Shown one piece after another: positions 1-64,000 of a stretch of DNA of 64,000 nucleotides. The DNA comes from Leptospiraceae bacterium (GTDB lineage: Bacteria > Spirochaetota > Leptospiria > Leptospirales > Leptospiraceae), in NCBI GenBank assembly GCA_015075105.1, contig JABTUZ010000001.1:186001-250000 (forward strand). The letters are read 5' to 3'. The translations under genes were made by a program, and so were the position numbers. Numbering within the stretch: position 1 is the first letter of the stretch; every line of letters begins with the position of its first letter. The notes beneath the pieces were generated by a model. The model was not told the DNA's origin, made no database searches, and saw nothing but the letters and a program-made list of their open reading frames with translations.

Positions 1-387
1 ATAGTTCAACCGGGTTGTGCGTATATAGCTGCCGGGGATCACCACATGAAACTAGAAAAGACTGAAACAAATATTTCAATTGAATTAGATAGGGGAGAGC
101 CTGTCAATGGACATAGACCGTCGATAGATGTTACTTTTGACAGCTTAAAGTCCTTTTATGGAGCTTCTTTAGTCGGTATAATTATGACGGGTATGGGTAG
201 AGATGGAGCTGAGTCGATTAAATCGATCCATGATATTGGTGGGGCGACAATTGCGCAAGATGAAAGTACATCGGTAGTGTTTGGAATGAATAAGCAGGCA
301 ATAGATATTGGGGCAATTGATTGTGTTGTGCCCGTTGAAGCAATAGTTCAGAATATGATTAGATTTATAGAAGAAAGAGGAATATAA
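1..387 (+). CDS. cheB: CheB protein-glutamate methylesterase, C-terminal part (5' truncated by window edge)
   Basis: The frame is open from base 1, so the gene begins upstream of the window; only about 128 C-terminal residues are visible. The first codons read IVQPGCAYIAAGDHHM, the CheB catalytic-domain strand and turn (usually Y-I-A-P-G-x-x-H), and the segment IIMTGMGRDGAESI carries the G-M-G-x-D-G motif that supplies the catalytic Asp. The family removes methyl groups from (and deamidates) chemoreceptor glutamates during adaptation. The stop lies two bases before cheY, so the two are clearly co-transcribed. The receiver domain and catalytic Ser/His lie outside the window and cannot be checked. 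Confidence 0.93.
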   Translation: MVQPGCAYIAAGDHHMKLEKTETNISIELDRGEPVNGHRPSIDVTFDSLKSFYGASLVGIIMTGMGRDGAESIKSIHDIGGATIAQDESTSVVFGMNKQAIDIGAIDCVVPVEAIVQNMIRFIEERGI

Positions 388-389
388 AA

Positions 390-752
390 ATGGCCAGAAT
401 ACTTGTAGTGGATGATGCAAAATTCATGCGGACTTTAGTTAAAGACGCTCTTACCGCAGCAGGCCATGAAATAGCCGGTGAAGCTGAATATGGAAATATT
501 GCAATTGATCAGTACAAAACTTTAAAACCAGATCTGGTTACTATGGATATTACCATGCGAGAAAAAGATGGGATCGAGGCAGCAAGAGAAATATTAAAAA
601 TGGACCCAAAAGCAAAAGTAATCATGGTCACTGCACTCGGACAAGAAGATCTTCTTGCAAAAGCTATTAAAATGGGAGTAAAGGATTTTGTTGTGAAACC
701 TTTTCCTCCTGAAAGATTGCAACAGGCCGCTGCGAAGGCTCTCGGTATCTGA
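390..752 (+). CDS. cheY: CheY-like single-domain response regulator
   Basis: A 120-residue stand-alone receiver domain. The acidic pair is D8/D9 (LVVDDAKFMR), the phospho-acceptor is D53 (LVTMDITM), the conserved Thr is T81 (VIMVTALGQ) and the Lys is K103 (VVKPF), so it should be a working phosphorylation switch. No output domain is attached. It follows cheB by two bases, which supports a chemotaxis role in which phospho-CheY acts on the switch of the periplasmic flagellar motor. Other single-domain regulators share this layout, so the name rests on both sequence and neighbour. Confidence 0.93.
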   Translation: MARILVVDDAKFMRTLVKDALTAAGHEIAGEAEYGNIAIDQYKTLKPDLVTMDITMREKDGIEAAREILKMDPKAKVIMVTALGQEDLLAKAIKMGVKDFVVKPFPPERLQQAAAKALGI

Positions 753-764
753 TTATATCCTTAA

Positions 765-1550
765 ATGGATTTTACTCTTTCAGGGAAGGACGATGAATCT
801 TTGTTTCTTGTCAGGTGGAATAATTCAGAAGGCGGACTTTCTGAAGGGCCTCTTTCTTTATTGTGGAATTTAATCGAAAGCTATAAGATTGATATTTTCG
901 ACGTTTCACTTTCTAAGATTACGGAAGACTTTATTAATTTTGTAAAATTTTCAGAGAGCCTTTCTATAGAATTAGGAGCAGAATTTTCTCTAACCGCAGC
1001 CAATCTGATTTACTTAAAATCAAAAGCTCTACTTCCTAATCCCGGATTTGAGGAGGAGAACTATGAGCCTCCTTTACCCAAGGAATTGGTTGCAAAACTA
1101 TTGGAGCACAAGAAGTATCAAATGGCAGCAGGAAATCTTTCTGAATTAGAAAAAATCAATTCTGGAGTTTTTAAGCGAGAAACGAATCAGATTCTTATGA
1201 ATTTTGGTGATGACGAGAATTGGTTGGATGTGAGTCTTTTGGATTTAATATCTTCGTTTAATAAAATTTTAGAAAAAAACTCCGTAAATAACGAAACACC
1301 TGATTTTTTGATAGCTTCTCAAGAATACTCAGTTGACGAAAAAATTGACTATCTTCAAGGTCTTTTAAAGATAAAGGGAGAATTTCTGTTTTTTGAAATG
1401 TTTGAAAGTGACGAGCCTAATCTCAACGAAATTGTTGTTTCCTTTCTTGCACTATTGGAATTAGTGAAATTAAAAACAGTGAAAGTAACACAGCACAAAA
1501 TGTTTGGTGATATAAAAATTATTAGAAATCTTACAACTGAAATACAATGA
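765..1550 (+). CDS. scpA: ScpA, kleisin subunit of the SMC condensin complex
   Basis: 261 residues. The N-terminal part (LLWNLIESYKIDIFDVSLS, then AANLIYLKSKALLPNP near residues 85-100) is the ScpA/kleisin N-domain that contacts the SMC neck, and the C-terminal ~70 residues look like the winged-helix segment that binds the SMC head. The length is normal for the family. With Smc and ScpB it compacts and segregates the chromosome. The stop overlaps the scpB start by four bases (ATGA), so the two subunits are translationally coupled. The start at 765 has only a weak ribosome-binding site. Confidence 0.93.
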   Translation: MDFTLSGKDDESLFLVRWNNSEGGLSEGPLSLLWNLIESYKIDIFDVSLSKITEDFINFVKFSESLSIELGAEFSLTAANLIYLKSKALLPNPGFEEENYEPPLPKELVAKLLEHKKYQMAAGNLSELEKINSGVFKRETNQILMNFGDDENWLDVSLLDLISSFNKILEKNSVNNETPDFLIASQEYSVDEKIDYLQGLLKIKGEFLFFEMFESDEPNLNEIVVSFLALLELVKLKTVKVTQHKMFGDIKIIRNLTTEIQ

Positions 1551-2143
1551 ATACGAAAAAAATATACAATAAGGGACTTGTAGAATCGCTCATATTTTTG
1601 TCTTCCGAGCCTGTGAAGTTAACTTCTTTATCGGACTCGTCCGGTCTAGAGAAAAGCGAAGTCAGAAATATCGTAGAAGAATTGATTTTAGATTATTCAG
1701 AAAAATCTGGAGGGTTCTTGTTGAAAGAAATTGCAGGTGGCTACCAATTTCTCACCAATGAAATCTACCACGAAAAATTAGGAAATATATTTAAAGAAAG
1801 AAGAAGAGAAACTCTGTCACGCGGGACTTTAGAGACTCTTTCTATAATTGCTTATAAGCAACCGATAACATTGCCGGAGATCGAAGAGACTAGAGGAGTT
1901 TCATCTCGCGCGATGGTTACTACTCTACTTTCAAAAAAATTGATTAAGCCCATAGGGCAAAAAGAAGTTCCTGGAAGACCTACATTGTATGGAACTACTC
2001 CTGAGTTTTTAATCCATTTTGGATTGAGTAAGTTATCTGATCTGCCGAGTCCTGTAGAAGTAAAAGAATTAAAATTTGATGAATTGGAAGATTTTCCAGA
2101 AGAAGATTTTATTTCTGAAGAAAATACAATAGAGGAGGGCTAA
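1547..2143 (+). CDS. scpB: ScpB, condensin accessory protein
   Basis: 198 residues containing the ScpB hallmark stretch TLETLSIIAYKQPITLPEIE followed by RGVSSRAMVTTLLSKKLI and GRPTLYGTTPEFLIHFGL, which form the second winged helix. ScpB dimers bind the central part of ScpA and regulate the Smc ATPase. It overlaps scpA by four bases. The acidic C-terminal tail (about residues 170-198) is not part of the fold and is typically variable. Confidence 0.95.
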   Translation: MNTKKIYNKGLVESLIFLSSEPVKLTSLSDSSGLEKSEVRNIVEELILDYSEKSGGFLLKEIAGGYQFLTNEIYHEKLGNIFKERRRETLSRGTLETLSIIAYKQPITLPEIEETRGVSSRAMVTTLLSKKLIKPIGQKEVPGRPTLYGTTPEFLIHFGLSKLSDLPSPVEVKELKFDELEDFPEEDFISEENTIEEG

Positions 2144-2151
2144 AAAAGATT

Positions 2152-3237
2152 ATGGAAAATGAATCTAAGCTTTCTGAATTTAGAAAGGAAATTGATGTTT
2201 TAGATGAACAGATCGTAAAGTCCATTGAAGAGAGGGCAAAGATTGCTTCTAAAATAGGAGAGCTTAAAAAAGAGTCTAATGTTCCGGTTTATAGACCGGA
2301 TCGAGAAAGAGAAGTTTACGAAAAAATAAAAAAACTGAACAAGGGGCCCCTTCCTCATTCGTCTATGGTTTCGATATACAGAGAAATCATGTCAGCTTCT
2401 ATTTCTCTTGAAAAAGGTTTAGTGATTGGTTATTTAGGTCCTGAAGGTTCTTTTTCTAATCAAGCAACCAGAATGCGTTTTGGGGCTTCAATTCAATCCG
2501 TACAATTTCCATCCATTCCAGAAGTTTTTCGGGCTGCGGAGTCAGGGAAAATAGATTATGGAGTTGTGCCGGTTGAAAATTCAAGTGAAGGTCTTGTGAA
2601 TTCTACACTCGATCAGTTTTTGATTTCAGATTTATTGATCTATTCAGAAATTTATATGAAAATCTCAATCGCTTTACTTGGGTTTGAAACAGATATATCT
2701 AAGATAAAAACAATTTACGGAATAAAAATTGCAAATGAGCAGTGTAAAAATTGGATTTTGAATAATCTTCCAAATTGTGAAATTGTAGAAACATCATCAA
2801 CGGCTAAGGCGGCAATGATAGTTTCAGAAAAAAAAGAAGGTGCAGCTATTGCTTCGAGTATCGCTGCCGAGATTTATGGGCTGGATATTCTTAAAGAGTC
2901 TATCGAGGACTTGACGAATAATTCTACAAGATTCTTAATCATAGGGAAAACTCAGTGTAACCCGACAGGTAACGACAAAACTTCAATTGTATTTTCGATT
3001 CCGGACAAACCCGGTGGACTCTATCTTGCTCTAAAACCTTTTTTTGAAAATAAGATCAATCTTTCTAAGATAGAATCTAGACCGACAAGAAGAAATTCAT
3101 GGGAATACAATTTCTTTATAGATTTTAATGGTCACGAAAAAGAAAAAAAAATCCAAAAAGTTTTAAGTGAGCTAAAATCTCAAAGTACATTTCTACGAAT
3201 CCTTGGGTCTTATCCTGCATCCGAGCAAATATTTTGA
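2152..3237 (+). CDS. pheA: Bifunctional chorismate mutase / prephenate dehydratase (P-protein)
   Basis: 361 residues in three modules. Residues ~5-90 are an AroQ-type chorismate mutase (FRKEIDVLDEQIVKSIEERA). Residues ~93-270 are prephenate dehydratase, with YLGPEGSFSNQA, VVPVENSSEGLVNSTLDQF and the NSTRFLIIG motif whose Thr is catalytic. Residues ~280-360 are an ACT domain with PGGLYLAL and the ESRP phenylalanine-binding motif, so feedback inhibition by Phe is expected. It makes phenylpyruvate from chorismate. A GGAGG sequence lies about 12 bases before the ATG, and the stop overlaps the tyrA start. Confidence 0.95.
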   Translation: MENESKLSEFRKEIDVLDEQIVKSIEERAKIASKIGELKKESNVPVYRPDREREVYEKIKKLNKGPLPHSSMVSIYREIMSASISLEKGLVIGYLGPEGSFSNQATRMRFGASIQSVQFPSIPEVFRAAESGKIDYGVVPVENSSEGLVNSTLDQFLISDLLIYSEIYMKISIALLGFETDISKIKTIYGIKIANEQCKNWILNNLPNCEIVETSSTAKAAMIVSEKKEGAAIASSIAAEIYGLDILKESIEDLTNNSTRFLIIGKTQCNPTGNDKTSIVFSIPDKPGGLYLALKPFFENKINLSKIESRPTRRNSWEYNFFIDFNGHEKEKKIQKVLSELKSQSTFLRILGSYPASEQIF

Positions 3238-4115
3238 AAATAGGAAATATTTTAATTTACGGAATGGGGTTGATGGGAGCTTCTCTGTCACTCGCAATCA
3301 AAAAAAAATTTCAAGACTCTAAAGTTACGGGAGTAGTTAGAAGTTTTAGTAGCAAAAAAGAAGGAATCGAAAAAAAAATTGCAGATGAAGTGTACCTCGA
3401 AGAAGAATTTTTAAACTCTAATTCATGGAATACATTTAACCTTATTATTTTTTCGCTTCCTGTGGATAGCACAGTTGAAAAAATCCAGCGCATTCCAGAT
3501 GACTACAATGGCTTTATCACAGATCTCGGATCTACAAAATTAGAAATTATTTCTGCGGTAGAAAAAAAATTTCAAACGAAACACAATTATTATTCCTCTC
3601 ACCCTATGACCGGATCCGAGCAGGCGGGTTTATCCTACGCTTCAGATGATTTGTATGAGAATAGACTCTGTATTTTGACCTCTCCCCAAAAAGTAAGTCT
3701 TGAATCAGTAGAATTTATAAAAAATTTTTGGGAAATACTTGGGATGAAAACGGTTGAGATCGGGGCAGTGGATCACGATGAAATTTTATCCTATTTATCT
3801 CATTCACCTCATATAATTTCTTCTCTACTTGCAATATGGGCGTTCGAGAATAAAAAGGTTCAAAAATTTACAGAGATTTCTCCATTACCTATTATTGGTG
3901 GCGGGTTTAGAGATATGACAAGAATAGCAGGCTCGAACCCTGAGATGTGGCAAGCTATTTTCTCTACCAATAAGGAAAATCTAAAGAAGGCTTTGATAAA
4001 TTTTCAGAATGGGCTGAATGATCTAATTTCTGAATTAGATAAAGATTCAAAAAATTTCTGGATAGAGTATTTTAAAAAAGCAAAAAATTCGAAATCAGAA
4101 ATTTATAAAATCTAA
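3234..4115 (+). CDS. tyrA: Prephenate dehydrogenase
   Basis: 293 residues. The N-terminal Rossmann motif is IYGMGLMGASLSLAI, the catalytic His region is SSHPMTGSEQAGL, and the C-terminal helical domain carries GGGFRDMTRIAGSNPEMW, all typical of NAD-dependent prephenate dehydrogenases. It gives 4-hydroxyphenylpyruvate for tyrosine. The start is a TTG that overlaps the pheA stop by four bases (TTGA), so Phe and Tyr branch enzymes are co-expressed. No ACT domain follows, so tyrosine feedback through that domain is not expected. Confidence 0.93.
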   Translation: MKIGNILIYGMGLMGASLSLAIKKKFQDSKVTGVVRSFSSKKEGIEKKIADEVYLEEEFLNSNSWNTFNLIIFSLPVDSTVEKIQRIPDDYNGFITDLGSTKLEIISAVEKKFQTKHNYYSSHPMTGSEQAGLSYASDDLYENRLCILTSPQKVSLESVEFIKNFWEILGMKTVEIGAVDHDEILSYLSHSPHIISSLLAIWAFENKKVQKFTEISPLPIIGGGFRDMTRIAGSNPEMWQAIFSTNKENLKKALINFQNGLNDLISELDKDSKNFWIEYFKKAKNSKSEIYKI

Positions 4116-4117
4116 AT

Positions 4118-4762
4118 TTATTCTTTTTCTTCAGTGGCTTTGAATATCTGAAAGGATTGTTTTGGCAAAAATTCAAAAAACTCAACTCTCTTCAACCCGC
4201 ACTTGACTAAATTGTCTTTGATTTTGTCTGGGTCGGTGTAATGATTGAATAGAGTAGTAAAACTATAGAAGTTTGTTTTTCGATAATCAATAACTGCGAT
4301 TCTCCCATTTTTCATTAGAGCTTTTTTTAAATTACAGAAATATTTTTCCGGTGAAGGTAAATGGTGGTAAACATTTCTAATAAAGATCAGATTTATAGAT
4401 TTTTCTTTTAAGTTTGGATCATTTTCTTTTGCTAAAACAAATTCAATATTGGAAAGTTTTTCTTTTTCGGCTTCATTTTTTATATAGCTCAGTAGTTTTT
4501 CGTCTGTATCCACTGCATAAACTTTTCCATTTGCACCAACTTCCTTAGAAAAGCGAAAAGCAAAATACCCGCCTCCCGATCCAATATCGGCAATTGATTC
4601 TCCTTGCAGGATTTTTAGGTTTTGGATTACCTCATTCGGCATACTTTCTTTGTCGCTTGCGTGCCTATTAAAAAAATCTGCCTTATACTTGCCTTTGCAA
4701 TTAAAAGAGAAAGAAATTAGAACTAAAACATAAAAAATAGAATGTGTCTGCAAATAACGCAT
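4118..4762 (-). CDS. SAM-dependent methyltransferase with a lipoprotein signal peptide
   Basis: 214 residues. The N-terminus is a hydrophobic segment ending FSFNC (Cys at about 22), a spirochaete-type lipobox, so the mature protein should be lipid-anchored outside the cytoplasm. The rest is a class I methyltransferase: motif I IADIGSGGGYFAFRF, acidic loop VYAVDTDEK, and IFIRNVYHHLPSPEKYF as in UbiE-type enzymes. An SD (AGAGGGA) precedes the ATG at good spacing. It lies convergent to tyrA and stands alone. The substrate is unknown; the paradox is that SAM is cytoplasmic. Confidence 0.75.
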   Translation of the reverse strand: MRYLQTHSIFYVLVLISFSFNCKGKYKADFFNRHASDKESMPNEVIQNLKILQGESIADIGSGGGYFAFRFSKEVGANGKVYAVDTDEKLLSYIKNEAEKEKLSNIEFVLAKENDPNLKEKSINLIFIRNVYHHLPSPEKYFCNLKKALMKNGRIAVIDYRKTNFYSFTTLFNHYTDPDKIKDNLVKCGLKRVEFFEFLPKQSFQIFKATEEKE

Positions 4763-4872
4763 AGAATCCCTCTTAATAAGAAAGATTCTATTTTAGAAAT
4801 TGTGTCAAATCAATCTTTGTAAAATAGAAAAAAATTTCAGAGTTCCGGAGATGAATTTTTTAAAAAATGAAT

Positions 4873-5673
4873 TCATGCTACTTTTCTTTCACAGAACTTT
4901 CTTTGAATTCTTTTTATAGTTTCATTGTAGATCATCACTACTCTGTGGGTTGGTATTTTAAATAATTCACCTAATTCTTTAAATGTGATATAGCAGGCAG
5001 GCTTTTCTAAAAAATTAATGATCTGTTTTTTTCTGAGTTTTAATTCTTCTATATCGGTATAACTTTTATCAAATATTCTTCGGTTGATAGAATTCAATTT
5101 TCTTAACATTGTATCTACTTGGTGATTGTATTTTTGAATACTTTGAAAATAATCGTTATAGAAAGAATTTATTTTGATTCCATTTTTTCTTAGAGTGTTT
5201 TCTAAAAAAATTTTACTTTCTAAGTCTAACTCTATATTGAATCTTAAACAAATTACAACTTTAGAAAATTGAGAGCAATTTTCTAAAGTACTATGCACTT
5301 TAAACTTAGATTTATATTTTTTAGTTTTAGAATTCATGTAAATTGTTTCGTTCCATAGTGCTAAATAATCTTGGTTTTTTTGTTTTCTGTGAATCCGAAG
5401 CATGTTTAGTGTCAGGTGCTTGCAGTATATATTAAAAAAGCTCGGAAATTGTGTGAGTGGATTGTCCCTGAATAATCGAATACACTCGTCTTTTTTCTTT
5501 TGAATTAAAAAATACATTTCTGACTCTAACCCATCTCTGATATGGAATATATCTCTTGCGTAAGTTACTATCCATATCCCAGCAATTTTCAAAAATGGTT
5601 CCAATTTTCCGGTGGCTTTAAAATACTGCACAGATTGAATTAGCTCAATATTACTCGGTTTTTTCATTTCCAT
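4873..5673 (-). CDS. Unknown helical protein, possibly sigma-factor-like
   Basis: 266 residues, basic and almost entirely helical. The C-terminal ~35 residues (FKELGELFKIPTHRVVMIYN, then ETIKRIQRKF) look like a sigma region 4-type helix-turn-helix, and the stretch around residues 30-95 has the size and helical character of sigma region 2, but I see no clear signature. It is not clearly co-transcribed with its neighbours (about 110-base gaps on both sides). It could equally be an unrelated DNA-binding protein. No function is assigned beyond likely DNA or RNA polymerase binding, which is inference. Confidence 0.5.
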   Translation of the reverse strand: MEMKKPSNIELIQSVQYFKATGKLEPFLKIAGIWIVTYARDIFHIRDGLESEMYFLIQKKKDECIRLFRDNPLTQFPSFFNIYCKHLTLNMLRIHRKQKNQDYLALWNETIYMNSKTKKYKSKFKVHSTLENCSQFSKVVICLRFNIELDLESKIFLENTLRKNGIKINSFYNDYFQSIQKYNHQVDTMLRKLNSINRRIFDKSYTDIEELKLRKKQIINFLEKPACYITFKELGELFKIPTHRVVMIYNETIKRIQRKFCERKVA

Positions 5674-5777
5674 AATTCAGAAAATTTTTGAAAATACAAA
5701 TAGGTCTATAAAATTTTTTTAAATCGAGTGCATGCAAAATCGCATAACGTATATTTTATGTAAAAATAGAAATTTTT

Positions 5778-7082
5778 TTAAGGGCAGGTTAAATTGACTC
5801 GAATAGTATCTCTAAAAGAATTCGGGCTTACAGAAAAATTTGTCTCTCGAACAATGGTATCCGGGTAGCCATCGATTCTTGAAATATCTCCGACACATTG
5901 CAGTTTATAATTTCCCTCGTGGATGTATTTTATCTTAGTAGTTCCTTGTTTGACGGGAGAGGCTGCCAAAGGCAATTGTGTGCGAAAATCGATTTCGTCG
6001 CTTCTAAAAACTGCATAATAGTGATTTAGAGATTTTGTCCCACCTGAAATTTCTAAGCTTGATGCTTTTTCAGGATAGATCACTCTCGCTCTGGAAAGTA
6101 AATTCCCGCCCATATCTGCTTCACTTGCGTGATTATTATTCCAATCGCTAAAAGAGATTAGTGTTCGTACATTCCCTGTAGTATTAACGTAAGAGTGAAC
6201 CATTAAGTTTTCCTTAATATTGGCTCGGATCTCAAGTATGTAAGGATCCGCCCCGGGTCTTATAGACATATCGTTTTGTCCCGGTTGAACAGAGTATAGC
6301 AAGGGAAACATTGCAGGGATAGTAGCATCCTTGATTGCAGCTTCAGTCCCGGGTTTGTAATTATTTCTAGGGACTATATTGGCACCTCCCGTAAGTATTG
6401 TATGGTTATCGAACACTGTGTCTATAACAAGACCACCGGCTTCTCTTGCCCAACCTGTAACAAGAGATCGAAAATAAACTCCGGTGTAGTAGTACTGTGT
6501 TGCATCCATGATCCCGCTTTGAGAGGATAAAACTTGCTGGTCGTAACTTCCATAATTGGTTTCTGCAGTAGGATCATTGGACGGAAATTGTGCTCCTCTT
6601 CCACTAAAGAAATCATTGATTTTAGAGAGACCGGTCTTATGGCAGGTAGATTCTGTTGCCGAGTAAAATATCGTGCAATACACTTGCCTTTCGGGAGCTA
6701 TAAAATCCCAGAATTTTTTTGAATCCCTTGCGTCTTTGATGGCTGCGAGATTTCCTATTCCTTTTTGGTACTTGGAGGAAATCCTGATTTCTCCAATGTC
6801 TAAAAAAATAGCTAAGTCTTTGGCTTGTGGTAAGTCTGCAAGGTCATAAGGCGGGTCGGTTCCATTTCCGGAATCTATTTGATCGTCCATATATAGTTTT
6901 CCCGTACCGTTTGAATATTCTTCAAAACTCAAAGGATCGTCTGTGGCATAAGTTCCTTTGAGTAGAAGCAACATTCTGTTATTGAATAAGGTAGATATAA
7001 GTGGCTGGTTTCCGATTTTCCCACTCTTCGTATTGCATTGAAGTAGGAATAAAAAACATAGAAATGTAAAAAAAATTTTCAT
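5778..7082 (-). CDS. Putative lipoprotein of unknown function
   Basis: 434 residues. The signal peptide MKIFFTFLCFLFLLQC ends in a lipobox-like Cys16. The body is rich in Gly, Asn, Thr and aromatic residues with several Cys (for example VYCTIFYS and STCHKTG), suggesting a secreted beta-rich fold. No known domain was recognised. Its start overlaps the stop of the upstream outer-membrane protein gene by four bases, so the lipoprotein is coupled to it; the pair probably works at the cell surface. Last gene of the DUF2225-truA-OMP-lipoprotein run. Confidence 0.7.
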   Translation of the reverse strand: MKIFFTFLCFLFLLQCNTKSGKIGNQPLISTLFNNRMLLLLKGTYATDDPLSFEEYSNGTGKLYMDDQIDSGNGTDPPYDLADLPQAKDLAIFLDIGEIRISSKYQKGIGNLAAIKDARDSKKFWDFIAPERQVYCTIFYSATESTCHKTGLSKINDFFSGRGAQFPSNDPTAETNYGSYDQQVLSSQSGIMDATQYYYTGVYFRSLVTGWAREAGGLVIDTVFDNHTILTGGANIVPRNNYKPGTEAAIKDATIPAMFPLLYSVQPGQNDMSIRPGADPYILEIRANIKENLMVHSYVNTTGNVRTLISFSDWNNNHASEADMGGNLLSRARVIYPEKASSLEISGGTKSLNHYYAVFRSDEIDFRTQLPLAASPVKQGTTKIKYIHEGNYKLQCVGDISRIDGYPDTIVRETNFSVSPNSFRDTIRVNLTCP

Positions 7083-7753
7083 AGTAGAATACTCACCATT
7101 AAGCCAAAGTGTAAAAAATGTCCGTCAATAATATTGTAATAGTTCGGGTTGTACAATCTTTCGTCTAAATTTTGGGAGTAGTATAGATATTTGTAAACCT
7201 CCGGAATGTTTGTGCCACCGTAAAACCCTTTTTGTCTTCTTTCCATGATTTGATTGTAGTCGTATCTTAAACCGATTCTCACTTTTCGACCTGCAACAAA
7301 ACTCACCTCAAATCCGAGATACCCCATAGGGTCCCAACCTTCATTATTGGATGGTCTTACAATTAAATAGGATGCTCCTCCACCCGCTTTTAAGAAAAAT
7401 GATATTGGTAATTCTAAGGGTAGTTTATAAGCAAGGGCCGCATAGACCGGAATCGTAGTTAGTCCTCTTTCTGAGTGTGAAAGGTAGTTGGAGTAGCTAA
7501 CTCCCATTTCTGTATAAAAAATATACGGCCATTGAAATCTTGTAAAAAATCCAAAACCCATAGTTGTATCTAAGAGACTTGCAGTCTTTGTTCCAGGAAA
7601 TGGGCTGGATGCACCCATCCAAAAACCGACTTCTGATTTGCTTGGTTCTCCATCTGCATAGATTTTTGAAATATTGACAAAGAACAATAAAAGTATTATG
7701 TAGAATTTTTTTATTAAAAAATTCCTTTTTAAAAATTTAGGTTTATATTTCAT
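7079..7753 (-). CDS. Small outer-membrane beta-barrel-like protein
   Basis: 224 residues. A basic N-terminus followed by IILLLFFVNISKIYA forms a signal peptide cleaved before DGEPSKSE. The mature part alternates short aromatic, glycine-rich strands (for example MGFGFFTRFQWPYIFYTEM, VRIGLRYDYNQ) and ends in GHFLHFGLMVSILL, compatible with an 8-10 strand barrel, although the last residue is Leu rather than the usual Phe. The start overlaps truA by 11 bases and the stop overlaps the downstream lipoprotein. The topology is inferred from pattern only. Confidence 0.6.
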   Translation of the reverse strand: MKYKPKFLKRNFLIKKFYIILLLFFVNISKIYADGEPSKSEVGFWMGASSPFPGTKTASLLDTTMGFGFFTRFQWPYIFYTEMGVSYSNYLSHSERGLTTIPVYAALAYKLPLELPISFFLKAGGGASYLIVRPSNNEGWDPMGYLGFEVSFVAGRKVRIGLRYDYNQIMERRQKGFYGGTNIPEVYKYLYYSQNLDERLYNPNYYNIIDGHFLHFGLMVSILL

Positions 7754-8549
7754 TTATTTTGTAAAATTCTTTGTAAAGCTCTTCAATTTCCGGAAATTTC
7801 TCATAGAATGCTTTTACGAAATACAAACCATCTGGTGGAATTGTAGCTCCGGCATAGATTCTATTTTTTTTCTGCAAAATTTCCCTTATATTTCTATCTT
7901 TGATTTTCCCATTTCCTATGTCGAGTAAAGTTCCTGTTATAATTCTGACCATATTGTGCAAAAAACCCGTACTTCGGATGGTTAATCTGTATAAGCCGTG
8001 AATTTCCTTAGATTCTCGAAATTCTATTTTTGAGATATTCCTAATCGGTGATTTTTTTAGGAGAGAAGAAGGCTTTGCAAAACTTGTAAAATCATGGGAT
8101 CCGAGTAGGTGCGAGCACTCGTCTTGTATTTTTTTTATATCCAATTTATGCTTATAGTGGTAAGCACGTCCTTTTAATAATGGGCTTGGATACTTGGACA
8201 AAAAGACCCAGTATTCGTATTCTCTTTCGGTGCAAGAATACTGTGCGTTGAATTTTTCTGGGACTTCTTTCATTCCGTGAATGGAAAGGCTTCCTCCAGA
8301 TAGGTGGTTTATAGCTTTAATAAATTTATAAAAGTTGTCGATCCTATTTTTGGAATGAAAACTTGCGATTATTCCCTTAGAGTGTACACCCGTATCAGTT
8401 CTTCCGGATGAAAAAATTTTTACTTCTTCTTTTAGAACTATCAAAATAGAATTTTCCAATACAGATTGTACGGAAATTATTTCAGTTTGCTTTTGGAAGC
8501 CGTGGAACCTTGAGCCTTCGTATTCTAATAGAAGGGAATAAACAGGCAA
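7743..8549 (-). CDS. truA: tRNA pseudouridine(38-40) synthase TruA
   Basis: 268 residues, normal for the family. The catalytic Asp is D52 in SSGRTDTGVHSKG; other family stretches are LEYEGSRFHGFQKQ near the N-terminus, DFTSFAKP in the middle and GFLHNMVRIITGTLLDIG near the C-terminus. It converts U38-U40 of tRNA anticodon stems to pseudouridine. It begins four bases after the DUF2225 gene and overlaps the following membrane-protein gene, so the housekeeping enzyme shares an operon with envelope genes. Confidence 0.95.
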   Translation of the reverse strand: MPVYSLLLEYEGSRFHGFQKQTEIISVQSVLENSILIVLKEEVKIFSSGRTDTGVHSKGIIASFHSKNRIDNFYKFIKAINHLSGGSLSIHGMKEVPEKFNAQYSCTEREYEYWVFLSKYPSPLLKGRAYHYKHKLDIKKIQDECSHLLGSHDFTSFAKPSSLLKKSPIRNISKIEFRESKEIHGLYRLTIRSTGFLHNMVRIITGTLLDIGNGKIKDRNIREILQKKNRIYAGATIPPDGLYFVKAFYEKFPEIEELYKEFYKINEI

Positions 8550-8553
8550 AACC

Positions 8554-9435
8554 CTATTTTTCTCCTCCCATTTCTTCTATAACCTTTCCGTACTCGTCGT
8601 ATAACTCCCTTGCCATATCTATAATTACAGAAGGTTTGGACTTGGAGGATTTTCCGGATCCGTAGAGTCTTGCAAGCATTCGTTTGGCTCGAACTAAAAG
8701 ATTGAGTTGCTTTTCAGGGGTATCTCCCATCTGGTCTTTGAATTTCATCGTGAGAAATGCGTTTAAAAAAACTACTCCATCAAAGCCCCAGTTATTGTCT
8801 GAATCGGGTCCAAGCATTCCTGCTGCAGAATCGATTGGCTCAGTTCCGGATTGCATGATCTCTAAAGTCAATCCATACCATGTAGCTGCCCTTTGGTACA
8901 ATATATCTCTGATTTTGTCAAAACTCATATTAGGGAAATCTGTGTTTAAATCATCAAAATACCAAGCTGCCCGAATTGCAGAAACTGCCTTTTTGGGAGT
9001 AGGTGCAACTTGAGAAGACCTGAGTTGGTAGCAATCCACTGCTAATAGATAGGACGCAGCACCAAGAACTATATTTCGATCTTCTTTAAAATTTACAGGT
9101 CCTAAAATCTTCTCTAAATAGGCTTTTCTATCTACAGCAGAATTTTTGATTTTTTCTATATCTCCCGCAGGAATTGTATTCCAGTCTTTTGGGAAGGAAG
9201 AATATAAGCAACGCGGGCATACTACAAGTGTATAATCATTTGGGTGTATTCTACCAAATTTTTTATTTTTTTCGTAAAGTCTTCTTAAATCTTGGGTTAA
9301 TTTTCCCGCAATCAGTCTTCCACCACCCTGAAACATATTTTCTTTTTGGTGAATTTCTTCACAAACCGGACAGGAAGTGTTTTCTTTTGCTCGAAAAGAG
9401 GCTTTTTTTGATTGTTGAGTTGCTGGTTGCACCAT
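8554..9435 (-). CDS. DUF2225 family protein
   Basis: 293 residues. The N-terminal third has paired cysteines, TSCPVCEE near residue 20 and LVVCPRCLYSSFPKDW near residue 70, likely binding one metal ion, followed by a helical region with TPR-like character (about residues 100-290). This arrangement matches the DUF2225 family known from spirochaetes and Firmicutes. No biochemical function is established for the family to my knowledge. It is the first gene of the minus-strand run with truA and diverges from the gene at 9595. Confidence 0.75.
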   Translation of the reverse strand: MVQPATQQSKKASFRAKENTSCPVCEEIHQKENMFQGGGRLIAGKLTQDLRRLYEKNKKFGRIHPNDYTLVVCPRCLYSSFPKDWNTIPAGDIEKIKNSAVDRKAYLEKILGPVNFKEDRNIVLGAASYLLAVDCYQLRSSQVAPTPKKAVSAIRAAWYFDDLNTDFPNMSFDKIRDILYQRAATWYGLTLEIMQSGTEPIDSAAGMLGPDSDNNWGFDGVVFLNAFLTMKFKDQMGDTPEKQLNLLVRAKRMLARLYGSGKSSKSKPSVIIDMARELYDEYGKVIEEMGGEK

Positions 9436-9594
9436 AAAAAATGTCCTGATTCTTTGAAAATAGCGTAAGATTTCTGGTCAATTCGTGTCAATCTATTCTA
9501 TTTTCTTTCCGATATTCTTAACAGGAACTTTGTAAATTGGTTGTAGTATTTTTTGCATTACAAATATTTATTTTATACATTAGGAAATGGTGCC

Positions 9595-10659
9595 ATGAAA
9601 AAACTAGTATTGTTGATTTCTATTCTAATCGGAATGGAGGGGATGTTTGCTGAAGCCGTAGCAAACAAGGCTTATGTGAAAAGAATAGAACTATTGACCT
9701 ACCTTCGGTTTATCGAGCCTATTGTGAAAAATTACAGAGGCAATGACAAAGACGGTAAACCTGCCGAGCTGCACGCAAAGCCGGAAATGGAAGGGGAAAG
9801 GGTAAAAAGATACAACGAGGTAAAAAAATTATACCAAGAAGGTATGATTTATTATTTTGAAGAAAATTATGTAAATGCCTATAGAAGATTTTTAGAAGCC
9901 CAGCTTGGGATGGAGCAAATCTTAGAAGAAGTCACCCAATTCTACATTGAGAAAACTGAGGAAATACTAAAAGCCTCTATTGACAGAAAAAATGAAAATA
10001 ACCCGGAAGATAAAAACTTGGTAGATATTAGCGTTGAGTATAGCAATACTTCAAAAATTCGTGAAGATCAAAAGGCCAATAGAGAAGCGCCACTCACAGC
10101 TAGAATGTACAATCCAAAAGAATTTCACTATGTGGTAAATAAGTATGCGATTGAGACAAACATGGCACTCGGTTATAGATTTTTGGGGCAGGCTAAGGAA
10201 GCAAGAATTGATGCTTTGAAAGTTGAGAAAAATTTAGAGAAGCACCAAAAGTTAGAGCCTTCTCACAGAAAATACAGAATTGAAAAATATTTAGCATCCA
10301 TTGTGAGATGTAGGGATTCCAGAGCTAACGCTATAAATATTTTTAAACTAAAATATCCTTACGATAACTACTATTTATTAACTGCAGACGGTAAAGACAA
10401 AGAAGGGAAGGAAGTTGTATTGGAAGGGGTAACCATGAAATTCAGAGACAACCCTTACGTGAATCCAAAAAATCTCAGCCCTGTTTATGATTTGCGAATT
10501 CCTGAAAAATATAGAAGAGACGCAACAGATATTAATGCCAGAGTTTATGACGAAGAAGTGGATGCGAGAATTAATCTAAAGTGGGATGCAAAATTAAAAA
10601 AAGAATTAATCGGGGATTCACCGACTCAGAAAAAACAAGAAGAGAAAAAAACAAATTAA
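9595..10659 (+). CDS. Secreted helical protein of unknown function (possible flagellar-sheath-type protein)
   Basis: 354 residues from the ATG at 9595; this start is preferred over an upstream in-frame one because it directly begins a signal peptide (MKKLVLLISILIGMEGMFAEA) and has an AGGA about nine bases upstream. The mature protein is highly charged and helical, with a TPR-like stretch (YQEGMIYYFEENYVNAYRRF) and a second helical region near residues 190-230. The size, secretion and all-helical character recall the Leptospira flagellar coiling proteins FcpA/FcpB, but I cannot confirm that from sequence memory. Monocistronic by context. Confidence 0.65.
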   Translation: MKKLVLLISILIGMEGMFAEAVANKAYVKRIELLTYLRFIEPIVKNYRGNDKDGKPAELHAKPEMEGERVKRYNEVKKLYQEGMIYYFEENYVNAYRRFLEAQLGMEQILEEVTQFYIEKTEEILKASIDRKNENNPEDKNLVDISVEYSNTSKIREDQKANREAPLTARMYNPKEFHYVVNKYAIETNMALGYRFLGQAKEARIDALKVEKNLEKHQKLEPSHRKYRIEKYLASIVRCRDSRANAINIFKLKYPYDNYYLLTADGKDKEGKEVVLEGVTMKFRDNPYVNPKNLSPVYDLRIPEKYRRDATDINARVYDEEVDARINLKWDAKLKKELIGDSPTQKKQEEKKTN

Positions 10660-10710
10660 ACAATAAAATTGTAGCTTGATTTTTTGCTTGGTCAAATTAT
10701 TGGATAAAGT

Positions 10711-11505
10711 ATGAACAATCCGATAAAAGCTTTTAAAAGTCGTTTGGGAATGTATTCCAAGGATTATCAAAAGCTTGTATTAATGACCTATCTTCGTGCT
10801 CCTGAAATTATTCTGCGGCGACTAAAGTCAAATCTCATAAAAGGGATTTATTATAAGGCCAGGGGAAAACAACAAGAAAGTATTAGAATTTTCTTAGAAG
10901 GATCTGCAACCTGGGGAGACTTTGTTCAGGAGATGACCGCCACTAAGATAGTAAAAATCGGAAATTTTTCTGAGGTGCCAGAGTCAGGGCATATAGTGTG
11001 TATCAATCATGTGAATGAATTAGACTTTCCTTTTGATTGTATGATTGTGAATAAACCTTACCTCGCCAATCAGGTAATTAAAAATACTCTATTTGCTTAC
11101 TGGTGGATGAAGGCAATGGGCTCTCAGGTATTTGATTATTCTCAATCAAGAACAATCCCCGAATCCGTAAAAAATTTGATCGAGGGTTTGAAAAATAATA
11201 GCTACATAGTCTATCCTGAAGGACAAAATACATACTCTGAAGAGATCAAACCTTTAAAGAAGGGAATGATAAAAATAGCTCACGAGAAAAATATACCGAT
11301 TGCACTCGTTATTAAAAGTGGGATTGCAAAATTTCAAGAGAAAGTCAAAGGGAATGCAATCGGGTATAAATACTATGGAACAATTCAACCATCTAAGTTT
11401 TCCAAGTGGGAAAATTTAAGAGATGAACTGCATGAAATAATGGTACAAGAAAAAAATATACTGGATGAAGAGGTAAGAAAAGAAGAAGGAAAAAAGAATG
11501 CCTGA
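10711..11505 (+). CDS. PlsC-like 1-acyl-glycerol-3-phosphate acyltransferase
   Basis: 264 residues. The acyltransferase block I is NHVNELD (H-x4-D) at about residue 93, and block III is VYPEGQNTYSEE (the E-G-T-R-S equivalent), followed by KKGMIKIAHEKNIPIALVI. These are the catalytic and phosphate-binding motifs of the PlsC/LPLAT family, which acylates lysophosphatidic acid or related acceptors at the inner membrane. The N-terminal 80 residues are not family-typical, so the exact acceptor is open. The stop overlaps the next gene by eight bases. Confidence 0.82.
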   Translation: MNNPIKAFKSRLGMYSKDYQKLVLMTYLRAPEIILRRLKSNLIKGIYYKARGKQQESIRIFLEGSATWGDFVQEMTATKIVKIGNFSEVPESGHIVCINHVNELDFPFDCMIVNKPYLANQVIKNTLFAYWWMKAMGSQVFDYSQSRTIPESVKNLIEGLKNNSYIVYPEGQNTYSEEIKPLKKGMIKIAHEKNIPIALVIKSGIAKFQEKVKGNAIGYKYYGTIQPSKFSKWENLRDELHEIMVQEKNILDEEVRKEEGKKNA

Positions 11506-12139
11506 GGTAAGGACAATTATCTTTATGGCTTTTTTATTCTATGTTTTTACAGGTGCTATTTTTTTTATTATAGATTTTGACAAAAAAAGATCTTCTGCTG
11601 TGTATTGGGGATCTGCAATGCTCACCTTAGCCCTTGGAGTGTTACTCATCGGTTTACGAAATATGATCCCTGACTATATATCTGTAGTCCTTGGGAACTT
11701 AGCTGTGGTCATAGGGTCTAGTCTATTTGTATTTGCAATTTGTGATTTTACGGATAGAGAAACTCCTATCAAAACTATTATAATCATTATCGTAAACTAT
11801 GTTCTATTCTTTCACTTTTTTCCTGAGCCTAAGTATTTTGCCATGCGAAACATTATGCACTCTTTTGTAGGAATACTTTTGACTCTGTTTGCAGTTTACT
11901 TTTTATTTCGATTTTCGGACACTCGCTTTACTTCTTCAAAAAGATTTCTAATATTCTTGTATTTGTTTTCTATAGTAATTATTTTTTTTCGTGCTTTATT
12001 TCTTTTTCACTCAGAATCCAGTTTGCGATTTTTTGATATAAATATATTTAATAGAGTTTATTTTATCTCTGTTTTTTTTATTCCTCTGATTACGACCTTT
12101 GGGTTTCTATTGATGTTGCGTCAAGCAAATACGAAGTAA
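11498..12139 (+). CDS. Seven-helix-type integral membrane protein, unknown function
   Basis: 213 residues with about six or seven hydrophobic segments separated by very short loops (for example IIFMAFLFYVFTGAIFFII at the N-terminus and VYFISVFFIPLITTFGFLLML at the C-terminus). No catalytic motif was seen. The layout resembles membrane sensor modules that sit in front of cyclases or kinases, but no output domain follows. It overlaps the plsC-like gene by eight bases and is followed by a 147-base gap, so it ends that transcription unit. Confidence 0.65.
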   Translation: MPEVRTIIFMAFLFYVFTGAIFFIIDFDKKRSSAVYWGSAMLTLALGVLLIGLRNMIPDYISVVLGNLAVVIGSSLFVFAICDFTDRETPIKTIIIIIVNYVLFFHFFPEPKYFAMRNIMHSFVGILLTLFAVYFLFRFSDTRFTSSKRFLIFLYLFSIVIIFFRALFLFHSESSLRFFDINIFNRVYFISVFFIPLITTFGFLLMLRQANTK

Positions 12140-12286
12140 TGCGTCTCTTATTTCAGTTAGTTTGTTAAGATTAATATTACGATTTATGTATGAAGCTATT
12201 GCGATTAGAAAACAGATTTTCGTGGGCTGCAATGATGGACTTGTGGGAATAGGACTTGAATTTTTACAGTAAGATTTTTTACAGGT

Positions 12287-13291
12287 ATGGCGATTATGGT
12301 AGAAAAAATTTCTGATGGAATGATAGAATTTTTAAAGCTGAAAGGGAATACACCTATCGAAGTGAAATCTATTCTTGAAGAAGCCTCTTCCAGAAAATAC
12401 TACAGGGTCTCTTATAGAGAGAATAATCTGATCCTTTGTGAAGATAGTAATTTTCAAAGTAGTGGAAAGAATTTTCTTCAAGTACAAAAATTTCTTTTTG
12501 AGAATAATTTTTCCGTTCCAAAGATTATCAAAGTCAATGTAGAAAATAAATGGATATTGATGAGTGATGAAGGAGAAGATCTAACGTCTATATCTGAAGA
12601 GAAAAAGTTTTTGGATAGAGTACGAGAGGCGTTGGACATTGTATTAAAATTACAGAGGGCGATTCCTATTTCTTTAATTCGGAATAAATCCTTCGATTAT
12701 AAAAAATTAGAGTTTGAGTTGAATTATTTTCTTATCGGTTTTAAAAAGTTTCGTGATAAACTGGGCTTCAACACATCTATAGAGTTTGAGCTTATAGAAT
12801 TTCTATATACTGTGAATTCCTACTTAGCCAAGTTTGAGAAAAAAGTTATATGCCACAGAGATTTTCATTCCAGAAATCTTTTGTTGAATTCAGTTGGCTC
12901 TGTTTCTATGATAGATTTTCAAGATATGATGATGGGAACTCCACACTATGATTTGGTTAGTATATTGCACGATTCCTATAGACCGATTTCCAAGGAAGCG
13001 AGGAATGGTCTATATGAATATTTTAAAGAAAAATCAGAATACAAAAATTATAAATTTAGAGAAGTATATTTTACACAAGCATTACAGAGGTTATTTAAAG
13101 CACTTGGAACTTATATAGTTCAGTTTTCTGAGCTTGGTAAAAGCAAATACAAAGAGAGCATAATTCAGTGTTTGATAAATTTAGAAGAGATCATTCAAGA
13201 AGGATTTTTTCCTGATACTTTGTATTTGTTTGTAACCGATTTAAAAACAGAACTACAAAATCCTGACTTGTTTGGAAACCAGCAAATATGA
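12287..13291 (+). CDS. AmgK-like amino-sugar kinase (aminoglycoside phosphotransferase fold)
   Basis: 334 residues. The APH-fold catalytic loop is VICHRDFHSRNLLL and the metal site is SMIDFQDMMMGTPHYDLVSI at about residues 185-225; the N-lobe carries ASSRKYYRV and WILMSDEGED. These are the motifs of AmgK, which phosphorylates MurNAc/GlcNAc at C1 in the anhydro-muropeptide recycling route. The next gene, overlapping by four bases, is the matching nucleotidyltransferase, which strongly supports the assignment. The start may be the ATG at 12287 or the one at 12296; neither has a clear SD advantage. Confidence 0.8.
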   Translation: MAIMVEKISDGMIEFLKLKGNTPIEVKSILEEASSRKYYRVSYRENNLILCEDSNFQSSGKNFLQVQKFLFENNFSVPKIIKVNVENKWILMSDEGEDLTSISEEKKFLDRVREALDIVLKLQRAIPISLIRNKSFDYKKLEFELNYFLIGFKKFRDKLGFNTSIEFELIEFLYTVNSYLAKFEKKVICHRDFHSRNLLLNSVGSVSMIDFQDMMMGTPHYDLVSILHDSYRPISKEARNGLYEYFKEKSEYKNYKFREVYFTQALQRLFKALGTYIVQFSELGKSKYKESIIQCLINLEEIIQEGFFPDTLYLFVTDLKTELQNPDLFGNQQI

Positions 13292-14013
13292 AATGCTTTA
13301 TTCCTGCAGCAGGGTTTGGAAAAAGAATGGAAGAGTTTACGCAAAACCTTCCTAAGCCACTCTTGCCTGTAGCAGGGATTCCGTTAATATACTACGCCTT
13401 GTACTATGCATATAGACTTGGGATTCAAGAAGTTGCAATTAATCTTCACTATAAAAGTGAAATGATCTTAGAAGAGTTGAAAAATTTTCACTGGATGACT
13501 CTTCGATTTTCAATAGAACAATCTGATATTTTAGGCACTGCCGGTGGAATCAAAACCGCCATTGAAGGAGTGTGGAGAGAGGATGAAAAATTTTTAGTAA
13601 TCAACCCGGATTCTATTTTTTCTTGGAGTAAAGATTTGGAGTCTATTATGAAGAGCGATTTTGAAGAAGCGCTTTTGTTTTTACTTCCTAATCCAAAAGG
13701 GGAAGAATATACCGAATTGAATTTAGTAAACGGGAAAATTTTTTTTGGGGGAGGTGAATATTATTACCCTGGAATTTCTGTTTTGCAAAAAAAAATCCTA
13801 AATGATGTGAAACTAAATACTTATTACGATCTATCTACAATATTTAGAAATTTAAGTGCAATAGGGAAGTTAGACGGCATAGTTTTCCCCGGACAAGCAA
13901 TAGATTTTGGTGATAGTGAGAAATATAGAAAAAACCAAAATGTAGAGATTTTTACAGGTGACGAACTCATCCATTTTGAAAAATTTTATAAGGAAAATAA
14001 AAGATATGAATAA
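13288..14013 (+). CDS. MurU-like sugar-1-phosphate nucleotidyltransferase
   Basis: 241 residues. The signature FIPAAGFGKRM followed by PKPLLPVAGIPLIYYAL is that of NTP-transferases; GTAGGIKTA contacts the nucleobase and LVINPDSIFSW holds the metal-binding Asp. With the preceding kinase it would convert MurNAc-1-phosphate to UDP-MurNAc, bypassing de novo MurA/MurB synthesis (known for Pseudomonas AmgK-MurU). Its length matches MurU rather than the larger RfbA/RmlA enzymes. It overlaps the kinase by four bases and hpt by eight. Confidence 0.8.
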   Translation: MKCFIPAAGFGKRMEEFTQNLPKPLLPVAGIPLIYYALYYAYRLGIQEVAINLHYKSEMILEELKNFHWMTLRFSIEQSDILGTAGGIKTAIEGVWREDEKFLVINPDSIFSWSKDLESIMKSDFEEALLFLLPNPKGEEYTELNLVNGKIFFGGGEYYYPGISVLQKKILNDVKLNTYYDLSTIFRNLSAIGKLDGIVFPGQAIDFGDSEKYRKNQNVEIFTGDELIHFEKFYKENKRYE

Positions 14014-14536
14014 AGAAGATTTAGGCTTTTTAGTGCTTTTTTCTGAAGCGGAAATTCAAGAAAAAATTCAAGACATGAGTAGGAAAATTTCTATAGATTA
14101 TCAAGACAAAGAATTGGTGCTGATTGGAGTTCTGAAAGGAGGGTTTATGTTTCTTTCTGATTTGGTGAAGGGGCTGAGTTTTTTGGCTGAAGTCGATTTT
14201 GTAGAAACATATTCTTATACAGGAACAAAATCTACAGGAGTTGTAAAAATCACAAAGGAATTGAAAGGCTCAGTGAAAAACAAACATGTGATCTTAGTCG
14301 ATGATATTATTGATACCGGTGAGACGATGAATGTGTTGATTGACCATATACAACAAAAAGATCCAAAATCCATAAAAGTAGCAACGATGCTAGTAAAGAA
14401 AAGTAAACACAAGATGAAATACCCGGTTGATTATTTTGGTTTTGAAATAGAGGATGATTTTGTAATCGGATACGGGATGGATTTAGACGACAAATATAGA
14501 AATTTGTCGTCTATCCAAATTTACAATTCTAAGTAA
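14006..14536 (+). CDS. hpt: Hypoxanthine(-guanine) phosphoribosyltransferase
   Basis: 176 residues from the ATG at 14006, chosen because an AGGA lies 11 bases upstream and the length fits the family; an upstream in-frame start would add 16 residues inside the previous gene. The PRPP-binding motif is VILVDDIIDTGETM, and VLKGGFMFLSDL near residue 45 is the pyrophosphate loop. It salvages hypoxanthine/guanine to IMP/GMP. The stop is immediately adjacent to the end of the convergent phosphodiesterase gene, with no intergenic base left. Confidence 0.92.
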   Translation: MNKEDLGFLVLFSEAEIQEKIQDMSRKISIDYQDKELVLIGVLKGGFMFLSDLVKGLSFLAEVDFVETYSYTGTKSTGVVKITKELKGSVKNKHVILVDDIIDTGETMNVLIDHIQQKDPKSIKVATMLVKKSKHKMKYPVDYFGFEIEDDFVIGYGMDLDDKYRNLSSIQIYNSK

Positions 14537-15418
14537 TTATTTTTTTCGATTACGAACTTTGTTTAATAGAATTGGATCGTCTGTCATAATTCCATCCACG
14601 CCCATGTTAATGAGTCTTTTCATTTCTGGTTCTTCATTAATTGTCCACACGTGGATTTTAATATTCTGATTTCTTGCAGACTTCATTAAAGATTTTCCGA
14701 TTGAAAGAATACTCTTCTTGGGTGGTATGGCTAGAGTGTGGGAATGAAAAGAGGAAAGACCTGTAAGATTCAATTTTTGCAGAATCACCCATTTCATGAT
14801 CTCGTCTTTAGAACCAAACAGAGCAGAATTCGGTAAAAGTTTTCGTAGTTCATTGTTGATGGTTTGCTCAAACGAGCCGACAACTACCTTATCTTCCATT
14901 TTGTATTTTTTAATAATGTCGGTAAGTATTTGTGCGGCAACTGTAGAATTGACCTTCACTTCTATGTAGTATTTTGAATTGGGAAGAGCCTCAAAAAAAT
15001 TATCCAACCTTTCTATTTTAATCCCTTGATCCCTGAACGGAAAAGTTTTTTGTCCATCGGTTGAAAATTTATACCCTGCGTCTAATTTTTGAATTTCAGA
15101 ATAAGTAAAATCTTTTACTAATCCTTTTGAATTTGTAGTATTTTCAACATCATCATCGTGGATCACTACTAGTACATTGTCCTTGGTTAGGTGGACATCC
15201 ATTTCCAAGAAATCGGCAAGATTGTTTTCTACGATTTTCTTGCAGGCAAAAAGAGTATTTTCAGGAAAATTCTTTGCTCCACATCTATGAGCAATTCTAA
15301 ATGTGTCACCTTCAAAAACTTTTTTATTTTCGAGTTTTTCCGGGGCGATCATCGCTAAAGACAAATAGACAATAAGCAGTGCTACTAAGCTAAATATAAT
15401 TTTATTTTTTGTTTTCAT
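14537..15418 (-). CDS. Glycerophosphodiester phosphodiesterase
   Basis: 293 residues with an N-terminal hydrophobic helix (IIFSLVALLIVYLSLAMI), so membrane-anchored or exported. The GDPD core is intact: IAHRCGAKNFPENTL with the first catalytic His, EMDVHLTKDNVLVVIHDDDV with the Glu/Asp metal ligands and second His, and a C-terminal VWTINEEPEMKRLINMGVDG. It would hydrolyse glycerophosphodiesters to glycerol-3-phosphate and an alcohol, feeding lipid salvage. It is convergent with hpt and apparently monocistronic. Confidence 0.9.
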   Translation of the reverse strand: MKTKNKIIFSLVALLIVYLSLAMIAPEKLENKKVFEGDTFRIAHRCGAKNFPENTLFACKKIVENNLADFLEMDVHLTKDNVLVVIHDDDVENTTNSKGLVKDFTYSEIQKLDAGYKFSTDGQKTFPFRDQGIKIERLDNFFEALPNSKYYIEVKVNSTVAAQILTDIIKKYKMEDKVVVGSFEQTINNELRKLLPNSALFGSKDEIMKWVILQKLNLTGLSSFHSHTLAIPPKKSILSIGKSLMKSARNQNIKIHVWTINEEPEMKRLINMGVDGIMTDDPILLNKVRNRKK

Positions 15419-15565
15419 ACATACCTACTAAAAAGAAAATTTCAATTGAATGATAAGTTCATTACGTTTTCTGTAGATTCAAAAATTTTTTAAATCTCAG
15501 TCTGTATTCTACAAAAAAAGTATCTGAAAATTTTGTCATCTTTTTTCTTTTTTTAGATGAATCAA

Positions 15566-16855
15566 TCAATTAATTACTTTCTTGAATATTCTCCTCGCTT
15601 TTACAAAACGTTTGGACCAGTGCTTGGAATCAATCGGGTCATACCCCACACCTTTATTGGAAGAATGCGCAAATTCTTTGTTTGATATAACCACCCCTAC
15701 GTGTGTAATTTTTGAGCCGTTAGGCGACGCTGAGAAAAAAATTAAATCGCCTGCACGTAGCATTGATTTCTCTACAGGGCTTCCTGATTTTGCCTGACTA
15801 CCGCTTGAATGAGGAAGAAGTGCTTTCGGTGCTCCAATATTTTTATCAGTAAGAATCGCACCTGTAAATCCAGAGCAATCTATTCCACGTTTACTACTTC
15901 CTCCCCAAAGATAGGGAGTTCCTACCCATGGCTTGATCGTTGCTTTTAAATTTGATTCTTTAAGAGTTTCCCATGATTCCTTCGGGGATTTGTCTTCTTC
16001 GAGGATTTTAGGAGCTTCTTCTTCATCTATAAAATTTGGAATGAATTCTGGTTCAGGAAACTTTTTCTCTACGGTTTTTCTCGGAATAATTTCTAATTCA
16101 CTGATTTCTTCAATAACTGTATTCGTTTTTTCAATTTCTTTAATCGTGGTTTTCATTTCTTCGATATTATTTTCGTTGAAATCTGATTTTTCGTGAATAA
16201 CTCTGAGATTGGTAAAAATTTTGTTAGAATTGGAAACCCTTTGGGTGTTTGGATTGAATTGGATAGCTTTTTTGATTTCTGCTTCTATTGCCTTTGGATT
16301 TTTTTTGAATCCGTTAGGCGGAATTGCTTTTAGCAATTTAGGAGCTACTGTATTTAGATCCATACCAGAGCTTTTAGCGAGGATGAGTCCTCTGCCGGCG
16401 CTTAAAATAGAAAATCCGTCCCATTTCTTTTGCAGTGCAGTTGTCAAAAATAGCTGACGGATTTGCTCTGGGATTTTTGCTTTACTTGTTTCTTTGTAGT
16501 ATTCCACCATCATTATAAAATCTTTAATCGAAATATCTTTTGTAGCAACTAGTGGAATCAAGTCTTCCGCAACCTCAAAATCGGCTCCTGCTTTAACAGC
16601 CCTGTCCATATATACAATGATTCTTGCAACTTCGATTGGTTGCAGTCCTTCCATCATCGCCCAAGGAATAATTTTCTTGGTGATGTTTGCCAAGTGCTCA
16701 CTTCCCGGTTCAAAAGAAAGTGCGAGTCTTTTTTTTACTTCGTTTTTAATTAGGAGAGTCTCCTGACCCGTCCAGTCTTCTTTTAGAAGCTCTTCCATAG
16801 TTTTTGCGTGGATAGACAGTGAAATAAATAAAAATAGAATAGATAAAAATTTCAT
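15566..16855 (-). CDS. Secreted NlpC/P60 cell-wall hydrolase
   Basis: 429 residues. A signal peptide (FLSILFLFISLSIHA) is followed by a ~200-residue helical domain of unknown type, a charged linker rich in Glu/Lys/Pro (about residues 215-300), and a C-terminal NlpC/P60 domain. The latter has the catalytic Cys in RGIDCSGFTGAIL, the His in ITHVGVVIS and a third polar residue region at FAHSSNKGVG. The family cleaves D-Glu/mDAP or related stem-peptide bonds, so this is a periplasmic peptidoglycan endopeptidase. The long linker suggests binding at a distance from the membrane. Confidence 0.88.
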   Translation of the reverse strand: MKFLSILFLFISLSIHAKTMEELLKEDWTGQETLLIKNEVKKRLALSFEPGSEHLANITKKIIPWAMMEGLQPIEVARIIVYMDRAVKAGADFEVAEDLIPLVATKDISIKDFIMMVEYYKETSKAKIPEQIRQLFLTTALQKKWDGFSILSAGRGLILAKSSGMDLNTVAPKLLKAIPPNGFKKNPKAIEAEIKKAIQFNPNTQRVSNSNKIFTNLRVIHEKSDFNENNIEEMKTTIKEIEKTNTVIEEISELEIIPRKTVEKKFPEPEFIPNFIDEEEAPKILEEDKSPKESWETLKESNLKATIKPWVGTPYLWGGSSKRGIDCSGFTGAILTDKNIGAPKALLPHSSGSQAKSGSPVEKSMLRAGDLIFFSASPNGSKITHVGVVISNKEFAHSSNKGVGYDPIDSKHWSKRFVKARRIFKKVIN

Positions 16856-16975
16856 GGGAATCTCCTGAAAATAAAATAATTTTGGCTATTTTACAAAATG
16901 ATTGCACTTATTATATTGGTTTGAAATTCTTTTTACGTAAAGAAAAAAATTTAGTTATTTTAGAAAAATACGTTT

Positions 16976-17629
16976 ATGTCGAGTAGAGATTTTAAGGAGT
17001 TTTTTGGAGACCCTCTTAATTGTGATGAGGATTTGATCGCTATAGGTGGAGATTTTAGTGTCGATAGACTTTTGTATGCTTATACACATGGGATTTTTCC
17101 TTGGTCAGAAAATCCGATTCAGTGGTTTTGTTTGGATCCGAGGGCAGTATTCGATATTCAAAATGTACATTTTTCAAAAACAGTGTTAAGAAAAATCCGA
17201 CAAAATAAATATTGCATTACTTACAATCTTGCTTTTACGAGAGTAATGGAAAACTGCGCTATTAGAAAAAATGAGCCTACGTGGATTACATCCGGTTTTG
17301 TAAAAGGGTACAGTGAACTTCACTTAAAAGGATACGCACATAGCGTTGAGGCATGGGACGAAGAAGAAAATCTAGTAGGTGGGGTATATGGAATTGCAAT
17401 CGGAAAATTATTCGCAGGAGAAAGCATGTTTTCTTTTCAGCCGGATGCAGGAAAGGTAGCGCTCTATTATTTATTTGAAGCACTAAAAAAAGATCAATTT
17501 TGTCTATTCGATACGCAACAATTGAACGAGGTTACTTGGAATCTTGGAGCTTTTGAAATAACTAAGAATGAGTATTTGAATGCTTTGAAAGAAGCCGTGA
17601 AAATTCCATACAAATGGGAACTCAAATAA
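16976..17629 (+). CDS. aat: Leucyl/phenylalanyl-tRNA-protein transferase
   Basis: 217 residues, the family's usual size. Hallmarks are YTHGIFPWSENPIQWFCLDP near residues 37-56, AHSVEAWDEEENLVGGVYGI and AGESMFSF in the middle. Aat adds Leu or Phe from charged tRNA to N-terminal Lys/Arg of proteins, making them ClpS/ClpAP substrates (bacterial N-degron pathway). It is a single gene followed by a strong hairpin terminator shared with the convergent lipoprotein gene. Confidence 0.94.
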   Translation: MSSRDFKEFFGDPLNCDEDLIAIGGDFSVDRLLYAYTHGIFPWSENPIQWFCLDPRAVFDIQNVHFSKTVLRKIRQNKYCITYNLAFTRVMENCAIRKNEPTWITSGFVKGYSELHLKGYAHSVEAWDEEENLVGGVYGIAIGKLFAGESMFSFQPDAGKVALYYLFEALKKDQFCLFDTQQLNEVTWNLGAFEITKNEYLNALKEAVKIPYKWELK

Positions 17630-17667
17630 AATCGTGTGCCTGAATTTTTGTTGTTGAGCGAAACTGT

Positions 17668-17713
17668 AAAATATGTCCTAAAAGTTTTTACAATTCTATT
17701 TAGGACATATTTT
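17668..17713. terminator. Bidirectional hairpin terminator between aat and the convergent lipoprotein gene
   Basis: A 15-bp perfect inverted repeat (AAAATATGTCCTAAA and its complement) with a 16-base loop. It starts with an A-run and ends with a T-run, so it can terminate transcription from both sides. It lies exactly between two convergent stops. Confidence 0.75.
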
Positions 17714-17726
17714 TAATGAATACAAA

Positions 17727-18095
17727 TCACATGTCAAATTCTTTTTGAGTAACCTTCCCTTTTGGATCAAATGTAAGTTTAATAAATTTTGCACCTTCAG
17801 TGGTTGCAGGTTTTTCTTTTAGAGTTTGGTAAGAATTTTTTTGATAGGTAGTAGAGATGAACCACCATGTCCAAACTGATCCGTTTTGAGTGTTGCTTTC
17901 TTCTGTTGGAGTTCCGAGTAGGGCTTGGATTTTTACTTTGGAATCTCCTACTTTTATCATATCTACTTCTATATTTCTAAGATCTGTGTTATCGTGAACA
18001 GCAGGTCTCGGAGTGTCTTTTTTATCTGAAGAACACTGAGTTAAAACAAAGCCTAAAACAGTGAAAAGACAAATAGGTAAGATTAGTTTTTTCAT
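17727..18095 (-). CDS. Small SmpA/OmlA (BamE-like) lipoprotein
   Basis: 122 residues from the ATG at 18095, preferred because AGAGGAAA lies seven bases upstream and the lipoprotein signal MKKLILPICLFTVLGFVLTQ followed by Cys begins right there. The mature part contains VDMIKVGDSKVKIQALLGTP, VWTWWF and a C-terminal IKLTFDPKGKV, the SmpA/OmlA beta-beta-alpha pattern shared with BamE. A role in the outer-membrane barrel assembly machine or as a periplasmic binding module is possible but unproven. Divergent from folE across a simple-sequence repeat. Confidence 0.75.
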   Translation of the reverse strand: MKKLILPICLFTVLGFVLTQCSSDKKDTPRPAVHDNTDLRNIEVDMIKVGDSKVKIQALLGTPTEESNTQNGSVWTWWFISTTYQKNSYQTLKEKPATTEGAKFIKLTFDPKGKVTQKEFDM

Positions 18096-18214
18096 AAAAA
18101 TTTTCCTCTTGCGCAGTAATATTGACATAAGTTTATCGAATATTCAGACTGTAAACAGAAAAAGGAACAATAAAAAATTTATTGCTTGATTGTAAAATAC
18201 AGTTCTTTAATTAA

Positions 18215-18274
18215 AAAATAAAATAAAATAAAATAAAATAAAATAAAATAAAATAAAATAAAACAAAACAAAAC
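18215..18274. repeat. Pentanucleotide tandem repeat (AAAAT x9 then AAAAC x3)
   Basis: Twelve perfect 5-base units, nine AAAAT (18215-18259) followed by three AAAAC (18260-18274), in the 222-base space between the divergent lipoprotein gene and folE. It ends 43 bases before the folE start. A -10-like TATGAT lies at 18287-18292, which would put the -35 region inside or at the edge of the repeat. Such repeats change length by slipped-strand mispairing. Confidence 0.95.
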
Positions 18275-18317
18275 CTTATTAGTAAGTATGATATTCAAAT
18301 TATAAAAGAGAGAGAAA

Positions 18318-18866
18318 TTGGAAAAAGAAATATTTAAAATTTTAGAAGAGATAGGCGAAGACCCAAACAGGGAAGGATTGCAAAAAACTCCTAAGAGAGT
18401 AGAGGAGTCTTATAAATTTCTTACGAGTGGTTATAACGCAAATATTCAAGAGGTGGTAAACGATGCGATCTTTCATGAAAAAGCAGAAGGCATGGTTCTT
18501 GTAAGGGATATCGAAATCTACTCGCTTTGCGAGCACCATCTCTTGCCTTTTTTTGGGAAAGCCCACGTAGCCTATATACCAAACAAAAAGATCATTGGGA
18601 TTAGTAAGATTCCGAGAATTGTAGATATATTTTCGAGAAGGCTGCAAGTTCAAGAAAGACTCACCGATCAGATTGCAAATGCTCTTCAAGAAATTTTGCA
18701 CCCACTCGGAGTAGGGGTAGTTATCAACGCAAAGCATCTGTGTATGATGATGAGAGGAGTTCAAAAGCAAAATTCAGAGCTATTCACTTCGAGTTTACTT
18801 GGTGCATTTAGAAATAACCCTGATACAAGAGCAGAGTTTTTAGATCTTATAAGAACAAGTTCTTAA
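18318..18866 (+). CDS. folE: GTP cyclohydrolase I
   Basis: 182 residues starting at a TTG with a purine-rich AAAGAGAGAG upstream. The N-terminal [16 protein letters not shown] is the typical helix, [20 protein letters not shown] carries the zinc Cys/His and catalytic His, and [10 protein letters not shown] gives the second zinc Cys; all ligands are present, so it is a zinc-type FolE. It opens GTP to dihydroneopterin triphosphate for folate (or queuosine/pterin) synthesis. The upstream pentanucleotide repeat may influence its promoter. Confidence 0.95.
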
Positions 18867-18903
18867 AAAAAAGTTTCTGAAATAGGAAGAGGGTATTTTT
18901 GAG

Positions 18904-18928
18904 TTTGCGGGTTTTTTGTACCCGCAAA
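18904..18928. terminator. Hairpin terminator between convergent folE and efp
   Basis: A 9-bp perfect inverted repeat (TTTGCGGGT and ACCCGCAAA) with a seven-base loop, five bases from the efp stop. T-rich sequence follows on both strands, so it can serve both genes. Confidence 0.8.
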
Positions 18929-18932
18929 AAAT

Positions 18933-19499
18933 TTATTTATTTACTCGTTCGACGTAGCTCAAGTCTCTAAGATCGACTTTAATTACATCCCCTTGCTTCA
19001 CAAAAATCGGTACTAAAATCTCGCCACCTGTTTCAAGTGTGACTCTTTTCAGCGCTGTACCTGAAGTGTCTCCTTTTAGTCCTTCTTCTGCATAAGTGAT
19101 TTCTAAGACTGCAAAGTTAGGTGGAGTTACTCCGATTGGCTTTCCTTCATAAAAAGAAACTTCTACTTGAGTTTCTTCTTTCATGAATGGGAGAATGTCT
19201 TCAACGTATTCTATGGGGATGTGGATTTGCTCGTAATCGTTTACATCCATAAATACAATGCTGTCGCCTTCTTTGTAACAATAGGTCATATTTCTTTTTT
19301 CTAGTTCTACGCTTTCGAGTTTTTCAGCAGCTTTGAATGTTCTTTCAATCGAAGAGCCTTTGATTATACTTTTTAGTTTTGTCCTGATAAATGCGCTTCC
19401 CTTTCCGGGGTTTACGAATTCACTTTTGATAACCGAGTACAAATCATTTTCTACTTTTAAAACCATCCCTTTGCGAACTTCTGTAATTCCGAGTGTCAT
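18933..19499 (-). CDS. efp: Elongation factor P
   Basis: 188 residues with the three-domain EF-P layout. The modification loop reads NPGKGSAF with Lys at position 33, the residue that is beta-lysylated in EpmA/EpmB organisms. The C-terminal half has GVTPPNFAVLEITYAEEG and the OB-fold end with VPIFVKQGDVIKVDLR. EF-P rescues ribosomes at polyproline stretches. The gene diverges from an aminomutase-family gene, the same arrangement as efp-epmB in E. coli. Confidence 0.95.
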   Translation of the reverse strand: MTLGITEVRKGMVLKVENDLYSVIKSEFVNPGKGSAFIRTKLKSIIKGSSIERTFKAAEKLESVELEKRNMTYCYKEGDSIVFMDVNDYEQIHIPIEYVEDILPFMKEETQVEVSFYEGKPIGVTPPNFAVLEITYAEEGLKGDTSGTALKRVTLETGGEILVPIFVKQGDVIKVDLRDLSYVERVNK

Positions 19500-19569
19500 T
19501 AAATTTTTCCGTTAATTATTTGTTGTTTAGAATAGGACTTTTTTAGTTAAAGTCATTGTCAAGAGAATT

Positions 19570-20673
19570 ATGGGAAATCTCCCTAAGCATAGGAAAGAAG
19601 AGTCTTTAGAAAATTGGTCTGACTGGAAGTGGCAGTTACAGAACAGGATTCGAACCTTGGATGATTTGGAAAAATGGGTTAGCCTTTCCAATGAAGAAAA
19701 AAAAATCTTTTCCAAAGCCAAAGAGAACTTTGATTTTGCGGTAAGCCCGTACTATCTGTCTTTGGTTCAGCCTAAAAATAAAAATTGTCCAATACGAAAA
19801 CAAATTATTCCAAATAAGGGAGAATTGCTCCGAGAAAAATTTGAAACAGAAGACCCCTTAGGTGAAGAGGCTCATTCACCCGTGAAAGGAGTGACCCACA
19901 GGTATCCAGATAGAGCTTTATGGTATCTTTCTCACAACTGCCCTGTATATTGCAGATTTTGCACAAGAAAAAGAAAGGTCTCCAAATCTACTCAAACTCC
20001 GGGCTTTTCCGATTGGGATTGTGCACTACAGTATTTCAGAAAAGAAAAAAAAATCAGAGAAGTGATTCTTTCAGGTGGAGATCCGTTATCGCTTTCGGAT
20101 AACCAGCTAAACTATATTTTAGAAAAGTTAAAATCTATTTCCCATATCAACCAAGTTCGAATACATACCAGATACCCGGTGACTCTTCCCATGAGAATCA
20201 ACGATGCGTTATGCGACATTCTATCAAAATATTTCCCTTTATTTATCGTGACTCATTTCAATCATAAAAATGAATGCACTGAAAGCTCTCGCCTCGCTGT
20301 TAAAAATCTAATAACAAAGGGACACGCTACGGTTTTAAATCAAAGCGTACTATTAAAGGGAGTCAACGATTCAGAAAAATCTTTAGTTGAATTATTGTAT
20401 ACTTTGACGGGTATGGGGATAAAGCCATACTACCTTCATCAATGCGACGAGGTATTTGGTTCTTCTCATTTTAAAGTTCCTATTTCCAAGGGGCAAAAAC
20501 TTATGAAAAAGATCAGAGGGTATGTGAGCGGAATATCTGTTCCTGTTTATACTGCCGACTTGACAGGAGGGGGAGGGAAGATTCCAATTCCTACAAATTA
20601 TTTAGTAAACGAGGATAAAGAATTCTATATTTTCTCGAATTATAGGGGTAAGAAATATAAGATAAAAAAATAA
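19570..20673 (+). CDS. Lysine 2,3-aminomutase family radical SAM enzyme (EpmB candidate)
   Basis: 367 residues. The radical SAM cysteines are in NCPVYCRFCTRKRK (C-x3-C-x2-C) near residues 124-131, a GGDP motif follows (LSGGDPLSLSD), and the PLP-binding Lys is in DLTGGGGKIPIP near the C-terminus. The N-terminal WSDWKWQLQNRI is typical of true lysine 2,3-aminomutases, while the length and the divergent position next to efp favour EpmB, which converts Lys to beta-Lys for EF-P modification. I cannot separate the two by eye. No epmA is visible in the window. Confidence 0.82.
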   Translation: MGNLPKHRKEESLENWSDWKWQLQNRIRTLDDLEKWVSLSNEEKKIFSKAKENFDFAVSPYYLSLVQPKNKNCPIRKQIIPNKGELLREKFETEDPLGEEAHSPVKGVTHRYPDRALWYLSHNCPVYCRFCTRKRKVSKSTQTPGFSDWDCALQYFRKEKKIREVILSGGDPLSLSDNQLNYILEKLKSISHINQVRIHTRYPVTLPMRINDALCDILSKYFPLFIVTHFNHKNECTESSRLAVKNLITKGHATVLNQSVLLKGVNDSEKSLVELLYTLTGMGIKPYYLHQCDEVFGSSHFKVPISKGQKLMKKIRGYVSGISVPVYTADLTGGGGKIPIPTNYLVNEDKEFYIFSNYRGKKYKIKK

Positions 20674-20761
20674 TATTTTTTAAAATATATTAATGAATTG
20701 ACTAAAGAATTCGACCTCGTATTGTAGAGGAGAAAGAGTAAATTTTTTTGGGAGATTTTGT

Positions 20762-20968
20762 ATGTGGTTAAAATTGGGGGACACCGAAATTATCAATTTA
20801 GACTATGTCTCAACTATAAAGAAAAATCAAAAAACTCCTTCTATAGAAATCATCTACCACGATCTGAACAATATAAAATCTCTTCCATTTTCAAATACTG
20901 AAGACAGGGACAAAGCCTTCCAAGCTATTATGGAAAATCTTTCTCGGATGCGGCTTTTTTTTGAATGA
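20762..20968 (+). CDS. Small conserved-looking protein, unknown function
   Basis: 68 residues (MWLKLGDTEIINLDYVSTIKK at the start, MRLFFE at the end). It has the look of a small beta-rich PH-like or regulatory fold: alternating hydrophobics in the first half and one helix at the C-terminus. A GGGAG sequence sits about seven bases before the ATG, and its stop overlaps the next start, so it is translated with the following gene. No family was recognised. Confidence 0.6.
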   Translation: MWLKLGDTEIINLDYVSTIKKNQKTPSIEIIYHDLNNIKSLPFSNTEDRDKAFQAIMENLSRMRLFFE

Positions 20969-21767
20969 GATGGAAAATCAAACAATACTTCCAATCTACG
21001 GTATTGCAGAAGAGCTTGAGAATATTCAATCCTCTAAACCGTTTCAAATTATTTTTTATGGATCTAGAGAAAGAGGAGACTATTCAGAAATTTCAGACTA
21101 TAATTTTTATTTGATTGCCTCATCTGTTGACCAGTTGAGAAGCGAATTTATCCAATCAATTAATAAATCTTTGAATTTGCTTGAATCTATTTCTACTGTG
21201 AGTTTAATTTCTACCGACCCTGAATCATTTAGAACTCGTATAAAATTATTTGAACCGTGTGCGATTCACATTGCAGAAACCGGAAGAGTTTTTTTTGGAT
21301 CGGGAGAGTTTGGAGCCATACACAAAGATTGGATTTTTCAGAAGGCTAATTGTTCTATTGATTTCGGAAAATTATTGAGTTTTATGAAAAATAGATTAGC
21401 TTTCTTTTTGAGGCTAACCTCTAAAAATCCAAAAGAAGAGATCACCCGGTTGGAGAGAGTCATTGCCTACCATATTCAGATTTGGTGCATGGAAAAAATT
21501 CCGGATATTTCTGTAGAAGAGTTAATCACCTTAGATATTCCATCCAGAATAAAACCTCTGATTGAGAATTTGTATGCAAAAGAAATGGACGAAGATATAG
21601 AAAATCTATTGGCACTTTATACTCAAATCTATGGGTTAAAAAGAATAGTAAGATTTTCCATGCAAGACTCAGGTATGAATATTAAGGGATTGAATAAACT
21701 ATCTATCGCATTAAAAGAGCTTAAAGCAGTTCCAAGGTTTCAGGATAAAATCCACCGACAGAATTGA
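20961..21767 (+). CDS. Nucleotidyltransferase-fold protein with degenerate active site
   Basis: 268 residues. The segment IIFYGSRERGDYSEISDYNF (about residues 30-49) matches the MNT-type nucleotidyltransferase motif G-S-x-x-R-G-D...S-D-x-D, but the second catalytic Asp is Asn (SDYNF). A helical C-terminal half follows (about residues 130-265), as in KNTase-like proteins. The TTG at 20961 or the ATG at 20970 could start it; both overlap or abut the previous stop. It could be an inactive nucleotidyltransferase partner or a regulator; no function is claimed. Confidence 0.6.
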   Translation: MNEMENQTILPIYGIAEELENIQSSKPFQIIFYGSRERGDYSEISDYNFYLIASSVDQLRSEFIQSINKSLNLLESISTVSLISTDPESFRTRIKLFEPCAIHIAETGRVFFGSGEFGAIHKDWIFQKANCSIDFGKLLSFMKNRLAFFLRLTSKNPKEEITRLERVIAYHIQIWCMEKIPDISVEELITLDIPSRIKPLIENLYAKEMDEDIENLLALYTQIYGLKRIVRFSMQDSGMNIKGLNKLSIALKELKAVPRFQDKIHRQN

Positions 21768-21865
21768 ACTTTACGAATAGTTCAGGTAGGAAATTTTTTT
21801 TTTTGGATTTTATTCATCATAAATATTTTGCCGATACTTGAAATAAGGAAATAAAAAATCAGATA

Positions 21866-23272
21866 ATGTCTGAAGATAAAAAAGAACAGGTAGTTTTCCA
21901 TTACGGACGCAGAAAAACTGACCTCGCCCCGGGATTTTTGGTAAAGGAGGGCGGGAAATATTATGTCAAAGCCGGACATTTAGTCGATTTAAACAACCAG
22001 CTAAAAAAGCTGTCCATGCTCATGGATGTATCCAGATCCATAATGGCCGAAATAGATTTGGATTCGCTTTTGAAATTAATTATTCAAAATGTAACTAAAG
22101 TGATGAGTGCAGACAGGTCCACTTTGTTTTTGGTAGATAAAAAAACAGGAGAGCTTTGGTCAAAAGTTGCCCAAGGTGCATCAGTCATTCGTCTCCAAAC
22201 TGGTGAGGGAATCGTTGGACATGTAGCGAAAACCGGAGAGACCGCAAATATTTCAGATGCGTACCTGGATAATAGATTCAACCAAGACTTTGACAAGAGA
22301 TCGGGGTATAGAACAAAGACTATTTTGTGTATGGCTATAAAAAATCCGAAAGGAGAAATTATCGGAGCCATACAGGTATTAAATAAGTTAGACGAAACCC
22401 TATTCTCACATGAAGACGAAGACCTTCTCGGTGCGTTTAGCTCTCTTGCTGGGATTTCTTTGGAGAACGCAAGGGCGTATGAGGAACTGGAGCAAGAAAA
22501 AAATTCTCTTGAAATCAAAGTCCAAGAAAGAACAAAAGATTTAGACCTCGCAAAGAAAAAATCGGAAGAATTACTTTTGAATATTTTACCTTTGCAGGTT
22601 GCAGAAGAGCTGAAGCAAAACGGAAAAGCAAATCCGAAAAGGTTTGAGTTTGTTACTGTACTCTTTACTGATTTCAAGGGATTTACAAAAGTTGCAGAAA
22701 AGTTAGACCCTGAGTCTTTAGTATCTGAATTGGATAAATGTTTTTTCTATTTCGACGAAGTTATGGAAAGATTTCACCTTGAGAAAATCAAAACTATTGG
22801 AGACAGTTATATGTGTGCCGGTGGGATTCCAAAAAAGAATAGAACAAATCCGGTAGATGCGATTCTTGCTGCCTTAGAAATCAGAAATTTTATGAATCAG
22901 ATGAAAGAAATCAAAGAGGCAATAGGTGAGCCTTTTTGGGAGTTGAGGATTGGCGTGCATACGGGACCTGTAGTTTCAGGTGTGGTAGGAAAGGTAAAAT
23001 TTGCTTATGATATTTGGGGAGATACTGTAAACACTGCGAGTAGAATGGAGTCGAGTGGAGAGACTGGAAAAATCAATATATCTGAATCAACCTACAATCA
23101 CGTAAAAGATTTCTTTGTATGCTCTTATCGAGGGAAGGTTTCCGCAAAGAACAAGGGTGAAATCAACATGTATTTTGTAGATGGAATCCAAAAAGAATTG
23201 TCTGTTGACGGAAAAGGAGAAATTCCAAATTCACTATTTAAAGAGAAACACAAACTACTTGGGTTGAAATAA
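21866..23272 (+). CDS. GAF-domain class III adenylate/guanylate cyclase
   Basis: 468 residues. Residues ~45-200 form a GAF domain (ADRSTLFLVDKKTGELWSKV, GEGIVGHVAKTGE), residues ~205-245 a coiled coil, and ~255-440 a class III cyclase domain with both metal Asp residues (VLFTDFKGFT and KTIGDSYMCAGG) and the transition-state motif YDIWGDTVNTASRMES. It lacks a membrane segment, so it is a cytosolic signalling enzyme whose GAF domain senses a small ligand. Lys in TIK before GDS and Asp in YDIWGD are compatible with ATP as substrate, but specificity was not proved. Confidence 0.92.
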   Translation: MSEDKKEQVVFHYGRRKTDLAPGFLVKEGGKYYVKAGHLVDLNNQLKKLSMLMDVSRSIMAEIDLDSLLKLIIQNVTKVMSADRSTLFLVDKKTGELWSKVAQGASVIRLQTGEGIVGHVAKTGETANISDAYLDNRFNQDFDKRSGYRTKTILCMAIKNPKGEIIGAIQVLNKLDETLFSHEDEDLLGAFSSLAGISLENARAYEELEQEKNSLEIKVQERTKDLDLAKKKSEELLLNILPLQVAEELKQNGKANPKRFEFVTVLFTDFKGFTKVAEKLDPESLVSELDKCFFYFDEVMERFHLEKIKTIGDSYMCAGGIPKKNRTNPVDAILAALEIRNFMNQMKEIKEAIGEPFWELRIGVHTGPVVSGVVGKVKFAYDIWGDTVNTASRMESSGETGKINISESTYNHVKDFFVCSYRGKVSAKNKGEINMYFVDGIQKELSVDGKGEIPNSLFKEKHKLLGLK

Positions 23273-23282
23273 ATATATATTA

Positions 23283-24875
23283 TTAACTTTTCTTATCTTC
23301 TTCTGTTTCTGACCATTTTTGGTTTACAAAAGCAATTAGTAGAATTATAAAACCGAGAGATAGTAAAAAGATCGCTTTATATAGAGTTGACTCACCCGAT
23401 AGATCAGAAAAAATAACTTTCAAAGAAGTCCCGACTAAAACAATAGAGCCAAATATTCGAAATACGGTATTTTTTGTGTATGACCCCCATAAAAATATGA
23501 CTAAAGAATACAATATCCAAGAAAATGAAATTGCCGATCCCTTTTCCAAGAATTTTAATTCGTAGGCAAACCAAGTGTTTTCGATTTGGATTGTCAACAA
23601 CCCTCCAACAATAATATGTGAAACAATTGCAAAAATTAAGGAAAAGTCGTTTGGTGGCATTTTTGCAATTCTAATTTTTTGAGATTGGGTATTTCGATTT
23701 AATCTGTCAAGAGACAGGGAGATAGAAAAACCCAAAGTTGCAATAGCTATCCATACCAATCCTCCCAGGTTCAAAAAAGGAATATATCTTAATCCAAACC
23801 ATTCCACCCATTCTACGTTCCAAGCATTCAAATACCAGTATATAGAAATGATAGCATACACTGCCATACTTAAAATTATCCCTAATTCTTCTTTGAGGTA
23901 ATAACTGACAAGATAAAAAACGGAAACTATAAAAGTCCAAATAAAAGCATTGATTACAAAATTCATTCCTTTTGTTGTGAAAAGTTTCCCAAGGTCATTT
24001 CCGGAAATAGCGATAAGTGCAAGCCCGATGATAAAGTAGAGCAAAGCAGGAAGTTTTGAACTCGTATTTTTAAAATAGAAAAAAACAGAGGTACCCAAAA
24101 ATACAAAACCTGTCGTAATAAGAGGAATAGAGTATGAAACATGAATAGACTTAAAAATAAAAATTGACCAAAAAGTAAAACTCAAACCGTTTAAAATACC
24201 CAAATACAAATTAGCAATATCTAATCTTTCTTTTTTAAAAGTTGTAAAAATCACCCCTGCCATATAAACAAAAAAGAAAGAAGACAGGTAGAAAAAAGGC
24301 TCTCCCCAGCTTTCCGGTTTAAAGAATTTATAATACGTTGTATATACTACTAAGGTTGCAAAGAAAGAAATGAATTTCATTTCTAACCAAATCTTAGTAG
24401 AGCTTAAATACATGGCTACAATGTTTAAAATTAAAACAAAACAAAATAATAGAAAAATTTGGCTTGGCTCTGCGTGAATGATAATTGGTGTCAGTAAACC
24501 TCCGATCAAACTTATATTGGACAACACTCTCAAATCGAATTTGAATCCAGTGAATAGGATGATTGAAGATAGAGTAATCATTGAGATCAATAGAGTGTTG
24601 ACCGACCATTGAATTTTAGAAGAAAAGCTGGAATATGCAAATGTAGCGTATAAAAATCCGGCTCCAAGTCCGGCAATAATTTCCCCAATCGTTTCCTTTT
24701 TTTTTTGATAAAGCGTAAAGCCAAAAAATAATCCGGAGACCCCAAGTACAAACCCAAGTGCAATTTTTGCTTCTTCAGGAATCCATCCTTCTTCAAATCC
24801 GATTTTTAAAATTGTTAAGAATGCCAAGAATATGAAAAGTACTCCGATTAGCCCTATCCAGTTTTTTTTAAGCAT
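23283..24875 (-). CDS. DUF2339 multi-pass membrane protein
   Basis: 530 residues from the ATG at 24875, which has CAGGGA seven bases upstream; a longer in-frame start would add six residues. Fifteen or more hydrophobic segments run the full length, beginning WIGLIGVLFIFLAFLTILKI, and the conserved GLGAGFLYATFAYSSF is the DUF2339 signature. The family's function is unknown. The last residues (KWSETEEDKKS) are charged and cytoplasmic. It is convergent with the cyclase gene, so it is not obviously part of that pathway. Confidence 0.8.
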   Translation of the reverse strand: MLKKNWIGLIGVLFIFLAFLTILKIGFEEGWIPEEAKIALGFVLGVSGLFFGFTLYQKKKETIGEIIAGLGAGFLYATFAYSSFSSKIQWSVNTLLISMITLSSIILFTGFKFDLRVLSNISLIGGLLTPIIIHAEPSQIFLLFCFVLILNIVAMYLSSTKIWLEMKFISFFATLVVYTTYYKFFKPESWGEPFFYLSSFFFVYMAGVIFTTFKKERLDIANLYLGILNGLSFTFWSIFIFKSIHVSYSIPLITTGFVFLGTSVFFYFKNTSSKLPALLYFIIGLALIAISGNDLGKLFTTKGMNFVINAFIWTFIVSVFYLVSYYLKEELGIILSMAVYAIISIYWYLNAWNVEWVEWFGLRYIPFLNLGGLVWIAIATLGFSISLSLDRLNRNTQSQKIRIAKMPPNDFSLIFAIVSHIIVGGLLTIQIENTWFAYELKFLEKGSAISFSWILYSLVIFLWGSYTKNTVFRIFGSIVLVGTSLKVIFSDLSGESTLYKAIFLLSLGFIILLIAFVNQKWSETEEDKKS

Positions 24876-24989
24876 AAAAGTTCCCTGTTGCAAGATTTGA
24901 TTTATAATTTTTATAATACATAAGATAAAGGATTTCTATAAGTGAAAGTAATTTTTAGAATTTATGAAAAAATTATTTACTAACTGAGC

Positions 24990-25472
24990 TTAACTGAATT
25001 GAAGATTATTTATAAACCAAAAAGCTATAATCAAACACCAAATTAGTTTTAACCCGGTAGACAACAAAAACCCAATAAATGAGTAAAATGCAATTTTAAA
25101 GGCATTTTGAAAATCTTCTTTATTTGCAATTAATTCACCCATTAATGCACCTAAAAATGGACCAAGGATTATTCCCCATTGACCAAAAAAAATACCTACA
25201 ATCGCGCCAATTAGTGCTCCTCTTTCTCCAAATTTTGTTCCACCTTTATTTTTTACTGCTAGGCTTGGTAAGATATAGTCAAAAATAGAAAGTAATAGAG
25301 TTACGATAGCAGTTATGATTAAAAAGTTGTTACTAAATTGGATATAGTTTGTAAATGTTGCTATAAATAATCCAGCCCATGCGATAGATGGGCCGGGCAA
25401 TACAGGTAAAAAACTACCAAAAATTCCAACGAATATTAGTAGTCCTGATACAATAATAAGGAATATATCCAT
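24990..25472 (-). CDS. DUF456 small membrane protein
   Basis: 160 residues with four or five hydrophobic segments. The motif FGSFLPVLPGPSIAWAGLFI and the glycine-rich GALIGAIVGIFFGQWGIILG, GPFLGALMGE are typical of DUF456 proteins, which have glycine-zipper-like helices and no assigned role. The start has no strong SD. Downstream (3') lies the DUF2339 gene on the same strand, about 115 bases away. Confidence 0.8.
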   Translation of the reverse strand: MDIFLIIVSGLLIFVGIFGSFLPVLPGPSIAWAGLFIATFTNYIQFSNNFLIITAIVTLLLSIFDYILPSLAVKNKGGTKFGERGALIGAIVGIFFGQWGIILGPFLGALMGELIANKEDFQNAFKIAFYSFIGFLLSTGLKLIWCLIIAFWFINNLQFS

Positions 25473-25505
25473 TGAGGTTAATAATTAGAACTTTTATTTT
25501 TTTAG

Positions 25506-25571
25506 TTGTTTGTGTCAAAGAGAAAAACTGTCCACTATAATAGACCAATACGACATAAACCAGTGACTTAA
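25506..25571 (+). pseudogene. C-terminal relic of a DUF1564 gene
   Basis: Translated on the plus strand this stretch reads VSKRKTVHYNRPIRHKPVT then stop, matching LSKRKTIRYNRLIRHK at the end of the intact DUF1564 protein (gene at 57958-58416). At DNA level the 12 bases AAGAGAAAAACT and later ATACGACATAA are identical to it. Only the last ~20 codons survive. It sits directly behind the DUF1566 lipoprotein gene on the opposite strand, and no more of the module is visible. Confidence 0.65.
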
Positions 25572-25599
25572 GAAAAGTCCAGCACTTAAACACAAACTG

Positions 25600-26979
25600 T
25601 TAGGGTCCAGAAACACAACGAACATAGAGGTTAGAACTTTTACTGAAGGGGATCGAGCTGCCATCATCGAAGTTGACGAGCCAAGCATTGGCAGTAACAG
25701 TCGACGTAGTAGAACTCCAATAATCGTCACTGGAAGCTGTATTTGGGAAATAACTTACGTCTATAACAGGACTAGTTGATTTATTTGTATCCACTATGGT
25801 TTTAAATTCATTTACATTCGGTAACCTCCAGAATTTACCAGCTAAACTTAGTCCGGTGCAAGTGCTAATTGCATCAGTCCAGGTCTTTTTAATTCCAACA
25901 CCACTACAATCTAAGCCACTCTGTCCGATACTACACTTCTGCCAGACAAGTCCTGTTGCATTATCTTTGATCGTACCATCTCCATTATCTGTAAAGTTAC
26001 TCGTATAATTTTTAGTTGGTCCAGAAACACAACGGACCGAATAGGTAGTAGTCTTAGCGGTTCCACTCACAGCACCACCAGTAAATTGGATGTTCCATGC
26101 TTGACTTGTATTAACCGCGTGCACACTAGAACTCCAATAATAGCCAGCAGCTGTATTTGGAAAATAACTTACCTCTATAGAAGGGTTATCTTTACTATAA
26201 TCAGGTAGTGTTTCTAACTCTTGTCTAGTCGGCAGTCTCCAAGTCTTACCTGCAAGACTTAGACCGCTACAAGTGCTGATTGCCGTGTCCCAGTCATTTG
26301 AATTTATAGTACCACCGCTACAGTCTGATCCGGTTTGACCGACGCTACACTTCTGCCAGATTAGTCCTGTTGCGTTATCTTTAACCGTCCCATCTCCATT
26401 GTCAGTGTAACTCCGACTTACACCAGTTTGACTTTCTCCATCATCGCCAACTGCGTATGAAATCTGTTGCCCTGTTTTTAAAGGCAGGTAGCTAAATATT
26501 CCAGTCAAGACTTCACTACTTGTCATCCCTGATCTCACCGCAATTGCCTTGATAGTCTTGCCTGCTAGTGACCAGATATTTTCTAGTGCGCTTGAATATA
26601 TAGTAGAGTTCGATGTTGGATTTGTTCCATCTGTGCTAAAGTGGATTGTAGCTCCGGGCGTGGTAGTAGAAATTTCTATATTGGACAAAGTAGTTTTATT
26701 CCCGCTAGAAGGATTAAATCTAGGAGTGGCTACAATTCCTAAATAAGGTATGAGTCCGCAAAACGGAGAATCATCCATAAGAATATGCTTTATGATATTT
26801 GTATTTCTATAAGCCTCTGACTCAGGGTCACACGGGCTATTTAATTTTTGATCCTGACAATTAAACAGGTAAAAAAATATTCCAAAAAATAAAAAGAGAT
26901 TCGAGGCTTTTTTGAGGTATTCTCTTAAAAATTTCATTTGTTCAAGTTTCAATGCGATACTCCAATGCAATTTTACCAT
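25600..26979 (-). CDS. Lipoprotein with chitobiase-type domain and two DUF1566 (Lcl) repeats
   Basis: 459 residues. A hydrophobic signal ending in FYLFNCQ gives a lipobox Cys near residue 41. Residues ~85-165 resemble the chitobiase/hexosaminidase C-terminal beta-sandwich (TPGATIHFSTDGTNPTSNST). Two tandem DUF1566 domains follow, each starting DNGDGT(V/I)KDNATGL and ending in a VRCVSGP block. The two copies share long identical peptide stretches, so the duplication is not ancient. The true start may be the ATG at 26937. Likely surface-exposed; ligand unknown. Confidence 0.82.
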   Translation of the reverse strand: MVKLHWSIALKLEQMKFLREYLKKASNLFLFFGIFFYLFNCQDQKLNSPCDPESEAYRNTNIIKHILMDDSPFCGLIPYLGIVATPRFNPSSGNKTTLSNIEISTTTPGATIHFSTDGTNPTSNSTIYSSALENIWSLAGKTIKAIAVRSGMTSSEVLTGIFSYLPLKTGQQISYAVGDDGESQTGVSRSYTDNGDGTVKDNATGLIWQKCSVGQTGSDCSGGTINSNDWDTAISTCSGLSLAGKTWRLPTRQELETLPDYSKDNPSIEVSYFPNTAAGYYWSSSVHAVNTSQAWNIQFTGGAVSGTAKTTTYSVRCVSGPTKNYTSNFTDNGDGTIKDNATGLVWQKCSIGQSGLDCSGVGIKKTWTDAISTCTGLSLAGKFWRLPNVNEFKTIVDTNKSTSPVIDVSYFPNTASSDDYWSSTTSTVTANAWLVNFDDGSSIPFSKSSNLYVRCVSGP

Positions 26980-27046
26980 ATTATACTACATTAGCATTAG
27001 TTATCAACTAAATATTTTAGTATGCTGAAATTCCTCTTAAAAATAG

Positions 27047-27210
27047 AAAGAAAAAAAATCATATTTTTTATCTATATTTAACATTTTATCTTTTGATGAT
27101 AACAATGCCTCTAATTTTGGAAAAATAAAAAAAGAATTAGAAATGCAAGGTAAAATAATTGGCCCTATGGATTTATTATTATCCGCAAAAGCTAAAAAAT
27201 ATTTAACGAT
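27047..27210 (+). pseudogene. vapC-type PIN-domain toxin relic (C-terminal part)
   Basis: Reading after an in-frame TAG at 27044, the plus strand encodes SYFLSIFNILSFDDNNASNF, then [27 protein letters not shown] in pieces typical of the VapC C-terminal half (FD...A...G-K-x-I-G-P-M-D-x-L-L-x-A-x-A). The N-terminal half with the first catalytic Asp is gone, and no vapB antitoxin is visible. Its end runs into the 3' end of rfbC on the other strand. A dead toxin gene. Confidence 0.65.
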
Positions 27211-27737
27211 TCTTTCAATCTCGGTAGCTTATTGTCTTTTTCGGAAAGAATTGGTTTTTCGATTTTCCAGTCGATAGAAAGCTCCGGATCATTCCAGATA
27301 ATTCCTCCCTCGCTTTCTACGTTGTAGAAATTATCCACCTTATATAAAAATTCTGTATTTGGCTCTAAAACTAGATATCCGTGAGCAAATCCGGGGGGTA
27401 CCAACAGGGTTAAAAAATTTTCTTCTGACAACTCTATTCCAAACCATTTTTTAAAAGTTGGAGATTTTTGACGAAGGTCAACTACTACATCCAATACAGA
27501 GCCTTTTATTACTCTTACTAATTTTGTTTGGGCGTAAGGTGGCTTTTGATAGTGAAGACCTCGAAGTACTCCAGCTTCATTGGATTTCGCGTGGTTGTCT
27601 TGAACGAAAGAATAGTTTATTCCTTTGTCTTGGAATTTTACAGTACTGTAGCTTTCATAAAAAAAGCCTCTATCGTCTTTAAATACTCTCGGCTCTATGA
27701 TATACAGGTCTTGGAATTCGGTAGGATTAATTTTCAT
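27192..27737 (-). CDS. rfbC: dTDP-4-dehydrorhamnose 3,5-epimerase
   Basis: 181 residues, the usual size. The family block [20 protein letters not shown] carries the catalytic His, VLDVVVDLR follows, and [20 protein letters not shown] and [21 protein letters not shown] complete the cupin active site. It acts after RfbB and before RfbD in dTDP-L-rhamnose synthesis for surface polysaccharide. It overlaps rfbA by 11 bases. rfbB and rfbD are not in this window. Confidence 0.93.
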
Positions 27738-28596
27738 TGGCTATTCTCATCAGATATTGCCCGTAACCGCTTGTTTTTAGAGGCTCTGCAATTTGTAAAA
27801 GTTTTTCTTTGGAGATATAATTTTTCTTGAATGCTATCTCTTCTATACAGCCAATTTTTAACCCTTGTCTTTTTTCGATTACTTCTATAAAATTGGATGC
27901 TTGCAAAAGTGAGTCATGGGTTCCGGTGTCAAGCCAAGCAGTTCCTCTTCCAAGTAGCTGGACTTTTAGTTCATTTTTACTTAAATACACTTTGTTCAAA
28001 TCTGTAATTTCCAATTCTCCCCTATCGGATGGTTTTAGTGATTTTGCGATTTTGCAGACATTTTTATCATAAAAATACAATCCGGGCACTGCATAGTTTG
28101 ACTTTGGAGTTTTAGGTTTTTCTTCTATTCCAATTACTTTTTTATTTTTATCAAACTCCACTACACCGTATCTTTCCGGGTCGTTTACGTAGTATCCAAA
28201 AACCAAACCTCCATCTTGAAGTTTAGAGGAATGTGTCAACATCTCCTGCAAACCGTGCCCAAAAAAAATATTGTCTCCAAGAATCAAACAAGAAGTATCA
28301 TCGCCCAAAAAATCTTCTCCTATGATGAAGGCTTCTGCAAGACCATTAGGCGAAGGTTGGATTGTGTAGGAGATTTCTATTCCAAGTTCTTTTCCATCTC
28401 CGAGTAAAGACTGAAACAGAGGGCGGTCTTGTGGGGTAGAGATGATTAGAATTTCTCTTATCCCTGCGAGTAAGAGTGTTGATAGAGGATAGTAGATCAT
28501 CGGCTTATCGTAAACAGGCATTAGCTGCTTACTCACGACTTTTGTAGATGGGTAAAGTCGTGTACCTGAACCACCTGCAAGTATAATCCCTTTCAC
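27727..28596 (-). CDS. rfbA: Glucose-1-phosphate thymidylyltransferase
   Basis: 289 residues. The signature [36 protein letters not shown] in pieces ([20 protein letters not shown]) is that of RmlA, with [14 protein letters not shown] giving the metal Asp and [14 protein letters not shown] the C-terminal active-site loop. It makes dTDP-glucose, the first step of dTDP-rhamnose synthesis. It overlaps rfbC by 11 bases and shares one base with the upstream rhodanese-like gene. Confidence 0.95.
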
Positions 28597-29444
28597 TATT
28601 TCCCTCTGGCAATCCCACCTACGCGAGGGAGAGTGACTTCTTTGTTTTCAGTTTTATAGATAGATACAGCTTGTTTTGGTAGAGAAGATTTTCTCCATTC
28701 AAACCAAGAGCCTTGGTAGGTATGAACATCTTGGTAGCCGCATTCTTTGAGCATGAGCGCAATTAGGCAAGACCTGGCACCATTATAGTCATAGATTACA
28801 GTCGTTCTTTCCGGCATGAATGGAAATCCTAAAAGTCTTTTATTGAATGTAAACTTATCGATTACCATTCCCTCTGAATCATAAAGGCTCGTCCAATCCC
28901 ACAGAAAAGATCCGGGTAGCCTTCCGCATAACGTCCCTTGTTCGGGGCTGACAAGTCGTGGAATCTGACCTTCGTATTCTGCTTGTGTTCTGGTATCAAA
29001 GATTTGCAGCTTAGTAAGATTTTTTTCCATGAAACTCTTATCTACAACTCCTTGGATTGTTTTTGCCTTTTCGTTTACTTCAGGGTCGATGATTTTTGTT
29101 CCTTTTTCTTTGACTCCGGCGACGGGCCATTTTTTGGCTAAGATGTAGGTCTCTTTAAATCCTACTCCCCTTAAAAAAAGAACCATTCTTGCTGCGTGCA
29201 TCCCCATCCCTTCATCAAAAACAATGATTCGTGTCTTTTTCTCTTCACTCACTAAATTTAAAATATATTTTAGAGGGCAAAATATCTTTTTTTGAGACTC
29301 CGGATCGGATCCAAACGCTTTTTTTATAAAGGGAAAATGGTAAGCTCCCTTAATTGTTTCTTCTTCATAAGCCTGTAGGCTTCTGCAATCTATTATAAAA
29401 TCAGATGACTCTATTTCGGGTTTTAAAAAATTCCAATCGGACAA
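28596..29444 (-). CDS. Tandem rhodanese-domain protein without the catalytic cysteine
   Basis: 282 residues in two rhodanese domains ([19 protein letters not shown] near the start and [19 protein letters not shown] near residue 145). The second domain's active loop, normally C-x-x-G-x-R, reads DYNGAR, so Asp replaces the persulfide-forming Cys; the first domain loop is [11 protein letters not shown], also without Cys. A Cys does follow two residues later (ARSC), but off the usual position. The protein is therefore unlikely to be an ordinary thiosulfate sulfurtransferase. It abuts rfbA, which may be coincidence. Confidence 0.75.
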
Positions 29445-29543
29445 AACTTTTTCCTTTCTTTAAATTACTCGCAAATTTCTAATGCTAGTGTCAGGTATTT
29501 ATTACCCGTATTTTTATGTTATTTTTTTTTGAAAAAATTTACT

Positions 29544-30317
29544 ATGAGACATAAGAAATTTTACTACAGTTATATTTTTTTTCTTATATGGATATTTATT
29601 TTTATAGATTCTTGTAAAACTCATATAGAAAGCGAGAAATTGTTTGAAGAAGATTCAGTTGAAGTTCAGATTCAACCAGAGTGGATTTTGAAAAATTTGA
29701 ATTTAGTCTTATATCAAAAAATTCAAAATCCTATTCAATTTCGTCTTATTGCCATTTTGTACAGAGCGTCATATTCAAAAAAATCAAATATACTTAGAGT
29801 TTCATTTCACCCGATTTGGAAAAAAGTCTTTCGCGTCGGCGGGAAGGATTTACCTCATACAGCAAGGATTCTGGATCGAATAGATACGTTTTTGGTATCT
29901 GTTTCCCTGAACGAAAAAAATGAGCCAAGTTTTTATTCTGTCTATCTAGAAACTGAAAAAAAGATAGTTCAATACGACAAAAATAAATACCCGCTTTTTT
30001 CACTCGATAAATTTTTGGGTGAATCGATTCCTTTGACAATTCATATAACCCTTGATTCAGAAAAAGGATTTCAATACCCGGGATTTCGACAAGAAAGATA
30101 TTCCAATCTACCTTTGAAAATTCAAACACGCACTGTAAGTGAAGGAAAAATTGTAGTTGGACTTAGAGAGTTGGCGGTCGATGAGCCAAACAGCTCTCTC
30201 CCTTTGGGGTATTTTACAAAGGATGTTTGGAGCGAATACTATATGGACTCTTTTTTTCAGACTGCAAAAATTTACAAATTTGAAATTTCTAAAAATAGCC
30301 CGTTACTTTGGCCATAG
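29544..30317 (+). CDS. Lipoprotein of unknown function, first gene of an envelope operon
   Basis: 257 residues from the ATG at 29544 (a TTG at 29529 is an in-frame alternative). The hydrophobic segment YYSYIFFLIWIFIFIDSC ends in a lipobox-like Cys. The mature region is basic and beta-rich with no recognised domain. It is followed after 22 bases by another secreted protein gene and then the HtrA-like gene, all on the plus strand with overlaps or short gaps, so it is probably part of one transcription unit running to 35420. Confidence 0.6.
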   Translation: MRHKKFYYSYIFFLIWIFIFIDSCKTHIESEKLFEEDSVEVQIQPEWILKNLNLVLYQKIQNPIQFRLIAILYRASYSKKSNILRVSFHPIWKKVFRVGGKDLPHTARILDRIDTFLVSVSLNEKNEPSFYSVYLETEKKIVQYDKNKYPLFSLDKFLGESIPLTIHITLDSEKGFQYPGFRQERYSNLPLKIQTRTVSEGKIVVGLRELAVDEPNSSLPLGYFTKDVWSEYYMDSFFQTAKIYKFEISKNSPLLWP

Positions 30318-30339
30318 CAAAATCCGATAATAGAAATGT

Positions 30340-31071
30340 ATGCAAAAAAGATTGTTATTTTTTTGTGGGATTTTCTTTTTTTTTATTCAAGAAATTATTT
30401 CCATAGATTCTAATTTTAAGAAATTTATCGAATTGATTCAATCTAAAAATTCTTTCTTAGGAAATAATGAAAATTTATTTCAGAATAAACAAATCCAAGT
30501 TCCAAAGAATTGTCAATTTCGTTTACAAAAGAAGATCGAAACCGCAAATTATTTTTATTTAGATTGTGGAGATAGACAGTATAGGAATTTTTTATATTTT
30601 GGACAATACGAAAATCAAGGGGAGATTATTTCGTTCCAATTTACAAAAAATGAAAAAATTGGAACAAGAGAATATTCAATTGTAACAAAATTGCAAATTC
30701 AAAAAAATCCCGAAAAGCAAATTTCAAAAAACTCGAACTTATATTCTTTTATTCAAGGTGTAATAAAAAAAGATTCATTGTTATTGGAAAACCTAAAAAA
30801 TCAATATATCTATTTTGATAAAGATTGCCCTTTGGAATTTGCGTACAAAGATTCTGACTTTCACTGGGAAAAAATAGATATGTACAATTTTAGAATATCT
30901 TGTTTGGAGCCGGAAAATAGTTTTGTGGTCTCATTAAAAATGATGAAAGATAGAGGTGAGTTTATTGGAAAACAATTATTGAAACAAGGTAAGCTGATTC
31001 ATGTGAGGTTAAAATTTGATAGTATCTCCGATTTGGGAATACATTGGAAAAACTTTGAAACCATTCCTTAA
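30340..31071 (+). CDS. Secreted protein of unknown function
   Basis: 243 residues. A signal peptide (LLFFCGIFFFFIQEIISI) is followed by a Lys- and aromatic-rich domain with four conserved-looking Cys (CQFRLQKK, YLDCGDRQY, DKDCPLEF, RISCLEPE) that could form two disulfides. No family was recognised. Its end overlaps the following protease gene by 17 bases, supporting co-translation and a shared role in the periplasm. Confidence 0.6.
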   Translation: MQKRLLFFCGIFFFFIQEIISIDSNFKKFIELIQSKNSFLGNNENLFQNKQIQVPKNCQFRLQKKIETANYFYLDCGDRQYRNFLYFGQYENQGEIISFQFTKNEKIGTREYSIVTKLQIQKNPEKQISKNSNLYSFIQGVIKKDSLLLENLKNQYIYFDKDCPLEFAYKDSDFHWEKIDMYNFRISCLEPENSFVVSLKMMKDRGEFIGKQLLKQGKLIHVRLKFDSISDLGIHWKNFETIP

Positions 31072-32416
31072 AAATATTGTATCGCAATTTTTTTTCTATT
31101 TTGTTGTGTTTGGAATTTTTTTAGGCGAAGCGTGGGCAATAGAAATTTCAAGTTCACTTGTTCAAATTGAGTCATTACAAAAAATGAATAATAATATACA
31201 CTTAAAGAAAGGTGTTGGTTTTGTTATCGATAAAAATCGGATATTGACCAATCTGCATACAGTGAAAGACTCAGACAAAATTTCTATCAAAGGTTTAGGT
31301 GAAAAAAAATATCTTTCTGCAAGAATTGAATTTTCAGGGTATGATTGTGATCTCGCAATTTTAAAAACTTCTGATGAGAAATTCTTTTATGGAAAGAAAA
31401 AAATAGAAACCAACTTTAACTCTGAAATTTCTACAGGCTTAGTGGAGATCATCGGTATTGAAGAAAACCTTTTAAAAAAATATTCTGGTCAAGTACAAGG
31501 AGTTCGATTTGAAAGTTATGGTTACTTTGGTATTGATTTTCATAAAATTATTGAGACAGGATTTGAAATAAAAGAAGGTTTTTCCGGTTCTCCCGCATTT
31601 ATAGAAAATCAATTTGTAGGAGTTGCATTTCAGACTTCAAAAATGAAGTCCAGAATTATCCATAGAGACGTAGTCGCCCATTTTCTAAAAGATATTGAAG
31701 ACGGAGTGTACGACGGGTTTGTTGAGTTAGGTTTTCGCTTTCAAATAAGGGCTTCTCAAAATACGAAAAATTATTTTCGTATACCAAAAAACCAGACAGG
31801 TGTATTTATTACTTCTACAGTGAAAACTTCGGGTTTTGAAAAATTTCTTCAACCAAAAGATTTTCTTTCAGAAATAGATGGAGTTCCAGTTAGCGATGAG
31901 GGTTTGTTGAATTCAAGAGCTATCTTGGAAATTTTTGAAAAGAAGTATGTGGGAGACTTAATCAAACTTCGTTATTTCAGAAACGGAAAATCAATACAAA
32001 AAATTCATAAATTGCAAAAGCCATATATTTTTGATTTTTATAGAGATAGAGAAAAAGTTCAGATCCATTGCAATGGAATAGAGTTAAGAGAAATGGGCAG
32101 GGACACAATTGATTTATACAGAGAAGATTTCGCAAGTTCTTTGGCGTATTACTATCTGTACCGAATTCAAGACAGTTTGGAAAACTTTTCCGATACAAAG
32201 GATTTTGTTTTCACGAATATTTCGACTGGTTTTAAAAGGAAAGAAAGAGATGAATACGAGAATGGAATTATAGAGTCTATAAATTCTGTTGTTCCTGAAA
32301 ATTATCACAATATCGAAAAAATTTGCAAGGACAAAAAAAATCAATTTATTCAGATAAAGTTCATAGGAATAAACCTTCCGATGGTGTTAAAAAATCCTAA
32401 TTTTGCTAACCCATGA
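31055..32416 (+). CDS. HtrA-like secreted serine protease with PDZ domain
   Basis: About 453 residues from the TTG at 31055, which starts a good signal peptide (IVSQFFFYFVVFGIFLGEAWA); a longer TTG start at 31016 is possible. The chymotrypsin-type triad is visible: His near 68 (ILTNLHTVKD), Asp near 99 (GYDCDLAILK) and Ser near 177 (KEGFSGSPAF, G-x-S-G instead of the usual G-N-S-G-G-P). A PDZ-like domain follows (GVFITSTVKTSGFEKFLQPK, FLSEIDGVPVSD). The C-terminal ~120 residues are unassigned. It overlaps both neighbours and likely works in the periplasm. Confidence 0.78.
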   Translation: MKPFLKNIVSQFFFYFVVFGIFLGEAWAIEISSSLVQIESLQKMNNNIHLKKGVGFVIDKNRILTNLHTVKDSDKISIKGLGEKKYLSARIEFSGYDCDLAILKTSDEKFFYGKKKIETNFNSEISTGLVEIIGIEENLLKKYSGQVQGVRFESYGYFGIDFHKIIETGFEIKEGFSGSPAFIENQFVGVAFQTSKMKSRIIHRDVVAHFLKDIEDGVYDGFVELGFRFQIRASQNTKNYFRIPKNQTGVFITSTVKTSGFEKFLQPKDFLSEIDGVPVSDEGLLNSRAILEIFEKKYVGDLIKLRYFRNGKSIQKIHKLQKPYIFDFYRDREKVQIHCNGIELREMGRDTIDLYREDFASSLAYYYLYRIQDSLENFSDTKDFVFTNISTGFKRKERDEYENGIIESINSVVPENYHNIEKICKDKKNQFIQIKFIGINLPMVLKNPNFANP

Positions 32417-33774
32417 AACTTCTATTTCAAATTGTAATCTGTATTTTAATTGAAATATCGCCTAACGTATATGCAAAAGAATTACCGGAAGAATTGGAAG
32501 TTTCTGTATATTACAGAAATTTTTCTCACCAAAACTCATGGGAAAAATCTTTTTTAAAACAAGAGAAGGCTCATGCAATTCAAATAAATCGCAACCAGTT
32601 TTTGGTAATTGCATCGCAAAACAGCCACGTTGAATATGCTGAAATTCTGTCCGATTCAGGAAAATCCAATACTAAGCTGCAATTAATTGCCTTTGACCCA
32701 GATACAGGGCTTTCTCTTTTTGATTCAAGTCCATTTGTCGTTTCTTCAAAAATATTTCAATTAGATCAATTTGATTTTGATATATGCAAAAAAAAAATGA
32801 AAGAAGATTTTACGAGCTATGGTGAATCTGAATTTTTTTTTAAAGGGTATTCATCTAAAGGCTTTGTAAGAGACAAAGAAAATACAATTTTGTATAAATA
32901 TAAAAACTACAATTGTGGAATACAATTTGGCTCTAAACTTTTCGATTTGGAGTATTTGCGAGAATTTTACAAAAAGAAAAAAAAAGGAAGAATTTTTTTT
33001 CATCCGGGTTTTTTGGTAAAGTTTAATTTGTCAGAAGATGAAAAAGAATTTTACTTTGGAAAAAAATTAGACGGGGTTGTAGTCGAGAAAATATACCCTG
33101 GTTTTGGTCCTATTGGATTATTGCAGCCGCAAGATGCAGTTATAGAAGTCAATGGGGTCACTCTGCAAGGCAATCCAATAGAAAAGAAAAGAAAATTTTT
33201 TCAGTCAATATTGTATTCAAATAAAAAATTCAGAAAAAAAGACGAGCCTGTGAATTTAACTATTCGCAGAAATAAAAAAACAATTACACAAAAGTATTTC
33301 TTAAAACATTATTCGGATGAAAACTTTTTAATTCCTGAAAAATTTGAAAATGAGAAAAGACTATTTTTTATAGAAGGGGGTTTGGTTTTTTCAGAACTTA
33401 GCGGTGCTTACTTGAAAGAATCAGGAAAGGACTATCGAAGAAAATCTCACAAAAAATTATTGTATATTTACGAATTCTATAAATACAAATCTCACCCGTT
33501 TAGAAAAAGAATCGTAATTGTCAATCGTATTTTACCGGATGATTTTAATATAAATATGAGAAACTTAGAAGACGAAATGGTTCAAAAGGCAAACGGAGAA
33601 AATGTTATTTCTCTAACTCACCTTTTTGCCATTTTTCAAAGGGCGAAAAGTGAAATTTTATTAGAATTTTCAAATGGTGAATTTTTTGTTTTTAACAAAG
33701 AAGAGATTTTTTTAGTGAATGAAAACATCAAAAAACTTTACTCTTTGAATCACTTGAGTAATATTGTAGAATGA
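32413..33774 (+). CDS. Protease-like PDZ protein lacking the catalytic triad (pseudoprotease)
   Basis: 453 residues with a signal peptide (LLFQIVICILIEISPNVYA). The layout parallels the preceding HtrA-like protein: a beta-rich N-terminal half, a PDZ-like segment (LDGVVVEKIYPGFG, LLQPQDAVIEVNGVTLQG at about residues 220-260) and a C-terminal extension with a second PDZ-like stretch. In the N-terminal half the Asp-type block survives only as FDPDTGLSLF, and I see no His block or G-x-S-G. It overlaps the protease by four bases. Likely a paralogue acting as regulator or scaffold, which is inference. Confidence 0.65.
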   Translation: MKLLFQIVICILIEISPNVYAKELPEELEVSVYYRNFSHQNSWEKSFLKQEKAHAIQINRNQFLVIASQNSHVEYAEILSDSGKSNTKLQLIAFDPDTGLSLFDSSPFVVSSKIFQLDQFDFDICKKKMKEDFTSYGESEFFFKGYSSKGFVRDKENTILYKYKNYNCGIQFGSKLFDLEYLREFYKKKKKGRIFFHPGFLVKFNLSEDEKEFYFGKKLDGVVVEKIYPGFGPIGLLQPQDAVIEVNGVTLQGNPIEKKRKFFQSILYSNKKFRKKDEPVNLTIRRNKKTITQKYFLKHYSDENFLIPEKFENEKRLFFIEGGLVFSELSGAYLKESGKDYRRKSHKKLLYIYEFYKYKSHPFRKRIVIVNRILPDDFNINMRNLEDEMVQKANGENVISLTHLFAIFQRAKSEILLEFSNGEFFVFNKEEIFLVNENIKKLYSLNHLSNIVE

Positions 33775-33784
33775 GATAAAAGTT

Positions 33785-34672
33785 ATGAAATTGAATTTGT
33801 TAATTGTTGAAGACCATGAACCTATTAGAGAATTGTTTCAAGCCTTTCTTGGAGAAAAGCACAATTTAGAATTTGCTTCCACCGGTACGGAGGGACTTCA
33901 ATTGGCTTCTGAAAAAAATTATGATCTTATCATTTCTGATTTGAATTTACCTGAGTTAGAAGGGTTGGAAATGATGCAAAAACTTCGAGAAAAGGATATA
34001 AATACTCCATTTGTAGTTATAACCGGACACAATACAATGAAAAATGAGTTAGAATCATTTCGGCTTGGTGCATTGGATTTCTTAGTAAAACCTTTTGGTT
34101 TTGATGCAATATCAGCAATCTTAGAAAAATTTCAGAAGAATTTTTTTATAACTGAGAAAAAAAAATTAATGGGGTACCATTATTTACAATCAAGAAAAAG
34201 CTCGTTTATTTTGAATTCAGTTATGAGCGAAATCCAAAACTATGTAAAAATTATACTTAATGAAGTAGAGAACTTGCCGAGCGTGTCTAAAAATGATATT
34301 TTAGTTTTGAAGGTTATTCTATTTGAACTTCTTGCTAATGCAATAGAGCATGGAAATGCAGGGATCGGGTATGATGAAAAGCATGAGCTTATGAAAAAAG
34401 AAGAAATAGAGTATATGAATTATATTGACTCTATCTGTGCTAAAAGTAATAAAAAAGTAAAAGTAGAAATTTGTTACTCTTCGGCTGAAGTTGAAGTAAG
34501 CATAGAAGATGAAGGAGATGGATTCGATGTAGAATCTGTCCCTGATCCTAGATTAGACCCGATGAAAAATCTTCTTTCCGGAAGAGGAATTTTTATTACA
34601 AGACTAAATATTGATAGCCTTACCTATAATTCCAAAGGAAATAAAGTTAAGGCAATTAGAAAATTAAAGTAA
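33785..34672 (+). CDS. Response regulator with C-terminal RsbW-type HATPase domain
   Basis: 295 residues. Residues 1-120 are a receiver domain with E9/D10, phospho-acceptor D52 (LIISDLNLPE), Thr (FVVITGHNT) and Lys (DFLVKPFGF). After a helical linker, residues ~170-290 form a GHKL ATPase: N-box ELLANAIEHGN, G1 box DEGDGFD and GRGIFITR. No His phospho-acceptor domain is seen, so this looks like an anti-sigma or switch-type kinase controlled by phosphorylation rather than a sensor kinase. It follows the pseudoprotease gene by 10 bases. Confidence 0.85.
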   Translation: MKLNLLIVEDHEPIRELFQAFLGEKHNLEFASTGTEGLQLASEKNYDLIISDLNLPELEGLEMMQKLREKDINTPFVVITGHNTMKNELESFRLGALDFLVKPFGFDAISAILEKFQKNFFITEKKKLMGYHYLQSRKSSFILNSVMSEIQNYVKIILNEVENLPSVSKNDILVLKVILFELLANAIEHGNAGIGYDEKHELMKKEEIEYMNYIDSICAKSNKKVKVEICYSSAEVEVSIEDEGDGFDVESVPDPRLDPMKNLLSGRGIFITRLNIDSLTYNSKGNKVKAIRKLK

Positions 34673-34695
34673 AAATATTTTAGAAGGCTAATGAA

Positions 34696-35082
34696 TTGAT
34701 AACCATATACTGTGATGGAGCTTCAAAAGGAAACCCGGGACCGGCATCCATTGGAGTTAGTATAAAATCAGGAGATACAGAAATTTTCTCTATTTCTAAA
34801 TCGATTGGAATAAAAACCAATAATGAAGCAGAGTGGAAGTCTTTAATAGCCGGATTAGAAAAGGTTATAGAATTAGGCGAAAAAAAAATCAGCGTCTTTA
34901 TGGACTCAGAGCTTGTTGTGCGTCAGGTGAGTGGAATCTATAAAACTAAAAAACCTCACTTGAAAAAGATGAAAGATATCGTAGATAACTTGATCATAAA
35001 ATTCGATTCGTTTCAAATTCAACATATTCTTAGAGAAAAAAATTTCAGAGCCGATGAACTCGCAAACCTTGCATTAAAATGA
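34696..35082 (+). CDS. rnhA: RNase HI-like ribonuclease
   Basis: 128 residues from a TTG with AGAAGG seven bases upstream. All four acidic active-site residues are present: IYCDGASKGNPGP, TNNEAEWKSL, VFMDSELVVRQV and FRADELANLA. It is the short RNase HI type without a substrate-binding handle. It degrades RNA in RNA-DNA hybrids. Position at the end of an envelope operon is unusual, but the gap to the previous gene is only 23 bases. Confidence 0.9.
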   Translation: MITIYCDGASKGNPGPASIGVSIKSGDTEIFSISKSIGIKTNNEAEWKSLIAGLEKVIELGEKKISVFMDSELVVRQVSGIYKTKKPHLKKMKDIVDNLIIKFDSFQIQHILREKNFRADELANLALK

Positions 35083-35420
35083 AAAGTCTTGTTGTTCTGT
35101 GTTTTATACTATTCAATTTTTTTTGCTCAGATAAATTACAATCCGATATCCAGAAATTGATTGAAGATAAAAATTATATTGCCCTTGCTATACTGTGCTC
35201 AGAAATTCAGGAAAATGTTTTTGAAAAAGAGTGTAGCCTCGGAATGAAAAAATCTGAAGAGGAAATATCGGATATCGTAAATGGACTAAAGGATTTGCCA
35301 TTTTCCAAAGTTCATGTAGAGCAAAATAAAAGAAAATTAATCGAAGTGTTGTTCAAAAAAAATACTCATCTTCAAATTAAATATTCACAGATTTGGAAAG
35401 AGTCAGTCTATGAAAATTGA
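35079..35420 (+). CDS. Small lipoprotein, unknown function
   Basis: 113 residues. The signal MKSLVVLCFILFNFFC has a lipobox Cys at residue 16, and the mature part is a charged helical domain with two further Cys (LAILCSEIQE, EKECSLGMKK). It overlaps rnhA by four bases and is the last gene before a repeat-rich region. No family was recognised; candidates include a periplasmic helical adaptor. Confidence 0.6.
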   Translation: MKSLVVLCFILFNFFCSDKLQSDIQKLIEDKNYIALAILCSEIQENVFEKECSLGMKKSEEEISDIVNGLKDLPFSKVHVEQNKRKLIEVLFKKNTHLQIKYSQIWKESVYEN

Positions 35421-35430
35421 CTAAGGATTT

Positions 35431-36345
35431 TTTATGCAAAAATGTGGGAACTCCAATTCAGAGGCCTGATGTCTGAGGTCTGATGGCCGAAATAGTGGAG
35501 GTAAAAATCTTTTTTAAATAGGTTTTATTTTTAGGTGAGTTTTTAATTTTGCACGTTTAATGTAAATTTGTACTTTTCGTGTAAAAATGTGGGAACTCCA
35601 CTTTTTCCAGTAAAGGGCATGTTTTATGCCAATTGTTCACCTTTTATGAATGTGGAACTTATTACGCTTATTTAGGGAATTTCAAGAGATTACGAACTTT
35701 TAATACAGATTTGGGACTTTTTCTGTAAAAGTTGAAAAATTTCTTCAGAAAATCGCAAAAATTTTATTTTATCGTGATATTATTTTAATGTAAATCAAGA
35801 TTAATAAGAAATAGTATGGGAAAAACTGTTTCAGAGTTGTTATTCCTAATTTTATATTAGGAGAATAACTATGAATCCAGAAAAATTTAGCGAACCCAAT
35901 CGAGTCTTATTCCCAGATAGTATATCATTTTACCTGAGGACTGAAACTATTTCGTCAGAGGATTACTTAAATGAATTGTTGTGAGAAATAAAGAATGTTT
36001 TGCTGTGGAAGACTTTGAGAAGTTGGATTGTGTTAAGACGGTGTATCAGGAAGAAGGAGCAAAATTTGCTAAAGAAAAACTTTCGTCCTGAGAATGCAGA
36101 TTGGATTGAATTAGCGATGAGAATCATTGCTCAATGGCTTGGCATTTCAAGAACAGCTCAGATGATTCTTCTTTTGTTGCTTGACTTGAGATGGGAACAT
36201 AATCATGATTTGCTTTAAGTTCTATGACTTTTTGAGTTCCACCCATCGTTTTTTCTATTTTTTGTAAATAGGTCGTTTACCTTTATAAGCAAAAGTTATA
36301 CATGAGAACAATAGGCTGATTTGACATAAGATGCGGAAATAAAAA
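35431..36345 (+). repeat. DUF1564 module, degenerate copy (direct repeat of 57566-58430)
   Basis: About 0.9 kb that aligns along its length with 57566-58430 in the same orientation: a ~430-base leader and a DUF1564 gene (here broken). The leader holds the words AAAAATGTGGGAACTCCA (35436 and 35584) and GTGGAACTT near 35654, each preceded by an imperfect ACG-TTTAATGYAGATTT-ACTTTTCGTG string. Apart from the broken gene I see no coding sequence in the 1 kb between 35421 and 36448. Confidence 0.85.
35871..36336 (+). pseudogene. Broken DUF1564 gene
   Basis: The ATG at 35871 follows AGGAGAA at good spacing and the product begins MNPEKFS, but an early stop occurs after about 35 codons (near 35980) and further frameshifts separate segments such as EKLDCVKTVYQEE-like and FRPENADWIEL-like peptides that are intact in the copy at 57958-58416. 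Part of the middle is deleted (the coding remainder is shorter than in the intact gene). Non-functional. Confidence 0.85.
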
Positions 36346-36448
36346 AAAAGCAAAACTAAAAAACTAAAAAACAAAAGAAGGCAGAAAATTACTATAGTGG
36401 AGCTATGCCTTAAAGAAACAAATGAAAAACTATTAGTAGGGGAGTTGA

Positions 36449-37555
36449 TTAAAGCGATCTTTCCCTTTGAAGTCTTTCTGAAAGAAATTTGGTAAATTTT
36501 TCCATTCCACAGAAGTTTAAGTGGGTGAAGTCTGCAAAATCTTCTGAACTAAAGAAATTTTTTGGGACAGTTAATAATTCTATATTAGAGAATCTTTTTA
36601 ATGCGTTAAGCGATACCTGTATAGGAGAATTTTTTAATTTTGATCCAATCTTTTCTTCTGCAAAAGGTGAAAATTGTAAATAGATTAAAAAGATTTTTTT
36701 ATCTCTATTTTCGACAGCGATCTTTTCCCAGGATATTAAAGCCTCTTTTCTTAAATTTAGAAATGCAGATTCGACTCCTGCTGGAAGACCGGGTGGAGAT
36801 TTTTTAGGGATACAAATATTTTGAGACTTTGAAAAATTTCCCCATTCCCAATAAAATTCAGACTGAATAAATAAATTCTTTAAAAAAATATTTTTTTGAA
36901 AATTATTCTCCCATTCGGAAAAAATTGGAGCCTCAACAGTATCTTTTAATTTTTTATCGAGAGTTCTGCTTTTTACAATTTCCATTTCTTTGGATAAATT
37001 TGAATTTAATTTTAGGAGTGGAAATCCTTGTAAGAAAAAATAATAACAATAACCAGAAATATTTTTGAAATAAAACTTACCCATATCAAAATCTTTTAAA
37101 GGCTCAGTTGAAAATGGACTGAAATTTTGAAAAAGAGATTTATGAGACTCTGAAATTAAATTTTTTGATGTAGTTACGGGAGAAATATTTAAAACTAAAT
37201 ACTTAAAATCAAACGTTTTACGAAACTCTCTTGTAAGAATAAGCATTCCTTCAGGTTGTTCAGATGGTCTCGGATAATAGAAAAAATGAAAATCCTTTTT
37301 TAATTTTTGTAATTCTTTTTTAAGATGAGTCGGGCTTATTCCACTCGTAATTTGACTATCGCCCAGAATAAGTAAGTCAATATTTTTTTTAGGAATTTTT
37401 CTTTTAGAAATTTCACTCCAAATAAAAGAAGTTCTTTCGACATAAACAGTAAGCAAATTTTCTAAAAATAATGAAATAGCATAATAAGAAAAAATAAAAA
37501 AAAGGAATACGATACCTTTTCGTTTTATAAATGAATAAATCAAATTACTATTCAA
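36449..37555 (-). CDS. DUF1574-like SGNH-fold membrane-anchored protein
   Basis: 368 residues with an N-terminal membrane helix (GIVFLFFIFSYYAISLFL) and an extracytoplasmic domain. SGNH-type blocks are visible: LLILGDSQITSGISP near residue 60 (Gly-Asp-Ser) and DFTHLNFCGMEKF near the C-terminus (D-x-x-H). This layout fits the Leptospira DUF1574 and DltD/AlgX-like group, which add or remove acyl groups on surface polymers. It is divergent from the riboswitch operon. Substrate unknown. Confidence 0.7.
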   Translation of the reverse strand: MNSNLIYSFIKRKGIVFLFFIFSYYAISLFLENLLTVYVERTSFIWSEISKRKIPKKNIDLLILGDSQITSGISPTHLKKELQKLKKDFHFFYYPRPSEQPEGMLILTREFRKTFDFKYLVLNISPVTTSKNLISESHKSLFQNFSPFSTEPLKDFDMGKFYFKNISGYCYYFFLQGFPLLKLNSNLSKEMEIVKSRTLDKKLKDTVEAPIFSEWENNFQKNIFLKNLFIQSEFYWEWGNFSKSQNICIPKKSPPGLPAGVESAFLNLRKEALISWEKIAVENRDKKIFLIYLQFSPFAEEKIGSKLKNSPIQVSLNALKRFSNIELLTVPKNFFSSEDFADFTHLNFCGMEKFTKFLSERLQRERSL

Positions 37556-37639
37556 TTTATATTATTTTTCAAATAAGTCAAATAGAATTATACAAATAGA
37601 TTTGACAATTTTTTGATGAGGAAAAGTTTGGAATTGTCC

Positions 37640-37760
37640 GAATGGAGGAAGTTGGGTGAGCCGTTAGGCAACTCCCTCGCTGTCCCGCAACTGTAATCTA
37701 TGCAATAATTTTCCTTTATTGAAAATTTTATGCATAGTAAGCCAGATACTCCTCTTTACA
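37640..37760 (+). promoter_or_regulatory. Cobalamin (B12) riboswitch
   Basis: The core reads GTCCCGCAACTGTAA at 37682-37696 and, after a variable A/T-rich arm, AGTAAGCCAGATAC at 37736-37749, which match the conserved B12-box elements; an upstream GTTGGGTGAGCCGTTAGGCAACTCC in pieces supplies the preceding stem. It lies in the 357-base space before the lipoprotein gene at 37913, on the same strand. It should repress the two downstream genes when adenosylcobalamin is plentiful. The exact 5' boundary and expression platform were not resolved. Confidence 0.88.
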
Positions 37761-37912
37761 GGAATATTTCTCGTGGAATGGGGATATTTCAGTATTGATT
37801 TCTTTTTAAGATATTTAGGTCTGTGAATTATTAATATCAGATTATAAATGTAAAAAGAAATTTTTGTAAAGTTGATCCTTTCTCCTCGGATACAAATTAT
37901 TTGGAGAAAAAA

Positions 37913-38518
37913 ATGAAAAACCTTTTTAAGAGCTTCACACTCTTACTGTTTATTTTGATTTCACTGATTTTTTCAGGATGCCAAAACAGTAATGAAAATT
38001 ATAAAAATCAAGCTGATACAAATGCGTTAGCCGGAATCCTTGGAGTTATTGCCGAGAAATCTAAGCTATTAGAATTGAACGGAAAATGGCAAGCAAATAC
38101 TGGTAGTGGAACATCGACTGCAAGTCTTACAACCATTTCTGCTGTGAAAGGAAGCACAGGTGCTTGGATTGATGATTCATCTTCTTTCGGTGGATATAAC
38201 ATGTGTGTGATTATTGTAGATTTTGATAACACTACAAAAACTATGATTACCCAAAACCCTGAAAAGCAGGGAAATTGTCCGAATGGATTTTCAGATTCCA
38301 ATAAAGGGAAATTCAATAAAATTGTTTGGACAACAGGTTCAAATCCGAATCAATTTTATTTTTGTTCGGTTACTTACGGGCAGGCTACCAGAGCATTGGC
38401 AGAGGCTGTCACAGACAATTCTGTGAAAACAAATCCTTCTGTAACCGGTTGTTGTTCAGGACAAACTTGTGCAACTGCAACCAACTCTTGGTCTAAACTG
38501 GACAGAGTGGCTCCGTAA
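37913..38518 (+). CDS. B12-riboswitch-controlled lipoprotein, unknown family
   Basis: 201 residues from the ATG at 37913 (GGAG seven bases upstream). The signal ends IFSGCQNS, a clear lipobox. The mature part is Thr/Ser/Asn-rich, beta-like, with Cys pairs at the C-terminus (VTGCCSGQTCATA). I do not recognise a family. It is the first gene behind the cobalamin riboswitch and ends one base before the next lipoprotein gene, which also contains a GCCSG motif. A role in binding B12 or a corrinoid at the outer surface is a reasonable inference, not a finding. Confidence 0.7.
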   Translation: MKNLFKSFTLLLFILISLIFSGCQNSNENYKNQADTNALAGILGVIAEKSKLLELNGKWQANTGSGTSTASLTTISAVKGSTGAWIDDSSSFGGYNMCVIIVDFDNTTKTMITQNPEKQGNCPNGFSDSNKGKFNKIVWTTGSNPNQFYFCSVTYGQATRALAEAVTDNSVKTNPSVTGCCSGQTCATATNSWSKLDRVAP

Positions 38519-38519
38519 A

Positions 38520-39380
38520 ATGCAAACCATGCAATTGAATTTTAGAGTATTGCAATTATTTAAGAGAGTAATTATTTTAGCTATATTTCTATTATTCAAT
38601 TGCACTCCAGAAAAATCTTCTGCAAAAACTAACTCGGCTATTTTGTTGTTGGCAATACTTGGTGGGTCGATGAATTCGGTTGCACTTCCACCGGAGGATG
38701 CCGCAGACAACGTAGTATCTGCACCCAACCACACAGGTGACGGATTTTACGATAAAAATAAAGCAATAAATGGTGTACGCGGCAGTGGGTGTTGTTCTGG
38801 CTCTACAGATGTATATTCTTTAAGTGCAACCGGAATTGGAGCAAGTATTGTTTTAGAATGGAAAAACAAAAAAATAGTGAATGGTGCTGGAATTGATTTA
38901 ATTGTATTTGAAAATCCTTTTAATATCAATGGAAACTCCAGTGCAAGGTTTATGGAGCCTCTGATTGTAGAAGTTTCAAGGGATAATATAAAGTATTGCG
39001 GTTTTTTTCCAAACTACACTCATACCAATGAAACAGTATATTCCAATGATCCGTCTAAATGGTTAAACTTTGCAGGAAAAACTCCAGTGTTGTACAACGA
39101 GGATACAAATAAAATTGCTGGAAATGATATTTACGATCTCTCAAAATCAGGTGGAGACGGATTTGATTTAGATAATTTAAGCTCCGATAATTCTTTTTCA
39201 ATAGGATGCAGCACAACTGTTGTAAATGATATTTTACAAAATGGATTTTACTATATTAGGCTTACAAGTGCTACAGACAGAGTCAACCCTGATTCTGGTG
39301 TAAAATTTCCAAAAGACTCCGGCGCATTCGATGGATCGGATATCGACGGAGTTTTTGCGAGATATAGGTCTTTGAGATAA
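38520..39380 (+). CDS. B12-riboswitch-controlled surface lipoprotein, second gene
   Basis: 286 residues from the ATG at 38520, one base after the previous stop; the signal IILAIFLLFNC gives a lipobox. The mature part has an N-terminal block NHTGDGFYDKNKAINGVRGS followed by GCCSGSTDV, then IVLEWKNKKIVNGAGIDLIV, FENPF and FMEPLIVEVSRDN, a pattern I associate with 'cell surface protein' families of beta-sandwich type found near B12 uptake genes in other phyla. No TonB-dependent receptor is present here. Likely exposed on the outer membrane. Confidence 0.72.
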   Translation: MQTMQLNFRVLQLFKRVIILAIFLLFNCTPEKSSAKTNSAILLLAILGGSMNSVALPPEDAADNVVSAPNHTGDGFYDKNKAINGVRGSGCCSGSTDVYSLSATGIGASIVLEWKNKKIVNGAGIDLIVFENPFNINGNSSARFMEPLIVEVSRDNIKYCGFFPNYTHTNETVYSNDPSKWLNFAGKTPVLYNEDTNKIAGNDIYDLSKSGGDGFDLDNLSSDNSFSIGCSTTVVNDILQNGFYYIRLTSATDRVNPDSGVKFPKDSGAFDGSDIDGVFARYRSLR

Positions 39381-40046
39381 TTATCTTGAAAGCCTAAACA
39401 ATGTAGCTTGATAGGCATTTCCCTCAGTGTTCAATGCTAAACTTTTTTCTTCCATTTTACCGTTTTCTTGATTTTGTATCTCACGGTAAATAGTGACAAT
39501 TTTTCTGTAATAGGATTCGATAAGAATTCCTCTCTTTACAGCTCCTGGCCCGGCGTTGTATGCAAGACAAACCAATCTTAAATCTTGAAACTCATTCATT
39601 AGTAGGTTCAAATATTCTACTCCAGAAGGAATATTTTCTTTTGCCAGAAAAATTGCATTTTCATCGTGCTTTTTTCCAGATTTATTTTTGATCCATTTGT
39701 AGGTGGTAGGCATTAGCTGCATATAACCTTTTGCATTTTTGTATGAAACTGCCTTTCTTTTAAAAACAGATTCGGTTTGAATTAGCGCAGTCAAAAATGC
39801 AGCTTTATTGATTGGTTTGCCGTCAATTTTGAGGTGAGCCGGAATTTCTAATTTTTTAGATTCTTGTAAAATAGTTTTTGCAAGCTCTGATTCCTCTTCT
39901 TTGATTATTCTGGTATTTTTAGAGGCTATATACCCTTTTAGCTCATTTTCCTTCAAGGATGAAGTAGTTGTTAAAATTGGATGTAATTGAAAGGCTCCAG
40001 CGAATAAAATCAGGATGCTTCCAGAAAATTTTAGTCTTTTCTTCAA
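39381..40046 (-). CDS. SLT-type lytic transglycosylase
   Basis: 221 residues with an N-terminal signal or anchor helix (GSILILFAGAFQLHPIL). The SLT domain (about residues 85-190) carries the catalytic Glu in FLTALIQTESVFK, GYMQLMPTTYKW and CLAYNAGPGAVKRG. It cleaves glycan strands with formation of 1,6-anhydro-MurNAc, feeding the recycling route to which the amgK-murU-like pair at 12287-14013 belongs. It is convergent with the B12 operon, with stops abutting. Confidence 0.9.
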   Translation of the reverse strand: MKKRLKFSGSILILFAGAFQLHPILTTTSSLKENELKGYIASKNTRIIKEEESELAKTILQESKKLEIPAHLKIDGKPINKAAFLTALIQTESVFKRKAVSYKNAKGYMQLMPTTYKWIKNKSGKKHDENAIFLAKENIPSGVEYLNLLMNEFQDLRLVCLAYNAGPGAVKRGILIESYYRKIVTIYREIQNQENGKMEEKSLALNTEGNAYQATLFRLSR

Positions 40047-40293
40047 TTCATTCTCCTCTTTATTGTGCGTTGCACTATAAATTCAATACCATTTTTTTGT
40101 GCATTGCACTAATGTAAACTAAAAATTTTCTTTTTTTCTTTGTTTGCGAAAAATATTCGCTAAATTTAACGTTAATTGAAGCATCACACTAGACTTTTTG
40201 GTTGAAAAAAATGATATGGTAGATAAAACAATTTCTTAATCCCGCCCCCAAGACACCCGACATCCATGCCAGACAAAGAGAAGGAAAGAAAAA

Positions 40294-41028
40294 ATGAAAG
40301 AGGAAATAAATGTTTGAACAGACTTTAAGAATATAGACGAAATTTTGTACAAAGACGCAGACTACTCCAGTGAACTAGATTATGTAGAACAAACTTCATG
40401 GATATTGTTTTTGAAATATTTGGACGACTTGGAGAAAGACCGAACAACAGCACCGAACAAACAGGCAAGAGTCTTGCCCTGAGCGGTGCCAAAGGGACAC
40501 GCCCATTATTGACAAAGATTACCGACAGTTTAGGCAACGCCCCTTCGACAGGCTCAGGAGCTGAGTGCCAAATCGAAAATGGTGAATAGTGAGCTTGTCG
40601 AACCAGACCATCACAACGCCCTGACAGGCGACGGACCTCACCGACTTTGTTAACAACAAGCTCTTTCCATATTTTAAAAAGTTTAAACAAAGTGCAGAAA
40701 GCCCAGAAACAATAGAATACAAAATAGATGAAATATTTAACGAACTGAAAAACAAGATTCTAAGCGGTTACAACCTGCGGGAAGTATTAAACCTTGTGGA
40801 TGAACTTCGTTTTCAATCAAAGACAGACTAACATGAAATGAGCCACTTATATGAAGCCAAAATTCCGAACATGAGAAATGCTGGTCGTAATGGAGGCGAA
40901 TACTGCACGTCAAGGTCTCTTATCAAGACTATCGTAAAAGTTGTGGTACCGAGAATAGGGCTAAAAATCTATGATGGTGCTTGTGGCAGTGCAGGTTTCT
41001 TATGCGAAGCATTTAATTACTTAAAAAA
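40294..41028 (+). pseudogene. hsdM: hsdM remnant (type I restriction-modification methyltransferase)
   Basis: Three frame-shifted pieces of HsdM follow one another: an N-terminal piece (ELDYVEQTSWILFLKYLDDL, near 40320-40440), a middle piece (LTDFVNNKLFPYFKKFKQ, 40636-40830) and the start of the catalytic domain (MSHLYEAKIPNMRNAGRNGG, YDGACGSAGFLCEAFNY; 40838-41025) where the SAM-binding motif begins. About 190 bases of unrelated, palindrome-rich DNA interrupt the first two. The catalytic N-P-P-F motif and everything after are lost. The base composition is visibly less AT-rich than its surroundings, suggesting acquired DNA. Confidence 0.85.
40544..40602. repeat. REP-like inverted pair inside the hsdM remnant
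   Basis: TTCGACAGGCTCA at 40544-40556 and TGAGCTTGTCGAA at 40590-40602 are inverted copies of each other with one mismatch, separated by 33 bases. A related CCCTGAGC...AAAGGG palindrome lies just upstream near 40478-40498. This is the kind of short palindrome often scattered between or inside dying genes. Confidence 0.7.
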
Positions 41029-41035
41029 CAGTCCC

Positions 41036-41050
41036 CTGAGCTTGTCGAAG
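41036..41050 (+). repeat. Third copy of the TGAGCTTGTCGAA word
   Basis: CTGAGCTTGTCGAAG marks the exact point where the hsdM remnant stops and the GIY-YIG fragment begins, consistent with an insertion or deletion at the palindrome. Confidence 0.6.
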
Positions 41051-41052
41051 CA

Positions 41053-41217
41053 TACGGATATATGTATATTCTTCAATGTGCAGATGGAAGTTTTTATACT
41101 GGAAGCACGAAGGAATTAAATTTAAGAATTGAACGACATAAGAACGGAGAAGGTGCAAATTTTACAGCAGAGAATTCACCAGTCAAGTTAGTTTACTATG
41201 AAATATTACTTTGGTGA
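41053..41217 (+). pseudogene. GIY-YIG endonuclease-like fragment
   Basis: 54 codons reading YGYMYILQCADGSFYTGSTK, then LNLRIERHKNGEGANFTAEN and PVKLVYYEILLW before a TGA. It matches the N-terminal part of UPF0213-type GIY-YIG proteins (Y-x-Y-I-L...Y-T-G-x-T...R...H), but the conserved C-terminal portion that follows YYE is missing. It has no ribosome-binding site of its own and lies between the hsdM and hsdR remnants. Probably inactive. Confidence 0.7.
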
Positions 41218-41239
41218 ATATCCAGCCGACTATTTTGAT

Positions 41240-41358
41240 TTTATGACGCTATTGCAAAAACCACTTTCAGGGCTTTTTACAACGCTATAAAATGGTGATT
41301 TTATTGGCTTTTTGAACAATTGCTTTTTCAAAATACGACTTTTTGCGGGTACGCCTTT
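41240..41358 (+). repeat. Dispersed ~120-bp repeat, copy A
   Basis: Shares near-identical sequence with 50845-50971 (inverted) and 61385-61509 (direct). It includes GGCTTTTTACAACGCTA and ATTGGCTTTTTGAACAATTG, and an internal hairpin (TTTTTGAA / TTCAAAAA-type arms). Translated, it would read LLQKPLSGLFTTL, stop, then GFLNNCFFKIRLFAGTPF; copies B and C have no stop. It runs in frame into the hsdR remnant. Confidence 0.9.
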
Positions 41359-41359
41359 T

Positions 41360-41653
41360 CTAATTATTGACGAGTGCTACAGGGGTGGTGCCAACGACGA
41401 AGGCAACTGGCGTGGAATTCTTGAATACTTTTCTCCTGCCGTTCAATTAGGTTTAACCGCTGCACCAAACCGAAAAGACAATGTTGCTACCTACCGTTAC
41501 TTCGGAGAGCCGGTCTATGTGTATTCCTAAGGCATCACTGACGGGTTTCTAACGCCTTACAAAGTAAAAAGGGTTCAAACAACATTGGACAAATATATCT
41601 ATGTTTCTGATGATACCATCATTTATTGCTTTCCAAAGATTTCTGTATGCTAA
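41360..41653 (+). pseudogene. hsdR: hsdR remnant (type I restriction subunit, helicase motif II region)
   Basis: The translation reads LIIDECYRGGANDEGNWRGI, LEYFSPAVQLGLTAAPNRKD, YFGEPVYVYS then a TAA, and continues in the same frame with GITDGFLTPYKVKRVQTTLD, matching the HsdR DEAD-type motif II (normally DECH) and motif III (T-A-T/A-P). Everything upstream and downstream of this ~95-codon piece is gone and the DECH His is Tyr. hsdS is not visible at all. Confidence 0.85.
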
Positions 41654-41784
41654 AAAGTTGTTTAATAATAAAGGCCGCCTTACGTCCTGTACTTCGGCGG
41701 AAGAGTGAGCGGGTTAAGATATGGCTTATTGTAAAAATGGCACAGTTCATAGTCTATCAGCGTGTCGTTAGTTTGGGCTAGCCC

Positions 41785-41880
41785 TCCCCTAAATCTGTTG
41801 GAACTCCCCCTAAAACTGTTGGAACTCCCCCTAAAACTGTTGGAACTCCACCTAAAACTGTTGGAACTCCACTTAAAATT
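41785..41880 (+). repeat. 21-bp tandem repeat, about four and a half copies
   Basis: The unit TGTTGGAACTCCCCCTAAAAC recurs at 41796, 41817, 41838 and 41859 with exact 21-base spacing and one or two substitutions in the later units, preceded by a partial unit. It lies 92 bases before the phosphatase gene, so copy number could affect its promoter. Confidence 0.92.
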
Positions 41881-41971
41881 CAGGTGGCATTATATTTAGA
41901 TTGTATTTTTGTGAATAAAAAATAGAATCAAAAAATATAGAAAAAAGGTTTGAATATATTGGAGAGTGAGT

Positions 41972-43528
41972 TTGGAAGAAACAATAAAAACCGAATCAGT
42001 AGAGACAGAGCTACCTAAAATCACCGATAAAAAGAGATTGGCTATCTGCGGGGGCTCCTTAGGCAGAGAAGAAAAATCTATGGTAAGAGGGCAAGTGGTG
42101 GATGTTGGCATCACTGATCTGATGAAAGCTGACGGGCTTTGGGACTTAGTGACCGGACTTTTTGCAGGTCAGGAAAAAGTGATCACTCCTTTTTTAGATT
42201 TTAGTCTTGCACCGGTTCGTAAACCAATACTTACAATTGAAATCTGGAACGAGAAGGAAGATAAGAAAATTTTAGAAACCGAAGAGTTTCGCGGTGATGA
42301 AGATGGATTTTTTACATACAATATTCAAAAGAAGATGAAACCCGGAAAGTATATTTTTCACGTAATGTTTAAAGGTATAGATTCTTACAGACAATACACT
42401 AAGGACATTGCTCATCTGAATTCCCATGAAAACAGTGAAATCACAAAGTCTATTGTTGGAAAGGGGAAGCTTAGAATTCTGCCTGAAGATTTTCAGGATT
42501 ATCTTACCACATCGGATATAGATCAAACTTATTTAGCGACCGATATTGAAACAGCTAAAGGAAAATTGAGTGCGTTATTTGAAACCCCAGATCAAAAATT
42601 GGCTCTGCCTGGAATGCCAGAATTTTACAGGAAGTTAAGAGGTGCAACGAAAGACACGCCATTGTGTTTTATTTCTGCAAGCCCTCACTTTTTTCGTCGC
42701 ACTTTATTTTCTACGATTCGTAGAGATCGCATCGAAATTGAATCTTTGCATTTAAAATATTTAGAAGGCACAATTAAAGGCGTAATAGATAAAGTATTTC
42801 ATACATTGTTGAATGTTGATGACTTTTTGCAGGAAGGGGTTACTCCTGCTATGGAAAGAATTAAGAAATTTCTTGGTTCCTCTTATCAAAGCCTATTTGA
42901 TCAATTGACTTACAAACTTTCTATACTTCTTCAAGACAGAATATACCAACCAAAGAATGCAAAAGAAATTTTACTCGGAGACAATACAGAAAGCGATTAT
43001 TTTATATTTTCCCTATATCAACTTATTCTAACAGGAATGATTGAAAAAGAGAGCTTGGAAGATTTTCTCTACAATTTGAATTTTCTTGGAAGGGATGCAG
43101 TGACTCGCGACAATGCTAAAAAAATTCGGCAGCTTGCAGACGAGTGTATTGCAACTCATGGAAAGAAAAATTCTGTGCATTTAGTTTTAATCAATATGAC
43201 AAATATGGGGCCTATGATAGATGAAATGTGGAAAAATGTAAAGGATGCGTTACCGGAGAGTATTAATCTGAATAGCATTCCAGATTTTAAAAACTACATT
43301 TCTACTGAGGGCGCTGTCGGTTTTGCGGTCATCCTGCAATCTCTCGGATTATTCGAGTTCAATGATGTAATAGATATTGCTACAAGTATGGTAGGTGGAT
43401 GGAACGGGAAAAGAGTGGTTGACGAAAATTATTTACTATCTCTAACAAGGATTTTGAGTGTTCCTGAATACGCCGAAAATGAAAAGGCAGTATTGCACGA
43501 AGTCATAGAAAAAGCTCTTCGATATTGA
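41972..43528 (+). CDS. APP1-like (DUF2183) HAD-type phosphatase
   Basis: About 518 residues from the TTG at 41972, which has GGAG seven bases upstream (a GTG at 41966 is too close to that SD). Residues ~170-330 contain the HAD motifs: TSDIDQTYLATD (D-x-D-x-T), FISASPHFFRRTLF, a Lys in TYKLSILL and LLGDNTESDYF. This matches the APP1 group of phosphatidate phosphatases. An N-terminal beta-sandwich (VRKPILTIEIWNEKED) precedes it and the C-terminal ~170 residues are unassigned and helical. No signal peptide, so it should be cytosolic or peripheral. Confidence 0.8.
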   Translation: MEETIKTESVETELPKITDKKRLAICGGSLGREEKSMVRGQVVDVGITDLMKADGLWDLVTGLFAGQEKVITPFLDFSLAPVRKPILTIEIWNEKEDKKILETEEFRGDEDGFFTYNIQKKMKPGKYIFHVMFKGIDSYRQYTKDIAHLNSHENSEITKSIVGKGKLRILPEDFQDYLTTSDIDQTYLATDIETAKGKLSALFETPDQKLALPGMPEFYRKLRGATKDTPLCFISASPHFFRRTLFSTIRRDRIEIESLHLKYLEGTIKGVIDKVFHTLLNVDDFLQEGVTPAMERIKKFLGSSYQSLFDQLTYKLSILLQDRIYQPKNAKEILLGDNTESDYFIFSLYQLILTGMIEKESLEDFLYNLNFLGRDAVTRDNAKKIRQLADECIATHGKKNSVHLVLINMTNMGPMIDEMWKNVKDALPESINLNSIPDFKNYISTEGAVGFAVILQSLGLFEFNDVIDIATSMVGGWNGKRVVDENYLLSLTRILSVPEYAENEKAVLHEVIEKALRY

Positions 43529-44542
43529 ATGAATTTTGAAAATAAAAAATCTGACTCTGATTGGTTGAAAGGCTTAGTTCGAGACAGATTTTTAGATTCG
43601 AGCAATTTTAATAAATCAGAAAAATTAGTAGGGTTACATCCTTCTTCAAAGGAGTGGGCGTTAGCGATAAACTACTATTTATTATCCCTAGGGTCTTCTC
43701 TATTTATAGTAGGCGTAGTTTTCTTTTTTGCATACAATTGGAAAGACTTACACAAATTCTTGAAACTTGGAATTATTCAATTTCTTTTTCTTATATTTGT
43801 TTCATTTAGTGTTTGGAAAGGTTTAGAAAATACCATTGGAAAAGTTTTTCTTTTTTTGGCATCGGTTTGTATCGGTATATATTTTGCTGTATTGGGTCAG
43901 GTCTATCAAACCGGGGCAGATTCCTATGAACTATTTTTACTATGGACTTGTTTGGTTACTGTATTTGCATTTTTAGGAAAGGACGAGAACTTACTTTTTT
44001 TTTGGGTACTACTTATCAATATAACCATGGTATTATTTTGGAATGAAAGAGCTTTATCTTTAGGCGGTAAATCTACTATTCAATTAGTCGAATTGTTGTT
44101 CATTCTAAATGTTATTTCTTTTTGTTTTTGGGAATATACTTTTTTTAATCATAAATTTTTGATTAGGAAAAGATGGCAGTCGATTGTATTTGCACTTGTA
44201 TCGGTTGCTTGTATTTCTATTGCAGTTTTGATTTATCTAATGGGGGAACATGACATCCTAGGAAAATCGCTATATTTTTATTACAAAGTAGTTCCTTGGT
44301 CTTACATCTTATTTTTACTCATATTCTTGTATTATGTGATTTTTATTGTTTATGATTTGTTTCTTACTGCTGCAAGTTTCTTAAGTTTGATAATAATTAC
44401 TATCTCTGTTATTATAAGATTCTTTAAACTTGACTCAAAAGATTTTTTAGTGTTGAGTTTACTTGTTATAGTTGAGGGAACTGTCTTTGTAATGTTGTTA
44501 AAAAAAATCTCACTCATTCCAAAATCGAGAAGATCATCATGA
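43529..44542 (+). CDS. DUF2157 membrane protein
   Basis: 337 residues. A soluble N-terminal ~50 residues (KEWALAINYYLLSLG at its end) precedes nine or ten hydrophobic segments, with VVFFFAYNWKDLHKFLKLG, the DUF2157 signature, at the first helix boundary. It begins one base after the phosphatase stop and overlaps the next gene by four bases. The DUF2157/DUF4401/GDYXXLXY trio is a recurring gene set in bacteria with no proven role. Confidence 0.82.
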   Translation: MNFENKKSDSDWLKGLVRDRFLDSSNFNKSEKLVGLHPSSKEWALAINYYLLSLGSSLFIVGVVFFFAYNWKDLHKFLKLGIIQFLFLIFVSFSVWKGLENTIGKVFLFLASVCIGIYFAVLGQVYQTGADSYELFLLWTCLVTVFAFLGKDENLLFFWVLLINITMVLFWNERALSLGGKSTIQLVELLFILNVISFCFWEYTFFNHKFLIRKRWQSIVFALVSVACISIAVLIYLMGEHDILGKSLYFYYKVVPWSYILFLLIFLYYVIFIVYDLFLTAASFLSLIIITISVIIRFFKLDSKDFLVLSLLVIVEGTVFVMLLKKISLIPKSRRSS

Positions 44543-45621
44543 TTTTTGGTGGAAATATTCTTTCCAGAAAAGAGACCTTACTCAAGATTCAGGAAATTGG
44601 TTTACTCAATTCACAAGAAAGTGCAGATAATATTTTGATAAAACAAAATCAAAAAAATGAATCACCTTGGTTTATTCGAGTATTTATTGGAATCAGTGCT
44701 TGGCTAAGTACTGGTTTATCTTTGATTTTTTTATTTTCAGTTAAGGCAATCTCAGGGAACGGCTCTTTACTTTTAGGAATTCTTTTTCTTGTTTTTTCTA
44801 TTCTATTGACTGTGTATAATAAAAAAAATGATTTTTTAGAACAACTTTCTTTAGTCTTCAATTTTTGCGGACAGATATTTATAGCTATTGGGTTACACTC
44901 GTTTCACTTTAAATATTTAGATACTCTTTCTACTTTTGTATTTTTAGAGATCGTACTTTTTATTCTTCTGCAAGATGAATTTCAGAAGATTCTTTCTGCG
45001 AGTTCTGTTCCCATTCTGCTTGCGATTATATTCATAGAATTACATTTAGAAATTTTGGTTCATGTATTGATTTTATTTCAAGCGAGTTGTATCGTGTTTC
45101 TCTTTGAAAAAGAAGAATATATTTTATCGAAGAAATATTGGCTTTTATTTGAGAAGTCTTTGCGATATTCAATGATTCTATCTTTTTTAAGTCTAATGGG
45201 TTTGATTTTTATAATTCGTGATCGCGGGCTTTCTATTTCACATTGGTATATTTCTGGGGTAGGCATTACTATCTGTGTCCTTTATTTGGGTTGGAGTTTG
45301 ATTCACCCTGATAAGAAAATATTTCCTATTAATACAAAATCATCAATAGGAATATTTTTTGTAATTGTATTAGGATTTGTTTCAGCATTTGCACCCGGAA
45401 TACCAGCTTCAATTTTAATTTTAATAATCGCACTTTCAAAAAAGAATTTATCTCTTTTTGGAGTTGGAGTATTATTTTTAGTTGCGTTCTTATTCGGATA
45501 TTACTATAATTTGAATCTTACTTTATTGATGAAGTCTGTAGCTCTAATGATTTCGGGAATTTTTCTATTGTTATTTCGATTTCTATTTTTAAAAATTTAT
45601 TCGGAAGAAATGATTTTATGA
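44539..45621 (+). CDS. DUF4401 membrane protein
   Basis: 360 residues with about ten hydrophobic segments after a short N-terminal cytoplasmic part; WFIRVFIGISAWLSTGLSLI is the DUF4401 first-helix signature. It overlaps DUF2157 and GDYXXLXY genes by four bases on each side, so the three proteins are made together and probably form one membrane complex (inference from coupling). Confidence 0.8.
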   Translation: MIFGGNILSRKETLLKIQEIGLLNSQESADNILIKQNQKNESPWFIRVFIGISAWLSTGLSLIFLFSVKAISGNGSLLLGILFLVFSILLTVYNKKNDFLEQLSLVFNFCGQIFIAIGLHSFHFKYLDTLSTFVFLEIVLFILLQDEFQKILSASSVPILLAIIFIELHLEILVHVLILFQASCIVFLFEKEEYILSKKYWLLFEKSLRYSMILSFLSLMGLIFIIRDRGLSISHWYISGVGITICVLYLGWSLIHPDKKIFPINTKSSIGIFFVIVLGFVSAFAPGIPASILILIIALSKKNLSLFGVGVLFLVAFLFGYYYNLNLTLLMKSVALMISGIFLLLFRFLFLKIYSEEMIL

Positions 45622-46097
45622 AAACTCGTATTTTTATTGTATTGAACGCAGTAATTTTTTTTGCCATAGCAAATTTTTTTATTTTTCAAAAAGAGAAAAT
45701 TCTAAAAGAAGGAGATACTGTAATACTCGCACTTGCACCTCTTGATCCTCGGTCTTTAATACAAGGAGATTATTTGGAAATACGTTATGCGATTTTCTCT
45801 CAGTTCAAAAGTAAAAATGGATTTTCAGATGGTTATATTTTTGTAAAAAAAGACGATAGGGGTATTTTTCAATTTTCAAAAATAACTGACTTAAACGGAA
45901 GAGCTGAAGCAGCAGAAATAAAAATTCGTTTCAGAGAAAGAAGCTATTCTGTGAGGATTGGAGCCGAATCATACTTGTTTCAAGAAGGTGAAGCTCAAAA
46001 ATACGAAAAAGCAAAATATGGAATGCTAAAAATTTCTGGAGAAGGGGAGGCTATGCTAATCGCTCTCTTGGATGAAAAATTAAAACTGATTCAGTAA
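45618..46097 (+). CDS. GDYXXLXY-domain protein
   Basis: 159 residues. An N-terminal helix (FIVLNAVIFFAIANFFIF) anchors it, and the extracytoplasmic domain shows RSLIQGDYLEIRY, the eponymous G-D-Y-x-x-L-x-Y motif with Ile in place of Leu. It is the third member of the DUF2157-DUF4401 set and is the likely periplasmic partner of the two membrane proteins. Confidence 0.85.
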   Translation: MKTRIFIVLNAVIFFAIANFFIFQKEKILKEGDTVILALAPLDPRSLIQGDYLEIRYAIFSQFKSKNGFSDGYIFVKKDDRGIFQFSKITDLNGRAEAAEIKIRFRERSYSVRIGAESYLFQEGEAQKYEKAKYGMLKISGEGEAMLIALLDEKLKLIQ

Positions 46098-46118
46098 AAT
46101 ATTTAGAGTAGGGGAAAA

Positions 46119-46949
46119 ATGCTAATAGACTTTCATGTTCATTATTTTCCAAAACCAATATTTAAGGCGATTTGGAAGTATTTTGAAACTCACACTAACG
46201 GGCTTTGGAAAATTAATTACAAATTTTCGCGGCAAGAAATTTCTAACGCTTTGAATGAGAATGGAGTAAAAAGATTCACTACTTTAGTTTATGCTCATAA
46301 AGCAGGAATTGCAATGGATTTGAATCGATACATTTGCGAAGAGTCCGGTAAGAATTCATCTATGATTCCATTCGGAACAATATACGCTGGTGACGGAAAT
46401 GTAGAAGAAACTGCAAAAAAGATTTTTGAAGACTGGAAATTTTCTGGTATAAAGCTACACCCGTTTGTGTCCAAAGAAAACTTGGACGATGAAAGATTTT
46501 TTCCTGTATATGAGATGATGGAGGACAAGGGTAAGGTATTAGTATGTCATCCGGGATCTGGTCCGGTTTACACCCAGTTTGATGGTGCAAATAGACTTAG
46601 AACAGTCTTGGAGAGATTCCCAAGACTAAAAACAGTAATTGCCCATTGTGGTGCTTTTGAATACGGAGACTACAACAAGATTTGTGATGATTTTGAAAAT
46701 GTATATTTTGATACAGCGATGAATTGTGTGCATACTATTGTTTTTGAACACAATTGTCCAGGAAAAGAATTTTTCATAAAGTACCAAGATCGAATTTTAT
46801 TTGGATCGGATTTTCCAAATATTCCTTATGATTACGTTGAGCAATCCAAAGGAATTAATAAATTTCAGTTAGGAAGCGAGATAGAAAATAAAATAAAATT
46901 TTTGAATGCGGCAAAACTATTGGGAATAGAAAAGGATTTTCTTTCATAA
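46119..46949 (+). CDS. Amidohydrolase-family (metal-dependent hydrolase) protein
   Basis: 276 residues. The N-terminal LIDFHVHYFP holds the H-x-H metal motif, GIKLHPFV and VLVCHPGSGP carry the next His residues, TVIAHCGAFE gives another, and FGSDFPNIPY the C-terminal Asp; all core ligands of the amidohydrolase-2 group are there. This group covers ACMSD-type decarboxylases and lactonases, and the substrate cannot be read from sequence. It follows the GDYXXLXY gene by 21 bases and may share its mRNA. Confidence 0.8.
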   Translation: MLIDFHVHYFPKPIFKAIWKYFETHTNGLWKINYKFSRQEISNALNENGVKRFTTLVYAHKAGIAMDLNRYICEESGKNSSMIPFGTIYAGDGNVEETAKKIFEDWKFSGIKLHPFVSKENLDDERFFPVYEMMEDKGKVLVCHPGSGPVYTQFDGANRLRTVLERFPRLKTVIAHCGAFEYGDYNKICDDFENVYFDTAMNCVHTIVFEHNCPGKEFFIKYQDRILFGSDFPNIPYDYVEQSKGINKFQLGSEIENKIKFLNAAKLLGIEKDFLS

Positions 46950-47012
46950 GATTAATTTTTATGAAGATTGACTTTTTTCTGGTACTCCATTTATTATAAA
47001 AAATTAGGGTTT

Positions 47013-47714
47013 ATGAAAAAAAAGAGAATTGCTGTAATCGGTCTTGGAGATTTTGGAAAACACTTAGTTCAATATTTATTTTTAGAAGGTCATGAAGTAG
47101 TCGCTATAGATAAAAATGAAGAGGTCATCCACGAGATTCGCAACGATAGCACCAACGCAATTTGTCTTGACTCTACAGAAGAAGATGCTCTTAAATCTCA
47201 AGGACTCGATGAGATGGATTTTGTTGTGTTGGCTGTTGCTGACGATTTTGAAACACTGATAATCACCGCAGATATTTTGAAAAGAATTGGAGTCAGAGAA
47301 ATCCATGCAAGGTATCAGACTGATTTGCATATAAGAATTCTGAAAATGCTTGGAATTACAAATATTTTTAATCCGGAAGAAAATGCTGCAAAAAATATGG
47401 GAGAACAGTTTGGCTATTCCAATATAAAAGGGAATACTATTATTTCAGATGAGTATCGAATTTCAGATATTATTGTGCCAGACTTTTTTGTAGGAAAGAC
47501 GGTTGAGGAAGTCGGATTAAAGGAAAACTATGGACTACTTTTGGTTACAATAAAAAGATACAGGGTCAATTCTCAGGCAAAAAGAAAAAGTGACGATATG
47601 ATTCTGGAAGTTCTTGGAATTCCTTTGGCTACTACCCCATTTCGTTCCAAAGATATTATTTCTGTGTTTGGAAAACATGAGGATGTAGAATATTTCTTGG
47701 AAAATATTCGATAA
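47013..47714 (+). CDS. TrkA/KtrA-type potassium channel regulator
   Basis: 233 residues from the ATG at 47013, chosen for an AGGG five bases upstream and because the Rossmann motif IAVIGLGDFGKHLVQYL starts right after it. The RCK domain has AIDKNEEVI (acidic residue for the adenine ribose), and the C-terminal ~80 residues are a TrkA_C domain (ISDIIVPDFFVGKTVEEV). It binds NAD(H) or ATP/ADP and gates a Ktr/Trk potassium transporter. The transporter subunit itself is not in the window. Confidence 0.88.
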   Translation: MKKKRIAVIGLGDFGKHLVQYLFLEGHEVVAIDKNEEVIHEIRNDSTNAICLDSTEEDALKSQGLDEMDFVVLAVADDFETLIITADILKRIGVREIHARYQTDLHIRILKMLGITNIFNPEENAAKNMGEQFGYSNIKGNTIISDEYRISDIIVPDFFVGKTVEEVGLKENYGLLLVTIKRYRVNSQAKRKSDDMILEVLGIPLATTPFRSKDIISVFGKHEDVEYFLENIR

Positions 47715-47720
47715 ATTTAT

Positions 47721-48800
47721 TTGTCAAAACTCGAATTCACAGATAAAAAAAAATCATTATTGGAAGATTCAAAAAAAAAACTTCTGCTATGGTTTTTGAA
47801 AAATAAAAGAAATCTACCATTTAGAAAAAATAGAAATCCTTACACTGTTTGGGTGAGTGAGGTCATGCTTCAACAAACGAGAATGAATACTATTTTTCCC
47901 CTCTATCAGAATTTTATAAATCGATTTCCAAATATTAAAATTTTATCGGAGACGACCGAAGAAGAAGTCCTTTCGTTTTGGAAAGGACTTGGATATTACT
48001 CCAGAGCGCTAAATTTAAAGAAAGGGGCAAAGTATGTGATAGATCACTTCAGTGGAGAGATTCCATCAGAATTAGAAAAATTGATCCAAATACCCGGCAT
48101 CGGAGCTTATACTGCAAGAGCTATATCATCTATCGCTTTTCATAAGCCTTATGCAGTTCTTGACGGAAATGTGAAAAGAGTAATTTCCAGATTGTTTTTA
48201 TTTGAAGAAATTGTCGGTACTGCTAAATCAGAAAAAAAACTTCAGGGATTTGCAGATGAATTTTTAAATACAAAATTTCCGGGAGACCACAACGAAGCAA
48301 TGATGGAGCTGGGTTCGTCTATTTGTAATAAAGTTCCAAATTGTGAAATCTGCCCACTATCTTCAGTTTGTATAGCCAGAAAATATTTCAAAGAAAAAAA
48401 AATTCCTATCTTTCAAAATAAAAGAAAAAAAATTCCGATAGAATTGCATTTTTTATTATTGAAAAAAAATGAGAAAGCTCTAATGGTAAAGTATAGAAAT
48501 AGACGTTTCTTTAAAACCATATTTACTCCACCTTTTGTGATCATAGGTGAGAAACTCCCAGCTGAATACAGAAATGAAAAATGGATAGAAGAAATTTTCC
48601 TTTCTAAAAAAAGAATAGAATACCCTTCTTTTAGAAGTCACTCTATCACTCACCACAATATTAAACTAAAGGTTTCTAAAATAGAATACGACATGGGCTA
48701 TGATAATGATTGTGAAGTAAAGTGGTGCAAGCTAAATCAATTGGAACAAAACTTTCATTCATCTATCGCAAGTAAGCTAATGAAAATAATTTCAGACTAA
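47721..48800 (+). CDS. mutY: A/G-specific adenine glycosylase
   Basis: 359 residues from a TTG. The catalytic Glu is in VWVSEVMLQQTRM, the helix-hairpin-helix is IPGIGAYTARAISSIAF with the catalytic Asp in VLDGNVKR, and the iron-sulfur loop is CNKVPNCEICPLSSVC (C-x6-C-x2-C-x5-C). The C-terminal NUDIX-like domain recognises 8-oxoG. It removes A opposite 8-oxoG. It starts six bases after the TrkA-type gene. Confidence 0.95.
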   Translation: MSKLEFTDKKKSLLEDSKKKLLLWFLKNKRNLPFRKNRNPYTVWVSEVMLQQTRMNTIFPLYQNFINRFPNIKILSETTEEEVLSFWKGLGYYSRALNLKKGAKYVIDHFSGEIPSELEKLIQIPGIGAYTARAISSIAFHKPYAVLDGNVKRVISRLFLFEEIVGTAKSEKKLQGFADEFLNTKFPGDHNEAMMELGSSICNKVPNCEICPLSSVCIARKYFKEKKIPIFQNKRKKIPIELHFLLLKKNEKALMVKYRNRRFFKTIFTPPFVIIGEKLPAEYRNEKWIEEIFLSKKRIEYPSFRSHSITHHNIKLKVSKIEYDMGYDNDCEVKWCKLNQLEQNFHSSIASKLMKIISD

Positions 48801-48806
48801 AGGGGC

Positions 48807-49988
48807 TTACTTTATTTTTGTGTTCAAATTTTTCGGATTTAGGACTTCGATCCCGGAAATATCTTTTACTGCAATATTCCCCGAAAAATCTTCTGCAATA
48901 ATTTTTATTGTTTGTTTTCCTGAATCAATAAGCTCTATCGAGTCAGCATAAAATTCCATTGGCTTATTGTTTAAAGAAAACTGTATCCATTTTACACCTG
49001 AACGAAAATCGTTTGCAGTTATTTTAATTTTAGAATTCAGTTTAAAGAATTCTTTCCCAGAAGGAATATCTGTGAAAATTTCCGGTGGTGTTGTGTCGTG
49101 GTAGAATAGAAATTGCTTTTCCGATTTATTTTCAAGGTTATCGGTTGCGCGAACTGTTAATACCGAATTTTTATTGGAGCAGTATTCAGGAATAGAAATT
49201 GATTTCTCGCCTTGCAATTGTTGAAAAGAATTTGTGCTTTCTCCATTCGAGTTAAAAGAATATTCGATTGATTTTAAACCAACTCCTACATCGAACGCTG
49301 TAATTTGAAAATAGGAATTCTTTCCTGTATAGTAAAATCTTCCCTGGTTGGAAATATTTTTTGGTGAAATCGAAATTTCAGGAGGTGTGCTATCTAAGTA
49401 GAATTCAGTTTCTTGAATTCTTTCTCTGTTCCCTAATTGATCAATCGTGTAGTATGAGATTATGTTTCTGCCTTCTTTTAGAAAATGGAATGTGTCTGTG
49501 TATTTCAGCCATTCTCCACTATTTAGTTTATAGAATGTAGTTCCGGATGTAGCGCCTGTATTTTCAGTGTGAAACGAAAAGTTGATACGATTGGACACAT
49601 ACGGCTTATTCTCATGAATGTAAACGTCTAACTTCTCTTTCTCTTCAATTTTTTGAACTAAGGGAGTTACAGGTTTTTCAACCATCATAATTTTTATTAG
49701 GAATGGTTTAGAAAAAAAACCGTGTATATCGTGCTTTCCGATCCCTGCTACCCTTCCGAATAGATTCTCATTTATTTTTTCACTTAATGGAAGTAGGATA
49801 GAATTTTTGTTTGTGGTTTCTTCGTGTATTAGATTAAAAAAACTTTTGTCTTTGGAAATTTGCAATAGATATTTTTCTGATCTTTCGTCTTTTTCCCATT
49901 CAATTTGTGCAAATTTCCCTTGAGCGTAAATTGTTTGATTGAGAGTAACACTGAATAAAACATAGAGATGAAGGTAAAAATTTTTCAT
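48807..49988 (-). CDS. Envelope protein with OmpL47-type repeats
   Basis: 393 residues with a signal peptide (LYVLFSVTLNQTIYAQ). The body has three or four beta-sandwich repeats with STPPEISISPKNISN, GVGLKSIEYSFNSNGE, TTPPEIFTDIPSG and RSGVKWIQFSLNNKPME, the pattern of the Leptospira OmpL47-type domain. It probably sits on the outer surface or in the periplasm. Its start overlaps the LysM-FecR gene by four bases, so the two are co-translated. Confidence 0.75.
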   Translation of the reverse strand: MKNFYLHLYVLFSVTLNQTIYAQGKFAQIEWEKDERSEKYLLQISKDKSFFNLIHEETTNKNSILLPLSEKINENLFGRVAGIGKHDIHGFFSKPFLIKIMMVEKPVTPLVQKIEEKEKLDVYIHENKPYVSNRINFSFHTENTGATSGTTFYKLNSGEWLKYTDTFHFLKEGRNIISYYTIDQLGNRERIQETEFYLDSTPPEISISPKNISNQGRFYYTGKNSYFQITAFDVGVGLKSIEYSFNSNGESTNSFQQLQGEKSISIPEYCSNKNSVLTVRATDNLENKSEKQFLFYHDTTPPEIFTDIPSGKEFFKLNSKIKITANDFRSGVKWIQFSLNNKPMEFYADSIELIDSGKQTIKIIAEDFSGNIAVKDISGIEVLNPKNLNTKIK

Positions 49989-50773
49989 TTTGGTGGAGTT
50001 TTAACTTTGATTTCACCCGGTAATAAAAATGGTTCCATGGGAGGCTCACCTTTTTTCACGATAGTCCCATACCCTTTTTGTAAAACTACAGTTTTGCCCT
50101 GTGCCTTGACATCTACCACTCCGGTGAAGCAAGAATATTTAGAAGTTTCTTCTTTGTCTGTTGAAACACCAAACACAGTTCCTCTTACACCAGCGTGAGC
50201 GCTTGGCGTAACCAATTTAAAAACAGTGTCTTCGCCAGGAATTTTCCTGAAAACAAAAAATACAGCTTCCCCAAAGTTAAGCTCAGAAGTCTTGACTTTG
50301 TCTTTTTTGATTGTTAGAGTAGAGTTTTGTTTTAGACTTATAATCACTTCGGGGTCGTCGAAATAATTAATCTCAACTGCCGAATTTTCACTTGTAGTAA
50401 TTATTTCGCCTTGATGAAGTAAAGCTCCGATTTTTGCTTGTACATTTTCGTTACCAGTTTTTAAGCTTACCTCTCCCTTTAATTTATCAATCTTCGCTAC
50501 CGGTGTATTTTCTTGGCTTGGTTTTTTTGCGAGGCTATCGGGAATTTTTAATTCTAACCCGGGCTTAATCAGATTTGGGTTATCAATTTTATTGAATTTA
50601 AGGAACTCTCTCCATTTTCTTGGGTCATTTAACTGCTCTTTGGAGATTTTAGTAAGGGTATCCTTTTCTTTGACTTTATAAATTTTAAAATTTTCGGCGT
50701 TAGTTGAGGATGGGTATATTGAAATAGAAAGGACTAAGAAGTAAACTGAATAAATTTTCTTTAAATCGACCAT
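49985..50773 (-). CDS. LysM and FecR domain protein
   Basis: 262 residues from the ATG at 50773; a GTG nine bases upstream is the alternative. A signal (YSVYFLVLSISIYPSSTNA) is followed by a LysM domain (residues ~30-75: YKVKEKDTLTKISKEQLNDP, PGLELKIP) that should bind peptidoglycan, and a FecR-like domain (SAVEINYFDDPEVIISLKQN, HAGVRGTVFGVSTD at residues ~120-215). It is a secreted scaffold or sensor at the cell wall, coupled to the OmpL47-like protein. The dispersed repeat copy B lies just upstream. Confidence 0.82.
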   Translation of the reverse strand: MVDLKKIYSVYFLVLSISIYPSSTNAENFKIYKVKEKDTLTKISKEQLNDPRKWREFLKFNKIDNPNLIKPGLELKIPDSLAKKPSQENTPVAKIDKLKGEVSLKTGNENVQAKIGALLHQGEIITTSENSAVEINYFDDPEVIISLKQNSTLTIKKDKVKTSELNFGEAVFFVFRKIPGEDTVFKLVTPSAHAGVRGTVFGVSTDKEETSKYSCFTGVVDVKAQGKTVVLQKGYGTIVKKGEPPMEPFLLPGEIKVKTPPK

Positions 50774-50844
50774 GAAATCCACTTAATTTTATATTTTTTT
50801 CTCTTTTTATTATGTAAACAATTAAAGTAGAAATATTTTTCCTA

Positions 50845-50971
50845 TAAATGGCGTACCTGCAAAAAGTCGTTTTTTGAAAAAGCAATTGTTCAAAAAGCCA
50901 ATAAAAGTGCCATTTTCTAGCGTTGTAAAAAGCCCTGGTTTTTGCAGTAGCGTCATAAATTGTATTTTTTC
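50845..50971 (-). repeat. Dispersed ~120-bp repeat, copy B (inverted relative to A and C)
   Basis: Read on the minus strand it matches copies A and C throughout, with a six-base deletion in the middle that leaves the reading frame open (MTLLQKPGLFTTLENG, GFLNNCFFKKRLFAGTPF). It lies in the 329-base space between the LysM-FecR gene and the Crp/Fnr gene, which holds nothing else I recognise. Confidence 0.9.
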
Positions 50972-51102
50972 AGAAAATAGGTGAAAATATTGCTGTATTT
51001 TTATTTTTTCAGCATGAAACCGCGGTAGGGTTTACAGATTAGCGTATTTGGTTATCATTGTTTATTGTATCGTAAAAATCGCAAATAAACCTTGAGGTTC
51101 GT

Positions 51103-51750
51103 ATGACAAACGTAAAATCAAAACAATTTTGGGATATAGTTCCGGGAAATATTAGAGATGAAGTAAAAAGTATCTTAGTCCATAAAAAATTTTTTCCTGA
51201 ACAAATTGTGTTCAATGAAGGAGATACTTTTAAGGGATTTTTTGTCGTAGAATCCGGGAAGTTTAAATTGTACAACATTAATTACGAAGGAAAAGAAGCA
51301 ATTTTGCATATATCATCAAAAGGGAGACTGATTGCTGCCCCTCATTTATTTCAGGAAATTTCCTATTATCCTGCCTCATGTGAGGCAATCGAAGAGGGTG
51401 CTTTGAGTTTTTTTGACAGAAATATTTTTAAAAAACTTTTATTGAAAGATCCAGAATTTCTATTTGAATTTTCTGCTTTGATTGTGGACATGATTTTTAC
51501 TTTAAAGCAAAGGCTTACATCTATCATGTTGAACGATGTAAAGCATAGATTGCTGTTGTTTTTTGAAGAAACGGGTGGAAAGGATGAATATGTGGGAATC
51601 CCTATTCAAAAAAAACACCTTGCCCTGATTCTTGGAACTACCCCGGAGACCTTGAGTAGGAGTCTAAAGATATTAGAAGACGATGGCATTATTTCTCACA
51701 AAGACGGAAAATATAAAATTCTCTCAGAGAGAGGAAGCCTCAATCAGTAA
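51103..51750 (+). CDS. Crp/Fnr-family transcription regulator
   Basis: 215 residues. The N-terminal cyclic-nucleotide-like beta-barrel (GDTFKGFFVVESGKFKLYNI) lacks the FNR iron-sulfur cysteines, and the C-terminal winged helix reads ALILGTTPETLSRSLKILED, whose E-x-x-S-R is the FNR-type recognition signature for TTGAT half-sites. The absence of cluster Cys suggests a DNR/NnrR-like sensor, perhaps of nitric oxide through haem. It sits 63 bases before nnrS. Confidence 0.88.
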   Translation: MTNVKSKQFWDIVPGNIRDEVKSILVHKKFFPEQIVFNEGDTFKGFFVVESGKFKLYNINYEGKEAILHISSKGRLIAAPHLFQEISYYPASCEAIEEGALSFFDRNIFKKLLLKDPEFLFEFSALIVDMIFTLKQRLTSIMLNDVKHRLLLFFEETGGKDEYVGIPIQKKHLALILGTTPETLSRSLKILEDDGIISHKDGKYKILSERGSLNQ

Positions 51751-51763
51751 TTTAGAAAGTTAT

Positions 51764-51777
51764 TTGATCTATATCAA
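51764..51777. promoter_or_regulatory. Perfect FNR/DNR-type operator upstream of nnrS
   Basis: TTGATCTATATCAA, the exact FNR-family consensus TTGAT-N4-ATCAA, centred 43-44 bases before the nnrS start. A -10-like TAAAAT lies at 51795-51800 and AGGA at 51801-51804. The adjacent Crp/Fnr gene encodes a protein whose recognition helix fits this site. Confidence 0.85.
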
Positions 51778-51813
51778 TTACCTTTTAAGATAAATAAAAT
51801 AGGATTATAAAAC

Positions 51814-53049
51814 ATGAATAAATTAAAGCAAATAATAAATAAAACAGACGAGCCGTATAGAATATTTTTCCCACTTGGAATTTTAGGGGCTTTGATTGGT
51901 GCGGGTATATGGATTCCTGCGTGGTTGTTACAAAAGCAATTTTCTTTTTTGAGTCCTGAAATACTTTTTTTTCTTCCTAGAAATAATTATCCGATCCAAG
52001 AGCATATTTTGATTTTATTCAATTTATTTTTGTCTCCAATTGTTGCGGGGTTTGCACTTACTGCCATACCAAGGTTTACTGCTACAAGTCCTATGAAGCC
52101 TGCATTTGTGGGAGTTTTGTTTTCTTTGTATTTGTCTCTATTTGTGTTCTTTTTTCTGTATTCATACCCGATCTTTTTTTATTCTTTTAGTTTTTTGTTT
52201 TTCTTTTCTTTATTTTACTTTACTGCAAAAAGATACAAAGCATCGGGTTTTAAATTTCCTGGGTACCTTCAAGTATTTTTGGCAGGACTCTTTTTAGGTG
52301 CGTTAGGCGCATTGTTTATTTTGCTTAGCTTATTTTTAAAAAATGAAACTTTTTTTGCAGGAAAAATTTTAATATTTTATGGGATGCTTCCTCTAATAAT
52401 TATAGGAATAGGTACAAAATTGATTATTCCTGTAACTCAAGGGCAAAATCCGCAAGTAAGAATGGCTTGGATGCAAAGAGCAGAGTCCATTCCTCCTACT
52501 CACACTTTAATGATGATTGTTGTATTTGGACTTTCTTTTGTATTTGAAATTGTAGCTTTATTCCATACAGATCTTGAGTGGGTTTCAATCGTTTGCAGAG
52601 CATCCAGACTTGGTGCTTTGGTATTTTGGTTTATTCGATATTTCCATATCTTGGAATTTAAAAGTTTTTCGGGAAGACTGTCCGTAACAATTTATATATC
52701 TATTTGGATGTTTTTACTCGGACTATTAGGTCATTCGTTTGGAGGAAGGTATTCTGCGCACTATGCTCATATATACTTTATTAGTGGAGTCAGTCTATTC
52801 ATCATGTCTATTATGTCCAGAGTAGTGATGTCTCATGCCGGTAAAGATCTCGCCTACGAAAAATCATCCAATATTTTTCTAATTTTTGCGAGCTTGTTGA
52901 TTATTGCAGCATTTAACAGAGCTACTGCATTTTTCTTGCCGGAAAGAACTTTTTCTCATTTAGCTTACGCCTCGATTATTTTTATCGTTGCGCTTTTAAT
53001 TTGGGCTTTTAAAATAGGAAAAAATATTTTTGAGGTACCAAAAGATTAA
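51814..53049 (+). CDS. nnrS: NnrS-family haem-copper membrane protein
   Basis: 411 residues with about twelve hydrophobic segments. The start ILGALIGAGIWIPAWLL and LTAIPRFTATSPMKPAFVG are NnrS signatures, and several membrane His residues (IQEHILILFN, VVMSHAGKDL) can bind haem/copper. NnrS proteins protect against nitric-oxide or nitrosative stress. The FNR-type operator directly in front and the neighbouring regulator argue for control by NO or low oxygen. Confidence 0.85.
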   Translation: MNKLKQIINKTDEPYRIFFPLGILGALIGAGIWIPAWLLQKQFSFLSPEILFFLPRNNYPIQEHILILFNLFLSPIVAGFALTAIPRFTATSPMKPAFVGVLFSLYLSLFVFFFLYSYPIFFYSFSFLFFFSLFYFTAKRYKASGFKFPGYLQVFLAGLFLGALGALFILLSLFLKNETFFAGKILIFYGMLPLIIIGIGTKLIIPVTQGQNPQVRMAWMQRAESIPPTHTLMMIVVFGLSFVFEIVALFHTDLEWVSIVCRASRLGALVFWFIRYFHILEFKSFSGRLSVTIYISIWMFLLGLLGHSFGGRYSAHYAHIYFISGVSLFIMSIMSRVVMSHAGKDLAYEKSSNIFLIFASLLIIAAFNRATAFFLPERTFSHLAYASIIFIVALLIWAFKIGKNIFEVPKD

Positions 53050-53517
53050 TTATTTTCCGATTAATTTTCTTAATCTAATCGGAATTTCTTTTAAACTATT
53101 GTATTTTTTCTTTTTACCGTTTGGCATGGTAACGTAATAGACTCCATTGATTACTTCCATAAAAAAATCATCGGGATTTTTATTTTGAGTAGGATTAGAT
53201 CTTTTATCCAATTCGTGTACCATTTTTTGGTATTTCTGCGGTAGCTTTTCCCACGACGGAAAAGACTTCACAATTCCATTTTCATTTACTGTATATTTCC
53301 CATCCTCTTGTAAGATTTTTGTTCCGAGATAGTCAAACATTTCTACAATAGAAAGTTTTTCCTTTTTTTTATTTTGGGGTGGTTCTGTTTTTATCTTAAT
53401 TGATTTTAGAAAATTTTGTCTAAAAGAAATATTGAATAAAAGAAGTAAAAACGAAAAGAGTGCAATGACGAGAGAAATAAAAAGAGCCATTTCTGAAAAC
53501 TGAAGAGGAAAATTCAA
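53050..53517 (-). CDS. Single-pass membrane protein, unknown function
   Basis: 155 residues. One N-terminal helix (MALFISLVIALFSFLLLLF) is followed by a charged cytoplasmic or periplasmic domain rich in Lys (residues 45-155) with a short beta-like MEVINGVYYVTMPNGKKKKY near the C-terminus. No family was recognised. It is convergent with nnrS and 21 bases from the next minus-strand gene, so the two minus-strand genes may be one unit. Confidence 0.6.
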   Translation of the reverse strand: MNFPLQFSEMALFISLVIALFSFLLLLFNISFRQNFLKSIKIKTEPPQNKKKEKLSIVEMFDYLGTKILQEDGKYTVNENGIVKSFPSWEKLPQKYQKMVHELDKRSNPTQNKNPDDFFMEVINGVYYVTMPNGKKKKYNSLKEIPIRLRKLIGK

Positions 53518-53538
53518 TTCAAGTCACTCATCTTAAAA

Positions 53539-53832
53539 TTATTTTATTCGGTACTCCATATTTTTACATTGAATTGGAGTCGGGTCTGTAGAATTCCAGC
53601 TATTGCAGTCTATGGCAGATATGACTTTTACACAAGTATCGATATCCACTTTTCTGCTTTTTCCGGGCATGAAGCTGGTAATATTGTGATGGGTTCCGCA
53701 GGCAGAATCTTTTGCTGCAAACGCTTTTATAATTTTTGAATTGGATTCTTCAAAACTATAGTAAAGAGGTTTGTCGTTCATGCAGTAAAAAAATTGAGAG
53801 GAAAGTATTAAAAATAAAAAAATCTTCTTCAC
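53539..53832 (-). CDS. Small lipoprotein, unknown function
   Basis: 97 residues from the GTG at 53832, preferred because AGGA lies about nine bases upstream and the signal VKKIFLFLILSSQFFYC starts there; an upstream in-frame start would add 24 residues with no signal role. Five Cys in the mature part (DSACGTHH, DTCVKVISAIDCN, PIQCKNMEY plus the lipid Cys) suggest disulfides. Divergent from the glycosyltransferase gene. No family recognised. Confidence 0.6.
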   Translation of the reverse strand: MKKIFLFLILSSQFFYCMNDKPLYYSFEESNSKIIKAFAAKDSACGTHHNITSFMPGKSRKVDIDTCVKVISAIDCNSWNSTDPTPIQCKNMEYRIK

Positions 53833-53862
53833 TTGTTTTATCCTATTGAAAATAAAGAAAGT

Positions 53863-54948
53863 ATGCAGAAAAAAATAGGGATAGATTGCAGGATGATAGA
53901 GCATTCAGGAATCGGCATACGAATCGATTCTTTGGTAAATGCTTTGCTTGAAAACAATAAAATGTTTAAAATCTATTTATTTGGTGATCCGAAAAAACTG
54001 ATAAAATTTTCCTATCAAGCTGAAATTATAGACTATCAAGCCAAGATTTATGGGATTCGTGAGTTTTTCGGTCATGTAAAAATGTTGGATATGGATATAT
54101 TAGACATTCCGCATTTTAACATTCCGATATTTTTCGTAAGAAAATGTATCGTAACTATTCACGATATAATTCCTTTTAAGATGAAAGAATTTCACGGTAG
54201 TTTGTTAAAACAGGTTTATATAAAAATTGTATTTTGGATAATTTTAAAATTCTCAAAAAAAGTAGTTTCTGTTTCTGAATTTACAAAAAAAGACTTAATA
54301 GATGAATTTCACTTTTCACCGGAAAAAATTCGAGTTATTTACAATGGGATAGATAAGAAAATTTTCTATCCAAGAAAAATAAGGGATATTCAAAACTTTA
54401 AGAAAAAATATTCTCTTCCTACAAAATACTTTTTAACCATAGGGATCGGGAAAAAACACAAAAATGTAGAGTTTTTGATTCGATCTTTGAATTTTGTTTG
54501 GGAAAAAAAGAAGAGAAATATACCTCTTGTAGTCGCAGGTATAGGAAAAGAAATTCCAGAGTATTTAAAAATCGAAGCAAGTAACCCAAACCCAAGAGTA
54601 ATAATTTTTCCGAGAGTTGAAATAGAGGAGCTTGCCCTTTTGTATTGCGGGGCTTATTTCTTTATCTATCCTTCATTGTACGAAGGTTTTGGATTTCCTG
54701 TTTTAGAGGCACAAAGTTGTTGTTGTCCTGTGATTTCGTCTAACGCATCTGTTTTACCTGAGGTACTGCAAAATAGCGCATATTTTTTTGATCCGAAAAG
54801 TGAGGAAGATTTTTTGAAAGTATATTTGCAAGCAACTAAAACAGATTCCTCTCGAATGAAATTTATTCAAAAGGGATTCTGGAATGCAAAAAGATTCTTC
54901 TGGGAAAAATCAGCCTTAGAAGTTCTTGAGGAATACTCTTTACTCTAA
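53863..54948 (+). CDS. GT4-family glycosyltransferase
   Basis: 361 residues from the ATG at 53863. The first half carries DCRMIEHSGIGIRIDSL, the second a UDP- or GDP-sugar-binding Rossmann fold with VIYNGIDKKIFYP, VVAGIGKE and the E-x7-E motif in PSLYEGFGFPVLEAQSC. It is a retaining GT-B enzyme of the WbaZ/mannosyltransferase kind, probably for surface polysaccharide or LPS. Its stop overlaps the end of the convergent HD-like gene by four bases. Confidence 0.88.
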   Translation: MQKKIGIDCRMIEHSGIGIRIDSLVNALLENNKMFKIYLFGDPKKLIKFSYQAEIIDYQAKIYGIREFFGHVKMLDMDILDIPHFNIPIFFVRKCIVTIHDIIPFKMKEFHGSLLKQVYIKIVFWIILKFSKKVVSVSEFTKKDLIDEFHFSPEKIRVIYNGIDKKIFYPRKIRDIQNFKKKYSLPTKYFLTIGIGKKHKNVEFLIRSLNFVWEKKKRNIPLVVAGIGKEIPEYLKIEASNPNPRVIIFPRVEIEELALLYCGAYFFIYPSLYEGFGFPVLEAQSCCCPVISSNASVLPEVLQNSAYFFDPKSEEDFLKVYLQATKTDSSRMKFIQKGFWNAKRFFWEKSALEVLEEYSLL

Positions 54949-56126
54949 ATATCGTTTGGAGGAATAGGTAAATCGTTTGAAAAAGCACATTTTTCATACC
55001 ATCCGGGTTCTAAATGATCCCCAAGTCTGGACTTATGTTTTTCGTTTTCAATAGCCACTACTTTGATTGGTTGAGATGCGAGTCTGTGTTTGCACGGAAT
55101 TTCAGGGTTTTTACAAACTACTTGGGTTGACTTAGGTTTTGGGTAGGCAAGTGCAAATTTTCCGTGAGGGCACTTATTTTCTACCTTTCCTATATCTGAG
55201 CCATAGGTAAAAAATTCAGTATATTTATTAAAAAATCCCACAAACCCTTTGATAACAGGGTTTGGAAAATATCCTTTTTGTGCTTGAAGGGAAATGTCAT
55301 ACATTACTTTTTCGGTTGAAGATTCTTCATTTGCCAATAGTCTTTTTTGAAAATTAAAATATTCTACTAATTTCAAAATTATTCTTGATAATTCTACTGG
55401 ATCAGAATACCAATTATCTCTTTTGTCTGCATTCAGATATCGTAACTCAATTCTGTTGTGTCCGTCGATGATTTTGGATACTTCTTTGGCAATTTCTTTT
55501 CTGTCGATTTCACTTGCAGAAAGTGCATCATGGTTGGATTCTCCTCCAAATATTTCTTCTTCTTCCCATTTAACCGAATTCATGGTTGTATAATCGTGGA
55601 GCATTCCTGCTTGAAATAAATGAATTAGTTCTGAATAGGTTAAATTGTCTTTTTTTTGGGTTGCATATAATCCAATGCTTGTCAGTGTCACTTCAAATAA
55701 ATGGTCCAAAACTGCCGATTCATTAAACATAGTAAGAATCATAAATCCCAGGAAAAATTTATTTTTTAAAGCACTTCGGATTACCCTATCCATATCTACC
55801 TCTGTGGATTTGAGTAGATGGGCAGGAAAGGAATAAGAATTCAGTCCAAGTAGTTTGTCTGATTTGCTGATAACCATAGAAATTAGGTGGGATTCGAAAT
55901 ATTCTGTATTTTCAAAACGAAGAGTTAATTTTTCATCTAACCCTCGGTTGATGAGGGATTGAAGGATAGTGTCTTTTAACGGTCTTTTTGCTTGAACTAA
56001 AACTCTACCTTCTTCATCTTTGATCTCATCTTCTAATCTAAGATAGTCTAAGTTCCCAAGGAATTCTCCAAACTTATAAATTTGTCCAACTCGATTTGTG
56101 AAGAAGTATTTTCCGTCGTGTTCCAT
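54945..56126 (-). CDS. HD-domain-like protein, unknown substrate
   Basis: 393 residues. An HD-type core is seen at about residues 140-235: LDHLFEVTLTSIGLYATQ, IHLFQAGMLHDYTTM with the HD pair, SNHDALSASEI and IIDGHNRIEL giving further His residues. The C-terminal ~90 residues contain Cys/His clusters (KCPHGKFA, VCKNPEIPCKHR) that may bind metal. It resembles HD-GYP-like phosphodiesterases but lacks a clear GYP motif. Shares no operon gap with maeB (four bases), so they are co-transcribed. Confidence 0.65.
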   Translation of the reverse strand: MEHDGKYFFTNRVGQIYKFGEFLGNLDYLRLEDEIKDEEGRVLVQAKRPLKDTILQSLINRGLDEKLTLRFENTEYFESHLISMVISKSDKLLGLNSYSFPAHLLKSTEVDMDRVIRSALKNKFFLGFMILTMFNESAVLDHLFEVTLTSIGLYATQKKDNLTYSELIHLFQAGMLHDYTTMNSVKWEEEEIFGGESNHDALSASEIDRKEIAKEVSKIIDGHNRIELRYLNADKRDNWYSDPVELSRIILKLVEYFNFQKRLLANEESSTEKVMYDISLQAQKGYFPNPVIKGFVGFFNKYTEFFTYGSDIGKVENKCPHGKFALAYPKPKSTQVVCKNPEIPCKHRLASQPIKVVAIENEKHKSRLGDHLEPGWYEKCAFSNDLPIPPNDI

Positions 56127-56130
56127 GTTT

Positions 56131-57411
56131 TTATTCTCGTTGGATTTTTTTCAATTCTTGTATGTACTTTTCTCTTCCTATGTAAGGAATTCTTGCGACT
56201 TTTGAATTTACCGCAGCCTCAGCCACTGCTGGAGCTACTTTGAATAAAGCTCTTTTATCGAATGGCTTCGGGATTATATAATCTTTTCCAAAATGGAACT
56301 TCTCTCCGAAATATGCTTTTGCAACTTCATCCGGGACAGGCTCACGTGCAAGCTCTGCTAAAGCATACGCTGCTGCAAGCCTCATCTCAAGAGTGATTTG
56401 TCTTGATCTGACATCAAGTGCACCTCGGAATATATAAGGAAATCCGAGGAGATTGTTTACTTGGTTAGGGAAATCACTTCTTCCTGTTCCCATAATCAAA
56501 TCATTTCGTACAGAGATTGCATCATCATAGCTGATCTCTGGGTCAGGATTGGATAACGCGAAAATAATAGGATCCTTAGACATTTTTTTTACCATTGATT
56601 TTGAAACTATATCTTTATTAGACACTCCAATCAGAAGGTCAGCCTCCTCCATGATTTCATCCAGAGTTGACTTGTCTGTGTTTCGTATAAATTGCTTTTT
56701 TATTTCGTTTAAGTCAGTTCTTTTGTGGTTGATAACACCCTTCGAGTCAACTAAAAATATATTATTCATTTGAATACCGATGTTACAAATCATATAAGCA
56801 ATTGCAACAGCCGCAGCCCCCGCACCACTGATGACTACTTTTATTTTTGATGGGTTTTTTCCATTGAGATAGAGTGCATTTATGAGCGCCGCAGTTACTA
56901 TTATAGATGTTCCGTGTTGGTCGTCGTGGAATACAGGGATATCCATTGTATCAATTAGAGTTTGTTCTATATGAAAACACTCAGGGGCTTTAATATCTTC
57001 TAAATTGATTCCACCAAAGGTAGGCTCCATTAATTTTACGGCACGAATGAACTCTTCGGGGTTTTTTGTGTCCAACTCTATATCAAACACATCTATTCCG
57101 GCAAATTTTTTAAACAGTACTGCCTTTCCTTCCATTACCGGTTTTCCCGATGCTGCTCCAATATCTCCAAGCCCCAAGACTGCGGTACCATTTGTAATGA
57201 TTCCGACCAAATTCCCCCTATTTGTATATTGATAAGATAGATCCTTATCTTTTTGAATTTCTAAACAAGGGTAGGCGACTCCAGGTGTGTAGGCTAAAGA
57301 TAGGTCGTGAGAATTGGAAGTTGCCTTTGTTGATACCACTGAAGTCTTTCCCTTGGGGTAGTCAGAATGGTATTTTAGTGCTTCTTCTTTTTCTGTGCTT
57401 TGAGATGCCAT
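56131..57411 (-). CDS. NAD(P)-dependent malic enzyme (short form)
   Basis: 426 residues, the length of the catalytic part alone; the phosphotransacetylase-like C-terminal domain of long MaeB is absent. Motifs include [54 protein letters not shown] and the Rossmann [17 protein letters not shown], plus [10 protein letters not shown]. It oxidatively decarboxylates malate to pyruvate. Upstream lies the DUF1564 module; downstream the HD-like gene follows by four bases. Confidence 0.93.
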
Positions 57412-57565
57412 AGATTTTATTACAATATGTCCATAATTCTAAAAAACCCTTTAAAATAAAGGCTTTTATGTGTATGGATTTCTTTGAGGATTCTCTAATT
57501 GTGTTTTTTTTCCACTAACCCAACTTTTTTAGAAGTTACGTATTTAGTGCTGATTCAGTACTTTT

Positions 57566-58430
57566 CGTGCAAAAATGTGGGAACTCCAATTCAGAGGACT
57601 GATGCCTGATGTCTGAGGTCAGAAATAGTGGAGGTGGAAATTTTTTTCAATTAGATTTTCTTTTTATATAAATGTTTTGAGTTTACGCTTTTAGTGCAGA
57701 TTTTTCACTTTTCGTGTGAAAATGTGGGATCTCCACTCTTTTCAGTAAAGTGCATGTTTTACACCAATTGTTCACCTTTTATGCAAAAATGTGGAACTCT
57801 ACTTTTTTGGGATTTTGAGAGATTACACATTTAATGCAGATTGGGGACATTTTAAAAGCTAAATAAAATTTCTTAAAATCAGTAAAATTTTATTTCTATT
57901 AGTATGTTTTTTTACCTTATCATAGAGGACAGAGAATTTTATTTTAAGGAGAAATTTATGAACCCGGAAAAATTTGAGCGAACTCAATCGAGTCTGCTTA
58001 TTCCAGAAAAATTTATGGATGAGTTTAATTCGAGGACTGAAACTATTTCGAGAGAAGATTACTTGCACGAATTGCTGGAGAGATATAGGAATGTGTTACT
58101 TTGGCGGACTTTTGAAAAGTTGGATTGTGTGAAGACGGTGTATCAGGAAGAAGGGCAAAATTTGCAAAAGAAGAATTTTCGTCCAGAGAATGCAGATTGG
58201 ATTGAGCTAGGTGAGTTTGCTCAATGGCTTGGTATTTCCCGAACGGCTCTTTTTACTCTTCTTTTGTTACTTGACATTGCCGGATGGGACATAATCATCC
58301 CTGCCAAGTTCTATGACTTTGGAGTTCCACCCAAGGTCAGTTCTATTGCGGTAGGAGTTTACCTCTCCAAGAGAAAAACTATACGATACAATAGGCTGAT
58401 ACGACATAAGATGTAGCAAAAAAACAAAAA
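57566..58430 (+). repeat. DUF1564 module, intact copy (direct repeat of 35431-36345)
   Basis: A ~390-base leader and a complete DUF1564 gene. The leader repeats a string like ACG-TTTAGTGCAGATTT-CACTTTTCGTG followed by AAAAATGTGGGAACTCCA at roughly 146-base spacing (57538-57588, 57684-57738, and a shorter one near 57785). Between 57412 and 57957 I see only this leader and no other gene. Confidence 0.85.
57958..58416 (+). CDS. DUF1564 family protein
   Basis: 152 residues from the ATG at 57958, which has a perfect AAGGAG seven bases upstream (an upstream in-frame ATG at 57904 is poorer). Blocks: SSLLIPEKFMDEFNSRTETI, SREDYLHELLERYRNVL with a ribbon-helix-helix-like strand and two helices, FRPENADWIELGEFAQWLG and ISRTALFTLLLLLDIAGWD. 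I know this family as Leptospira-restricted and multi-copy, without known role; the N-terminus suggests DNA binding. Confidence 0.85.
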   Translation: MNPEKFERTQSSLLIPEKFMDEFNSRTETISREDYLHELLERYRNVLLWRTFEKLDCVKTVYQEEGQNLQKKNFRPENADWIELGEFAQWLGISRTALFTLLLLLDIAGWDIIIPAKFYDFGVPPKVSSIAVGVYLSKRKTIRYNRLIRHKM

Positions 58431-58596
58431 AAGAAGAAACAAAGAAAAGAGAGCCTTGTAATAAAAAAAATCTATAGAGAAACTGTGTAAAAAGGTAAAA
58501 TAAAAATAATTAATTATAAGCGATTAGGGATTTTAACAGTTCAGATGCTTTAAAATATCTTCTACATGGGTAAACTAAATTAACCGAAAATATAGT

Positions 58597-59358
58597 GTGG
58601 CAGTTCCCGGAAATACCTCTGAACAATTTAAATCATTTTTATATCTTTTATCAGGAATTCTGTTTGTATTGGTTCTTTTAGATAAGGGGATAAACAAGAA
58701 AAATATATCTGAAGCAGAAATGGCTCAACCTAAAGGTTTTAAAAATATCGGTAAAAATTTTGTAGATAAAATTGAGACAGTCCGGCAAGATAAAAATGAA
58801 AAAGTAGAAAATCCAAGTTCAGAGAAACTTTCTGTAAACGATGAAACAGAGATCTCGGAAGATTCTTCTATCCCTCTTTTTGAAGAACCGGATGAGCCTG
58901 CAAGTAAAAATATAGAATCTTTGTATGTGTATTTTTTAAAGTTTTACGGGAAAGGAAATAAAAGTCATTCAAGGCTTGCTCGTGTTGCCAGAGAATCTGG
59001 TGAATCAACACAGAAAAATATTGAGATTATACTAAATGAATTAATTAAGGGTCCGAATGCAGAAGAAAAAGAAAAAGGAATCCTAAATGCAATTCCATCA
59101 AAATTACTCTATTCAAAAGATTTTGTAATTCAAGATGGAATCTTGCGCATTAATTTGAATGATGAGTTTGGGTATGGAGCTGGACCTGAAATCTTAAAAG
59201 ACAGGATAGACCAACTAACGTATAGTTTGCTGCAAATCCCTGAAATAAGAGGAATCTCTATATCAATAGGAAATAAAAAAATTCATTCTTTAGGTGGGGA
59301 TGGAGTTCCGATTCCACCTGTTCTTGTGAGAAATCAAAGGAAGGTTATGTATTTTTAA
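58597..59358 (+). CDS. GerMN-domain protein with N-terminal anchor
   Basis: 253 residues from a GTG without a strong SD. A hydrophobic helix (FLYLLSGILFVLVLLD) at residues ~12-27 is followed by an acidic linker and a GerMN domain (residues ~105-235: LYVYFLKFYGKGNKSHSRLA, LNELIKGPNAEEKE, INLNDEFGYGAG, LTYSLLQIPEIRGISISI). GerMN modules occur in many bacterial envelope proteins and are thought to mediate binding. It precedes and faces the OmpA-domain gene. Confidence 0.8.
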   Translation: MAVPGNTSEQFKSFLYLLSGILFVLVLLDKGINKKNISEAEMAQPKGFKNIGKNFVDKIETVRQDKNEKVENPSSEKLSVNDETEISEDSSIPLFEEPDEPASKNIESLYVYFLKFYGKGNKSHSRLARVARESGESTQKNIEIILNELIKGPNAEEKEKGILNAIPSKLLYSKDFVIQDGILRINLNDEFGYGAGPEILKDRIDQLTYSLLQIPEIRGISISIGNKKIHSLGGDGVPIPPVLVRNQRKVMYF

Positions 59359-59382
59359 ATTTATGGACTGTAATAAAAAAAA

Positions 59383-61167
59383 TTATTTGAAAAGAAGTAT
59401 ATCAATCCTATTATTTTTAAAAAAAGCGTAGTCATTGATTTGTAAAAGTAAAGGCTCGACTTCACCAATCCCTCTAAATGAAAACCTGTTAAAAAAGAAT
59501 TTTTTTTCATATAGCTTCTCAAAAATATTTCTCGCACGATTTTCTGTTTTCAGTAAATTTTCATGATTGTCTCCAGGTTGAGAAGCATGAGATTGAATTT
59601 CAACTTTATACCCGGGGTAATAACTTAAAATAGATTTGATTTGTTTTAAATACCTTGATTCTGATTCTAAGATTTTTCCTTCAGGAACAGAGATTCGAAT
59701 CGATGAATTATTCATTACTGCTAAAATTCCGGTAGCAAAATTCTCACTTCTTAGAAAAAACTCTTCATTTAGATCGTCTATTCCGGTAAATTCTAATTCC
59801 AATTGAGATAGAGAGCCAACCAAAATTCCCTCATCACTCAATCCATCCCATACAATTGTATCGGATGGATTGTTTAGTCCTGTCCAAGATTTTAATTTAG
59901 TTCTATGCATTTTTCCGTTTTCTATATATTTTTCTATTAGATATAAATTCCATGAATGAATTTTTCGATTATAAATTTTTAGTCGAATTTCTAAAAAATC
60001 ATCCTCGCCATCTCCATCCGGAGTGAAGTTTTTTGAACTGAAAGAAAAGTCAGTTTTGATTCTTTTAGAGTCGATAGAAAAGGTTTTTTCGTAAGAGCTT
60101 ACAAGAAACCCATCGGATTGAATTTCTAATTTATAAAAATATACTCCATCTTGAAGAATCTCGTCTGCTTGATTTTTTAAATTCCATGTAAATTCATCAG
60201 GAATTCGTTCGCCATTGGACTCATAAATAATTTCTTCTTCTTTTGATTTCTTTTTAAATATCAAAAATTTGTAGTGGTCTAATTTTAAGCGTGGTGGAAC
60301 GATTGGAGTAAATACCGGAAGATTTTCCTTGTTTTGTGCGTTAGGCGAAAAGATCGGCAAATTCGATTGGATATCAATACTTTTCATTTCTTGGTTTAAA
60401 ACTATCCCATTGATTTGGATATGAATTTTATTTTGAGCTTTGTCTTCACCTGTGAATTGGTAAGTATAAGTGCCATTGTCCAATAGAATTCCTCTATCAT
60501 TTCTTCCATCCCAGTTCAAACTAAAAGGTACATTTTTGGTATCCCATTGATAGGTTTTCACAACTTCATTTTTATCGTTTAAAAATATTCCTTGCCACTT
60601 ATCCTCGTAGCTACCCTTGATAGTATGCTTGATATTCAGTGTGTCTTGGATTTTGTCTTTATTTGGTGAAAAATATTTTTGATCGATTTTTACTTCGGCT
60701 TTCGGATAAACTGAATCTAAAAAAACAACTCTTTCTGTGGATGTAAGCTCTCTATCGCTATCCGTAGTCAGTGAAAGGTTACAGGTGTATTTACCATCTG
60801 GCAAAACTTTTCCAAGAAAATCAGTTCCAAGCCAAAGAATTGAGTTTGGTAATGGAATATCGAGTGGTTCTAATTGATTATTATCAGAAAACAAATATAG
60901 AAGAAAATTTTTTCTCCTTTTATGTCTTGTATCTGCTTGAAAAGTTTTCACTATTTTCCCGGATTCATCTGTTATAGACAGAACCCAGTTTTTTAAACGC
61001 AGTGGGTTTTTCCATTCTATACTAAATTTTAGAAAATCGTTGTATCCATCGTAATTAGGAGAAATAAAATCAGTATCTGTTTTCAAAATTATATCATCTG
61101 CATATAGATAACTAATTGAAAAAAAATATACGCAAGATATTAGAAGTAAAAATTTATAAAAATTCAT
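59383..61167 (-). CDS. Large OmpA-domain envelope protein with FSPN-type repeats
   Basis: 594 residues with a signal peptide (FLLISCVYFFSISYLYA). Four beta-rich repeats start with a signature: FISPNYDGYNDFL, YFSPNKDKIQDTL, IFSPNAQNKENL and NFTPDGDGEDDFL, similar to FlgD-like/gliding-associated Ig domains. The C-terminal ~110 residues are OmpA-like (YKVEIQSHASQPGDNHENLL, TENRARNIFEKLYEKKFF, GIGEVEP), which should bind peptidoglycan. Likely an outer-envelope structural protein tethered to the cell wall. Confidence 0.82.
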   Translation of the reverse strand: MNFYKFLLLISCVYFFSISYLYADDIILKTDTDFISPNYDGYNDFLKFSIEWKNPLRLKNWVLSITDESGKIVKTFQADTRHKRRKNFLLYLFSDNNQLEPLDIPLPNSILWLGTDFLGKVLPDGKYTCNLSLTTDSDRELTSTERVVFLDSVYPKAEVKIDQKYFSPNKDKIQDTLNIKHTIKGSYEDKWQGIFLNDKNEVVKTYQWDTKNVPFSLNWDGRNDRGILLDNGTYTYQFTGEDKAQNKIHIQINGIVLNQEMKSIDIQSNLPIFSPNAQNKENLPVFTPIVPPRLKLDHYKFLIFKKKSKEEEIIYESNGERIPDEFTWNLKNQADEILQDGVYFYKLEIQSDGFLVSSYEKTFSIDSKRIKTDFSFSSKNFTPDGDGEDDFLEIRLKIYNRKIHSWNLYLIEKYIENGKMHRTKLKSWTGLNNPSDTIVWDGLSDEGILVGSLSQLELEFTGIDDLNEEFFLRSENFATGILAVMNNSSIRISVPEGKILESESRYLKQIKSILSYYPGYKVEIQSHASQPGDNHENLLKTENRARNIFEKLYEKKFFFNRFSFRGIGEVEPLLLQINDYAFFKNNRIDILLFK

Positions 61168-61384
61168 CTTACTTACAAAAATTAAAAAGTAAAATTCAAG
61201 TCATTAGAAAAAAATGGCATTGTTTGTTTTTGATTATAGTTGAAGTGAGTACTCAGAATAATATTTTTTTGAAAAATTGTTGATTTGAAATATAATTCAT
61301 TTGCGTATAAGAAAATTACCATCGCACATCTGCAAAAAAATCTTTCTTGGGAATAAATACGCTCAAATACTTAAAGCAAAAATG

Positions 61385-61509
61385 CAATTTATGACGCAAC
61401 TGCAAAAACCCCTTTCAGGGCTTTTTACAACGCTAGAAAATGGCACTTTTATTGGCTTTTTGAACAATTGCCTTTTCAAAAAACGACTTTTTGCAGGTAC
61501 GCCATTTAT
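61385..61509 (+). repeat. Dispersed ~120-bp repeat, copy C
   Basis: Same orientation as copy A and near-identical to it and to the inverse of copy B. Its frame is open through the whole element (MTQLQKPLSGLFTTLENG, GFLNNCLFKKRLFAGTPF). The surrounding 392-base gap between 61168 and 61559 shows no other feature. Confidence 0.9.
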
Positions 61510-61559
61510 TAGTGATACCCAGTTCTTGCTTAATTTGTTTGCAAGTTGGGTAGTAAGCG

Positions 61560-62054
61560 TTATATATCAAAATTAATATTACTGCATTTCTCGCAAACCG
61601 ATTCTGGTAATAGCTTCCATTTTACAAGATAGGAAAACATAAAACAACCGGCACAAAAGCCAAGAGCTAATTCTAAAAACGCAAAAATAGAAAGAATGCC
61701 AAAAGTTAAAATAAATAGAAACTCTTCTCCAATGTAAAAAAATAGAATTCCGACTATTGTAAAAATTAACCCTATAAGTTGAGCGAATCTTTTTGGCGGA
61801 CCGAAAGCCATTTTAGACGGAAGGTTTAGGGTGGGTATGATAAATTTTAATGCAAGTATTGACATTAAATCAAATTTTGGTCCATACAATACTCTTGCAA
61901 AAAATCCGTACAAAAGAAAGAAGGCGGGTATTGATGATTGTGTTAATATAGATAGAACAGAAAAAATAACTACAGAAAGTGCGATAATTTTTGCTGCAGA
62001 CTCATTAATCAGTTCTGGAAAATTTCCTATTTTCATATAGCCATGATCTTGCAT
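61560..62054 (-). CDS. DUF4395 membrane protein
   Basis: 164 residues; the start could also be the ATG at 62036. Four hydrophobic segments, with the FGPPKRFAQLIGLIFTIVGI and ALGFCAGCFMFSYLVKW blocks typical of DUF4395. The CAGC pair and a C-terminal CEKC suggest metal or redox cysteines near the membrane. Function unknown. The antiporter gene lies 57 bases upstream of its start on the same strand only after a gap, so co-transcription is possible. Confidence 0.75.
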   Translation of the reverse strand: MQDHGYMKIGNFPELINESAAKIIALSVVIFSVLSILTQSSIPAFFLLYGFFARVLYGPKFDLMSILALKFIIPTLNLPSKMAFGPPKRFAQLIGLIFTIVGILFFYIGEEFLFILTFGILSIFAFLELALGFCAGCFMFSYLVKWKLLPESVCEKCSNINFDI

Positions 62055-62110
62055 TTCTAAATAAAGTCAATATTTATCTTTTTGGATGATATAGAATTGA
62101 ACTTCTTTGA

Positions 62111-64000
62111 TTATCTATAAAATTTTTTAGGTGGTTTTAGAAGTAGTATCGAAGAATTTAACTCTTTCATCCATTCATTGTTCAGATTTTTCATCACCCT
62201 CCAGTATTCCATATCGACAAGGGTAAGGTCATAATATTGAATATAGGAAGAGCTAAGTATATTATTGTGAATAATTCGTATAGGATTTATTTTTTTTCTT
62301 TTAGAGTTGTAATGAAAAAACTTTTTTAATTTTTCTTTAGAAAAATCTTCATCGGGATTTTCAACCAATATAGAGATTTCGCTTTCACAATTAATGTAAT
62401 ACCTTCCGGCAATTTCAAGAAGTGCGTCATTTTTCGGGTTATAGTAATGGAGAAGTATTTTTTTGGTTGATATAAATCCTTGATCTATAAAAACTCCCAC
62501 TCCACAGTTTAGCTCACGTATGATTTCTCCTACCTTTCCACCTGTAACACTATCACCAAAAATTGTTCTTGCTGCACCCAGAAAAAGGAAGTTAGGCGAA
62601 ATCTGATTTACGTATTTTGTAATATCTTTTTGTACGTCGATAGAAATTGAAAAAACAGGTCGAACTTTCAGGTCGAGTTCATTTGCAAGAGAAAGAATAG
62701 GCGAGAAAAATTTTTCTTCTCTTTCGTTTATATTCTCCGTGGGAATTGCAGAATCGGAAGGTGGAGAAAAATGAAGTGCAAAAGCCCATTCTTTCTTTTT
62801 TCGGTTGATGAGTCCGCTTATAAGTTTTATAAAAGAAATTCCTGATTCGGATGGACCAAAAGTAAAGGTAATTTTGAATTTTTTCTTGATAGTTTTGAGT
62901 TTGTCTTTTTTTCTTTCAGGGAATAAATTTCTTTTTTGAATCCATGTAAGTAGAGGTCCTGTCATAAAAGTTGTAACAATTGCCATAATCACCATCATTG
63001 TGAATATAGAAGGGCTTAGAACTCCGAGGTCGTAACCAATATTCAAAATTATAAGCTCCATGAGTCCTCTGGTATTCATTAAAGCACCAAGTGAAAGTGA
63101 ATCTTTCCAATTCATTCCAGAATATTTTGCAGCGATAGAACTCCCTCCGAATTTTCCAAGAACAGCAACTGAAATTATCAGTAAAAGTGTAATCCAGTGA
63201 TCGCTTTCATTCAATAAATTGATTTGTGTTCTTAGTCCTGTGAAAACAAAAAATAGAGGTAAAAGAAAAGTCATGCTAATGTCTTCTAAGCGATCCGACA
63301 GTATTTTTCGGAATTTTGTCGATGCAGGCATCACGACTCCCGCAAGAAATGCACCGAATAGAGCGTGGATTCCAATCATTTCTGTAAACAAAGCAGAGGA
63401 AAAAAGTAGGACCAGAACTGCCGACATGACTCCTTTTCCTAAAATTTCTCTGGAAGCATAAATAGACCCCATTCTACTCAAAAGTGGTTGAATAAAATAA
63501 ATCATTATACCGATATAGATCATGGAAAGGACGATAGTTGTCATCGCAGTAAGAATTGTTCCTGTCTGTACTACAGTTACAACAACAGCAAGTGCGCACC
63601 AAGCGGTGATGTCATCAACTGCAGCGCAAGTCAATGCCATCGTACCGAGCTTTGACTTAATAAGCCCTCTTTCTTGAATGATTCTTGCCAATACCGGGAA
63701 AGCAGTGATACTCATGGCAATTCCCATAAATAAAGAGAAAGACGAAAAATAAATATTTCTTGGTGCATACTTTTCAAACAAGAAGATTGAAGTGAATGAG
63801 CCTAAAAGAAATGGAATTACTACACTTGCATGACTTGTAAATATGGCAGCCTCTGTTTTTGCTTTGATTTGATGCAGGTCGAGCTCCATTCCGATGATGA
63901 ACATGAAAAAAATAAGACCTATTTGACTTAAAATTTGGAGTTGCTTTAATGATTCTGTAGAAAATACAATTGCACTCAATTCTGGAAAAACTAAACCGAA
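62111..64000 (-). CDS. CPA2-type cation:proton antiporter, N-terminus outside the window
   Basis: The frame is open to base 64000, where codons read FGLVFPE, the usual first loop of the family, so about 60-70 N-terminal residues lie outside. At least ten membrane helices follow: IGLIFFMFIIGMELDLHQIK, TALTCAAVDDITAWCALAVV (the two ion-binding Asp, DD, typical of electrogenic Na+/H+ or K+/H+ exchangers) and VLVLLFSSALF. From about residue 365 a ~250-residue cytoplasmic tail with two universal-stress-like halves regulates it. Substrate not determined. Confidence 0.9.
   Translation of the reverse strand, partial: FGLVFPELSAIVFSTESLKQLQILSQIGLIFFMFIIGMELDLHQIKAKTEAAIFTSHASVVIPFLLGSFTSIFLFEKYAPRNIYFSSFSLFMGIAMSITAFPVLARIIQERGLIKSKLGTMALTCAAVDDITAWCALAVVVTVVQTGTILTAMTTIVLSMIYIGIMIYFIQPLLSRMGSIYASREILGKGVMSAVLVLLFSSALFTEMIGIHALFGAFLAGVVMPASTKFRKILSDRLEDISMTFLLPLFFVFTGLRTQINLLNESDHWITLLLIISVAVLGKFGGSSIAAKYSGMNWKDSLSLGALMNTRGLMELIILNIGYDLGVLSPSIFTMMVIMAIVTTFMTGPLLTWIQKRNLFPERKKDKLKTIKKKFKITFTFGPSESGISFIKLISGLINRKKKEWAFALHFSPPSDSAIPTENINEREEKFFSPILSLANELDLKVRPVFSISIDVQKDITKYVNQISPNFLFLGAARTIFGDSVTGGKVGEIIRELNCGVGVFIDQGFISTKKILLHYYNPKNDALLEIAGRYYINCESEISILVENPDEDFSKEKLKKFFHYNSKRKKINPIRIIHNNILSSSYIQYYDLTLVDMEYWRVMKNLNNEWMKELNSSILLLKPPKKFYR

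What the first reader, a model, noticed from the sequence alone, without database searches (positions are those of the whole stretch)
37640..39380. Cobalamin riboswitch in front of two unknown lipoproteins sharing a GCCSG motif
The sequence shows the B12-box core and, directly behind it, two lipoprotein genes with only one base between them and no receptor, transporter or synthesis gene. Riboswitches of this class normally control corrinoid uptake or synthesis, so the pair may be an unrecognised surface system for B12 capture. Both mature proteins contain GCCSG, and the second has repeated FENPF/FMEP-type blocks that I associate with 'cell surface protein' families near B12 uptake genes elsewhere. 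The Cys pairs could coordinate the corrinoid cobalt or form disulfides.
Basis: partly seen in the sequence, partly recalled or inferred. Interest (0 to 1): 0.78.

Follow-up and report, generated by a model that had tools for sequence, protein, structure and literature searches.

The report
Riboswitch-controlled vitamin B12 capture lipoproteins
A vitamin B12-sensing RNA switch sits in front of two surface lipoprotein genes, and the same switch-plus-lipoprotein arrangement recurs in many unrelated bacteria next to B12 uptake genes, so these proteins, one of whose relatives in Leptospira is published as a host-tissue adhesin, most likely help cells catch vitamin B12.

Summary
Rfam RF00174 scores 37.6 bits (cut-off 31.5) at 37600-37771 +, followed by P1 (37913-38518) and, one base later, P2 (38520-39380). 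P2 belongs to the LIC_13355 lipoprotein family (NCBIfam NF033170, 260 bits). P1 is homologous to relatives that match the LIC13354 family (NF047669).

The B12 reading holds far beyond this genome. In the window's class nearly every readable P2 locus has a cobalamin-type riboswitch upstream of P2 or its operon. P1 lies directly upstream of P2 at 23 of 27 P2 loci in the order. Neighbours include BtuB-like receptors, DUF4430, DUF6580, CobT and CobS. In one genome P1 and P2 are split, each behind its own riboswitch. Among 50 more distant P2 homologues (Myxococcota, Planctomycetota and others) 30 loci carry a cobalamin riboswitch. Some proteins are P1-P1-P2 or propeller-P2 fusions.

The shared GCCSG motif is not conserved, so the cobalt-ligand idea fails for it. 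The best PDB fold match of P2 is the Bacteroides B12 protein BtuG1, but weakly.

Most likely the pair are surface lipoproteins that capture cobamides for BtuB. Binding itself is untested. LIC_13355 is published as an adhesin without any mention of B12.

The parts
37600..37771 (+). Cobalamin riboswitch aptamer (RF00174)
   Evidence: cmscan 37.6 bits, gathering 31.5; core conserved in 12 related leaders
37772..37912 (+). Leader between aptamer and start codon (presumed expression platform); TTTCTCC 37879-37885 can pair with GGAGAAA 37903-37909 over the Shine-Dalgarno site
   Evidence: sequence; no intrinsic terminator on the + strand; folding inconclusive
37913..38518 (+). P1: predicted lipoprotein, 201 aa, homologous to LIC13354-family relatives; predicted lipocalin-like barrel
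   Evidence: ORF; family alignment A2; NF047669 matches in 10 of 24 homologues; model pLDDT 80
38520..39380 (+). P2: LIC_13355-family lipoprotein, 286 aa, presumed corrinoid-capturing domain
   Evidence: NF033170 260.4 bits, cut-off 120; alignments A1, A3; model pLDDT 88

Best explanation
P1 and P2 form a B12-repressed operon of outer-membrane lipoproteins that capture cobamides at the cell surface and pass them to a BtuB-type TonB-dependent receptor encoded elsewhere in this genome (behind its only other cobalamin riboswitch). When intracellular cobalamin is low the riboswitch leaves the mRNA on and both lipoproteins are made; when it is high the aptamer binds cobalamin and shuts expression off. 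P2 is the more widespread part, found with or without P1, and is the most likely corrinoid-binding domain. P1, a predicted lipocalin-like barrel, is a co-capturing or handing-over partner. Shown here: riboswitch, co-orientation, conserved pairing and linkage to B12 genes, fusions. Inferred: repression by B12, surface exposure (reported for LIC_13355 in L. interrogans), corrinoid binding, transfer to BtuB.
For: Riboswitch above cut-off. In the order, 14 of the 27 cobalamin riboswitches found at E <= 0.001 lie just upstream of a P1 or P2 homologue. Sub-threshold hits in the right place and on the right strand cover most remaining loci, and the sister family has riboswitch then P2 directly. P1 is directly upstream of P2 at 23 of 27 loci. 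In G024 P1 and P2 are at separate places, each behind its own riboswitch; in G027 a lone P1 is behind one. Operon neighbours: BtuB-like TonB receptors, DUF4430, DUF6580, CobT, CobS, histidine phosphatase. Outside the class, 30 of 50 loci carry a cobalamin riboswitch, 23 of 42 on the same strand within 1.7 kb against 0.008 expected. P1-P1-P2 fusions (L120, L122) and propeller-P2 fusions (L110, L125, L131, L142, L143). Own genome: 4 B12-binding-domain proteins but only 2 tetrapyrrole methylases, so probably a B12 scavenger; its other riboswitch precedes a TonB receptor with TIGR01779 among its two best models. Best PDB fold match of P2 is the B12-binding lipoprotein BtuG1.
Against: No binding, expression or localisation experiment on these proteins. 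Sequence profiles of P2 do not reach any PDB chain, BtuG1 and BtuH2 included, at E <= 10 beyond one chance hit. The BtuG1 fold match is weak (TM 0.33, rmsd 11.8) and the domain matched is not reported. P2 of G027 has no riboswitch. About 40% of the distant loci lack a detected riboswitch, though several are fragments. The only experimental paper found on a family member reports laminin and plasminogen binding, not B12 (PMC11891782). Leptospira genomes were not among those searched, and only btuB and cob-operon riboswitches are reported there (PMC3493377, PMC3953431).
Confidence: 0.8

Rival explanations
1. P1 and P2 belong to the B12 regulon but do not bind corrinoid: they are structural or regulatory accessories of the BtuB machinery, for example lids, receptor stabilisers or envelope partners of the DUF4430/DUF6580 genes.
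For: All direct evidence is regulatory and positional; no sequence link to a known B12-binding protein; P1 and P2 are often encoded with other unexplained parts.
Against: P2 occurs as the only or first gene behind the riboswitch in a whole family and is fused to different partners, which suits a ligand-binding module; the best fold match is a B12-binding lipoprotein.
Confidence: 0.13
2. P2 (LIC_13355 family) is a host adhesin that binds laminin and plasminogen, and the B12 riboswitch only serves as a host-environment sensor.
For: Recombinant LIC_13355 bound laminin, plasminogen and endothelial cells (PMC11891782); LIC13354 and LIC13355 are induced in host chambers (PMC3953431).
Against: The family is widespread in environmental spirochaete, Myxococcota, Planctomycetota and even archaeal MAGs, beside B12 uptake and salvage genes and behind cobalamin riboswitches. 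The recombinant protein was refolded from inclusion bodies.
Confidence: 0.04
3. The riboswitch is a decayed or read-through element and the two lipoproteins are expressed independently of B12, doing something unrelated.
For: The aptamer score in the window is modest (37.6 bits), with several non-standard pairs; no receptor is adjacent.
Against: The aptamer core is conserved among relatives, the arrangement is retained across the class, and it recurs in other phyla with scores to 121 bits.
Confidence: 0.03

Closest known systems
LIC_13355 family lipoprotein (NCBIfam NF033170) and LIC13354 family (NF047669) of Leptospira
   Same: P2 passes the family cut-off (260 vs 120 bits); P1 homologues at P1-P2 loci match NF047669; adjacent numbering and co-induction of LIC13354 and LIC13355 (PMC3953431) fit the same gene pair.
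   Different: The families carry no B12 annotation and LIC_13355 is published as an adhesin. P1 of the window itself does not reach NF047669. Leptospira was not available for a riboswitch test.
BtuH and BtuG surface lipoproteins of Bacteroides (PMC8941943, PMC10404256)
   Same: Riboswitch-controlled lipoproteins encoded with BtuB; propeller-P2 fusions mirror BtuG1, which is a propeller fused to a BtuH domain; P2's best PDB fold match is BtuG1.
   Different: No detectable sequence similarity; different phylum; here the window pair stands alone without a receptor; P1 has no counterpart there that I could find.
BtuJ / DUF4465 B12-binding lipoproteins (PMC12751083, PMC13398666)
   Same: Riboswitch-controlled lipoproteins that capture cobamides; the family is widespread across phyla, Spirochaetota included.
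   Different: No DUF4465 match to P1 or P2 or to 39 P2 relatives.
Lipocalin/avidin-like barrels
   Same: The P1 model is an antiparallel barrel whose best fold hits are lipocalins and avidins; its profile weakly matches a bacterial lipoprotein chain (5cyb, E 0.023).
   Different: None of the hits is significant (Foldseek E >= 0.14).

Membership tests
Cobalamin riboswitch (RF00174) | score above the curated gathering threshold over the whole model | tested here: met
   37.6 vs 31.5 bits, model positions 1-189
Cobalamin riboswitch (RF00174) | conserved core including the CCCGCAACTGT box, located in the 5' leader of a gene | tested here: met
   invariant core columns in 12 related leaders; aptamer ends 141 nt before the P1 start codon
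Cobalamin riboswitch (RF00174) | binds cobalamin and switches expression | not testable with these tools
   needs in-line probing or a reporter
LIC_13355 family lipoprotein (NF033170) | score above curated cut-off | tested here: met
   260.4 vs 120 bits, residues 19-281
LIC13354 family exoprotein (NF047669) | score above curated cut-off (130 bits) | tested here: not met
   window P1 has no hit; 10 of 24 aligned P1 sequences match, best E 7e-13, and none of 48 genomes has a match over the cut-off; homologous, but not filed as a member
BtuG | seven-bladed beta-propeller lipoprotein capping BtuB | tested here: not met
   neither model's best fold hits are propeller families in general, and there is no sequence hit to BtuG chains
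BtuH | C-terminal B12-binding domain homologous to BtuH2 | tested here: inconclusive
   no sequence hit at E <= 10; the fold search's top hit is BtuG1, which carries a BtuH domain, but the matched part is not reported
BtuJ / DUF4465 | Pfam DUF4465 match | tested here: not met
   no match
TonB-dependent B12 uptake locus (BtuB system) | BtuB-type receptor in the same operon | tested here: not met
   not in the window; the receptor is behind the genome's other riboswitch; met in relatives G024, G013, G014, G004 and in L115
Surface B12-capture lipoprotein (functional class) | direct corrinoid binding | not testable with these tools
   needs purified protein

The most novel reading that the evidence does not exclude
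Riboswitch-P1-P2 is a previously unrecognised B12-capture module spread over several phyla: P2 is a new corrinoid-binding domain family (no Pfam match) and P1 a lipocalin-like co-binder. The LIC13354-LIC13355 pair of pathogenic Leptospira is then a B12 scavenging system whose reported adhesin activity is secondary.
Probability: 0.55. Interest if true: 0.82.

Novelty: new variant of a known kind. Interest (0 to 1): 0.72.

Why it matters
Lipoprotein-assisted B12 capture has been worked out mainly in gut Bacteroides. These data indicate a lipoprotein module without detectable sequence relation to the Bacteroides ones, under the same type of RNA switch, in spirochaetes, Myxococcota, Planctomycetota and others. 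They give a concrete, testable function to two protein families of unknown role. They also suggest a re-reading of a Leptospira surface lipoprotein studied as an adhesin, in a genus where B12 is reported as essential for growth (PMC3493377).

Tried and rejected
GCCSG as a shared functional motif: rejected, because the Cys residues are unique to the window sequences within A1 and A2, although CC recurs at that place in 4 of 39 sequences of the wide P2 alignment, the window's own included. Homology of P2 to BtuH or BtuG by sequence: not found with a narrow or a wide profile. F5 (the lipoprotein next to BtuB) as BtuG: its profile gives only non-significant propeller hits, so it is left unnamed. 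Propeller part of the fusions: generic propeller hits, BtuG1 only at E 0.053. LIC10920-family lipoprotein as a second B12 protein: found behind BtuB in this genome but not next to a receptor in the relatives read, so not claimed. Intrinsic terminator in the leader: none on the + strand. RNA folding of the leader does not settle the switching mechanism. Riboswitch in Leptospira itself: not testable, no record named Leptospira came up in the searches.

Full report
What is there. The window lies at C1:186001-250000 of a 3.42-Mb genome whose relatives include Leptospiraceae/Leptospirales MAGs. At 37600-37771 + there is a cobalamin riboswitch, RF00174, 37.6 bits against a gathering score of 31.5. 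P1 (37913-38518) and P2 (38520-39380) follow, one base apart. P2 is a LIC_13355-family lipoprotein (NF033170, 260.4 bits, cut-off 120). P1 has no significant Pfam or NCBIfam match of its own.

Conservation of the arrangement in the class. 26 of 30 genomes of the order have P2, 27 loci in all. P1 homologues, found by iterated profile search, lie directly upstream of P2 at 23 of these 27 loci. The exceptions are a contig truncated in P2 (G020), a split (G024), a P2 without P1 beside it (G027) and a P2 in a BtuB operon (G004, where P1 lies nearby on the other strand with DUF6580). The Rfam search of the order gives 27 cobalamin riboswitches at E <= 0.001; 14 lie immediately upstream of P1 or P2. 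A permissive search of 16 loci finds cobalamin-class hits, mostly AdoCbl and below the gathering score, upstream of P1 in the same orientation in L005, L006, L007, L012, L016, L017, L018, L022, L023, L024, L025 and L027. These are individually weak (E 4e-5 to 1.2 in 60 kb) but always in the same place. G006 has only a core-like match. In G004 a weak hit precedes the BtuB-F5-P2 operon, and in G011 one precedes the second P1-P2 copy. In the sister family, where the riboswitch mostly leads straight into P2, it lies upstream of P2 in all ten loci with readable upstream sequence, at up to 85 bits; the gap is under 400 nt in most and about 1.7 kb in one (L186).

Independent riboswitches after a split. 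In G024 P1 and P2 are on different contigs and each has its own riboswitch (L082 and L055). In G027 P1 alone follows a riboswitch (L081) while P2 elsewhere has none. This argues that both proteins, not just one, belong to the B12 regulon.

Neighbours. Pfam and NCBIfam identify recurrent neighbours as DUF4430, DUF6580, a TonB receptor whose best NCBIfam model is the B12 receptor TIGR01779 (below its cut-off), CobT, CobS and a histidine phosphatase. The order P1-P2-DUF4430-DUF6580, followed by CobT-CobS-phosphatase or by BtuB and a lipoprotein, recurs in several genomes. In the window's genome the second riboswitch precedes a 691-aa TonB receptor; TIGR01779 is its second-best model, close behind a siderophore-receptor model. 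The genome encodes four B12-binding-domain proteins and only two tetrapyrrole methylases, so it probably needs but does not make B12 (inference).

Beyond the class. A profile-guided scan of GTDB genomes found 297 relatives of P2, of which 80 loci were kept. Of 50 loci scanned with Rfam at the gathering score (all but one, L112, outside the class), 30 carry a cobalamin riboswitch, most at 65-121 bits. Of 42 with at least 1.7 kb upstream, 23 have one on the same strand within 1.7 kb; 0.008 are expected from the density in the order. BtuB-type receptors lie near P2 in L112, L115, L116, L117, L150, L152, L155 and L160. The order riboswitch-P1-P2 recurs in L115, L119, L135 and L144. L120 and L122 encode single proteins with two P1-like domains followed by P2; there the P1 repeats were recognised by eye and, in L120, by a sub-cut-off NF047669 match. 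L110, L125, L131, L142 and L143 encode propeller-P2 proteins, an architecture like BtuG1 (propeller plus BtuH domain, PMC10404256). Loci were chosen by protein sequence only, so the riboswitch enrichment is not circular.

Leptospira link. P2 is the LIC_13355 family. P1 homologues match NF047669, the LIC13354 family (10 of 24 members, best E 7e-13, below the cut-off), and genome searches with that model land on the P1 genes of G007, G011, G013, G014, G016 and G023. The adjacent pair LIC13354-LIC13355 of L. interrogans is therefore probably the same pair. It is induced 3.8- and 3.7-fold in host-implanted chambers (PMC3953431). LIC_13355 was reported as surface-exposed and as a laminin- and plasminogen-binding protein, after refolding from inclusion bodies; that paper does not mention B12, cobalamin or riboswitches (PMC11891782). 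Reported Leptospira cobalamin riboswitches precede btuB and the cob operon only (PMC3493377). Whether a divergent riboswitch precedes LIC13354 could not be tested.

Structure. P2: AlphaFold2 pLDDT 88. The best of all PDB chains is BtuG1 of the BtuB1-BtuG1 complex (E 1.6e-3, probability 0.92, but TM 0.33), followed mainly by discoidin/CBM32-type beta sandwiches. P1: pLDDT 80, an N-terminal helix and antiparallel strands; best hits are lipocalins and avidins, not significant. These are leads only. The conserved Asn-x-Phe in P2 recalls Asn399 and Phe401, which contact B12 in BtuH2 (PMC8941943); this is an untested idea.

Mechanism. Best reading: at low B12 the riboswitch permits synthesis of two surface lipoproteins that bind cobamides and hand them to BtuB. 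No terminator is seen in the leader, and TTTCTCC (37879-37885) can pair with GGAGAAA (37903-37909) over the Shine-Dalgarno site, so control at translation is plausible, but folding does not settle it.

Verdict. Corrinoid binding remains the untested step.

Noticed in passing
L080:3424-6426 (own genome C1:133.4-136.4 kb, minus strand): The genome's other cobalamin riboswitch precedes a TonB receptor and then a LIC10920-family 'plasminogen-binding lipoprotein' (NF047807, 243 bits): a second family named as host-binding in what looks like a B12-controlled operon. The linkage to a receptor was not seen in the same-family relatives read.
   Followed up: partly
L083:6194-6825 and L084:6558-6773: Strong cobalamin riboswitches (90.9 and 57.9 bits) with no large same-strand gene close behind them. 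In L083 a 78-aa Cys-rich ORF follows (6589-6825), and a similar Cys-rich ORF follows riboswitch-P1 in L081 (4804-5202, minus).
   Followed up: partly
L115, L133: Two MAGs titled Klebsiella pneumoniae carry riboswitch-P2 loci of the deltaproteobacterial type (L115 also P1 and BtuB); probably mislabelled bins.
   Followed up: no
window 40262-41119: Degraded-looking stretch with a fragment of an N6 DNA methylase (93 aa, PF02384), probably the remnant of a restriction-modification gene.
   Followed up: partly
L190:5759-6340 (own genome C2): A lone DUF6580 gene, whose relatives sit in P1-P2 operons of the other family of the order; possibly an inner-membrane partner in this genome.
   Followed up: partly
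L149, L155, L171: Distant Polyangia-type P2 relatives have a Cys-Cys pair at the same place as the GCCSG of the window's P2, although almost all other members lack it.
   Followed up: no
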